Positions 1-35,300 of a stretch of DNA of 35,300 bases are shown here, one piece after another. How positions within the stretch are numbered: the stretch's first letter is position 1; each line of letters begins with the position of its first letter. The stretch comes from a virus. The position numbers and the translations under genes were made by a program. The notes under the pieces were generated by a model, which ran no database searches, was not told the DNA's origin, and saw only the letters and a program-made list of their open reading frames with translations. The stretch lies in IMG/VR virus record IMGVR_UViG_3300028361_000077, positions 1-35,300 of that record. One strand, 5' to 3'.

Positions 1-144
1 GGGAGCGACATCGGCTCGTTTGTGGCGATGCGACCATCCTAGAGGACATGGAGGTACTGATGAACGGGTACAAAGCTGATATGTGGCTTACTGACCCACC
101 GTACAACCTCGACTATATCGGGAAGACTAAGAACGCGCTCAAAA
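1..144. repeat. Terminal redundancy, left copy
   Basis: These bases match 35157-35300 except at one position (C127 here, T35283 there, Thr versus Ile in the methyltransferase). The match shows that the contig closes into a circle of about 35,156 bp. Because the copies are not identical, this is probably read-level variation in a circularly permuted or circular molecule, not a pure assembler k-mer overlap. Confidence 0.93.
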
Positions 145-746
145 TTGAGAACGATAAAAAGGAAGACGGAGACTTCCGACAGTTCCTGACCGACAGCTAT
201 ACCGCAGCCGACGCTTTCATGAAGCCCGGCGCAGTATTCTATATCTGGCACGCAGACTCAGAGGGGTATAACTTCCGAGGGGCAGCGCACGAGATTGGCT
301 GGCAGATACGTCAGTGTTTGATTTGGAATAAGAACGCTATGGTTATGGGGCGACAGGATTACCACTGGAAGCATGAACCGTGTCTATACGGCTGGAAAGA
401 GGGAACGCACCTCTGGGCGTCTGACCGTACGCAAACCACTATCCTAGAGTTCGATCGACCCTCGCGGGCGGAGAAGCACCCAACCATGAAGCCAGTAGAT
501 CTACTGGTGTACCAAATGACCAACAACACCAAAGGAGAGGACATCGTATTGGACTCGTTCCTGGGAAGCGGTAGCACGATGATAGCAGCCGAGAAATGCG
601 GTCGGGTATGTTTTGGACTGGAGCTAGACCCTAAGTACTGCGACGTTATCGTACAGCGCTATGTAGACTACCGTCACGAGAAAGGTGAGCCTGTAGAGAT
701 TTATAAGAATGGTGTAATAGATAACTCATGGACTCCGACAACGTAA
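1..746 (+). CDS. ParB-domain/DNA methyltransferase fusion, C-terminal part
   Basis: This is the 3' part of a gene that starts at 34679; joined across the circle it is 407 aa. This part holds the methyltransferase domain: motif IV as DPPYNLDY near the window start, and motif I as DSFLGSGST near the end (codons around 550-580). DPPY before FxGxG is the order of beta-class amino-methyltransferases (N6-adenine or N4-cytosine). The reaction would be methyl transfer from S-adenosylmethionine to an exocyclic amino group of DNA. No restriction partner is visible, so it is probably an orphan enzyme that protects phage DNA or marks it for packaging or replication. The 3' end overlaps the next ORF by 19 bases. 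Confidence 0.93.
   Translation, partial: ERHRLVCGDATILEDMEVLMNGYKADMWLTDPPYNLDYIGKTKNALKIENDKKEDGDFRQFLTDSYTAADAFMKPGAVFYIWHADSEGYNFRGAAHEIGWQIRQCLIWNKNAMVMGRQDYHWKHEPCLYGWKEGTHLWASDRTQTTILEFDRPSRAEKHPTMKPVDLLVYQMTNNTKGEDIVLDSFLGSGSTMIAAEKCGRVCFGLELDPKYCDVIVQRYVDYRHEKGEPVEIYKNGVIDNSWTPTT
713..720 (+). promoter_or_regulatory. Leaderless -10 element before the 728 gene
   Basis: TG at 713-714 is followed by TAATAG (715-720), then 7 bases to ATG 728. It lies inside the end of the methyltransferase gene. The spacing is the same as at many other gene starts here, but the hexamer is imperfect. Confidence 0.45.
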
Positions 747-925
747 AAACAAACCTAGAGATTGGGAAAGTATATGGCAAGCGTATTATTATGGGCTTGT
801 ATAACGGCACTACTAAATACGGCACGGCATCAGTTATGGTTCAGTATTTATTTACTGGTGAGTCAGCTGAATGTGACTGGCTGACCTGTACCGAGCAGAC
901 ATTTAAAAAAGCGATAACAAACTAG
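728..925 (+). CDS. Small hypothetical protein, 65 aa
   Basis: Unrecognised. It is a mixed-charge soluble protein with no membrane segment and one short Cys pair in CDWLTC near residues 49-54. The start overlaps the methyltransferase stop by 19 bases, and a -10-like element lies 7 bases before the ATG, which supports this start. It is followed two bases later by the next gene, so the two are probably co-transcribed. Confidence 0.6.
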   Translation: MDSDNVKTNLEIGKVYGKRIIMGLYNGTTKYGTASVMVQYLFTGESAECDWLTCTEQTFKKAITN

Positions 926-927
926 AT

Positions 928-1251
928 ATGGCAGCAAAAAAGAAAGCAGACAAAGAGGTAGTACCGTATACACAGATGACGCCGGTACACGTGGTCAGGC
1001 AGTACATTTACCAGTCCACTACTATCTGGGTAGAGATAAACTTTGACCAAGGGACAGTGGCGCTAGTAGAGCGTGTGGGTGTAGGTAAAAATACAACCTA
1101 TGTTCCTAAGAAGTGGGTATTCGCAAACCGAGAGCTAGAGTATATGGGAGGGTGGCATCAGATACTAGACGCTATGAAGTTCGCAGTAGACGAAGCCACC
1201 AAGGAGCTGGAAGCGTACAACGCAATGATTAACGCCCGGGACTGTTTCTAG
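928..1251 (+). CDS. Hypothetical protein, 107 aa
   Basis: Unrecognised. It has a Lys-rich N-terminus (MAAKKKADK), a central beta-rich part with an IWVEINFDQGTVALVERV segment, and a C-terminal helix. It is probably a small soluble early or accessory protein. It sits between the methyltransferase and a one-helix membrane peptide in a tight series of small genes on the same strand. Confidence 0.65.
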   Translation: MAAKKKADKEVVPYTQMTPVHVVRQYIYQSTTIWVEINFDQGTVALVERVGVGKNTTYVPKKWVFANRELEYMGGWHQILDAMKFAVDEATKELEAYNAMINARDCF

Positions 1252-1253
1252 CG

Positions 1254-1373
1254 ATGTATAACGACCTGATCAAAGCTATACTGTTTGCAGTGTTCCTGAG
1301 CTTCGTAGCTGGGGCAGCACTACATGCAGCTATAGAGATGTTTAAGAAAGCAGCTCAAGCTATTGGACTTTGA
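1254..1373 (+). CDS. Small membrane peptide, 39 aa
   Basis: This short ORF begins two bases after the previous stop. It encodes a polar start (MYNDLIKA), a hydrophobic stretch of about 17 residues (ILFAVFLSFVAGAALHA) that fits one membrane helix, and an amphipathic Lys/Ala-rich tail. The TGA stop overlaps the first bases of the structured region that follows. Function unknown; single-helix phage peptides of this size are often inner-membrane effectors, but nothing here proves that. Confidence 0.5.
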   Translation: MYNDLIKAILFAVFLSFVAGAALHAAIEMFKKAAQAIGL

Positions 1374-1568
1374 GAGGGGGAGAGAGTTAGCGTGGTAGAG
1401 ATACCGAGGCGCACCGTATGCCGGTATTCACTTACAGGTGTCACAGGTACATAAATTAGCGGGGAGTTGAGAACCTCGTGTCTATCGTAACCCTATCGGG
1501 TTGCAACGCTTTATACGGGGACTGAGACACTAGCTAGTCTTGAAACCGTATAACCTCTATCCCTCTCA
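1371..1568 (+). ncRNA. Structured RNA candidate (or packaging-site DNA) upstream of terS
   Basis: This non-coding stretch is closed by a perfect 8-bp pairing of TGAGAGGG (1371-1378) with CCCTCTCA (1561-1568), continued by AGAG (1381-1384) with CTCT (1555-1558). Inside are three clear hairpins. The first is ATACC/GGTAT with inner GGC/GCC (1401-1427). The second is AACCC-TATC-GGGTT (1489-1502). The third is TTATACGG/CCGTATAA (1511-1518 with 1546-1553) with inner GACT/AGTC. The result is a multibranched fold of about 198 nt. I do not recognise the family. Its place directly before the terminase genes suggests a packaging-related RNA or a pac/cos site; both are inference. Confidence 0.5.
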
Positions 1569-1576
1569 CAGTGTAA

Positions 1577-1587
1577 TCGTGTAGAAT
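1577..1587 (+). promoter_or_regulatory. Leaderless promoter of terS
   Basis: TCGTG is followed by TAGAAT (1582-1587), then 7 bases to ATG 1595. No Shine-Dalgarno sequence could fit. The TCGTGT prefix recurs before several other promoters in this genome (3364, 21369, 28798, 33728). Confidence 0.7.
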
Positions 1588-1594
1588 AGAAGCT

Positions 1595-2122
1595 ATGCAA
1601 AAGACCAGACAGTCGTTACCCAAACACGCGAACCGCCGGAACGGCGTGGAGACCATTGTGTATGCGTACGAAATAGACGACGCCAACTTTGGTTTACTCC
1701 GGGTATTGTATACAGCTAACGGGTGGTGGAAAGATAAAGAAAAACTACTCAGGCTGATAGACGCCTATAAGATCAACGCAGATGACTCACAGGCTTGTTT
1801 TTACGCGGGAATCAAACGTTCCCGGCTAGATTACTTTATAGATCTACACCCTGAGTTTTTGGAAATAAGAGCCGCTTGCCGAGGGAATCTAAAGTTTGTG
1901 GCTAAGAACACTATCGCAAAAGAAATCAAAACAAACGCTTCTGCAGCCTTTGCCTATTTGAAACATGAAGAAGATAAAGAGAAGCGACAAGCAGAGGAAG
2001 CTAAGAAGCGACAGAGAGAAGAAGAAGGAGAGCCAGCCAACGAGATTGTATTCGTAGACTTCTCCGACCCAGCCAATGCATTACCAGCCGGTAAAGAAAA
2101 CGACGATGCAAAGAGTGAATAA
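1595..2122 (+). CDS. terS: Terminase small subunit
   Basis: 175 aa. It is called from position and layout: it lies immediately before and overlaps the large terminase, has an N-terminal helical region suited to DNA binding, and ends in a strongly charged coiled-coil tail (runs of Glu, Lys and Arg at about residues 125-150). In related phages this subunit binds the packaging site and loads the motor on DNA. The start is fixed by the -10 element 7 bases upstream. The sequence alone does not show a diagnostic motif, so the call rests on synteny. Confidence 0.72.
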   Translation: MQKTRQSLPKHANRRNGVETIVYAYEIDDANFGLLRVLYTANGWWKDKEKLLRLIDAYKINADDSQACFYAGIKRSRLDYFIDLHPEFLEIRAACRGNLKFVAKNTIAKEIKTNASAAFAYLKHEEDKEKRQAEEAKKRQREEEGEPANEIVFVDFSDPANALPAGKENDDAKSE

Positions 2123-3362
2123 ACATTACGAGCCGCTGTTCCGTACTCCTCCTGGGGTTCGATACTATATCCACATGGGCGGACGTGGTGCAGGACGTTC
2201 TACTACCGGCTCACAGTTTGGTCTGGGACGCCTGCGTGATACAACGCGGTACTTCCGGTGCGCCATCATGCGGTACGTTCTAGGTGATATTAAAAACAGT
2301 ATCTACCAAGACATCGCCGACCGCATAGAGGAGCAGGACTTGGAGGAGTATATCGACTCGTCTGAGCACGGGTTATATTTCAAATACAAACGCAATACCA
2401 TCAAGGGCATTGGTTTCAAGAAGTCATCGGGTGATCAGAAGTCTAAGCTCAAGTCTCTAGCTAACTACAATTGCGTCATCATCGAAGAGGCGGACGAGGT
2501 GGGAGAGGAGGACTTCATACAGCTCGATGACTCGTTGCGTAAAGCGAACGCGGACATCATCGTGGTACTGCAGCTCAACCCGCCGGACAAGAACCACTGG
2601 ATTATCAAGCGATGGTTCAATCTAGTAGACAGTGGAGTGCCTGGCTTTTATAAGGCTGTACCAAAGCTGGGTCTGACTGATTCTATTGCCGTGTGTACTA
2701 CCTACCGGGAAAACATAGCGAACATCAACCCTAGCTCGGTGGCTAACTACGAACGGTACAAGGAGACAAAGCCTGAGTACTACTACAACTCTATTTGCGG
2801 GTATGTGTCCGAGGGACTGATGGGACGTATATTCAAGAACTGGAAACCTATTAGCGACGAGGAGTTCTATGCACTTCCCTACCCCTCTATCTACGCATTA
2901 GACTTCGGGTTCTCAAACGACCCGAGTGCCTTGGTAGAAATCAAATACCACAACAACGACGTATGGGTGCGCGAGCTGATATACCAGAAGGGACTTACTA
3001 ACCCGCTACTGAGCCAGAAGTTCGAAGACCTGGGACTGTCATACGACGACGTTATATACGCCGACAGCGCCGAGCCAAAGAGTATCCAAGAGCTATGCGA
3101 CCTGGGCTGGTTCGTAGAGCCTGCTGAGAAAGGTCCAGATAGTATTATCGCCGGTATCAATATGCTCCTAGAGAAGCGCGTACACTACACCGAGGGCAGT
3201 ACCAACATCGCCTTCGAGCACGAGAACTACAAATGGCGGTTGGATAAAAACAAAGAGCATACTAACAAGGCAGAGGATAAACATAACCACGGTATGGACG
3301 CTATACGGTACGGGGTATTTACTGACAGCCGTACAGAGTTCGTAGGGTTTGCAGGTTCGTAA
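2076..3362 (+). CDS. terL: Terminase large subunit (packaging ATPase-nuclease)
   Basis: 428 aa. The Walker A region is GGRGAGRST (residues 35-43), and Walker B is CVIIEEADEV (about 131-140) with its catalytic Glu. The RNase H-fold nuclease follows: ALDFGFSNDPSA, then YADSAEPKSI, then HNHGMDAIRY near the C-terminus, giving the acidic metal-binding residues. The layout fits the PBSX/Terminase_3 family. It powers DNA entry into the procapsid and cuts the concatemer. The ORF overlaps terS by 47 bases if ATG 2076 is used; ATG 2106 is an alternative start that leaves a 17-base overlap. Confidence 0.96.
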   Translation: MHYQPVKKTTMQRVNKHYEPLFRTPPGVRYYIHMGGRGAGRSTTGSQFGLGRLRDTTRYFRCAIMRYVLGDIKNSIYQDIADRIEEQDLEEYIDSSEHGLYFKYKRNTIKGIGFKKSSGDQKSKLKSLANYNCVIIEEADEVGEEDFIQLDDSLRKANADIIVVLQLNPPDKNHWIIKRWFNLVDSGVPGFYKAVPKLGLTDSIAVCTTYRENIANINPSSVANYERYKETKPEYYYNSICGYVSEGLMGRIFKNWKPISDEEFYALPYPSIYALDFGFSNDPSALVEIKYHNNDVWVRELIYQKGLTNPLLSQKFEDLGLSYDDVIYADSAEPKSIQELCDLGWFVEPAEKGPDSIIAGINMLLEKRVHYTEGSTNIAFEHENYKWRLDKNKEHTNKAEDKHNHGMDAIRYGVFTDSRTEFVGFAGS

Positions 3363-3365
3363 TCG

Positions 3366-3374
3366 TGTTACAAT
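3366..3374 (+). promoter_or_regulatory. Leaderless extended -10 promoter of the portal gene
   Basis: The element is TGTTACAAT, with TACAAT at 3369-3374. Six bases separate it from ATG 3381. There is no -35-like TTGACA and no Shine-Dalgarno sequence. Confidence 0.75.
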
Positions 3375-3380
3375 TCGCGT

Positions 3381-5381
3381 ATGAGTATCTTTAAAGATAT
3401 AGCCGGGCTTATTAGAGGGAAATCACAAGGCGGTTTTATCGTCGGGGGTTTGCCAGCCAACGGCTCTAGCTGGAACGGGAAGGACTTTTTAAGTGCCGCT
3501 GATATTTCTCTATACACCGACAAGGCTGTGATGAAACGCCGGGAGAAGGTGGGGGAGATTCAATGGGTAGTAAAGGACGATAGAACAGGCGACACTATAG
3601 AAGATCACGATATATTGCGTATCCTGAACCATCCAAACGACCACTTCGACGGTTTCAAGTTTTGGTCTATGTGGCAGGGTTACTACGATTACATTGGAGA
3701 AGCGTACATCGTCATTGAAATGGGTGAGCGTGAAATCTTTGAGCCTAAAAATATGCAAGCGCTACACAGCCTAGTACCTACCAAGGTTACTACCAAGTGG
3801 AACGTAGACGGCACTGTATCAGCGTACGAGTATCAAACACGTACTAGGAAACTACACTTCCTACCTGAGCAGGTTATTCGCGTTATCAACCCAGACCTGA
3901 AGAACCCGATGGTCGGACGCTCTTTGATTAAGTCCGGGGTGCAGTCCATTCAAACGGAGATTCAGATTGGTGCGTACCACGCACGCGTACTAGAGAACGG
4001 TGGAAAGGTAGAGGGTGTATTCAAATTCAAGACTCCCCGCCTGCAGCAACACCAGCTCAAAGCACTGAAGGACGACTACGAGAAGGAGTACGCCGACGCA
4101 CGTAAGTCGGGTATGCCTCTATTCCTAGGTGGAGACAGTGAGTACCAACGTACTGGGCTGTCACCTGACGAGCTATCGTTCCTAGAAGCGAAGTCAATGA
4201 CACTCAAAGACATCGAGATTATGACTGGAGTACCCCAGGCGCTGCTTGGAAGTATGGACGGTTTGCAGTACTCAAATGCGGAAACATCACACCGTATCTT
4301 TTTGCGTGAGACTATCAAGCCATTGCTACGAAACCTAGCCGGTGGACTGGACAAGGTGCTACTACCAGAGGGACTGACATTAACGTTCGTAGATCCAACC
4401 CCTGAGAACGTAGAGGAGAAGATTAAAGTGATTGAGTCGGGTGTCAAGAACTACCTGATTACTCCAAACGAGGGGCGACGTATGCTCGCAGCTTTGATTG
4501 GTGAGGAGCTACCTGACGTACCTGACGGCAACAGTATCCTCGTACCGTTCAACATGATCCCGCTGGGTGACGCTTCTGTTGCGTCTAGAGAGAGCGACAG
4601 TGCGGAGAAAACGAGTAAAAAAAAAGATAACACTGAGGAGGTAGCACATCCGCTTCGCGACCCAGACGTTCGAAAGGTGTACGGGAATATGATGGAGAAG
4701 CGTATGGACAACCGGGAGATTCCGTACAAGCGTGTGACAAAGCAGTATTTCAACGCGCAGCGTGACCGGCTCATCGCTCGGTTAGACCCTACCAAGGCGC
4801 ACGTGTTTAGAAAGGAGGGCATATTAGACGATAACTTCTCTATCGATGTAGAGGTGCAGCTGGGTATGGACGCGTTCCTACCGCTCGTCAAAGAGCTGGT
4901 TATCGCAGCCGGGGTAGACGCACTGGAGCTAGTAGGGTCAGAGGACGACTTCAATGTGTCGGCTAACGTCACCTCTTGGATGGAGAAGCGTACCGGAGTA
5001 TTCCTGAATAGTATCAATGAGACAACGTACAAGAAGCTCACGGAGCAGTTTGCGGAAAGCCTAGCAGAAGGTGAGGGGCGCAAGGCGTTGATTAAACGAA
5101 TCGAGCAAACGTACAAGGACATCAGCCTAGCACGTGCCACTACTATCGCCCGGACAGAGGTACATGCAGCTACACAATTTGGTACTAACCAAGCGTACAA
5201 GCAGGCAGCTGTACCGATCAAGATATGGGTAGCTGTTGGGGATATCCACACCCGACATTCTCACTCAGTTATCGATGGGCAGGAGCGACCGCTGAACTCG
5301 CCGTTCTCTAACGGTTTGATGTACCCGGGGGACGAAGCTGGTGACGCCGGGGAGGTTATCAATTGCCGATGCTCTATATAG
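3381..5381 (+). CDS. Portal protein fused to MuF-type head morphogenesis domain
   Basis: 666 aa. Residues 1 to about 400 read as an HK97-type portal, with segments such as LNHPNDHFDGFKFW, the wing/stem region, and PQALLGSMDGLQYSNAE near 280. The portal forms the dodecameric ring at the capsid vertex. The C-terminal 200 residues end in the SPP1 gp7/MuF signature: ARTEVHAATQFG, then VGDIHTRHSHSVIDGQERP, and a final INCRCSI. Portal and MuF are usually separate adjacent genes; here they form one ORF, joined by a Lys/Glu-rich linker near residues 400-430. Start supported by the leaderless promoter. Confidence 0.93.
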   Translation: MSIFKDIAGLIRGKSQGGFIVGGLPANGSSWNGKDFLSAADISLYTDKAVMKRREKVGEIQWVVKDDRTGDTIEDHDILRILNHPNDHFDGFKFWSMWQGYYDYIGEAYIVIEMGEREIFEPKNMQALHSLVPTKVTTKWNVDGTVSAYEYQTRTRKLHFLPEQVIRVINPDLKNPMVGRSLIKSGVQSIQTEIQIGAYHARVLENGGKVEGVFKFKTPRLQQHQLKALKDDYEKEYADARKSGMPLFLGGDSEYQRTGLSPDELSFLEAKSMTLKDIEIMTGVPQALLGSMDGLQYSNAETSHRIFLRETIKPLLRNLAGGLDKVLLPEGLTLTFVDPTPENVEEKIKVIESGVKNYLITPNEGRRMLAALIGEELPDVPDGNSILVPFNMIPLGDASVASRESDSAEKTSKKKDNTEEVAHPLRDPDVRKVYGNMMEKRMDNREIPYKRVTKQYFNAQRDRLIARLDPTKAHVFRKEGILDDNFSIDVEVQLGMDAFLPLVKELVIAAGVDALELVGSEDDFNVSANVTSWMEKRTGVFLNSINETTYKKLTEQFAESLAEGEGRKALIKRIEQTYKDISLARATTIARTEVHAATQFGTNQAYKQAAVPIKIWVAVGDIHTRHSHSVIDGQERPLNSPFSNGLMYPGDEAGDAGEVINCRCSI

Positions 5382-5393
5382 CTCGGTTTAGTA

Positions 5394-5402
5394 TGTTACA
5401 AT
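5394..5402 (+). promoter_or_regulatory. Extended -10 promoter of the protease gene
   Basis: TGTTACAAT is identical to the portal promoter, but lies 16 bases before ATG 5419, giving a leader of about 9 nt. The leader is AT-rich and has no ribosome-binding sequence. Confidence 0.65.
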
Positions 5403-5418
5403 TTATTTATTAAAGCCT

Positions 5419-6348
5419 ATGAAACATAAAATCAAACTCAACGGTCAAATAGTCGAAGTCAATGAAGGTGAAAAGGTTGTGGCTTCATTTGGCGTTGCTG
5501 TTAAGGCGGTAGATAAAGAAAACTACAAGCTGACTATGATTTGTAGTACTGAGGATATTGACCGGCACGGGGATACCGTACTGCAATCAGGGTGGGATCT
5601 AAAGCACTTTAAGAAGAACCCTGTTATCCTAAACAGCCACAACTACTTTGACGCTACCGAGGTGATTGCCAAGGCATCGAAGCCGCGTATCGAGGGTACT
5701 GGTAAAAAAGCGAAGCTGGTAATGGACTGGGAGTTTGCCGTTGAGGAGAACCCCAAAGCTAAAATCATCTTTGATTTATACGCAGGTGGATTTCTACACG
5801 CATCGTCTGTTGGTTTCATTCCTAAGAAGTTCGGGGAGCGAGAGGGCGGAGGGCGTGACTGGTTCACCGTAGTAGAAGCGGAACTGCTCGAAGTATCAGC
5901 GGTATCAGTACCAGCCAACGCTGCAGCTACGTTAGCGAAAAGTATCGGTGCAAACCTAAAGGACGTCACAGAAGCTATTGGTATCGAGGACGAGTCAGTA
6001 GACGAACCTGAGGAGGTAGAAGAAGACACACCTGAAGAAGTAGAAGACGAAGCTGTAGAGGAAGAGTCAGAAGAAGAAGAGGTTGAGGTAGATCCAGAGG
6101 AACAGGAGGCGGAGCTACCGGCAGAGCCAGCTGAGAAGAAGGTGAAACCGTTGTCGCATAACCGGAAAGTATTAAACGCTATCCACAACCTAGAGAGCCA
6201 AAAGGCTAAAGGGCTGAAAGCAGCGCGTGCTAGTATTGAGAAACTAGTCGATGTGAGCGGTCTCAAGTCATTAGACGAAAAGACGAAAAGCAAAGTGAAG
6301 AACCGAAAGGTACACGCTGCGCTACGCAAACTGACCAAGGGTATCTAG
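5419..6348 (+). CDS. Prohead protease, HK97 type, with acidic C-terminal extension
   Basis: 309 aa. Residues 1-180 match the U35-type prohead protease: DIDRHGDTVLQSGWDL, then NPVILNSHN (candidate catalytic His), GGFLHASSVGF (candidate Ser), and ELLEVSAVSVPANAAA. The protease matures the capsid shell. From about residue 190 follows a Glu-rich acidic stretch of some 50 residues, then a Lys-rich helical tail. That extension resembles a scaffold-like delta domain, so this protein may also help shell assembly; that part is inference. The gene sits between portal and capsid, the usual place. Confidence 0.92.
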   Translation: MKHKIKLNGQIVEVNEGEKVVASFGVAVKAVDKENYKLTMICSTEDIDRHGDTVLQSGWDLKHFKKNPVILNSHNYFDATEVIAKASKPRIEGTGKKAKLVMDWEFAVEENPKAKIIFDLYAGGFLHASSVGFIPKKFGEREGGGRDWFTVVEAELLEVSAVSVPANAAATLAKSIGANLKDVTEAIGIEDESVDEPEEVEEDTPEEVEDEAVEEESEEEEVEVDPEEQEAELPAEPAEKKVKPLSHNRKVLNAIHNLESQKAKGLKAARASIEKLVDVSGLKSLDEKTKSKVKNRKVHAALRKLTKGI

Positions 6349-6427
6349 TAGATATACCAAGTGAAGATAAGTGTGCACCAACAGGTCGAGACACCCCATG
6401 CACACAGGACACACGTCCGGGCTTCGT

Positions 6428-6450
6428 TTACAAAAAAGTAATTTTTACTT
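6428..6450 (+). promoter_or_regulatory. Putative promoter and hairpin before the capsid gene
   Basis: A TTACAA element (6428-6433) is followed by a small inverted repeat, AAGTAA (6436-6441) and TTACTT (6445-6450), ending 2 bases before ATG 6453. If transcribed, the hairpin would sit at or in the very short leader. The 104-base gap before it (6349-6452) holds no gene that I can support. Confidence 0.35.
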
Positions 6451-6452
6451 CT

Positions 6453-7799
6453 ATGAACAAAGTTCTAAAACTAATCGGTTCTCTACTGAAACAAGGCTTC
6501 GCTACTGAGTCTGAAAAGACAAAGCTAGCGGGTCTGATCGCGTCTCTAAAGGATGCTGATCAAGAAGCTGTCGCTGACCAAGCTGACGCTGTAGGAGACC
6601 TGCCAGAAGAAGCACCGGAAGGAGCTGACGCTGACGCAGATGAAGACGAGGATGAAGACACTGAGGCTGTGGACGAGGGTGTGAAAGCACTATTCACGAA
6701 GCACGCGAACAGTATGACTAAAGCTATCAAAAGCGAAGTCAAAGAGTGGATGAAAGAGCAAAAGGCTCTTATTGCCGTGAAGGGTGGTATCTACAACCCT
6801 GAAGTACAAGAGAAGCGAGCTGTGCTCAACGATACACTTCGAAAGACTGTGTCGGCTTTCCTTGGAAACGACGGTGCTGCGATCAAGGAAATGACAACTA
6901 CTAACGCTGACGGTGGTTTCACTATCGACAGTGAGTTGTCTGCTGAAATCCGACACTTGATTACAGAGTACGGAGTAGCACGTCGAGAAATGGAGAACGT
7001 GTCTCTATCTCAAGGCTCATACAAAGCTAACGACCTGGCAACAGACGTTACTGTGTACTGGGTAGACGAAGGAGCTGCAATCGCTTCGACAAAGGCTGTA
7101 CTAGGGCAGGAGACTCTTACTCTTAAGAAGCTTGGTGCTATCGTAACGATGACCAACGAGCTTCTAGCGGACACTGAAATCGACCTTATGTCATTCGTGG
7201 CATCACGAGTCGCGGAAGGATTCGCTCGAGCAGAGGACTTGGCGTTCTTCAATGGAGCAGGTAACTCTGCCTCTGGTGGGTTCACAGGTCTGTTGCAGGC
7301 AACCGACGTAAACGAGATTACTCTTGATGGTACAACGTTTACTAGTCTAGACGCCGACGACCTCTTGGATGCGATTGACGCGACACCTACTGATGCACTG
7401 GGCAACGGTAAGTTCTACTACAACCGTACTATCAAGAGTGTGATCCGAAAGCTGAAAGGCTCAGACGGGCAGTACATCTATCAAACACCGAGCCAGTCTG
7501 GTCCGGCTACTGTATGGGGTTACCCTGAGGTATTGGTAGAAGCTATGCCAACTGCAGCACAGACAGCTGTCGACACTTCGTTTGTTCTCTTCGGAGACCT
7601 ACGGAAGGCTTGTATCTTCGGGTACAAAGGTGGTATTGAGATGGCACGATCTAACAGCGCTGTTGTTCGCAACGTTGCTGACGACGCTGACATCAACACA
7701 TTCACAACCGACCGTGAAGCTGTACGATGGACACAACGTCTTGGTTACATCCGTATCTTGCCTACGGCTGTTACTAAAATCACTACTGCCGCTTCGTAG
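6453..7799 (+). CDS. Major capsid protein, HK97 fold
   Basis: 448 aa. Residues 1 to about 120 form an acidic, helical delta domain with an Asp/Glu run near 53-75, which the upstream protease would remove. The mature part has typical features of the phage_capsid family: TTTNADGGFTID, IRHLITEYGVARREM, ATDVTVYWVDEGAAIASTKA, then LTLKKLGAIVTMTNELLADT and a C-terminal FGDLRKACIFGYKGGIEMAR. It forms the icosahedral shell. A terminator hairpin lies 25 bases after the stop, so this gene ends the first morphogenesis transcript. Confidence 0.95.
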   Translation: MNKVLKLIGSLLKQGFATESEKTKLAGLIASLKDADQEAVADQADAVGDLPEEAPEGADADADEDEDEDTEAVDEGVKALFTKHANSMTKAIKSEVKEWMKEQKALIAVKGGIYNPEVQEKRAVLNDTLRKTVSAFLGNDGAAIKEMTTTNADGGFTIDSELSAEIRHLITEYGVARREMENVSLSQGSYKANDLATDVTVYWVDEGAAIASTKAVLGQETLTLKKLGAIVTMTNELLADTEIDLMSFVASRVAEGFARAEDLAFFNGAGNSASGGFTGLLQATDVNEITLDGTTFTSLDADDLLDAIDATPTDALGNGKFYYNRTIKSVIRKLKGSDGQYIYQTPSQSGPATVWGYPEVLVEAMPTAAQTAVDTSFVLFGDLRKACIFGYKGGIEMARSNSAVVRNVADDADINTFTTDREAVRWTQRLGYIRILPTAVTKITTAAS

Positions 7800-7824
7800 T
7801 AGCTGACACACGTACGCACTAAGT

Positions 7825-7858
7825 CCTTGTCCCCTTGTTTTGAGGGACAGGGGCTTTT
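7825..7858 (+). terminator. Rho-independent terminator after the capsid gene
   Basis: A 9-bp stem (7825-7833 with 7844-7852, one G-U pair) with a 10-base loop is followed by TTTT at 7855-7858. The T run is short but the stem is GC-rich. Confidence 0.75.
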
Positions 7859-7864
7859 GCGTTA

Positions 7865-7876
7865 CACGAAAACGTG
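7865..7876. promoter_or_regulatory. Palindromic operator candidate, copy 1
   Basis: CACGAAAACGTG is an inverted repeat CACG/CGTG around AAAA. The same 12 bases, with TA in front, occur at 22980-22991 and 25244-25255, each time in an intergenic region before a gene set. Here it touches the extended -10 of the next gene, so a bound protein would affect transcription start. Confidence 0.6.
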
Positions 7877-7883
7877 CTATTAT
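7875..7883 (+). promoter_or_regulatory. Leaderless promoter of the 7892 gene
   Basis: TGCTATTAT, with TATTAT at 7878-7883, lies 8 bases before ATG 7892. Its TG is part of the palindrome at 7865-7876. Confidence 0.65.
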
Positions 7884-7891
7884 ATTTATAT

Positions 7892-8164
7892 ATGGCAATA
7901 CCAGAAAAAGATTTAAGAGTTGAATCAAGAAAGGATTGGATTACTACCGCTGGAGCAAACCCAACCACAGAGCAGCTTATGCTTGGCTGCCAACTAAGGA
8001 TTGCGGACGCTATTGAAGCGATGGCTAAAAACTACCAAGCACTCACCGATGAGCGTGACCGTTATAAAAAAAGGTATATGTCGGAACGTAGAGACAATGC
8101 AAGCGTACGCCGGTCAAACCAAGCTTTGCGAGCGGTGATTACTAAGATGAAGAATAAAAAATAG
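7892..8164 (+). CDS. Small coiled-coil protein, 90 aa
   Basis: Unrecognised. The protein begins MAIPEKDLRV. A helical, charged second half rich in Arg, Lys and Glu (about residues 45-90) is likely coiled coil, with a basic tail ending KNKK. An upstream GTG at 7874 would add six residues but lies inside the promoter, so I choose ATG 7892. It starts a run of small genes after the capsid terminator. Confidence 0.7.
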   Translation: MAIPEKDLRVESRKDWITTAGANPTTEQLMLGCQLRIADAIEAMAKNYQALTDERDRYKKRYMSERRDNASVRRSNQALRAVITKMKNKK

Positions 8165-8165
8165 T

Positions 8166-8285
8166 ATGATATTTATAGACATAATATTCGCAGCTCTAAT
8201 GGCAATGCTATGGCAGTATGGATATGAGACACTAGTCATTGGGGTTATAGTTTTATTCGCAATGAGAGGTTCAATAGAAAGGTAG
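8166..8285 (+). CDS. Small membrane peptide, 39 aa
   Basis: This short ORF starts one base after the previous stop and ends one base before the next start. It has two hydrophobic stretches, MIFIDIIFAALMAMLW and ETLVIGVIVLFAM, separated by a short polar turn, so it could form a helical hairpin in the membrane. Function unknown. The tight packing between neighbours supports a real gene. Confidence 0.55.
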   Translation: MIFIDIIFAALMAMLWQYGYETLVIGVIVLFAMRGSIER

Positions 8286-8286
8286 T

Positions 8287-8496
8287 ATGCACAACAAAGT
8301 ACAAGGCTGGGCGTTAATAGAAACAGACGAGAACCTGCTATGCATGTTGGACGCGAGCCAAGTATCAGGTATCGAGGGGCTGCGCGGTATGGCTATATTC
8401 CAACATCGGCACGAGGCAGTAGCGTACAAGCAGAAGTACGACGATGGTGGTGGCAAAATAGCGATGCATATACAAGAGGTAACAATATCCCAGTAA
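8287..8496 (+). CDS. Small hypothetical protein, 69 aa
   Basis: Unrecognised. A compact alpha/beta protein with the central segment IEGLRGMAIFQHRHEAVAYK and a Gly triplet before the last strand. It lies in the tight series of small genes between capsid and decoration-type genes, one base after the membrane peptide and one base before the next ORF. Confidence 0.65.
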   Translation: MHNKVQGWALIETDENLLCMLDASQVSGIEGLRGMAIFQHRHEAVAYKQKYDDGGGKIAMHIQEVTISQ

Positions 8497-8497
8497 T

Positions 8498-8887
8498 ATG
8501 CTATTCACCTGGAAAGAAATACCCACCGGCTACGAGTATCACACTGAAGACCAAGAGGTATTCGGTGCAATAACATTCCGCTACCACAAGGAGCTGGAGC
8601 CGGGCACCTGCGACGATATTGTGTCCGCGCTACTGAAACACCCAAGCCAAGCGGAGTTGATAGAGGGTACAATAGATCTACCTGACGGCGAGCTTACTTA
8701 CACATTTAAGAAAAAACTCACATGGGACAAAATCGACACTACCTCTACCGAAATAAAAAAACTGGACAGACTCACACGTTTGCGACACATCCTGACGAGA
8801 TGGGCGAGCGCACCTTGGCGCATTACGTCTTTTTGCACGAGATTCGCGCGGGCTTTCAGGGAGGCGTTACGAAGGACGAGGGAGTAG
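8498..8887 (+). CDS. Hypothetical protein, 129 aa, possible -1 frameshift donor
   Basis: Unrecognised. Residues 1-88 look like ordinary coding sequence: MLFTWKEIPTGYEYHTEDQE, then an acidic middle. After residue 88 the frame becomes Arg-rich and runs over the ORF at 8722-8919. At 8755-8761 the zero frame passes through A AAA AAA, a classic -1 slippery heptamer. A slip would join residues 1-88 to the last 52 residues of the 8722 frame, about 140 aa in all. Whether slippage, two overlapping genes, or a sequence error is right cannot be settled here. Confidence 0.5.
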   Translation: MLFTWKEIPTGYEYHTEDQEVFGAITFRYHKELEPGTCDDIVSALLKHPSQAELIEGTIDLPDGELTYTFKKKLTWDKIDTTSTEIKKLDRLTRLRHILTRWASAPWRITSFCTRFARAFREALRRTRE

Positions 8888-8919
8888 ATATATCCAGTGA
8901 CTTGCTAGACGGTAAATAG
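8722..8919 (+). CDS. Small hypothetical protein, 65 aa
   Basis: Starts MGQNRHYLYRNKKTGQTH, which reads like a natural N-terminus, and ends before the next promoter. It overlaps the previous ORF by 166 bases in the -1 frame. It may be its own gene or the extension made by -1 slippage at 8755-8761. It has no membrane segment and is of unknown function. Confidence 0.55.
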   Translation: MGQNRHYLYRNKKTGQTHTFATHPDEMGERTLAHYVFLHEIRAGFQGGVTKDEGVDISSDLLDGK

Positions 8920-8924
8920 CAACA

Positions 8925-8933
8925 TGCTACAAT
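8925..8933 (+). promoter_or_regulatory. Leaderless promoter of the 8940 gene
   Basis: TGCTACAAT (TACAAT 8928-8933) is followed by AAAGGC and ATG 8940, a gap of 6 bases. The same nonamer drives the genes at 14444 and 19437. Confidence 0.75.
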
Positions 8934-8939
8934 AAAGGC

Positions 8940-9488
8940 ATGGCAACATTTACATTTACACTTCAGGGATCAAGCGATACCGTTATCGGTGCGACTGATC
9001 GATTACAATTCGCCGGAGCCGGTGGGTTTGATTCTAAGGTGACAGTCGGAGCATACAATGACTCGACTCACGTTAAATCAAGTGCTGACGCTAATGACTC
9101 AAACGGTAACAGTCCGGAGAATAATAAGTATGTCTCTGGTACGACCGCTGACTGGGGAGACGGCGTGGAAAATCTCAACTTGATCACTGAGGCTGAGTGT
9201 GCGTTAAAAATCAACTTTAGTGATGCGGCAAGTGTCGAAATCACTGGAGCGATCTTTTACGCTTACGACGGGACGACTCCGACGGCGGTACCGACGGGCG
9301 TGACGTTTCAAGCGGCTGAGCAAGGAGATGCCGCCTGGACTAATGCTGAGGGATCAGCGGCGGCGGTTACTCTAGCTGATCAAGCGGCGGCAACGTCTCA
9401 CGATTACTTTATCGCTGTATCAGCATCTCCAGAAAGTGTCGGACTCAAGTCAGCGTTTGCGATTCGAGTTGAGCTCACTTACTCTTAA
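8940..9488 (+). CDS. Putative virion structural or decoration protein, 182 aa
   Basis: The protein is rich in Ala, Thr, Ser, Gly and Asp, with few Lys or Arg, as in beta-sandwich virion proteins. It begins MATFTFTLQGSSDTVIGATD and ends in alternating strand residues AFAIRVELTYS. Lying between capsid and connector genes, it could decorate the capsid. Codon use shifts here: the CTA and GTA codons common elsewhere are rare and CTC, GTC and GCG are used, so this gene and the next two probably arrived together. Function is inferred from position and composition only. Confidence 0.6.
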   Translation: MATFTFTLQGSSDTVIGATDRLQFAGAGGFDSKVTVGAYNDSTHVKSSADANDSNGNSPENNKYVSGTTADWGDGVENLNLITEAECALKINFSDAASVEITGAIFYAYDGTTPTAVPTGVTFQAAEQGDAAWTNAEGSAAAVTLADQAAATSHDYFIAVSASPESVGLKSAFAIRVELTYS

Positions 9489-9536
9489 AAAACTAATTAA
9501 AAAATCGAGGCTCTCTTGAGACTCACATATACGCTT

Positions 9537-9947
9537 ATGATAAAAAAGGTACGATGGATCGCCTCACTAAGTAACGGTCAGACGTTATACGAGGAGAGAG
9601 GTAACTTTAAGACAATCGACGGAGAGCTCTCACCATGGCTCCGTCTTTTGTCGTATGCGACTGAGAATAATCTCAGCATTACATCGATAGCTCTCACGTT
9701 TGATGAGAGGACCAGATATAATCTCCCGTCTCTGGGTAAAAATCCTAAGTTTCACGCTTTCGCTCAAGCCGCTAAGCCGGTCGCTTTTAACTTTTTCCGT
9801 AAGCTCGGAGGAGATGTTATTGACGGCAAGGTTAACGCTGAGACGGCTGATCATTTTGCGGTGATCGAGGCTCAATATGAGGATGGTAAGGTCGTCCAAC
9901 TTTGGGTCGATGACAGTAACGGTAATACCTGGACGCTGTTGATTTAA
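9537..9947 (+). CDS. Hypothetical virion-region protein, 136 aa
   Basis: Begins MIKKVRWIASLSNGQTLYEE. It has a mixed beta/alpha pattern and ends VDDSNGNTWTLLI. A TTG at 9516 would add seven residues; I prefer ATG 9537. It lies between a putative decoration protein and the 14-residue-repeat protein and shares their codon use. No family recognised. Confidence 0.6.
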   Translation: MIKKVRWIASLSNGQTLYEERGNFKTIDGELSPWLRLLSYATENNLSITSIALTFDERTRYNLPSLGKNPKFHAFAQAAKPVAFNFFRKLGGDVIDGKVNAETADHFAVIEAQYEDGKVVQLWVDDSNGNTWTLLI

Positions 9948-9962
9948 GCTGGACATACTAAT

Positions 9963-11891
9963 ATGGCATTTTCTGGCTCAGGAGCAGGTACAAGCGGCTC
10001 ACCATATCTCATCACGACCACTACTCACGTAGAGGATATTAACGATGATTTGACTGCGTATTATCGACTGGAGAATGACGTTGATGTAAGTGGGCTGACT
10101 AACTTTAAAATCAACGATGGATTCTCTGGTGACTTCAATGGTAATGGTCACGTAATATCTAACTACACCTATACTGTTGGAGATAATAATGCTAGCTTTT
10201 TCGGAAAAACTAACGGAGGAGCTATCTACGACTTAGGTATTGTCGATGCGTATGTGGAGGGTGCTGCCTATGCTGCAATTTTTGCAGGTTGGCTAACTGG
10301 AGGTACTACAATTGACCGATGTTTTGTTACTGGTGAATATGTCAGTAAGATTAGTGCTAGCTGGGCGCCAGCTGGATTGATGTGTGGTTTTTCTCAGTCG
10401 GGGACTATCTCCAATTGTTATGCAATAGGAGATGTCACTTTGGGAGCGGCTCAGGGAGGTAGAGCGGCTGGTTTCTGTGGTCGTGGTGGAACGCTTGGAG
10501 CAAATAACTATTTTGCCGGTACTGTCTCAGGAGGTACTAAAAAAAATGCTCTGATGGGTGCTGGTAGTGTTGGTGCTAACTCATATTGGGATAGTACGTT
10601 AGATACTCTTACTGGTGACGGTACGCCTAGAACTACGGCACAGATGCAAACACTGTCTACCTTTTCAGCGTGGGATATTGTTGCGATAGGTAGTTATGTC
10701 GATGAGACTTGGTTTATTGATGCTGGTAATGACTACCCTCGCCTTGGTTGGGAATACGAAGCACCGTCAGGTACAGATGCGAACGATTCACGTGACTCAG
10801 AGATTCATGGTCAAGATACCGCCACCGCTGAAAGAGATGCTGAGGTGCATGGAGAAGATTTACTTAGTACTTCTCGAGACGCTGAAATCCAAGGATCTGA
10901 TTCTTTGGTCACTAGTCGAGATGCTGAAACGACAGGTCAGGATTCAATCACTGTTTCACGTGATGCCGAGATTGAGGGTGTCGATACTACCAACGCTTCG
11001 AGAGATGCAGAAACACATGGAGTCGACGTCGCCAACAATGAGCGAGACGCTCTCATCACTGGAGTCGCTACGGATCAAGCTAGTCGATCAGCTGAGATCT
11101 CCGGGATCGATACTGATACCGCTGAGCGTGATGCTGAGATCTCTGGATCTGATACTAGTAATGACACTCGATCAACTGAGGTTACTGGAGTCGATAGTGA
11201 TCAAGGATCTCGAGATGCTGAGGTCCGAGGTGCTAATACATCTGAGTCCGATCGATCAGCTGAGATCGCTGGAGCTGACACGTCTGACAATGAGCGTGAG
11301 GCTTTGGTACACGGTCAGTCAGCTGATACCTCTAGTCGTAACGCTGAGGTCGCTGGTATTGATATCACTGACGCTGAGCGTGATGCTGAGATACTAGGTA
11401 TCACTGATACCGACTCATCTCGATCGGCTGAGATCACTGGTACTCTGGGAGCTAATAGCGATCGATCAGCTGAGATCTCCGGGATCGATACTGATACCGC
11501 TGAGCGTGGTGCTCTGATCGATGGGACGACTATCGATATGATTATCGAGGATCGATCAGCTGAGATAGCTGGACGCCTGGACGATCAGTCTGAGCGTGAG
11601 GCTGAGGTCACTGGTACACTCGGATCAAACGATACTCGAGATGCTGAGATCTTTGGAGCGATAAGGTCTGACGCTGAGCGTGATGCTGAGATCGATGGAC
11701 TGGGAGCGGCTAACTCTGATCGTAATGCTGAAATCCAGGGAGGGGGGATCTATCCTTACTGTCCTAATCCGGATCCTTATACTTCTCAGACTGATCCGTT
11801 TACTCATCAGACTGACGTCTTTACTCCAGCATCGACTCCATATACAGAAAAAGAGTCTCCGTTTAAGGAGTTACCTAAAAGAAATTGTTAA
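9963..11891 (+). CDS. Large surface protein: GLUG-like domain plus 14-residue repeats
   Basis: 642 aa. Residues 1 to about 265 resemble GLUG-type beta-helix adhesin domains: ENDVDVSGL, GFSGDFNGNGHVISNY, GGAIYDLGIVDAYVEG, then NCYAIGDVT. From residue 271 to 594 there are 23 near-perfect copies of a 14-residue unit of the form DTxxxxRDAEIxGx. A Pro/Thr/Tyr-rich tail follows (NPDPYTSQTDPFTHQTDVF) and the protein ends in NC. It sits where capsid decoration genes usually lie, so it may be a capsid fibre that binds the host surface; that role is inference. Codon use differs from the rest of the genome. Confidence 0.7.
   Translation: MAFSGSGAGTSGSPYLITTTTHVEDINDDLTAYYRLENDVDVSGLTNFKINDGFSGDFNGNGHVISNYTYTVGDNNASFFGKTNGGAIYDLGIVDAYVEGAAYAAIFAGWLTGGTTIDRCFVTGEYVSKISASWAPAGLMCGFSQSGTISNCYAIGDVTLGAAQGGRAAGFCGRGGTLGANNYFAGTVSGGTKKNALMGAGSVGANSYWDSTLDTLTGDGTPRTTAQMQTLSTFSAWDIVAIGSYVDETWFIDAGNDYPRLGWEYEAPSGTDANDSRDSEIHGQDTATAERDAEVHGEDLLSTSRDAEIQGSDSLVTSRDAETTGQDSITVSRDAEIEGVDTTNASRDAETHGVDVANNERDALITGVATDQASRSAEISGIDTDTAERDAEISGSDTSNDTRSTEVTGVDSDQGSRDAEVRGANTSESDRSAEIAGADTSDNEREALVHGQSADTSSRNAEVAGIDITDAERDAEILGITDTDSSRSAEITGTLGANSDRSAEISGIDTDTAERGALIDGTTIDMIIEDRSAEIAGRLDDQSEREAEVTGTLGSNDTRDAEIFGAIRSDAERDAEIDGLGAANSDRNAEIQGGGIYPYCPNPDPYTSQTDPFTHQTDVFTPASTPYTEKESPFKELPKRNC
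10773..11744 (+). repeat. 23-copy tandem repeat, 42-bp period, coding
   Basis: In-frame repeat encoding 14-residue units; one unit (TIDMII...) has 16 residues, giving 972 bases in all. The invariant core is R-(D/S)-A-E-(I/V)-x-G. Some units are nearly identical in DNA (for example the two at about 11089-11130 and 11461-11502), which suggests recent copying and possible length variation between phages. Confidence 0.93.
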
Positions 11892-11897
11892 TAATAG

Positions 11898-11905
11898 TGT
11901 ATAAT
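11898..11905 (+). promoter_or_regulatory. Leaderless promoter of the connector gene
   Basis: TG followed directly by a consensus TATAAT (11900-11905), then 7 bases to ATG 11913. Confidence 0.75.
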
Positions 11906-11912
11906 AAATCAT

Positions 11913-12533
11913 ATGGCTAAAGGATATACAAACAAAGCAGCAATCGAGAACTTTCTATTGAAAAACATCGATTCATCGTTCGACTCCGTACTAGACGAGT
12001 GGATCGAGGGCGTTGAGAATACTATTGACCTCGTTACCGGGCGTAACTTCAAAGCGGACACTGACGCTACTCCTCGCGTATTTGACGGTGACGGTACTAG
12101 CAAACTACTGATTGACGACGCGGTAGAGATTACTGCGGTTGGTTTGGGTAACGATGGGTACGGTGGAACGTTCCGTACTGTAGGAGCTACCGGCGCAAAC
12201 CGATACTTCACCGAGCCAGTTAACCACCTAGCGCATAAATGCCCAATCACAGCCTTGGTACTAAACAGCGACAAGTTCCTGATTGGTAGACAGAACCAGC
12301 AAATCACCGCCAAGTGGGGGTTCTCAGTAGCAGTACCATCTGATATCAAGCGCGCAGCTACAGTATTCGTAGCGGGTATCATAAACCAAAACAGCCCCGG
12401 CGCGTCTGAGGTAAAGAGTAAACGTATCGGAGACTACCAGGTCACGTACAACACTGACAAAGGGGGCGACGCGTTCTCCGACTTTAAGACGGCTATGGTC
12501 GCGCTAGACTCGTATAAACGTCATTACCTATGA
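11913..12533 (+). CDS. Head-tail connector (gp6-like adaptor)
   Basis: 206 aa. It has the usual start of adaptor proteins, YTNKAAIENFLLKNIDSSFD, then LDEWIEGVENTIDLVTGRNF and a C-terminal helical part with AATVFVAGIINQN. Related proteins form the ring below the portal. The position fits: first of a cluster holding head closure, gp10-like and tail completion genes. Its stop overlaps the next start in ATGA (12530-12533). Confidence 0.78.
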   Translation: MAKGYTNKAAIENFLLKNIDSSFDSVLDEWIEGVENTIDLVTGRNFKADTDATPRVFDGDGTSKLLIDDAVEITAVGLGNDGYGGTFRTVGATGANRYFTEPVNHLAHKCPITALVLNSDKFLIGRQNQQITAKWGFSVAVPSDIKRAATVFVAGIINQNSPGASEVKSKRIGDYQVTYNTDKGGDAFSDFKTAMVALDSYKRHYL

Positions 12534-12853
12534 GCATAGAGAACTGCTATGTAAATAACGTGACCGGGGAGCGTATGGTCTGGGCTTCACAGAAGAGTTC
12601 TCTCACCGCTATAGATCCGTTCAAAGCACATATCCAACAAGCGCAACCGCAATTTGCCGAGCAGCTTGGTGAAACGTGGGGACAAGTATTTAAGTTCTGG
12701 TGCGCGCTGGGCACTGACGTTGTATCAGGGGATACGCTAACGGTAGCAGGCGGAGGACACCCGGGTACATATAGCGTTCGTAACGTGCAGAAGTTTGTGT
12801 TTGGAGACCCAGACGATCACCTTGAGTTGGTCTGCGTAAAAGATACACCATAA
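12530..12853 (+). CDS. Head closure / head-tail joining protein
   Basis: 107 aa. Mostly beta, with GTDVVSGDTLTVAGGGHPGT near residue 63 and a final FVFGDPDDHLELVCVK strand pair, as in head closure proteins that plug the connector. The call also rests on its place between adaptor and gp10-like genes. It overlaps the previous gene by 4 bases and the next by 1 (TAATG), so it is translationally coupled. Confidence 0.65.
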   Translation: MSIENCYVNNVTGERMVWASQKSSLTAIDPFKAHIQQAQPQFAEQLGETWGQVFKFWCALGTDVVSGDTLTVAGGGHPGTYSVRNVQKFVFGDPDDHLELVCVKDTP

Positions 12854-13449
12854 TGTTTCGTCAAATTACAATTGGAATTCTAGGAATATCACTGGTACTA
12901 CTAGCGTACGCTGCTATCCAAGCTACCGTTGTTGTCTGCCTTGAGTGTATAGCTCCCCAGCCACCTGTATCAGATAAGGACGCCGAGCCTGCGATACTTC
13001 CGGCTCGTACATTCGAGCCTATATCTACCACCACGATTGAGATACCCCAACCGCTGCCACTTCCTAAAATAAAAGAACCTGCGCTACTACCGCCGGGTGT
13101 TAACTGTTTGTCTGATTGCCCTTTGATAGAAGAAGCGGTCGTCGACCATTTTCCTGACGCCAAGGTAATGGTTGCGGTAGCTGAGTGCGAGAGTACGTTT
13201 CGTCACTGGGACGCGGACGGGGAAGTACTAAAAAACGAGCAGGGCAGTAGCGCTACTGGGGTATTTCAAATCATGGCTTCGTACCACGCCGAGCCTGCGA
13301 GTAATCTCGGCTGGGACATATACACATTAGAGGGGAATATAGCGTACGCGGATCACCTATACCGCACCCAGGGGCTGAAACCTTGGGCTGCGTCCAAACA
13401 TTGCTGGAGTGTAGCAGATAGCTATATAAATAGGGCTATATTGGGATAA
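12853..13449 (+). CDS. Membrane-anchored lysozyme-like transglycosylase
   Basis: 198 aa. A hydrophobic N-terminal segment (about residues 7-28) is a signal anchor. A Pro-rich linker with several PLP-type stretches follows (40-85), then an SLT/lysozyme-like domain: MVAVAECESTFRHWDADGE (candidate catalytic Glu113), SATGVFQIM, and GNIAYADHLYRTQGLKPW ending with a Trp/Cys-rich turn. It would cleave peptidoglycan glycan strands. It lies inside the head-completion cluster, not the lysis cassette, which suggests a role in virion entry or in assembly. Similar SLT proteins are, from memory, common in Patescibacteria; not checked. Confidence 0.8.
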   Translation: MFRQITIGILGISLVLLAYAAIQATVVVCLECIAPQPPVSDKDAEPAILPARTFEPISTTTIEIPQPLPLPKIKEPALLPPGVNCLSDCPLIEEAVVDHFPDAKVMVAVAECESTFRHWDADGEVLKNEQGSSATGVFQIMASYHAEPASNLGWDIYTLEGNIAYADHLYRTQGLKPWAASKHCWSVADSYINRAILG

Positions 13450-13473
13450 CAACCAGACTCCCCCGCTGCTCAA

Positions 13474-13502
13474 TGGGTCTAATATTTTGCAAAGTAGACC
13501 CA
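13474..13502 (+). terminator. Hairpin after the transglycosylase gene
   Basis: A perfect 8-bp stem TGGGTCTA/TAGACCCA with a 13-base loop is followed by ATTTAGACC. The weak T run makes it a pause, processing or regulatory hairpin as easily as a terminator. A fresh promoter follows at 13536. Confidence 0.5.
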
Positions 13503-13535
13503 ATTTAGACCTATCGACTGAGTAGGGTAGAGGAG

Positions 13536-13544
13536 TGCTATACT
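13536..13544 (+). promoter_or_regulatory. Leaderless promoter of the gp10-like gene
   Basis: TGCTATACT (TATACT 13539-13544) then 6 bases TTTAAAC-type spacer to ATG 13551. Confidence 0.7.
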
Positions 13545-13550
13545 TTAAAC

Positions 13551-13952
13551 ATGAGTGACAACGTCCAAATCATAGGAGCGCGCGAGCTGGCAGCAGCCGT
13601 GAAGCGAAACCCGACAACCATTCGAGATGAAACTCGGAAGTTTATCGTTCGAGGGCTTTCAAAATACCGGAAAGGTACGCAGTCACAGCCGTGGCGCTTG
13701 GGTGGTATGGGCGGTGGTGCGCCGGTTGCTAGTAGAAACCTTGTGGACAGCCACATCACCCGGATACGTTCCTTCTCCGGTTCATTTGGTCCAAATGAAA
13801 GAGTAGCTCCCTACGCGCGCTGGGTGCATGAGGGTACTAGACGCATGGACGCACGACCGTGGCTAGATTACGTGAAGAAGCAGAACAACCACCGTATCCG
13901 GTCGCTATACATGGAGCTGCTCCGGAACATCTCAAAAGACCTGGCTAAATGA
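13551..13952 (+). CDS. HK97 gp10-like neck/tail protein
   Basis: 133 aa. The pattern is typical of HK97 gp10 family proteins: basic helical N-terminus (GARELAAAVKRNPTTIRDE), then LVDSHITRIRS, then VAPYARWVHEGTRRMDARPW, where the YAxWVHEGT motif is characteristic. These proteins help join the tail to the head. It has its own leaderless promoter and is followed by the tail completion gene. Confidence 0.85.
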   Translation: MSDNVQIIGARELAAAVKRNPTTIRDETRKFIVRGLSKYRKGTQSQPWRLGGMGGGAPVASRNLVDSHITRIRSFSGSFGPNERVAPYARWVHEGTRRMDARPWLDYVKKQNNHRIRSLYMELLRNISKDLAK

Positions 13953-13958
13953 TATACT
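13953..13958 (+). promoter_or_regulatory. Leaderless -10 of the tail completion gene
   Basis: TATACT starts one base after the stop of the previous gene (TGA, 13950-13952) and lies 7 bases before ATG 13966. Confidence 0.65.
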
Positions 13959-13965
13959 TTACAAT

Positions 13966-14397
13966 ATGTACACTACCCTACTAGCAAAAATAGCAGCTAC
14001 CCTTGAGAAGGTGAAAGTATCAGGCGAGCTGGCTGACTATTTCAATTACCCCAAAACAAAGCTTGACGCCTACCCCGCTGTTTATTTTCAGCCAGCCGGG
14101 TTTACTAACTCGTTTGAGACTGGAACACAGAACCGAAAACAATACCGTTTCTTACTGATGGTTATCGTGAATAAAAGCGGTACTACTACCGAGGAGATAT
14201 TCACAACCGTACTACCAAACGTGGTGGACGCTATCGTGGCACAGTTCGACGCCGACTGGGATCAGGGTACTGTTGACGGAGGTAGAGTATGGGCAAAGCT
14301 AGATACAGCCGACCCGTGGGACTTCGACGAGGCTCAAGACGGACTGACCGCATACGCACCCATGAACCTCGAAATCGAGGTGGTGAGTAATAACTAG
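13966..14397 (+). CDS. Tail completion/terminator protein
   Basis: 143 aa. Alpha/beta layout with KLDAYPAVYFQPAGFTNSFET, a strand with FLLMVIVNKSGTTTEE, a helix with VVDAIVAQFDADW, and a final strand MNLEIEVV. This matches the general fold pattern of tail terminator proteins and the position just before the tail tube gene. The call is from fold pattern and synteny. Confidence 0.7.
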   Translation: MYTTLLAKIAATLEKVKVSGELADYFNYPKTKLDAYPAVYFQPAGFTNSFETGTQNRKQYRFLLMVIVNKSGTTTEEIFTTVLPNVVDAIVAQFDADWDQGTVDGGRVWAKLDTADPWDFDEAQDGLTAYAPMNLEIEVVSNN

Positions 14398-14399
14398 TA

Positions 14400-14437
14400 T
14401 GCTACAATTTATATATTAATCGCAGTAGCAATAATAT
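14400..14437 (+). promoter_or_regulatory. Two possible promoters of the tail tube gene
   Basis: TGCTACAAT (14400-14408) would give a leader of about 28 nt. A second element TAATAT (14432-14437) lies 6 bases before ATG 14444 and would give a leaderless mRNA. A highly expressed gene could use both. Confidence 0.55.
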
Positions 14438-14443
14438 AAGCGT

Positions 14444-15433
14444 ATGGCAGAAATTATAGGACGACAGATTGAGTTTGGTATCGCCACGGAAGCAGCCCGT
14501 GGTACGGCTGAGACGTCTGCAGACAAATGGGCGCGTAAAGTGACCGCAAGCGTTGTGGAGCGAGCTTCCCACGCTATGGATGAAACTACAATGGGTAGAC
14601 TAGAAGCTGGTATGGGGCGACGCGTAGTACAAACCTTCATCGAAGGAGAGGTGGCGGGTATCCTGCACATCGATACTCTTGGGTGGATGTTGGGTAACGT
14701 GTACGGAATCTGCAACACTACGAACGTAGATGGAGATGTAAACGACCACGTATTTACGCTCGGTCAAAACATCAAGCACACTTCCCTATCGCTATTTGCG
14801 AAAGACGGGACTGTGCAACAGCACGTATATAGCAACGGAATGGTTAATACGCTTTCTATCTCTGTTGCCGTGGACGACTACATTCGATACACGTGTAGCT
14901 TCGTAGCTGCAGCTGCTACTGCAAACTCCGACAATCCTAGTTACGATACTGAGTATGACTTCGTATCGCGTGACGTTGTAATCAAAGTGGCTTCTACCGA
15001 GGCTGGACTTTCAGGAGCTACTGCGCTCAAAGCTAAAGGTTTCAACCTAACCTGGGACACCGGTTTGATTCGAGACCACGTAGTAGGATCGTACACACCA
15101 GACGACATCTACAACAGCCAGCTGATGATTGAGGGGGACGTTACCCTGAACTTCGTAAATGAAACATTCAAAGACTACTACCTTGGAAATGCTGAGATGT
15201 ATATGAGTATCACAGTTACTGGAGAAGCTGACCTTGGGGGCGGTGAGAACCCAGCTATCACAATCGTATTCAACAAGGTGCAATGGATGGACTGGACACG
15301 GACAGCAGAAGCCGCTGACCTGATCACCCAACCGCTACCGTTCCGGGCGTTCCTAAATCAAACAGACCTGGAGCAGTCACAAGTGACACTTCGAAACCTG
15401 ACCGCAGCGTACACTAACGTACCAACCTCGTAA
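14444..15433 (+). CDS. Major tail (tube) protein
   Basis: 329 aa. It has the look of long phage tail tube proteins: IGRQIEFGIATEAARGTA at the N-terminus, GWMLGNVYG, then many Thr/Ser/Val beta strands, LKAKGFNLTWDTGLI, and QLMIEGDVTLNF. Hexameric rings of this protein would stack to build the tail tube. It lies between tail completion and chaperone genes, with its own promoter and a strong terminator behind it. Confidence 0.82.
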   Translation: MAEIIGRQIEFGIATEAARGTAETSADKWARKVTASVVERASHAMDETTMGRLEAGMGRRVVQTFIEGEVAGILHIDTLGWMLGNVYGICNTTNVDGDVNDHVFTLGQNIKHTSLSLFAKDGTVQQHVYSNGMVNTLSISVAVDDYIRYTCSFVAAAATANSDNPSYDTEYDFVSRDVVIKVASTEAGLSGATALKAKGFNLTWDTGLIRDHVVGSYTPDDIYNSQLMIEGDVTLNFVNETFKDYYLGNAEMYMSITVTGEADLGGGENPAITIVFNKVQWMDWTRTAEAADLITQPLPFRAFLNQTDLEQSQVTLRNLTAAYTNVPTS

Positions 15434-15483
15434 GAGGACGGTGGTACGAGGTCTTTATCAAAACATTGAGTAATACCTACGAC

Positions 15484-15514
15484 AAAAAACTACCGGGAAT
15501 CCCGGTAGTTTTTT
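15484..15514. terminator. Bidirectional terminator
   Basis: A14-bp perfect stem (A run plus CTACCGGG, pairing with CCCGGTAG plus T run) around the loop AAT. T runs on both strands let it end the tail tube transcript on + and the TM2 gene transcript on -. Confidence 0.92.
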
Positions 15515-15535
15515 GCATATGCCGTCCACACGACA

Positions 15536-15739
15536 CTAGATATTATACCGACTGTCGAAGTTGCTTTTGCTCATAAATAGGAAAGCGAAAAAGTCTACCA
15601 CCGACATTAGAAAGGGAAAGCCAGTCCAGAAGAACATCGCCATAAGAGTTCCTCTGTACGTGTTTCCAAGGTATAACTGATGCACTCCGCACCAACCTAG
15701 GAATAATGTTAACAACAGTGCAATGTATTTGTTTTTCAT
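15536..15739 (-). CDS. TM2-domain membrane protein, 67 aa
   Basis: This is the only minus-strand gene I support. After MKNKY, two membrane helices are joined by the TM2 signature: LLLTLFLGWCGVHQLYLGN and a GTLMAMFFW segment, then a second helix with SVVDFFAFLF. TM2 proteins are widespread small membrane proteins of uncertain role. It lies alone between the bidirectional terminator and a divergent promoter region, which is the arrangement of a moron gene. It may alter the host envelope, for example against superinfection; that is inference. Confidence 0.82.
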   Translation of the reverse strand: MKNKYIALLLTLFLGWCGVHQLYLGNTYRGTLMAMFFWTGFPFLMSVVDFFAFLFMSKSNFDSRYNI

Positions 15740-15763
15740 GATGTGATACGATAACGTGTAATA

Positions 15764-15773
15764 GTATTAATAC
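15764..15773. promoter_or_regulatory. Palindrome between divergent genes
   Basis: GTATTAATAC is a perfect 10-bp palindrome in the 49-base gap between the minus-strand TM2 gene and the tail chaperone gene. It lies where both promoters would overlap and could be an operator. Short AT-rich palindromes also occur by chance. Confidence 0.35.
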
Positions 15774-15788
15774 CTTAACTTTATATAT

Positions 15789-16205
15789 ATGCAAGTGCAA
15801 CTCAAAAATTACACAATTACTCTTAAGGATAGACTCGGCTGGGGAGACACTGAGATTATTCAAGCGGAAATGATGGGCGCGCTCCGTATCAACGCTGAGA
15901 TGAAGAAGAAGGTTGACGAAGCTGCAAAGACGGCGGACGCGGACGGTACGCCAATGGGGGAAGACCCGTTTGAGCTGTCAGGTATGCAAATGGACGGCAA
16001 GGCTATCCTCGCAGCGCGTATCAAAGCAGCCGAGCTGTGTATAGAAAAGATTGTGCAGGACAACGGGCAGGTGGTTACTTTCTCAAAGGACTGGCTATAC
16101 AACCTATCCAAGAACTGCGGTACTAAACTGATGCTGGAAGTAGACAAGCTGCGCCGGGCGGTAGAGAGTGACACCGAGGTTGAAACCGAACTGGAGGGAA
16201 AATAG
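15789..16205 (+). CDS. Tail assembly chaperone, G-like
   Basis: 138 aa. It begins MQVQLKNYTITLKDRLGWGD, the usual start of tail chaperones, with a helical acidic body and WLYNLSKNCGTKLMLEVDKL near the end. It binds the tape measure during tail assembly in related phages. It ends EGK-TAG exactly at a G GGA AAA slippery site, so a share of ribosomes makes a longer G-T product. Location directly before the tape measure gene confirms the role. Confidence 0.88.
   Translation: MQVQLKNYTITLKDRLGWGDTEIIQAEMMGALRINAEMKKKVDEAAKTADADGTPMGEDPFELSGMQMDGKAILAARIKAAELCIEKIVQDNGQVVTFSKDWLYNLSKNCGTKLMLEVDKLRRAVESDTEVETELEGK
16196..16202 (+). other. Programmed -1 frameshift site
   Basis: The zero frame reads GAG GGA AAA TAG, giving the canonical slippery heptamer G GGA AAA directly before the stop. 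A -1 slip opens the next frame and continues for 67 codons. Confidence 0.88.
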
Positions 16206-16405
16206 GAAACGGGTTTGATTTGCAGACCCAGCTTGAGGGTAAGAAACCAGCGACAATATACGTTATAATGGAGATGTTATCTCGTGAGTACGGCTGGACA
16301 CCAGATCAAATTCGTTCTATGTCCTACATCGACGTTATGATCTACCAGAGGATCATTGCCAAGCGACGCGCAATCGAGAAGACCAATCAAATGCGAAACA
16401 GCTAA
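16202..16405 (+). CDS. Tail assembly chaperone, T-like frameshift extension
   Basis: This frame is read after the -1 slip and gives a fusion of about 205 aa with the G-like part. It holds KPATIYVIMEMLSREYGWTP and SYIDVMIYQRIIAKRRAIE, a short helical domain as in lambda T or its analogues. An internal ATG at 16262 could in principle start it, but it is best read as the frameshift extension. Confidence 0.85.
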   Translation: MGNGFDLQTQLEGKKPATIYVIMEMLSREYGWTPDQIRSMSYIDVMIYQRIIAKRRAIEKTNQMRNS

Positions 16406-16408
16406 TAT

Positions 16409-18004
16409 ATGGATAGTCGACAATTACAACTTGTACTCAAGCTACAAGACCAAGCATCCAGCGAACTCCGTAAAGTAAACGGGGAGCTTGAGGGTGCTGA
16501 GCAGAATACTAAAAACTGGGACGGCGCGCTGCGTAAAGCAAAGCAGGCGGTTCTAGCTATTGGTGCTGCTGCTGTTGGTGCGCTCGGCTACGGAGTAAAG
16601 ATTGCTGCTGATCTAGAGACCGCTGAGGTTGGTTTGACTACCCTGCTCGGCTCTGCTGACGAAGCTAGAGAGACTATCAAGCGTCTAAAGATAGAAGCTG
16701 CCCGGACGCCGTTCGAGCTACCTGGACTGACTCAGGCTACCCAGCTACTAACGTCTGTTACTAAAGACGGTGACGAATCGATTGATATTCTATTGGACGT
16801 GGGTGAAGCGCTAGCTGCCATGGGTAAGGGGCAGTCTGAGCTCGACCGTATCATCGTCAACCTCCAGCAGATTGCTGCTACCGGGAAAGCGGCTGCCATC
16901 GACGTGAAGCAGTTTGCGTTCGCGGGTATTCCTATCTACGAAATGCTCGAGGAGACTACCGGGAAGACTGGGGAAGCGGTAGCGCAGATGGTTACCGACG
17001 GGGAGATCTCTTTTGAAATGCTTACAAAGATGTTTGACGAAGCAAACGACGCCGGGGGTCGGTTCTTTAATGCGTTCCAAAACCAGAGCGGTACATTCAA
17101 TCAGGCGTGGTCAAACATGAAAGACTCCGTAGGTATTGCGCTGGCTGACATCGCTGTAAATTATGGTCTGCTAGACAACTTATCCTCTGCTCTCATGAAA
17201 GTATCCGACGTGGTAGCTAACTACCCGGAGTACTTTAACAACGCCCGCGAAGCAGCCAGTGAGTTCTTTACCAGCATGTTAGATAGCGTGGACGAGCAGA
17301 CGCTACTAGTGACACACCTGAAAGGTGCATGGTCGTCTATTGTAGCTACATTTAACGAGGAGCTACGACCAGAGCTAGCTGCGCTCTGGGAGGCACTACA
17401 GCCCCTTGCGCCGTACCTGAAAGACTTTGCATACGTCATTGGGGTTATTCTACTAACAGCCCTGCATACGCTCATCGCGCTACTCAAGGTAGCTATTAAC
17501 ATATTCACTACCGTACTGGGCGTACTGACGCGCTTGGCTACGTTTATCGTGCAGACATTGATATATGCGTTCGATCAGCTCAAGCTCACGTTCCAGTTCT
17601 TCATCCACCTATTCAAAGGAGAGTGGGCGCTAGCAGCGGACGTTGTGATTGATAAGTTCAAAGGCATGTGGGAGTGGGCAAAGAACCTCTACGATATGGT
17701 CAAAAAGGCTCTCAGTGCCATCAAAGACATCGGGGGCGGTGTAATGGATACTATCGGCAGTATATTGCCAGGGCGCGCCGTTGGTGGCTCTGTAGCGAAC
17801 AATACGCCGTATATGGTCGGTGAGAACGGTCCAGAGATGTTTATCCCGCGGGGAAACGGTACTATTGTCCCTAACTATGCGATGGGAGCGGGTGGTAGCG
17901 GTGGAGTTACTGTCATTGTAAACGGTGACGTGTCCGGGGAGGATCTCGTAGATAAGGTCGAGTACGCATTAGCAGACCGCATTAAACAGCGCGAGCGAGT
18001 ATGA
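16409..18004 (+). CDS. Tape measure protein
   Basis: 531 aa. Helical start (LQLVLKLQDQASSELRKVNG), then a region matching the phage tape measure N-domain: TAEVGLTTLLGSADEARE and GLTQATQLLTSVTKDGD. Long hydrophobic helices follow near residues 340-400, with VIGVILLTALHTLIALL. A Gly-rich C-terminus holds NTPYMVGENGPEMFIPRGNG, a motif common at tape measure ends. It sets tail length and helps DNA entry. At about 0.15 nm per residue the tail would be near 80 nm, which is short. Confidence 0.92.
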   Translation: MDSRQLQLVLKLQDQASSELRKVNGELEGAEQNTKNWDGALRKAKQAVLAIGAAAVGALGYGVKIAADLETAEVGLTTLLGSADEARETIKRLKIEAARTPFELPGLTQATQLLTSVTKDGDESIDILLDVGEALAAMGKGQSELDRIIVNLQQIAATGKAAAIDVKQFAFAGIPIYEMLEETTGKTGEAVAQMVTDGEISFEMLTKMFDEANDAGGRFFNAFQNQSGTFNQAWSNMKDSVGIALADIAVNYGLLDNLSSALMKVSDVVANYPEYFNNAREAASEFFTSMLDSVDEQTLLVTHLKGAWSSIVATFNEELRPELAALWEALQPLAPYLKDFAYVIGVILLTALHTLIALLKVAINIFTTVLGVLTRLATFIVQTLIYAFDQLKLTFQFFIHLFKGEWALAADVVIDKFKGMWEWAKNLYDMVKKALSAIKDIGGGVMDTIGSILPGRAVGGSVANNTPYMVGENGPEMFIPRGNGTIVPNYAMGAGGSGGVTVIVNGDVSGEDLVDKVEYALADRIKQRERV

Positions 18005-19416
18005 TCGTAATAACAATCGACGGGCAAAATAGAACGTCTAGTATTGACCAGCGGTCAGTGCGATATAAAAACAAGCTGTCCAAAGCGCCAGCTACACTAG
18101 ACTTCGCTATTAAAGGTGACACGGATATACCAGATACTGGTGACAGTATTTTGCTGCAGCAAGATGGCGACAACTTCTTCAAAGGCACAATCACTCGGCG
18201 GTCTGAAAAGATACTCAACGGTATCAAGGTTGGTTATAACTTCTTCTGCATGGACGGGTACTACGAGCTTGACCGGCGTCTGGTAGTAAAGGCGTACAAC
18301 AACACCACGGTCGGAGCAGTGGTAACTGACATCATCAATACCTACACCACCGGGTTTACCTTAGATATTCCCGACGACACTCCGGCAATCAAAACGGTTC
18401 GTTTTAACTACGAGCAGCCTTCACGGTGTCTAGAAAAACTCATGAACGCGGTTGGGTGGGACTGGAGTATCTCTCCGACCGACGTGGTGTCAGTATTTAT
18501 CCCCGGCGACAACCCTGCCCCGTACGAGGTAAACGACGAGAGTGGAGACATCGTATCGAACTCGCTCAAGTTTGATTCCAATATCCTCGAGCTTTCTAAC
18601 GTGGTATACGTGCGCGGTGGAGAGTACGATGACCCTATATCAGAAGCGGACGCTATTGATAAGTATGAAGCGAACGGTATCGACCAGACATTCCCGTTGG
18701 TATACAGGTACTCGCAAACGCAGGTGACGGTAAACGGTGTGACGCAAAGCGTTGGTCGGGACTTTTTAGATGAAGCGGTAGACTTTGACCTACTGTATAA
18801 CTTCCAAGAGAAGCTGGTACGGTTTCCTGATGGCGCACTCAGCTCTGGGGATATTGTCCGGGTATTTGGTAACGGGAAAGTGCCGCTCATTGTACTGGGC
18901 GAGGATATAGCCTCTATCGATGCATACGGCGCACGAGAGTTCGTAGAGATAAATAAAAACATAACCTCTATATCAGAGGGTGAGTTATTTGCCGATTCCC
19001 TATTAGAGCAAAAGCGTGCCGGTAAAAAAGAAGCAGACTTCGATAGTTATAAAACAGGGTGGAAGGTTGGTCAGACAGCTACAGTCAACAGTGCAAAGTT
19101 TGGAAAGGTAAACGACGTCTACAAAATAAATAGCGTCAGTGCAAAGATGCACGACCACGAGAGCTTTATATTCAGCGTTGACCTGATCAAGTCATCTGAG
19201 ACCACTTTCACCGATATTATGCTGGGACTGATCGGAAAAGAAAAAGACAACGTCACCATTGCTAGTAACGAGGTACTGCAGCGATTCCGAAGGGTAACTG
19301 ATCAGCTTGGTTTGAGTGACGAGATTATACAGAGGATATCAACCACTGGTCCATATGGATACGCTCCGGTAACTACCCGGACACTCGGCAAATACAATTT
19401 CTCTACCTACAGTTAG
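18001..19416 (+). CDS. Tail hub/baseplate protein
   Basis: 471 aa. The N-terminal half resembles gp27/gp44-like tail hub proteins: FAIKGDTDIPDTGDSILLQQ, GTITRRSEKILNG, CMDGYYELDRRLV, then QPSRCLEKLMNAVGWDW. The C-terminal part is mostly beta with GWKVGQTATVNS, then a helical tail with IASNEVLQRFRRV. It would form the ring at the tail tip to which adhesins attach. It overlaps the tape measure stop by 4 bases (ATGA). Confidence 0.75.
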   Translation: MIVITIDGQNRTSSIDQRSVRYKNKLSKAPATLDFAIKGDTDIPDTGDSILLQQDGDNFFKGTITRRSEKILNGIKVGYNFFCMDGYYELDRRLVVKAYNNTTVGAVVTDIINTYTTGFTLDIPDDTPAIKTVRFNYEQPSRCLEKLMNAVGWDWSISPTDVVSVFIPGDNPAPYEVNDESGDIVSNSLKFDSNILELSNVVYVRGGEYDDPISEADAIDKYEANGIDQTFPLVYRYSQTQVTVNGVTQSVGRDFLDEAVDFDLLYNFQEKLVRFPDGALSSGDIVRVFGNGKVPLIVLGEDIASIDAYGAREFVEINKNITSISEGELFADSLLEQKRAGKKEADFDSYKTGWKVGQTATVNSAKFGKVNDVYKINSVSAKMHDHESFIFSVDLIKSSETTFTDIMLGLIGKEKDNVTIASNEVLQRFRRVTDQLGLSDEIIQRISTTGPYGYAPVTTRTLGKYNFSTYS

Positions 19417-19421
19417 GTGCG

Positions 19422-19430
19422 TGCTACAAT
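19422..19430 (+). promoter_or_regulatory. Leaderless promoter of the 19437 gene
   Basis: TGCTACAAT (TACAAT 19425-19430), 6 bases AACCGT, then ATG 19437. Confidence 0.75.
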
Positions 19431-19436
19431 AACCGT

Positions 19437-19913
19437 ATGAATGCAACAGACGGATTCGGACTGAAAGGTCAAGCCAAATGGATAAAAACCAAAGGGGGTA
19501 TTTTGGTAGCGGAAAGCGTGTGGTCTCCAAACGTTGTGCTGACAGGAGCTAATAGAGGTATTTCGATACTGCTAGACAGGCTGGCTGGCATTACTACTCA
19601 CACTGGTATCATTACGTTTGGTGATATGGGTGACGATAGTACCGCAGCAACCGCTGCTGATACAGGACTGGGAAACGCTCTGGTACGCGCGCAGATTTCA
19701 GCTATATCTAGGTCAGGGCTAACAACAGACTTCCGATTCTTTTACCCGGACGTATTGACGCCAAACGATACCTATAGAGAGTTCGGTATGGTAATAGGAG
19801 GTACATCTACACTGGAAACAGGGCAGCCGTTTAACCACCTTGTGATGAGTCCGTTGGTGAAAGCGGCTGGAGAAGACCATACAATCGTGTGTCGCATTAC
19901 AGGTAGTGTATAA
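19437..19913 (+). CDS. Putative tail tip protein, 158 aa
   Basis: Unrecognised beta-rich protein. It contains GLKGQAKWIKTKGGILVAES near the N-terminus, TGIITFGDMGDDSTAATAAD, and DTYREFGMVIGG. The pattern fits small phage tail proteins lying between the hub and the adhesin. Its last codons overlap the promoter of the next gene, whose TATAAT contains the TAA stop. Confidence 0.65.
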   Translation: MNATDGFGLKGQAKWIKTKGGILVAESVWSPNVVLTGANRGISILLDRLAGITTHTGIITFGDMGDDSTAATAADTGLGNALVRAQISAISRSGLTTDFRFFYPDVLTPNDTYREFGMVIGGTSTLETGQPFNHLVMSPLVKAAGEDHTIVCRITGSV

Positions 19914-19914
19914 T
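19907..19914 (+). promoter_or_regulatory. Leaderless promoter of the glycine-rich gene
   Basis: TG directly followed by TATAAT (19909-19914), 8 bases before ATG 19923. The element covers the stop codon of the previous gene. Confidence 0.7.
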
Positions 19915-19922
19915 TTTAATAT

Positions 19923-20972
19923 ATGGCAAAACCACAACAACCAGATGCAATAATTCAAGCGGATGACTTTATAAAAAGTGCTGACCGAAACCCTGGAAAT
20001 GATGAGGGGCGTGTTCCTTTGCTAGAAGCAAATGAAAGAATAGATCCAGTATTTTTGAATGATATGGATTTGGGTGACGGATCCGATGGCGATGTAACAA
20101 TATCTTCTAGTACAACACTTACTCGTGATATGTACTATGCTAATTTGACTGTCAATGACACTCTGATTACAAATGGATATAGAATTTATGTATCAGAAAC
20201 TTTAAGTGGAACAGGGACAATAAAAAATACCGGGAGTGACGGAGGTGACGGAGGTGATGCAAGTAGCAACAGTAATGGTGGAGGTGGCACAGGTGCTGAT
20301 TCGACAGGCAGCGGTCCATTTAAAACTGGAGCTGGAGCAAATGGAGGAGGTGGACCAAGTGGCAATAATGAAGATGGTCAAGATGGAGGAAATACAACTG
20401 ATGGTAATTATGGTCCAGCCAGTCCCGATGGAGGTGTTGGAGGTCGAGGTACTGACTCAAGCGGAAATGCGGGAGATGGGGGAGAGGAAGGATCAAAAAC
20501 TATATTAGTTCAACTTTCACCGACAGCTTTAACGGTACTTGGTATCGGTCTTTCCCCATTAATGGCGATTGAGGGTATAACGAAAAGAGGAGGAAATGGA
20601 GGTGGTGGAGGAAGTCGAAACAATGGATTTAGTGGCGAGCGAGCAGGAGGTGGTGGAGGAGGAGGAGCGTCAGGAGGTACAATTTGGATTGCCTGTGGGA
20701 CTTTTGCTGGGACATTTGCTATAGAAACAGAAGGAGGTAAAGGAGGTAAAGGAGGGGATGGGAGGGGGAGTGGAGGAGCAGGAGGTGGTGGAGCAGGAGG
20801 TAATGGAGGTGACTTAATCATATTCTTTAAAGTCAAAACCTGGACAGGTACTAGCTCTCTTATAGGAGGAGTAGGAGGAGATGGAGGAACCTCCCCAGGT
20901 AGTGCTGTTGGAGGTGAACAACCTGGAGATGATGGTGCAGATGGTATACTTTACGAACAACAAATTTCATAA
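19923..20972 (+). CDS. Glycine-rich tail adhesin candidate
   Basis: 349 aa. The first 45 residues form a short attachment-like region (RVPLLEANERIDPVFLNDMD). A strand region follows, with DGDVTISSSTTLTRDMYYAN and ISVSE-type strands near 60-95. Residue 100 to the end is dominated by Gly (GGDGGDASS, GGGGGSRNNG, GGKGGKGGDG), as in polyglycine helix tips of receptor-binding proteins. Its place after the tail hub supports a receptor-binding role. Codon use (GGA, AGA) differs from nearby genes, suggesting a recent origin. Confidence 0.7.
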   Translation: MAKPQQPDAIIQADDFIKSADRNPGNDEGRVPLLEANERIDPVFLNDMDLGDGSDGDVTISSSTTLTRDMYYANLTVNDTLITNGYRIYVSETLSGTGTIKNTGSDGGDGGDASSNSNGGGGTGADSTGSGPFKTGAGANGGGGPSGNNEDGQDGGNTTDGNYGPASPDGGVGGRGTDSSGNAGDGGEEGSKTILVQLSPTALTVLGIGLSPLMAIEGITKRGGNGGGGGSRNNGFSGERAGGGGGGGASGGTIWIACGTFAGTFAIETEGGKGGKGGDGRGSGGAGGGGAGGNGGDLIIFFKVKTWTGTSSLIGGVGGDGGTSPGSAVGGEQPGDDGADGILYEQQIS

Positions 20973-21001
20973 TTATTACGACTAATAAAGCTCCGAGTAA
21001 A

Positions 21002-21367
21002 ATGTTTAGTGAGAAAGATATTAAGACTTTAATACATGACGCATTTAATGAGGAGGGGGGTCTCCGAGCTGAAATTAAATCCGATATTAAGACTGAGCTA
21101 AAGCTTGCTACTTTTCAAGTGTTTACTGCTATTGGTGTCACTATGATTGTCTCAATCGTATCGGTATCTATTTACCTCGCAAATCTCCGGAGCGATGTTA
21201 ATAACTTACAAAATAATCAATTTAACAGCGATCAGGCGTCTGTCTTACGTGAAAGAATTGAGGTCAATACTGAGGCTATTAAAGATGCGGCAACCGGAGA
21301 CGATCTCCAGAGAGTTGAGGAGACTTTAATACGACTCGATGAGAGGATAAGAAACTCAGGAATCTAA
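21002..21367 (+). CDS. Membrane protein with coiled coils, 121 aa
   Basis: A helical N-terminus (EKDIKTLIHDAFNEE) is followed by one membrane helix (about residues 37-60, IGVTMIVSIVSVSIYLA) and a C-terminal coiled coil with VEETLIRLDERI. It stands directly before the endolysin. The layout resembles haemolysin XhlA-type or holin-accessory proteins, though their helix order differs. A lysis role is likely from position. Codon use differs from the endolysin gene. Confidence 0.6.
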   Translation: MFSEKDIKTLIHDAFNEEGGLRAEIKSDIKTELKLATFQVFTAIGVTMIVSIVSVSIYLANLRSDVNNLQNNQFNSDQASVLRERIEVNTEAIKDAATGDDLQRVEETLIRLDERIRNSGI

Positions 21368-21372
21368 TCGTG

Positions 21373-21381
21373 TGTTAGTAT
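21373..21381 (+). promoter_or_regulatory. Leaderless promoter of the endolysin gene
   Basis: TGTTAGTAT (TAGTAT 21376-21381), preceded by TCGTG, with 6 bases AAACGT to ATG 21388. Confidence 0.7.
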
Positions 21382-21387
21382 AAACGT

Positions 21388-22548
21388 ATGAAAGGCAACC
21401 CCATACACTACTACCTGATGATTGATAAGACCGACCGCAATTGGCGTCGGCGCATCGCAGAGTTTAAAGATGAAATGGAGCGAACCCACACCTGTATTTT
21501 TACCGAGCAGGAGTTTGACGCGGCTGAAATCGACTGGGAAGACCGGCGCGAACGGTTTTTTGCCTCTGATAGTTTCGTATTCAAACACACACAGGCTATC
21601 TATAAAGAGCACGGCACAAATGTAGACGGGGTCAAATTCTTTGTGAGCGACAAGAACTGGCGACAGGGGAAGTTCCGACTCAAAGGTTTTAAACTCGGAC
21701 GTATTTTCAACACGTATCACGTCGGGTTTACTCGTATCCGATTCGCTAAAGATACCGGGGAGCATGAGGTTCTACACTTCGTCGACGAGTTTGTGAAAGA
21801 GAACACCGGCATCTCACTAGAAGCGGTGATGGGTGTCAACGACTTTGACGAGGATGTGGTACACAAGCCTGGCTACAAGGACGGGTACAACTACGACGAC
21901 GCTTGGGTAAAGATTTCAGATCACGTCGCGAATGCGGTATTCCAGCGTCGAAATAAGACTCTTACGTTTAAAATAGCGCAGCTTAGATTGATTGTGAAGC
22001 TACTCACACAGCTAATAGGGCTGCAGCAGTATAAAGGAAATACTATCTACGAGGTAGAGATAAAGAAAATGCACACCACAAAGCACCATAATGCCCCGCT
22101 CCGGGCTGAAAACGCTGTGATTGGGCACATTGACCTTGGTACGGAAGCAGGCACTATAAACGAGATCCTGAACGGTACACGGTCTGCTAGCTATCACTGG
22201 TACATTCCCCGGCACGGTAAGTACGTTATCGAGTTTGTACCAAAGCATTACACTGCGTGGCACGCCGGGGTTTTATCTAACCCGCAACCTGAATTGCAGG
22301 AGTTACTAGGTGGACCAAACGAGCGCATCGAATCAGGTGAACCTAACTGGTACGCTTACGGTATCTGCTACGAAGGTATCGACGCCAATACTCCTCCTAC
22401 CGAGGGGCAAATAGATCTGGCAGCGCAGCTGATGCGTATGAAGAAGATCCACACACTGACGCTCGCTAGTCACTTCGAAATTACCGACTACAAACCTAGA
22501 ATCGTGGAGCAGTTTGTAGACGGTATTTATGAGAAAATTAATGCGTAA
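21388..22548 (+). CDS. Two-domain endolysin: HExxH domain plus type 2 amidase
   Basis: 386 aa. Residues 1-190 form an unusual N-terminal domain with HEVLHFVDEF (126-135), a zinc metallopeptidase-type HExxH motif. Residues 219-386 are an amidase_2/T7 lysozyme-like N-acetylmuramoyl-L-alanine amidase: KMHTTKHHNAP (zinc His near 233), SYHWYIPRHGKYV, HYTAWHAG (His292), and ASHFEITDYKPR (His362). It would cut the amide bond between muramic acid and the peptide stem. The first domain could cut peptide bridges or proteins; its substrate is unknown. Holin-type genes lie on both sides. Confidence 0.87.
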   Translation: MKGNPIHYYLMIDKTDRNWRRRIAEFKDEMERTHTCIFTEQEFDAAEIDWEDRRERFFASDSFVFKHTQAIYKEHGTNVDGVKFFVSDKNWRQGKFRLKGFKLGRIFNTYHVGFTRIRFAKDTGEHEVLHFVDEFVKENTGISLEAVMGVNDFDEDVVHKPGYKDGYNYDDAWVKISDHVANAVFQRRNKTLTFKIAQLRLIVKLLTQLIGLQQYKGNTIYEVEIKKMHTTKHHNAPLRAENAVIGHIDLGTEAGTINEILNGTRSASYHWYIPRHGKYVIEFVPKHYTAWHAGVLSNPQPELQELLGGPNERIESGEPNWYAYGICYEGIDANTPPTEGQIDLAAQLMRMKKIHTLTLASHFEITDYKPRIVEQFVDGIYEKINA

Positions 22549-22551
22549 ATC

Positions 22552-22815
22552 ATGGAATCAATAATCTTACTGGCTGTCCCGGTAGTAGTATCGCTACTAA
22601 CGCAGATGGTCAAAGCAATCGCAAGCGTAAAGTTCTCAGACCATAAACGAGCTATCCTGCGCGTGTTTGCAGCCACAGCATCGTTTGCTGGTGTTGTAGG
22701 GGCGTCAGTAGCCACAGATGGCGAGGTAGACCCGCAACAGGTCACACTGTACGCAGAGACGCTAGTAGCATTCTTCGCTACGCAGATACCGTACTGGCTT
22801 GGTAAAAACAAATAG
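22552..22815 (+). CDS. Holin-like membrane protein, 87 aa
   Basis: Two to three hydrophobic segments: SIILLAVPVVVSLLTQMV at the start, a middle AATASFAGVVGASVA, and a third LVAFFATQIPYWLG. The protein ends with GKNK, a basic tail. Size, topology and position 3 bases after the endolysin fit a holin that opens the membrane for lysis. The transcript ends at the terminator just behind it. Confidence 0.75.
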   Translation: MESIILLAVPVVVSLLTQMVKAIASVKFSDHKRAILRVFAATASFAGVVGASVATDGEVDPQQVTLYAETLVAFFATQIPYWLGKNK

Positions 22816-22821
22816 AGGAAT

Positions 22822-22854
22822 AAAAAAGAACCGCCTAGCAAGCGGTTCTTTTTT
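22822..22854. terminator. Bidirectional terminator after the lysis genes
   Basis: A 13-bp perfect stem, A6-GAACCGC with GCGGTTC-T6, around a 7-base loop. It closes the long morphogenesis and lysis region. Confidence 0.92.
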
Positions 22855-22979
22855 ATATGACGGTGGAGCTATGTAAAAAAAATAGTGTGTCGAAGCTCCG
22901 GTAAATCTGATCTGTGCCTCCCCACAGGCATATTTAATATAGCATAGTTATCCCCTTTGTATACAGGCTGTTCTATTTA
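22855..22979 (+). other. Intergenic region with a weak hairpin
   Basis: No gene is supported here. GGAGCT (22865-22870) can pair with AGCTCC (22894-22899) around an A-rich loop, and GCC/GGC near 22917-22930 gives a second small hairpin. The region leads into the operator and promoter at 22980-23003. Confidence 0.3.
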
Positions 22980-23003
22980 CACGAAAACGTGTAGGGTTAT
23001 ACT
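22980..23003 (+). promoter_or_regulatory. Palindromic operator (copy 2) and promoter
   Basis: CACGAAAACGTG (22980-22991) is identical to copies at 7865 and 25244. A TATACT -10 element (22998-23003) follows at 7 bases. The leader to ATG 23032 is about 22 nt, longer than at leaderless genes. The palindrome lies just upstream of the -10, so a bound protein would block or guide polymerase. Confidence 0.6.
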
Positions 23004-23031
23004 GTAAATATATTAATAACGATATAACACC

Positions 23032-23172
23032 ATGCCCATTCAATTTATGAACAGGTTACAGGTGCTCATCGAGCTTGCTAGGCACACTCCAAACCAGAGA
23101 TATACCCAGCTGCACACGTGGGACACCGAGAGACTCAAAGTATTACTAGACGCGTACCGACAATCAGTATGA
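23032..23172 (+). CDS. Small hypothetical protein, 46 aa
   Basis: Short ORF starting the accessory block after the lysis genes: helical, basic-acidic mix with NRLQVLIELARHTP and LKVLLDAYRQ. Its stop overlaps the next start (ATGA at 23169-23172), which supports it being translated. Function unknown. Confidence 0.55.
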   Translation: MPIQFMNRLQVLIELARHTPNQRYTQLHTWDTERLKVLLDAYRQSV

Positions 23173-23438
23173 TGGAAGCTACCACGAAGCTAACCGTATC
23201 ATTTGAAAGTACCGATATAGAAGACATCATTGCAGCGGTGGACCAGATGCGCGAGTCCCTTGTACAAGAAGAACGTACGATGGGAATGCCACAGCCAGTA
23301 CGCGGTGTCTGGGAGCTAAGGAGCGGCTCTTGGTGCGAGTACTGCCGGGGTGAAGGTGAGGTAGCACACGATGAAGACGACGGGGAGGGTCACATTATGA
23401 GAGGAGTAGATATAAAAAAATGTTCATGTCAAAAGTAA
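23169..23438 (+). CDS. Small protein with Cys cluster, 89 aa
   Basis: I choose ATG 23169 because it overlaps the previous stop; a GTG 51 bases upstream lies inside the previous gene. The N-terminal half is helical (SFESTDIEDIIAAVDQM). The C-terminal half has CEYCRGEG and KKCSC, a DnaJ-type or zinc-ribbon-like cysteine pattern that may bind zinc. Unknown function. Confidence 0.6.
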   Translation: MMEATTKLTVSFESTDIEDIIAAVDQMRESLVQEERTMGMPQPVRGVWELRSGSWCEYCRGEGEVAHDEDDGEGHIMRGVDIKKCSCQK

Positions 23439-23674
23439 AACTAGACTTTTCAGAGTATAAAAAGAATCCAGTGCTACTACTAGCACACGACACCGAGCAG
23501 CCTATTGGTCGGGTTATCATTGAGGGAGATTCGTTTGAGCTAGATATACAAGACCCATGCTACGCTCAAATGATGAAGAACGGTTTGCTCTGGCTGACGT
23601 ATAGCGGAGCGTTTGTGGGCGACGACTTCCGGGTTGATAGTATGAGCTTAATACTAAACAATAACTATGACTAA
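23420..23674 (+). CDS. Hypothetical protein, 84 aa
   Basis: Unrecognised. Starts MFMSKVKLDFSEYKKNP; ATG 23426 is an equally good start. It has beta-rich segments IGRVIIEGDSFELDI and LWLTYSGAFVG. Its start overlaps the previous gene by 19 bases and its end overlaps the next by 8, as in a tightly packed early operon. Confidence 0.6.
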   Translation: MFMSKVKLDFSEYKKNPVLLLAHDTEQPIGRVIIEGDSFELDIQDPCYAQMMKNGLLWLTYSGAFVGDDFRVDSMSLILNNNYD

Positions 23675-23948
23675 GATACCAAGTGTAGAGGAGAGGGTGG
23701 CGGATTTTAAGAGTAAGTTTGTCTACCATGTAGTTCTTGGTTCGACACTGAACGGCGGTACAAAAATGCGATTTAATCTCACTCCTGAATTAGCTATTGC
23801 GTGGCTACGAGAAACACTCACCGCCGAACGCACCGCCCTACTGACCGAGCTGAGGGATTGGGAGGCTGAGAAAGATTGTCACTACTGTAGCCCTGACAGT
23901 GGAGGCTGTGGTGGACATTGCACAAGGGTAACCCCACCCACTAAATAA
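23667..23948 (+). CDS. Hypothetical protein with C-terminal Cys cluster, 93 aa
   Basis: Unrecognised. A helical region (LTPELAIAWLRETLTAERTA) is followed by CHYC, then GGCGGHCTR near the end, a pattern that could bind zinc. It overlaps the previous gene by 8 bases. It is the last gene of this tight block before the RNA region. Confidence 0.6.
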   Translation: MTKIPSVEERVADFKSKFVYHVVLGSTLNGGTKMRFNLTPELAIAWLRETLTAERTALLTELRDWEAEKDCHYCSPDSGGCGGHCTRVTPPTK

Positions 23949-23953
23949 CTCCC

Positions 23954-24103
23954 ATGACCACCTCAATCCACCTACCCTATCCTTTAAAGTCAGTTAGTGA
24001 TGTGCGCTTAAATGCAGAGCTGGCAGTCATGTTGGGTACGAAAAACTTTGAGGTAGTGTACCGCTACCACAGTTGCCCATCATCACAGTACATTGAGAAT
24101 TAA
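23954..24103 (+). CDS. Small hypothetical protein, 49 aa
   Basis: Short ORF starting 5 bases after the previous stop: MTTSIHLPYPLKSVSDVRLN, then ELAVMLGTKNFEVVYRYHSC. It ends directly before the tRNA-like structure at 24107. The pattern is plausible for a beta-rich miniprotein, but length alone cannot prove it. Confidence 0.4.
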   Translation: MTTSIHLPYPLKSVSDVRLNAELAVMLGTKNFEVVYRYHSCPSSQYIEN

Positions 24104-24106
24104 AGC

Positions 24107-24208
24107 GAGGGTTTGAGTGGCGGACAGTGAGCCGTAATACCGATTTGGTTAGAACTATCGGATTGAAAGAAAACTAACCCTGCAAGTCAAACCTTGCCTC
24201 ATCCCCTC
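24107..24208 (+). ncRNA. tRNA-like structured RNA with pseudoknot
   Basis: GAGGG (24107-24111) pairs with CCCTC (24204-24208) and TGAG with CTCA inside it, forming an acceptor-like stem. GGC/GCC makes a D-arm-like hairpin. CCGAT/ATCGG (24140-24144 with 24157-24161) is an anticodon-like stem whose 12-base loop holds GGTTAG (24147-24152). That segment can pair with CTAACC (24174-24179) across an A-rich joining strand, making an H-type pseudoknot. GCAAG-TCAAAC-CTTGC (24182-24197) is T-arm-like, but its loop has 6 bases, not 7. GAGTGGCGGA and the 3' part are shared with the RNA at 24536. It is not a normal tRNA. Confidence 0.5.
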
Positions 24209-24228
24209 ACCTTAGTCCTTAATGTATA

Positions 24229-24300
24229 GATGCTGTGTTCCCGCCTGTAGGGTTTTAGACTCAATCATTAGATATTACCTACAGGCGAAAGCACAGCATC
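24229..24300. ncRNA. Long hairpin RNA or DNA element
   Basis: Two perfect helices in line, GATGCTGTG/CACAGCATC (9 bp) and CGCCTGTAGG/CCTACAGGCG (10 bp), are separated by a small internal loop and capped by a 26-base AT-rich loop. No T run follows, so it is not an ordinary terminator. It could be the second domain of the RNA just upstream or a separate element; the strand is open. Confidence 0.5.
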
Positions 24301-24325
24301 ACCTTAATAGATAAGAATAGCGTAT

Positions 24326-24454
24326 ATGAACTACCTAGGATTTATATTTTACATCTGTAACATTGTTTATGCGTTTACGGTGCACAGCGCAGCAATAGGT
24401 ATTATAAATATCTTTGTACCGTTTTCCTTTATTTGGGACACAATGATGAAATAA
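24326..24454 (+). CDS. Small membrane peptide, 42 aa
   Basis: Very hydrophobic short ORF: MNYLGFIFYICNIVYAF and IGIINIFVPFSFIW, two possible membrane helices. An AAGAAT element (24313-24318) lies 7 bases before the ATG, matching the leaderless pattern. It stands between two structured RNA candidates. Function unknown. Confidence 0.5.
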   Translation: MNYLGFIFYICNIVYAFTVHSAAIGIINIFVPFSFIWDTMMK

Positions 24455-24535
24455 AGACCAACACCCTATGGAGCAAACAGAAAAACAACGCAGCACTCAA
24501 CAAAACAAATCTTTCTATAAATGGATAGAAGAAGT

Positions 24536-24705
24536 TGCTGTTGAGTACAGCGCGGAGGAGTGGCGGAATAGGTAGACGCTATTGTTTAAGACATACGTTT
24601 CAATAGTATGTTGTGCAAGGTGACTATACGAGTTGTGTTGTGGTCAGAATCCACTTATTAATACCTCGGCAAATCCTTGCCTCCTCCGCGCTGTACTCAA
24701 CAGCA
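24536..24705 (+). ncRNA. tRNA-Leu(UAA)-like RNA with a 25-bp extended stem
   Basis: The D-arm TGGCGGAATAGGTAGACGC (24561-24579) is that of a tRNA-Leu. Next comes TATTG-TTTAAGA with a UAA anticodon context, but the matching CAATA lies 9 bases too far downstream, leaving a 16-base loop. The T-stem GCAAGG (24615-24620) and CCTTGC (24676-24681) encloses about 55 bases where 7 are expected; the expected TTCAAAT loop is split into T and CAAAT. Acceptor GGAGGAG/CTCCTCC is extended outward to a perfect 25-bp helix (24536-24560 with 24681-24705). It may be an intron-bearing, permuted or repurposed tRNA; no CCA is encoded. Confidence 0.65.
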
Positions 24706-24731
24706 TTTATCAACGTAATTCTATATAGATT

Positions 24732-25172
24732 ATGTCAGACGAAACAACTAACACAGACGTGTCAAAAGCAACGGCTGCTGGCGGAGTAGACGCAGCTCGA
24801 GAACACGCTCAAGCGCAGTCAGCTGCTACTGGTGAAAAGGAAGGTGAAGCTAAAGGAACGCAGGCATTTGAACCGGGGCAAGGTACAAAACGAGAAAGTC
24901 AGGTGTCTACTGACGGAGAAGCTACGACCATTGCAGCACCAGACGCTGCAACTACCGCACCAGACCAAGCTGCAACTGGTACTCAAGACGCACCAGATAC
25001 GGCGAGTGAAGCACGAGCAGAGTACAAAGTACTTACTGGGGTAGAGTACCCACGTGGGACAGCGCACGAAGCTGTTAAAATCCTGAGTCTAACGGATCAA
25101 GAAGCTGGCGAGTTCGCTCCTGGGTTGATTGAAAAGGTAGAACAGGGGGGTACGGGGTCAGACCAAGCGTAG
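24732..25172 (+). CDS. Disordered acidic protein, 146 aa
   Basis: Residues 1-100 are low complexity, rich in Ala, Thr, Asp, Gln and Gly (DAATTAPDQAATGTQDAPD), so probably unstructured. A short folded C-terminal part holds YKVLTGVEYPRGTAHEAVKI and LTDQEAGEFAPGLIEKVEQ. The region around TGxEYP resembles small capsid- or DNA-binding domains, but I cannot name it. It is a single-gene unit with a strong terminator behind it. Confidence 0.65.
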   Translation: MSDETTNTDVSKATAAGGVDAAREHAQAQSAATGEKEGEAKGTQAFEPGQGTKRESQVSTDGEATTIAAPDAATTAPDQAATGTQDAPDTASEARAEYKVLTGVEYPRGTAHEAVKILSLTDQEAGEFAPGLIEKVEQGGTGSDQA

Positions 25173-25192
25173 TTTCAAAGCTCGCAATATAG

Positions 25193-25223
25193 AAATACCG
25201 GGACACATAATCCCGGTATTTTT
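25193..25223. terminator. Rho-independent terminator
   Basis: An 11-bp stem AAATACCGGGA/TCCCGGTATTT with a 7-base loop is followed by TT. It ends the transcript of the disordered acidic protein. Confidence 0.88.
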
Positions 25224-25243
25224 GTTGTCCCCAGCCTACGCTA

Positions 25244-25255
25244 CACGAAAACGTG
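25244..25255. promoter_or_regulatory. Palindromic operator candidate, copy 3
   Basis: CACGAAAACGTG again, in the leader region of the recombination operon. About 70 bases separate it from ATG 25326. They include an AGTAAC/GTTACT inverted repeat and a 15-codon reading frame from 25258 that could be a leader peptide. Confidence 0.6.
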
Positions 25256-25325
25256 CAATGAGTAACGTAATGAGGTACTATAGGAGTAGGTCGATGAGTT
25301 ACTAACTGAATAACTATTAAAAATT

Positions 25326-26078
25326 ATGAGTGAACAAGAAGAAGTTGTTGTATACGATCAAGGTGAAGGTAACGACAAAGCTATTGTTGAGCAAATAAAT
25401 GCACGACTCAACACCGAGCTAGCTGACCCCAAGGTGCTCACTGCACTACTAGCTACTACCTTTGCTGGACTCAAGAGTACAACCCAAGTGAAGCAGGCAC
25501 TGATGGAGGGAATGATTCGAGGGTTCTCCTTCGAGGACTTCCTACACAAGCACGTGTACGCCATTCCCTACGGCGACAAATACTCGCTGGTGACATCTAT
25601 CGACCACGCTCGGAAGCGCGGAATGCGTAACGGAGTAGTAGGTAGCGGAGCACCAGAGTACACGTACACAGACGATAAAAAAACAACGGTGGAGAGCTGC
25701 AGCGTTACTATTAAAAGATTAGTACCCGGGACGAGCCACGTTGGAGAGTTTACCGCAACGGTAGATTTCAAAGAGTACACAACCGGTCGCAACCTCTGGT
25801 CCAGCAAACCAAAGACTATGATCGCGAAGGTAGCTGAAATGCACGCGCTACGGAAAGCCTGCCCGGACGAGCTGGCACAGTACTACTCAGAGGAGGAGAT
25901 GCACAAGGAGACGCAGCAACCAAACCGATGGAGCAAAGCGACGGACAACAGTAAATCATTAAAAATGGGTAGCGTAAAAACAGACAATGCCACATCAAAC
26001 AAAGGTCAAAAAGACCAGAAAAACAAAGAAGCTGAAGAGGGAGAACCTGATGCCGCTGGTATCGACGAGGAGAGTTAA
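25326..26078 (+). CDS. recT: RecT-like single-strand annealing protein
   Basis: 250 aa. The core matches the RecT/Bet family: QALMEGMIRGFSFEDFLHKH, AIPYGDKYSLVTSIDHARKR, then the family signature KTMIAKVAEMHALRKACPDE. It would coat single strands and anneal them during recombination or concatemer formation. After residue 195 the chain is polar and disordered (Lys, Asn, Glu, Asp). The gene overlaps the nuclease-motor gene by 29 bases, as RecT usually pairs with an exonuclease gene. Confidence 0.88.
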   Translation: MSEQEEVVVYDQGEGNDKAIVEQINARLNTELADPKVLTALLATTFAGLKSTTQVKQALMEGMIRGFSFEDFLHKHVYAIPYGDKYSLVTSIDHARKRGMRNGVVGSGAPEYTYTDDKKTTVESCSVTIKRLVPGTSHVGEFTATVDFKEYTTGRNLWSSKPKTMIAKVAEMHALRKACPDELAQYYSEEEMHKETQQPNRWSKATDNSKSLKMGSVKTDNATSNKGQKDQKNKEAEEGEPDAAGIDEES

Positions 26079-28017
26079 ACAGGTCGACGACTTTCCGGTA
26101 GATCACCTCTCTTCTAGCTCACTGGTAAAGTTCGGATCTAACCCGGTAATGTTTAAGATAAACGAGATCCAGGGCGAGTACATTGAATGCCTAAGTAGCG
26201 CCAAGAGTGTGCTCGGGCAGGGATTCCACAAAGCGATGGAAGCGTACTATTTTGGTACGGAGAACCATCCAGTAACTACCGAGGGTGAAGCGCTCGAGCT
26301 TGGTCTGAACGTCGGCATGGACTTCCTGAAGATGTACAACGACGGATTCATTGACTACAACAAGCAGATACCAAATAAACAGAAACTGTTTGACAAGTTT
26401 ACGTTCCTATACAGCCACTACGTGAAAGAGAAAGGCTGGGATTGCGGAGAGGAGGCGTTATACGCTGAGCACCTGATGAAGTACACAGTGGCGCTGAAAT
26501 GGCGCGGAGAGGACTTGCTACTACCAGTACCGCTCAAAGGATACACCGACAAGATATTCCGAAAGGACGGACTGCTGAAAATTAAAGACTACAAAACGGT
26601 GGCAGCATTCACCGACCTGGAGAAAATAGACGGAGCTAAAATGCTCGCAGCCGTAACGTACTACCTGCTGGTGTACGCAGAGACCGGAGAAGAACCGTAC
26701 AGTATCGTATACGAAGAGGTGAAGCACACGCTCAACCGCGACGGTGGCAGCCAGATTCAAACGTACGAGATAGTATTTGCAGACCACGATCTATACTTCG
26801 ACTTCTTCTTTCGATACTACGGAGACGTTGTCCGGGGGCTGAATGGAGAGATGGTATATGTACCCAACGTATACACGCTATTCGATAACGAGGTATCGCT
26901 AGTAGCGTATATCAACAAGTTGGACGTAGACGAGGAGGCAGCAAAGCTGATGAAAAAGCACCGCGTCAGTAATATCACCGACGTACTGCGAAAGCGCACG
27001 CAAAAGACCAAAAACGTCCACAAGTTCATGGAGACAGCAGCAAAGCAATTTACTAGCGCACAAGCAATAAACTACGAGGACATGAAAGACCACGACAAAA
27101 TCAAAACCAAGATGATGGAGCATGGCATGATGCTGGACTTCGAACAGAAGGTAGAGGGAGACACGGTAGACCTGTACCGATACAACCCGTCGATTGGATT
27201 GGCTATGAAACGAGTGAAGAACTACGTGCCGGACATCGAACAGGTACTAGGAAAAGACAAGGTTCGTATTCTAGCTCCCGAGCCAGGTACTAACTACGTG
27301 ACGTTCGAAGTACCACGTACCAAGCGAACGTTCCCGGCGCTACCAAAGCACAACAAGACCTTTGAGCTGGCTATTGGAAACACCACCACGGGTGAGTCCT
27401 GTCGGTACGACGTACGAGAAGCCCCGCACATGCTAGTAGCTGGATCTACTGGGGGAGGTAAATCGTACTTCCTGAATAACATCATCCGCCAGCTGATAGA
27501 AACGCCAAACGTAGACCTGCACCTCTTTGACCCGAAGCGAGTAGAGCTGACGCAATTCAAAGCCGACGCAAAGGAATACAAGAATACTCCACAGGGCATT
27601 CTAGAGAGCCTGCAGGAGCTGAAAAAGGAGATGGACAAACGCTACATAATGATGGAAAAGGAAGGTGCTCGACACATACGCGACGTTAAAAAGCTCCGGT
27701 ATAAATTCATCATCATCGACGAGTTTGCCGAGCTATCGATGGGAGGAGAGGTTGGATCATATATAAAATCTATAGCGCAGCTGGGACGAGCAGCAGGAAT
27801 GCACCTGATAATCGCTACGCAGCGAGCTTCCTCTAAAATCATCGACGGAGATATCAAGGTAAACTTCCCTACGAAAGTAGTATTCAAAATGAGTAAAAAG
27901 GTCGACAGTCAGGTGATGCTAGACGAAACTGGAGCTGAGAAGCTATTAGGTAAAGGAGACATGCTCTTTGCTGCAGACGGTAGTGAGATGATTCGACTCC
28001 AAGGATACGACAATTAA
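26050..28017 (+). CDS. RecB-type nuclease fused to an FtsK-type DNA motor
   Basis: 655 aa from ATG 26050; an in-frame ATG at 25987 lies deep in recT. Residues 1-245 form a PD-(D/E)XK nuclease of the RecB/Cas4 kind: GFHKAMEAY (His60), GYTDKIF (Asp167), KIKDYKTV (Asp180, Lys182). The usual Gln before the Tyr motif is replaced (LAAVTYYLL). Residues 290-350 are a helical linker. From 355 on is a full FtsK/SpoIIIE motor: the beta region with VRILAPEPGTNYVTFEVP, PHMLVAGSTGGGKS (Walker A, Lys471), FIIIDEFAELS (Walker B, Asp557-Glu558), HLIIATQRAS, and DETGAEKLLGKGDML. No membrane part or gamma domain. It would pump and trim double-stranded DNA for RecT. Confidence 0.9.
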   Translation: MPLVSTRRVKQVDDFPVDHLSSSSLVKFGSNPVMFKINEIQGEYIECLSSAKSVLGQGFHKAMEAYYFGTENHPVTTEGEALELGLNVGMDFLKMYNDGFIDYNKQIPNKQKLFDKFTFLYSHYVKEKGWDCGEEALYAEHLMKYTVALKWRGEDLLLPVPLKGYTDKIFRKDGLLKIKDYKTVAAFTDLEKIDGAKMLAAVTYYLLVYAETGEEPYSIVYEEVKHTLNRDGGSQIQTYEIVFADHDLYFDFFFRYYGDVVRGLNGEMVYVPNVYTLFDNEVSLVAYINKLDVDEEAAKLMKKHRVSNITDVLRKRTQKTKNVHKFMETAAKQFTSAQAINYEDMKDHDKIKTKMMEHGMMLDFEQKVEGDTVDLYRYNPSIGLAMKRVKNYVPDIEQVLGKDKVRILAPEPGTNYVTFEVPRTKRTFPALPKHNKTFELAIGNTTTGESCRYDVREAPHMLVAGSTGGGKSYFLNNIIRQLIETPNVDLHLFDPKRVELTQFKADAKEYKNTPQGILESLQELKKEMDKRYIMMEKEGARHIRDVKKLRYKFIIIDEFAELSMGGEVGSYIKSIAQLGRAAGMHLIIATQRASSKIIDGDIKVNFPTKVVFKMSKKVDSQVMLDETGAEKLLGKGDMLFAADGSEMIRLQGYDN

Positions 28018-28024
28018 CAAAACC

Positions 28025-28243
28025 ATGAAAAAAGAAATATTTGTAACAAATCAAGCGACGGTGGATACCTACGGAAAGCTCTCAATTCGGATGGGTGAAG
28101 ACAAAGCAAAAGAGCTTCTGAGAATAGTAGGAATAAACCACGAGGGAATTGGAGCCATGTACAACGTTCTAGATGAAGACGGTATTCACCTTGAGGTATC
28201 TGTATCAGTAGTAGGGAAGCTAGTAGGAGAAAATCATGTATAA
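28025..28243 (+). CDS. Small hypothetical protein, 72 aa
   Basis: Unrecognised. Starts MKKEIFVTNQATVDTYGK; alpha/beta pattern with DKAKELLRIVGINHEG and a C-terminal strand LEVSVSVVGKLVG. It follows the nuclease-motor gene by 7 bases and overlaps the next gene by 8, so it belongs to the same operon. Confidence 0.6.
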   Translation: MKKEIFVTNQATVDTYGKLSIRMGEDKAKELLRIVGINHEGIGAMYNVLDEDGIHLEVSVSVVGKLVGENHV

Positions 28244-28433
28244 AAACGTCAAAGTAAACCACAAAGGACAAAGGCTAGCTAAAGCGAAGTGCCTGGACTG
28301 CCGATGGGTAACTGCATTTCAAAAAGTAGCTGAGGATGCCAATAAACACTGCAAAGAAACTGGGCACACGGTATCTGTAGAAAAGAAAATTGTTTACGAA
28401 TTAACCCCAAAACAAAACTATGAAGAAGCCTGA
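28236..28433 (+). CDS. Zinc-finger-like small protein, 65 aa
   Basis: Contains CLDCRWVT and, after a helix, HCKETGHTV: a Cys2-His2-like arrangement (C-x2-C, then His and His on a helix) that can bind one zinc ion. Such small fingers may touch DNA or RNA. It overlaps both neighbours by 8 and 14 bases, which supports coupling in the recombination-replication operon. Confidence 0.65.
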   Translation: MYKNVKVNHKGQRLAKAKCLDCRWVTAFQKVAEDANKHCKETGHTVSVEKKIVYELTPKQNYEEA

Positions 28434-28749
28434 ACAGCTAGCTGGACTCGAGGAGATGCTCTGCCGAGCCGCTAATATTAAAGTAGCAAGCCTGAAATCG
28501 CCCTCTAAGGTGCAAAAGATAGTAGATGTACGCCATACGCTATGGTGTATAGCATACGACCACCTGGGGCTAGCGTACGCCCAAATAGCCTTGTATTACA
28601 ACCGAGACGCAACCGCTATTATGTACGGCGCGAAACGTATGCGCGGATCACAGCTGGTGAGTACTGTAATAGTAAACATTCGAGCTAAAAAACCAGAGCT
28701 ATTAGAGAACGTACTCAAAGAGCCGGGTGATGATTGGGGAGAGATATAG
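28420..28749 (+). CDS. DnaA domain IV-like protein, 109 aa
   Basis: Residues 25-80 match the C-terminal DNA-binding domain of DnaA: VQKIVDVRHTLWCIAYDHLG, then LAYAQIALYYNRDATAIMYG and AKRM. In DnaA this helix-turn-helix reads DnaA boxes. No AAA+ part is present, so the protein cannot unwind by itself; it may bind the phage origin or host DnaA boxes. It stands just before the replication initiator gene. Confidence 0.78.
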   Translation: MKKPEQLAGLEEMLCRAANIKVASLKSPSKVQKIVDVRHTLWCIAYDHLGLAYAQIALYYNRDATAIMYGAKRMRGSQLVSTVIVNIRAKKPELLENVLKEPGDDWGEI

Positions 28750-28792
28750 ACAGGTTGTCCCCTTGCACGCTGGGGATACAGTATCTAGACAA

Positions 28793-28809
28793 TGGTATCG
28801 TGTAAACGT
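28793..28809 (+). promoter_or_regulatory. Shared promoter motif, copy 1
   Basis: TGGTATCGTGTAAACGT; the same 17 bases except one occur at 33723-33739. Both copies lie 21-24 bases before the start of a gene. A second -10-like CATAAT (28824-28829) follows, 4 bases before ATG 28834. The motif may be an alternative promoter type for a middle or early class. Confidence 0.5.
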
Positions 28810-28833
28810 GTATTACCAACTAACATAATTGCT

Positions 28834-29712
28834 ATGGCAAACAGACGGATGGTCTCTCAGGACATCATAAATACTGACGTATTTCTCACGATGCCCACTA
28901 GTAGCCAAGCGCTATATTTCCACCTGATAATGCGCGCAGACGATGATGGTTTTGTACAGCCGATAACTGTACTGCGATCAGTAGGGTCGCAAGAGGACGA
29001 TCTAAAAATACTCCTCGCAAAAAGGTATATATTATCATTTGAAAGCGGGGTGGTGGTGGTAAAACATTGGCTGATACACAACCTGATTCGAGCTGATATG
29101 TACAAGGAGACGACCTACTTAAAAGAAAAACAAACGCTCGGTTTGAACGAGTACGGAGCGTACACAGAACTGCGTGACGGGGTATCTGAAATCAACAAGA
29201 TTGAAGCCCCTGCATGGCTCAAAAAGCGTAGGAAAACAAAGCCAGAATCAGTGTGTACCGACATCGGTACACAATCGGTACATAGGTTAGGTAAGGTTAG
29301 GTTAGGTAAGGTTAGTGAACCTGCACCGGCTAAAGCCGTCGCGAAGGCAGCTCCAAAACCTGCAAAAAAGAAAAAACCTATCGACCCGGACAAGTACGCT
29401 GAGGGATACGAAGTAGATCCTATCCACGTAGCTGAAATTATAAAAGCGTTTGAAACGGTCGACCCCAAGAACAAGCAGTACTACGGAAACACCAGCCAAC
29501 GCAAAGCAGCCGCTTTCCTGATCGGTGAGTACACCCTCGAGCAAGTTCTGAAACGCATCGAGTTTCTACCCAAGAGCAACAAGATGCCGTACTTCCCCAA
29601 TATCACCACCGCTTGCCAACTGCGAGATAACTGGGTAAGACTGGGTGACGCGGTAGAAAGGTACAGGGCGCAGCACGCTGAGAAAAACAAAAAAGCTAAA
29701 GTAGCATTCTAA
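28834..29712 (+). CDS. Replication initiator, DnaD-type phage protein
   Basis: 292 aa. The N-terminal winged-helix region is typical of phage replication proteins: MANRRMVSQDIINTDVFL, then SSQALYFHLIMRADDDGF. A linker with RLGKVRLGKVS (about residues 151-161) is encoded by DNA repeats. The C-terminal part has a basic Lys/Pro/Ala stretch and a helical domain. It should bind the origin and help load a helicase. ATG 28834 is chosen over ATG 28792, whose extra 14 codons fall in the promoter motif. Confidence 0.82.
   Translation: MANRRMVSQDIINTDVFLTMPTSSQALYFHLIMRADDDGFVQPITVLRSVGSQEDDLKILLAKRYILSFESGVVVVKHWLIHNLIRADMYKETTYLKEKQTLGLNEYGAYTELRDGVSEINKIEAPAWLKKRRKTKPESVCTDIGTQSVHRLGKVRLGKVSEPAPAKAVAKAAPKPAKKKKPIDPDKYAEGYEVDPIHVAEIIKAFETVDPKNKQYYGNTSQRKAAAFLIGEYTLEQVLKRIEFLPKSNKMPYFPNITTACQLRDNWVRLGDAVERYRAQHAEKNKKAKVAF
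29255..29315. other. Candidate replication origin (iterons inside the initiator gene)
   Basis: GTACCGA-CA-TCGGTAC (29255-29270) is a 16-base inverted repeat. TCGGTACA occurs twice with an 11-base period (29264-29271, 29275-29282). AGGTTAGGTAAGGTT then follows as two exact tandem 15-base copies (29284-29313). This is the layout of an iteron origin placed in the initiator gene, as in lambda O. The tandem part encodes RLGKV twice. Confidence 0.65.
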
Positions 29713-29718
29713 TCTAAA

Positions 29719-30144
29719 ATGAAAACATCAAAATATAAAATCAAAATCGTTTGCGGGTACCGGAAGGATCAGGAGTTTACGATAGACGCTAACGAAGCGC
29801 ATAAAGCTTTCTACCTTTTTGAGAATACCGACGAGCGTGGAACGTTTCAAAACGGACTGGCTATAAAAGGCTCGGACATACAGCGAATAGAACCTGACTA
29901 TAACGCGACCGCCGGGTACAACACTGACCACCGGCTTACTGGCGAGGACATGAAAGAGCTGGCTGGCAACGGTACGGTGACAAAAATGCAGGGCATCTTG
30001 GTAGCAGCAAAGGAAATAGCCAGGCTCGGTATACCAGAGGATCTAGCAACCCCGATGCATACGCTCCTGGTAGAGAAATACCCGCAGATTGCTCTGCGCG
30101 GAGGGAGTACGTTTGCTCAGAAGGTAATCGAAAGTAAAAAGTAA
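29719..30144 (+). CDS. Hypothetical protein, 141 aa
   Basis: Unrecognised. A beta-rich first half (KYKIKIVCGYRKDQEFTIDA), NGLAIKGSDIQRIEPDYN, then a helical second half with LVAAKEIARLGIPEDLA. It follows the initiator by 6 bases and precedes the next gene by 1, so it belongs to the replication operon; a helper role in replication is inference. Confidence 0.65.
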   Translation: MKTSKYKIKIVCGYRKDQEFTIDANEAHKAFYLFENTDERGTFQNGLAIKGSDIQRIEPDYNATAGYNTDHRLTGEDMKELAGNGTVTKMQGILVAAKEIARLGIPEDLATPMHTLLVEKYPQIALRGGSTFAQKVIESKK

Positions 30145-30145
30145 T

Positions 30146-30523
30146 ATGGCAAAAGATAAACAAATCATCACCCTAGCAACCGGCGAGCAGCTCAAGGGGC
30201 GAGCAGCCAAGGTGTATACCGTGCTAGAGGAGAGACCACACGCGCGCAACAACGACTGGACGCTGATGGCTTGCTACATTCTGAAATACTACTCCAAGCT
30301 GCTATTTACCGACGCGGACGGCGACTGGTGCATAAAGCTCAAGAACCTGAAGCTACTATGTAGCTGGCAATCCATTCGACTATCCCGGCAGATCATACAA
30401 AACGTCCACGGATTGTTAGTACCGACCGACCCCAAGGTGATGAGGGTGCGAAAGATTAAAGAGAAGAATATCAAAGACGCGGAGTGGAGAGAGGCAGTTA
30501 GTAACCCAATGTATAAAAATTAA
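30146..30523 (+). CDS. Hypothetical protein, 125 aa, possible winged helix
   Basis: Helical protein with LKGRAAKVYTVLEERPHARN, WTLMACYILKYYSKLL, and a basic C-terminal half with LLVPTDPKVMRVRKIKEKN. The pattern fits a winged-helix regulator or replication accessory protein, but I cannot name the family. It lies in the replication operon. Confidence 0.65.
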   Translation: MAKDKQIITLATGEQLKGRAAKVYTVLEERPHARNNDWTLMACYILKYYSKLLFTDADGDWCIKLKNLKLLCSWQSIRLSRQIIQNVHGLLVPTDPKVMRVRKIKEKNIKDAEWREAVSNPMYKN

Positions 30524-30524
30524 A

Positions 30525-30821
30525 ATGAAACGTGAAACAAAATACTGGTATATCTGGAGCAACGAACACATGGCTTGGTGGAAATCAAACCGTAGAGGAT
30601 ATTCAAAAGATAAAAACCACGCGGGAGTATATAGCACTGAGGAAGCATACAAAATAGTGAAGGGGGCGAACGAGTACCAGTACGCGGATAACGTCCCTAA
30701 CGAAGCGATGATTCCGATGTACGAATTCAAACACATAGACGACCACGAGTGTTGCGACGGAGAGTGTAACCACGACGACTGTTGCGGAAAGGTAGAAGCC
30801 AATTGTCCACTAACTAGATAA
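30525..30821 (+). CDS. Hypothetical protein with Cys/His-rich tail, 98 aa
   Basis: An N-terminal Trp/Tyr-rich part (YWYIWSNEHMAWWKSNRRGY, then STEEAYKIVKGAN) is followed by a C-terminal stretch dense in Cys, His, Asp and Glu (HECCDGECNHDDCCG), a probable metal-binding site. Such proteins occur in many phages without known function. It starts 1 base after the previous gene. Confidence 0.65.
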   Translation: MKRETKYWYIWSNEHMAWWKSNRRGYSKDKNHAGVYSTEEAYKIVKGANEYQYADNVPNEAMIPMYEFKHIDDHECCDGECNHDDCCGKVEANCPLTR

Positions 30822-30824
30822 AAA

Positions 30825-31268
30825 ATGAAAACAGAAATGCAACAACTTAAAGAAAACGCTGATAGAGAAAAAGCGAAGGAGACCCTGTCAGAAATTGGAA
30901 AGTATATGGACGACCTGCTGACCCAAATGCGCGAGGGACACGCACTACACAGACGTTCATCAAAGTTAGAAATGGCGGCACTCGGTACGATAATACTGAC
31001 GCTATTCTTTGCTGAGGAGTTAATTCATGATCTAGCCTTTCTGCTTTTTTTACTAACGGCGTTTCGTAACTGGGCTTATATATATCCAAAGGTGGTGCGT
31101 GCCAGCTATGAGTTCGACGGCTGTATCCGGACACTTGAGATATTGGGTATGCTTGACCGGGGAGATAAACACCGGCGCAAAAGCAAACGATATCGCCAGA
31201 GCTGGATAGCTGCAGCCTGGGCGCGCGCCAAACCAGACTTTATCAAAGGTAAACACCAAAGAGTATGA
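30825..31268 (+). CDS. Membrane protein, 147 aa
   Basis: Charged helical N-terminus (about 45 residues), then one or two hydrophobic segments (LEMAALGTIILTLFFAEELI and a following LAFLLFLLTAF), then a basic C-terminal cytoplasmic tail rich in Arg and Lys. Unrecognised. It overlaps the next gene by 4 bases. Confidence 0.6.
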   Translation: MKTEMQQLKENADREKAKETLSEIGKYMDDLLTQMREGHALHRRSSKLEMAALGTIILTLFFAEELIHDLAFLLFLLTAFRNWAYIYPKVVRASYEFDGCIRTLEILGMLDRGDKHRRKSKRYRQSWIAAAWARAKPDFIKGKHQRV

Positions 31269-31690
31269 ACCAAAAACACGTACCCGACCTAGAGCTATGC
31301 CAAGAGTTTGAACGACTGTGTAAAGAGAAAGGGATTGTAGTGCCTGAGACTGAGTTTTATTGGGTTACTCAAAAAGAACATATATGCCCAAGAGAGTATG
31401 ACTGTTGGGATATGGGACAAACAACAAGGTGCAGAACTCTAAATACATCAAAAGTGAATCTTGGGACATTGGCGAAAAGAAATGGAATCCCAGCCCCGCT
31501 AGTAAGTGAACAGGGGGAGTGGTTGCCATTGCATTACATGACCGTAAAAAATAAAGAATGGCATTGTGAAAACCTAGACTTATACATTGAGCCAGACTAC
31601 AAACCGTTATTTGGCGACGACAAAGAAGCCAACGCCAGACAAAAGTGCATTAACTACGCAATAGCCGAGGGGATAATTACAACGCTATGA
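31265..31690 (+). CDS. Hypothetical protein, 141 aa
   Basis: Unrecognised soluble protein with an acidic start (DLELCQEFERLCKEKG), several single cysteines (ICPREYDCWDMG), and a C-terminal helix ARQKCINYAIAEG. It shares ATGA overlap with the membrane protein before it. The 100 bases after it (31691-31791) hold no gene that I can support. Confidence 0.6.
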   Translation: MNQKHVPDLELCQEFERLCKEKGIVVPETEFYWVTQKEHICPREYDCWDMGQTTRCRTLNTSKVNLGTLAKRNGIPAPLVSEQGEWLPLHYMTVKNKEWHCENLDLYIEPDYKPLFGDDKEANARQKCINYAIAEGIITTL

Positions 31691-31791
31691 ACCTAGAAAC
31701 AGCCACAAAAGCGACAAGGAGCGAGAGATTGTAATCAACGTCCGAGAGGCGCTGGTAGAGGTGACAACAGAACCCGTGTTAATATCCGAGG

Positions 31792-32136
31792 ATGACAAAC
31801 CTGATACTCCAGTCAAAGATACCGTCGAAGAAGAACAGCTACCGGCTGTCGAAAGCAGGAGGGATGTACAAGCCAGCGAAGATAACGGAGTTCGAGGAGT
31901 TAGTACAGATGGAAGTACTGGTCCAAAAGACCCAGTCAGTACCCGGGACGTTCTCCCTGAAAGGAAAGTTCTACCTCTCAAAGACAGCGGACTTGGACAA
32001 CGCGACGACGACGCTACTGGACTGCCTAGAGAAAGCGGGAGTGATAGAAAACGACAAGCTCCTGGTACACCTGGACGTGTGGAAGATAGTGCAACCTAAA
32101 CGGTTTGGCTGTGAGGTCACTCTGACTGCGGTATAA
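31792..32136 (+). CDS. rusA: RusA-type Holliday junction resolvase
   Basis: 114 aa. The RusA pattern is clear: PSKKNSYRLSKAGG at the start, then the catalytic region KTADLDNATTTLLDCLEKAG with paired Asp residues, VIENDKLLVHLDVWKI with the next Asp, and a basic end. RusA cuts four-way junctions and would resolve replication or recombination intermediates before packaging. It closes the operon begun by recT. A longer overlapping frame (31761-32099) is judged a shadow. Confidence 0.85.
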   Translation: MTNLILQSKIPSKKNSYRLSKAGGMYKPAKITEFEELVQMEVLVQKTQSVPGTFSLKGKFYLSKTADLDNATTTLLDCLEKAGVIENDKLLVHLDVWKIVQPKRFGCEVTLTAV

Positions 32137-32153
32137 TAAAAACCAGAAAGGAG
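32132..32153 (+). promoter_or_regulatory. Promoter with a Shine-Dalgarno leader
   Basis: TATAAT (32132-32137) overlaps the end of rusA. The leader carries AAAGGAG (32147-32153), 5 bases before ATG 32159, which opens an 11-codon frame. This is the clearest Shine-Dalgarno sequence in the window and contrasts with the leaderless starts elsewhere. Confidence 0.6.
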
Positions 32154-32208
32154 TACAAATGTACATGCAATGCCGTTGTCACACTTATTGAAAACAGGAG
32201 AAAAGGAA

Positions 32209-32379
32209 ATGTCCCATGACCAACCGAACCTGCCTCTGGATGAGAGGTTTCGTCAAGCGGAACAATATGCCTTGGAGCTGGAAGTACCGAAATCACAACC
32301 GCAGCCGGAGATGACAGACGGGAGCTGTCCGCACCACAAAGTGTTTGTATACGGCTGTCCGTACTGTGACCCACGATGA
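32209..32379 (+). CDS. Small Cys-rich protein, 56 aa
   Basis: ATG 32209 is chosen because GGAGAAAAGGA stands just before it; ATG 32170 lacks this. The chain starts MSHDQPNLPLDERFRQAEQY and ends CPHHKVFVYGCPYCDPR, a zinc-ribbon-like C-x2-H...C-x2-C cluster. Its stop overlaps the next start (ATGA). Function unknown. Confidence 0.6.
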   Translation: MSHDQPNLPLDERFRQAEQYALELEVPKSQPQPEMTDGSCPHHKVFVYGCPYCDPR

Positions 32380-32519
32380 GGTGTAGCCGGTGTCACGCCG
32401 TCATTCCCGCAGGCGGGGCTTTCAGCCACAAGGGTATCGACTGCTGTTCCATTCACTGTTTGGCGGTTCACTTCGGTTTACTGAATCGTCAAAATCTAGG
32501 AAACTTCGAAGGGAGGTGA
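32376..32519 (+). CDS. Small Cys-rich protein, 47 aa
   Basis: Short ORF overlapping the previous gene in ATGA. Cysteines are spaced as CSRC, then DCCSIHC, with two His, suggesting bound zinc. It ends just before the terminator at 32532. The pair of adjacent Cys-rich miniproteins looks like one small operon of its own. Confidence 0.55.
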   Translation: MRCSRCHAVIPAGGAFSHKGIDCCSIHCLAVHFGLLNRQNLGNFEGR

Positions 32520-32531
32520 TCGGTATCTACT

Positions 32532-32561
32532 GAGCGGGTTAACACCCCGCTCTTTCTTTTT
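32532..32561 (+). terminator. Rho-independent terminator
   Basis: GAGCGGG (32532-32538) pairs with CCCGCTC (32546-32552), followed by TTTCTTTTT. It separates the Cys-rich miniproteins from the regulator gene. Confidence 0.9.
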
Positions 32562-32594
32562 ACCCACGTACACGTTTGCACGTTTTACTCTATA

Positions 32595-32605
32595 TGCTAT
32601 ATACT
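32595..32605 (+). promoter_or_regulatory. Leaderless promoter of the regulator gene
   Basis: TGC then TATATACT, with TATACT at 32600-32605, and 6 bases to ATG 32612. Upstream, ACACGTTTGCACG (32570-32583) resembles half sites of the CACG/CGTG palindrome. Confidence 0.7.
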
Positions 32606-32611
32606 AGCTCT

Positions 32612-32818
32612 ATGGTAAAAGAAACAGACATCAGGCGTCGAAAAAACTATTCTATTGACCCCGACCGGGCTGCGGAGCTTGCGCGAGCGACGCTAGACAT
32701 GTCCGAAGAGACAGGAATGTCTGTGAAACGACAGGCGGTACTAGATACCCTCGTGCATTTATTGGCTACGGACAGTGCCGTATATAAAAAAGTCCAGAGG
32801 CTAATCAAAAACGCATAG
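32612..32818 (+). CDS. Putative ribbon-helix-helix regulator, 68 aa
   Basis: Basic start RRRKNYSIDPDRAAELARAT, then a helix-turn-helix-like pair MSEETGMSVKRQAVLDTLVH and a basic end. The short strand followed by two helices fits a ribbon-helix-helix (CopG/Arc-like) protein. It is the best candidate in the window for a DNA-binding regulator, perhaps of the CACG/CGTG sites near its own promoter; that link is inference. An upstream GTG (32576) is in the promoter and rejected. Confidence 0.55.
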   Translation: MVKETDIRRRKNYSIDPDRAAELARATLDMSEETGMSVKRQAVLDTLVHLLATDSAVYKKVQRLIKNA

Positions 32819-32822
32819 CGCG

Positions 32823-32831
32823 TGATACAAT
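32823..32831 (+). promoter_or_regulatory. Leaderless promoter of the glycosyltransferase gene
   Basis: TGATACAAT (TACAAT 32826-32831), 6 bases TTATTT, then ATG 32838. Confidence 0.75.
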
Positions 32832-32837
32832 TTATTT

Positions 32838-33650
32838 ATGAAAGATACACCTGTAACTAGTATTCGGAACGTAGAGTTCTGCATTCACACTGAAGACAAC
32901 ACCGCTGGGCTGGAGGCATTGCTATATAGCATCGCAGAGTTCTACCCCGACGCTCGCGTACTAATCGCAGACAGCGACAAGAACCTAGACCGCGCATACT
33001 ACAAAAAGCTGCGAACGGAGCTAGCTGAAGCTGGGCTGGGCAACCGTCCGGTAATACATCACGTCGGATATAAAGTAGGAACGTCAAGGGCGCGCAACTT
33101 CCTGATGAGTCAGTCTCGACTATCCAAGCTACTATTCCTAGACGACACAATGCTGGTAACAAAAGATACCGACATCCGAAAGCTGCTGGCAGTACTAGAT
33201 TCCAACCGAACGATTGGAGTGGCTTGTGGTTTAGTAGACGAAGCGCTACCACCGGTGGCAGACGGTAAACCGATGAGCGCAGCCGGGATCAAGTTTGTAG
33301 TGACCAAGGGTGGCACAGAGTTCTTGATGATGAAAAATGACATCGCTAACTTCATCCGATACAACGCAAACGCAACCCACACTCACACAGATTTCTTTAA
33401 TAGAATGGATAAAGTACCGTTTGTAACGGTATTTGTACCCGACGTAACGATAAGTAAACAAAATGAAGTTTCAGACGAAACACCCAACAGCGACAATTCT
33501 GGAGAAGCTGCCCAATCAGTTATTCCTACTGCAAGTGACGGAAACCAAGGAGGAGGTAATAGCGCACCTGTCGGGCAAGATGAAGAAGGCAAGAGTAGCG
33601 CCCCTAGTAAATCAACTAGTGGAGGTCGTACTCGACCCGTACGGGGGTAA
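32838..33650 (+). CDS. Glycosyltransferase-like protein (GT-A type)
   Basis: 270 aa. Residues 1-200 follow the GT2/GT-A pattern: VEFCIHTEDNTAGLEALLYS, RVLIADSDKNLD, GTSRARNFLM, then LLFLDDTMLV with a DxD-like Asp pair near 98-99, the usual site for metal and nucleotide sugar. It would transfer a sugar to DNA, a protein or the host surface; which is not shown. The last 62 residues are low complexity (Ser, Gly, Asn, Asp, Pro) and overlap the IF-1-like gene in another frame, so this tail may simply follow from the overlap. Confidence 0.72.
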   Translation: MKDTPVTSIRNVEFCIHTEDNTAGLEALLYSIAEFYPDARVLIADSDKNLDRAYYKKLRTELAEAGLGNRPVIHHVGYKVGTSRARNFLMSQSRLSKLLFLDDTMLVTKDTDIRKLLAVLDSNRTIGVACGLVDEALPPVADGKPMSAAGIKFVVTKGGTEFLMMKNDIANFIRYNANATHTHTDFFNRMDKVPFVTVFVPDVTISKQNEVSDETPNSDNSGEAAQSVIPTASDGNQGGGNSAPVGQDEEGKSSAPSKSTSGGRTRPVRG

Positions 33651-33684
33651 AGCCACAAACAGAATCATCTGGTTGTTGAAATAG
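33463..33684 (+). CDS. infA: Translation initiation factor IF-1 homologue
   Basis: 73 aa, against 71-72 for bacterial IF-1. The OB-fold pattern aligns along its length: ATILEKLPNQLFLLQV, VIAHLSGKMKKARVAP (E. coli has AHISGKMRKNYIRI), VEVVLDPYGG, and a final RIIWLLK. IF-1 sits in the ribosomal A site during initiation and controls start selection with IF-2 and IF-3. The first 188 bases overlap the glycosyltransferase gene in another frame. Codons CTA and GTA match the rest of the phage. A phage copy is unusual in a genome this small. Confidence 0.85.
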   Translation: MKFQTKHPTATILEKLPNQLFLLQVTETKEEVIAHLSGKMKKARVAPLVNQLVEVVLDPYGGKATNRIIWLLK

Positions 33685-33722
33685 ATATACACTGAGCACC
33701 TGTTGTTGCTCTTTGTGTAACG

Positions 33723-33739
33723 TGCTATCGTGTAAACGT
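33723..33739 (+). promoter_or_regulatory. Shared promoter motif, copy 2
   Basis: TGCTATCGTGTAAACGT, differing in one base from 28793-28809. ATG 33761 follows 21 bases downstream. See that entry. Confidence 0.5.
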
Positions 33740-33760
33740 ACGAGGTAATTAACATATTTT

Positions 33761-34165
33761 ATGCTGAATCGAACCATTGTAGATACTATTAGAGAAAAGA
33801 CAGAAGACGTTACCAAAGCGCAAACGTTTGCCAACGAGCTATTGCGTACCGCACAAGACCGATACGGAGAACGAAACATCGTTATCAAAGGCGCAGAGGG
33901 TGAAGCTGAAACTACTGAATCCGAAGCGTGGGGTAACCTACTAGCACGCCCAATGTTTGCCGACGACTACCGCGACGCGCTCAAACTGGTACACTCGGAC
34001 GTATTCACTGCCTTTCAAAAGCAAAACGAAGCGGCTGAGGATCTAACAAAATACGTCAACACTGAGGTTGGAGTAGATATGAACCGTATGCGCATCACTG
34101 ACTACCTGACGATGACTGAGCAAATGTTTCAAATGTTAACAAAGGAAGGAGAAGCTAAAAAATAG
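33761..34165 (+). CDS. Helical hypothetical protein, 134 aa
   Basis: Unrecognised. Almost entirely helical: TIREKTEDVTKAQTFANEL, an acidic middle (GAEGEAETTESEAWG), then ITDYLTMTEQMFQMLTKEGE. It may be a small structural or DNA-associated early protein. It has the shared motif as its promoter and leads the short operon that runs into the methyltransferase gene. Confidence 0.65.
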   Translation: MLNRTIVDTIREKTEDVTKAQTFANELLRTAQDRYGERNIVIKGAEGEAETTESEAWGNLLARPMFADDYRDALKLVHSDVFTAFQKQNEAAEDLTKYVNTEVGVDMNRMRITDYLTMTEQMFQMLTKEGEAKK

Positions 34166-34170
34166 TCTTT

Positions 34171-34410
34171 ATGTTTGGAATGAATCCATTTGCTAGAAAA
34201 GAACAACCGGTACGACTCAACCGTCACGGGCGCAGGCGCGACGCTGCTATGACTAGGAAGTCACCGATGACGCGAGCTAAAGCGAAGTGGCAAAAGATGT
34301 GCGAACGGCAAGCTATTGTCCGGCGCAATGGACTGGAGTTTAGACTTAACAAAGTGCGGGAGGCTACTCGGAAACGAAACGGTCGCTGCAATAACCCACG
34401 ATTTAACTAG
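34171..34410 (+). CDS. Very basic small protein, 79 aa
   Basis: About a third Arg and Lys (RLNRHGRRRDAAMTRK, RKNGRC-type end), without hydrophobic segment. Such a protein would bind nucleic acid; no family recognised. It starts 5 bases after the previous gene and ends 1 base before the next start. Confidence 0.6.
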   Translation: MFGMNPFARKEQPVRLNRHGRRRDAAMTRKSPMTRAKAKWQKMCERQAIVRRNGLEFRLNKVREATRKRNGRCNNPRFN

Positions 34411-34411
34411 T

Positions 34412-34675
34412 ATGGGTCAACTGCAACCAGCACCACGGTTCTGTGGCGAGTGCGGTATGAACCTCAACGCATTCATAAAACACGAGGGGTTCTGTACCCT
34501 AACTGGGAATAAACTGTATCGAACATACTACGAGTGCCCAGAGTATTCATTAATAGAGAAGGAATACGAAGATAGACTTGAAGAGTCCAGAGGATTCTTT
34601 GCTCGCATTCAGCCGTATCCATTCAGGTATAATCCGCACCACCGGAGCTACGGAAACAAGACACCAGTAAAATAA
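34412..34675 (+). CDS. Small zinc-ribbon-like protein, 87 aa
   Basis: I choose ATG 34412 because it follows the previous stop by one base; ATG 34316 lies inside the basic gene. FCGECGMNL and then FCTLTGNKLYRTYYECPEY give a CxxC and two more Cys, a possible zinc ribbon. A charged helix follows, with a Tyr/Pro/His-rich end. Function unknown. Confidence 0.6.
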   Translation: MGQLQPAPRFCGECGMNLNAFIKHEGFCTLTGNKLYRTYYECPEYSLIEKEYEDRLEESRGFFARIQPYPFRYNPHHRSYGNKTPVK

Positions 34676-34678
34676 TCT

Positions 34679-35300
34679 ATGAAAAAAATCACTCCATACG
34701 ACAAGAACGCTAAAATCCACACCGACGAGCAGCTCGAGCTCTTGGCTAAGGTAGTAGCTGAGGTGGGCTGGCGACAGTCTATCGAAGTAAACATGGAGGG
34801 GGTTATAGTAGCCGGTCACGGTCGCTATATGGCGTGGGAGAAGTTTGGTAACGATATGGATCTACCTGAGCCGTGGATTATAGACGGCGAGGGAAATACT
34901 ATCCAAGGAGAGCACGCAAAGTTTGCGCTCACCTCAGAGCAAGAGGAGATGTGGCGCTTGGCTGACAATCAGATAAACGCGCTCACCGGGGTCGACCTAA
35001 AAATAGTTATTCCGCTGCTAGAAAACATGGAGCTACCAATGCTCAACCTGACCGGTTTCGACCTGGACCTATTGCAAAAGCCTGAGCCGGAGGCGGATAA
35101 CGTCCCAGATACCCCTGATACGGCAAAAACCGTAGCAGGTGACGTTTATAGCCTCGGGGAGCGACATCGGCTCGTTTGTGGCGATGCGACCATCCTAGAG
35201 GACATGGAGGTACTGATGAACGGGTACAAAGCTGATATGTGGCTTACTGACCCACCGTACAACCTCGACTATATCGGGAAGATTAAGAACGCGCTCAAAA
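34679..35300 (+). CDS. ParB-domain/DNA methyltransferase fusion, N-terminal part
   Basis: The start of the gene continued at 1-746. Residues 1 to about 100 form a ParB/Srx-like domain: TPYDKNAKIHTDEQLELLAK, then GWRQSIEVNMEGVIVAGHGR, where the GHGR motif is the ParB nucleotide-binding signature. Next comes a helical part with LADNQINALTG, then the first methyltransferase residues (GDVYSLGERHRLVCGDA). ParB-methyltransferase fusions are common in phages; the ParB part may guide the enzyme along DNA. Confidence 0.93.
   Translation, partial: MKKITPYDKNAKIHTDEQLELLAKVVAEVGWRQSIEVNMEGVIVAGHGRYMAWEKFGNDMDLPEPWIIDGEGNTIQGEHAKFALTSEQEEMWRLADNQINALTGVDLKIVIPLLENMELPMLNLTGFDLDLLQKPEPEADNVPDTPDTAKTVAGDVYSLGERHRLVCGDATILEDMEVLMNGYKADMWLTDPPYNLDYIGKIKNALK
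35157..35300. repeat. Terminal redundancy, right copy
   Basis: Copy of bases 1-144 with a single change at 35283. It shows that the molecule is circular or circularly permuted. Confidence 0.93.

Follow-up and report, generated by a model that had tools for sequence, protein, structure and literature searches.

Genomic context and organization of the fusion locus

The window, i.e., the whole stretch of 35,300 nucleotides analyzed here, corresponds to an entire IMG/VR virus record (IMGVR_UViG_3300028361_000077). Positions 1-126 recur exactly at 35157-35282. Although the record is classed as lacking end repeats, this exact 126-bp repetition close to its two ends makes it probable that the phage genome, at ~35.16 kb, is essentially complete. 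An uninterrupted reading frame on the plus strand constitutes one gene for a 655-aa protein in which an N-terminal PD-(D/E)XK nuclease is followed by a connector and an FtsK alpha and beta motor, as described for a single continuous ORF in the first-pass annotation. The start codon chosen there, ATG 26050, is better than the alternative in-frame ATG upstream at 25987 because an AGGGAG-like ribosome site lies just ahead of it. The upstream gene, whose last 29 bp lie within the fusion gene, belongs to the RecT family (PF03837, 6e-17). Terminase, portal and capsid proteins, a DnaA-C-like protein, a DnaD-like loader and RusA, a Holliday-junction resolvase, are encoded on the same strand. The features of the locus are as follows:

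25326-26078, plus strand: RecT/Bet-like single-strand annealing protein, 250 aa (PF03837, phrog_2449/10056/252)
26050-28017, plus strand: nuclease-FtsK fusion gene, 655 aa (open frame; 24 relatives)
26104-26841, plus strand: PD-(D/E)XK (RecB/RecE-like) nuclease domain, approximately residues 19-264 (PDDEXK_1, AlphaFold2, Foldseek)
26227, 26467, 26548, 26587 and 26593: nuclease residues H60, E140, D167, D180 and K182, respectively
26869-27099, plus strand: connector, residues 274-350
27070-27315, plus strand: FtsK alpha domain, residues 341-422 (PF17854)
27352-28014, plus strand: FtsK beta (RecA-like) motor, residues 435-655 (PF01580; PaFtsK 2iuu; Foldseek 2ius/6t8o)
27442-27465, 27718-27723 and 27787-27789: motor sites Walker A, Walker B DE and arginine finger R580, respectively

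Distribution of the nuclease-FtsK fusion

Relatives were sought by sequence-pattern scans and confirmed with tblastn. Besides the window, 22 IMG/VR contigs and three contigs of bacterial MAGs were found to carry the fusion. Since one of the MAG contigs (L016) matches an IMG/VR entry, the total including the window is 25 distinct fusions, and the architecture is hence conserved far outside the window genome. The relatives are mostly 29-55% identical to the window fusion, and since 24 other distinct loci carry it at this level of divergence, the possibility that an assembly or sequencing error had merged two genes, raised in the first-pass annotation, was rejected. Moreover, no split nuclease/motor form was seen among the viral matches to nuclease-derived patterns, including those from a nuclease-only query, as these matches were also fused. 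The nuclease-motor fusion is ancient.

Among 50,697 deposited phage records no match covered 80% of the fusion query; the motor half alone was found in 247 of them, the nuclease half of the window had no match, and the nuclease halves of other members matched RecB/Cas4-type exonucleases weakly. Likewise, none of 72,556 plasmids covered 80% of the query, and among the matches listed it was the motor that matched. According to the annotations, the stand-alone phage FtsK gene that was inspected, from Mycobacterium phage Thibault, and the inspected RecB-type exonuclease genes are not neighbors of one another, and none of them adjoins an annealing gene. In Thibault, a gene for a Ku-like protein that binds DNA ends is located three genes upstream of this FtsK-like translocase gene (L024, 3547-6239), and the two could possibly form another end-processing set. 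A large part of the fusion model can be aligned with the BFVD entry A0A8S5RDL0 (400 aa), which is named PD-(D/E)XK nuclease and may be an unrecognized fragment of such a fusion. No published description of a nuclease-FtsK fusion was found in a search whose coverage excluded most subscription journals as well as the 2004 FtsK-HerA and 2002 annealing-protein surveys; within the databases and literature searchable, the earlier statement that no described system of this exact build is known holds.

Constant pairing with exchangeable annealing proteins

The RecT gene noted beside the fusion during the first pass is part of a conserved pairing: an annealing protein is encoded immediately next to the fusion in all 25 loci, upstream in 24 and downstream in one. 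Because the searches were keyed on the fusion or the nuclease half only, these neighbors were not selected for. The exception is L061 (1431-3895), where the order is reversed and the annealing gene overlaps the stop codon of a 600-aa fusion; its product was assigned by resemblance to the Bet/RecT-like group, without an HMM scan, and the annealing proteins of L017 and L018 were assigned by sequence and tree grouping. Three distant types of annealing neighbor were distinguished, namely a RecT group (phrog_148), a Bet/RecT-like group (phrog_2780/252) and the type shared by the window and L050. The annealing proteins of the window and L050 are sisters with 54% identity, and the adjoining fusions belong to different clades; a tree forcing these two fusions together was rejected (AU test, p = 0.00012, for a pair picked after the first tree was seen). 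Mapped onto the fusion tree, the partner types imply a minimum of three switches. As sister annealing proteins adjoin fusions of different clades, sequence comparison indicates that the annealing partner was exchanged while the fusion and its adjacency persisted.

The fusion was the sole PDDEXK_1 protein in all 11 virus records tested and YqaJ was absent from each of them, i.e., no second, plain exonuclease was detected by either model. An exonuclease-type gene adjoining an annealing gene, the arrangement that defines SynExo systems, is present in 25/25 loci.

These observations bear on the reading of the fusion as a counter-attack or host-takeover nuclease that would pump and destroy host or competitor DNA, with the annealing gene as a mere neighbor. 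Nuclease-HerA pairs occur in defence systems, phage FtsK-like proteins are classed by PHROGs under moron/host takeover, and SIR2-HerA was among the Foldseek matches of the motor. However, adjacency to an annealing gene was maintained through partner exchange and order reversal and no immunity- or toxin-like gene was noticed adjoining the fusion, which renders this explanation very unlikely.

The nuclease half

Pfam detected PDDEXK_1 at residues 19-234 (E 7e-6), and the nuclease half alone was modeled by AlphaFold2 with a pLDDT of 89. Its Foldseek matches comprised RecE (3h4r), AddB, MGME1 and Cas4, including AddAB nuclease domains, with RecE 3h4r reaching the highest TM-scores among the listed PDB matches (0.51/0.63). 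Both the fold and the H...E...D...D-x-K active site place this half in the RecB/PDDEXK_1 superfamily. The His, Asp, Asp and Lys residues reported earlier are present as H60, D167, D180 and K182, and together with E140 they are invariant in 24/24 aligned fusions (the 25th, L061, is not part of this alignment and was read by eye); a loss of catalytic residues in relatives was looked for, and every one of them was kept. A Cas4/AddB-type iron-sulphur nuclease identity was rejected: a conserved cysteine cluster is absent from the family alignment, which therefore gives no sign of such a site, although these cysteines define only the Cas4/AddB subtype and not the whole RecB/PDDEXK_1 superfamily.

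The nuclease could act as a flap or Holliday-type endonuclease instead of a processive exonuclease. A rival to the resection of DNA ends is that the motor serves mainly as a mobile clamp or remodeling pump: it would move branched DNA or strip proteins and so carry a nuclease specific for certain structures to intermediates of replication or recombination. Structure specificity is possible for PD-(D/E)XK domains of the RecB family, remodeling of protein-DNA complexes is an activity of FtsK motors, and the fusion gene lies in a replication region together with genes for the DnaD-like loader and the DnaA-C-like protein. Nevertheless, we regard this rival as unlikely: a Holliday-junction resolvase, RusA, is already encoded at 31792-32136, RecE, an exonuclease, and AddB are nearest to the nuclease fold by TM-score, and the constant pairing with annealing proteins is better fitted by resection.

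The motor half and the connector

FtsK_alpha and FtsK_SpoIIIE were detected by Pfam at residues 341-422 (E 1e-8) and 435-547 (E 9e-26), respectively. Walker A reads GSTGGGKS (residues 465-472) and Walker B comprises D557-E558; the G, K and S of the former, the D-E of the latter and the arginine finger are invariant in 22/22 fusions that reach the motor. A degenerate nuclease or motor was accordingly rejected on the basis of the active-site residues invariant among the relatives. In the DNA complex of PaFtsK, R620 is the arginine finger, R632 and K643 of loop II contact DNA, and so do K657 and R661 of loop I (PMC7321959). Alignment mapping showed that the R620 equivalent is kept in all fusions reaching the motor and that the equivalents of R632 and K643 are each altered in one fusion only; the loop-I contacts K657 and R661 are not conserved and vary among the fusions. 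Foldseek matched the motor to the FtsK alpha-beta structures 2ius/6t8o (E ~1e-25, TMt ~0.73), whereas the matches to HerA were far weaker (1e-7 to 1e-10). The FtsK-type motor was the only one above the Pfam cut-off, and no SF1 helicase motor was found in the fusion.

The description of this half as a complete FtsK motor stands as far as the alpha domain and the RecA-like beta core with intact Walker A and B are concerned, but does not extend to the gamma (winged-helix) domain, for which there is no Pfam match and no room, the ORF ending where beta ends. The N-terminal membrane domain of full FtsK is replaced by the nuclease. Judging from sequence, the motor would form a hexameric ring and translocate dsDNA at the expense of ATP.

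AlphaFold2 on 13 family members gave a pLDDT of 79; residues 291-339 remained below 50 and the relative placement of the domains is uncertain (pTM 0.48). The connector has a near-fixed length: it spans 77 residues in almost every member of group A and 55 in group B. It is perhaps an adaptor domain, though partly of low confidence in the model. The motor carries a variable insert in the fusions of L006, L007 and L011-L013, the stretch that separates Walker B from the LAQ-A motif ranging from 13 to 87 residues among members.

The motor could alternatively package or segregate the phage genome, with the nuclease trimming ends for it. DNA is packaged by FtsK/HerA ATPases in membrane-containing viruses (PMC7824862). 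The window phage, however, encodes a terminase whose large subunit is normal and whose small subunit is weakly matched, together with a portal. As the fusion gene lies in the recombination/replication region, away from the terminase and portal genes, a packaging role is highly improbable.

Proposed function and comparison with known systems

The mechanism suggested in the first-pass annotation, in which duplex DNA is pulled in by the motor and trimmed by the nuclease and single strands are handed to RecT, is the best-supported reading. We propose, with a probability of roughly two in three (0.68), that the fusion is a motor-driven DNA-end resection exonuclease supplying single strands to RecT/Bet, i.e., the exonuclease half of a SynExo system. 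Following this, the FtsK alpha-beta parts would form a hexameric ring at the end of a DNA duplex, ATP would drive pumping of the duplex past the N-terminal nuclease domains, these would degrade one strand and, in the last step, the exposed single strand would be passed to the adjacent RecT/Bet-type protein for annealing. Ring formation, coupling of resection to ATP, strand polarity and physical hand-off to the annealing protein are predicted elements of this proposal. Speaking for it are the invariant catalytic residues of both halves, the adjacency to an annealing gene that outlasted partner exchange and order reversal, the lack of any other PDDEXK_1 protein and of YqaJ in the 11 records, the RecE-like nuclease fold, the FtsK-like motor fold and the HerA-NurA precedent. 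Weighing against it are the variable loop-I contacts, the uncertain placement of the domains, the possible endonuclease mode of action and the difference between six nucleases per ring and a NurA dimer.

The fusion does not fully fit any single known family, and by its context it groups with SynExo systems. RecE is the classical partner of RecT, and as in RecE-RecT and lambda Exo-Beta the annealing gene lies directly beside the exonuclease gene and the PD-(D/E)XK fold is RecE-like; unlike in these systems, whose exonucleases lack an ATPase, an FtsK ring motor is fused and there is no YqaJ match. With FtsK/SpoIIIE the fusion shares the alpha-beta motor, Walker A/B and arginine finger (~30% identity, TMt 0.73), but it lacks the membrane and gamma domains and carries an N-terminal nuclease instead. 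In AddAB/RecBCD, too, a nuclease of the RecB family is physically coupled to a DNA motor that serves resection, as is predicted for the fusion; the motor of the fusion, however, is a ring-type dsDNA pump and not an SF1 helicase.

HerA-NurA provides a solved precedent for a ring motor that feeds a resection nuclease (PMC9960219). The likeness lies in an FtsK/HerA-superfamily ring motor coupled to a nuclease and making single strands before recombination, as predicted here. By contrast, the fusion has neither a HerA motor with HAS barrel nor a NurA nuclease; it combines an FtsK alpha-beta motor with a PD-(D/E)XK nuclease in one polypeptide, is encoded by phages and has a RecT/Bet partner. Furthermore, a NurA dimer sits on HerA, whereas six nucleases per ring would be expected for a hexameric fusion. 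By analogy, the fusion appears best explained as a single-chain counterpart of HerA-NurA/AddAB in function, embedded in a SynExo module.

On balance, it seems reasonably probable that the fusion represents a class of DNA-end resection enzyme not described before, in which a single chain unites a nuclease with a ring-type dsDNA translocase and serves as the power-driven exonuclease of annealase recombination in a tailed-phage lineage (some members possibly infecting Patescibacteria), compatible with several distantly related annealing partners. In known phage annealase systems the exonucleases work independently of ATP, while resection powered by a motor has been described for cellular machines of several subunits; a ring motor and nuclease in one polypeptide would link the two. 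It would be a compact model for a dsDNA pump driving strand-specific resection and a candidate for long-range resection and recombineering, and its interchangeable annealing partners make the question of hand-off directly testable.

Putative hosts

L017, a 6.4-kb contig of a Patescibacteria MAG, carries nifS/iscU-like genes (51-1722) followed by the RecT-fusion pair (2878-5710), and possibly represents either a prophage of a Patescibacterium or a contig of chimeric origin. In three of 380 Patescibacteria genomes, a stand-alone chromosomal nuclease closely similar to the phage domain was found (E 1e-33 to 1e-43), whereas the matches in 395 Bacteroidota genomes, other than the fusion-bearing contig itself, were all long ORFs of the size of AddB (E 1e-11 to 1e-15). 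The nuclease relatives in Patescibacteria and the pair on L017, as compared to the weaker Bacteroidota matches, hint at Patescibacteria hosts for some of the fusion phages, in a sample of two phyla in which MAG misbinning or chimeric contigs are possible. No FtsK or annealing gene adjoins the stand-alone nuclease genes within the stretch examined (L029, 1459-2286; L030, 1426-2313; L031, 1459-2358), and the encoded proteins share N-x-D-G-x-x-Q and PNPSD/PNPTD motifs with the group B fusions.
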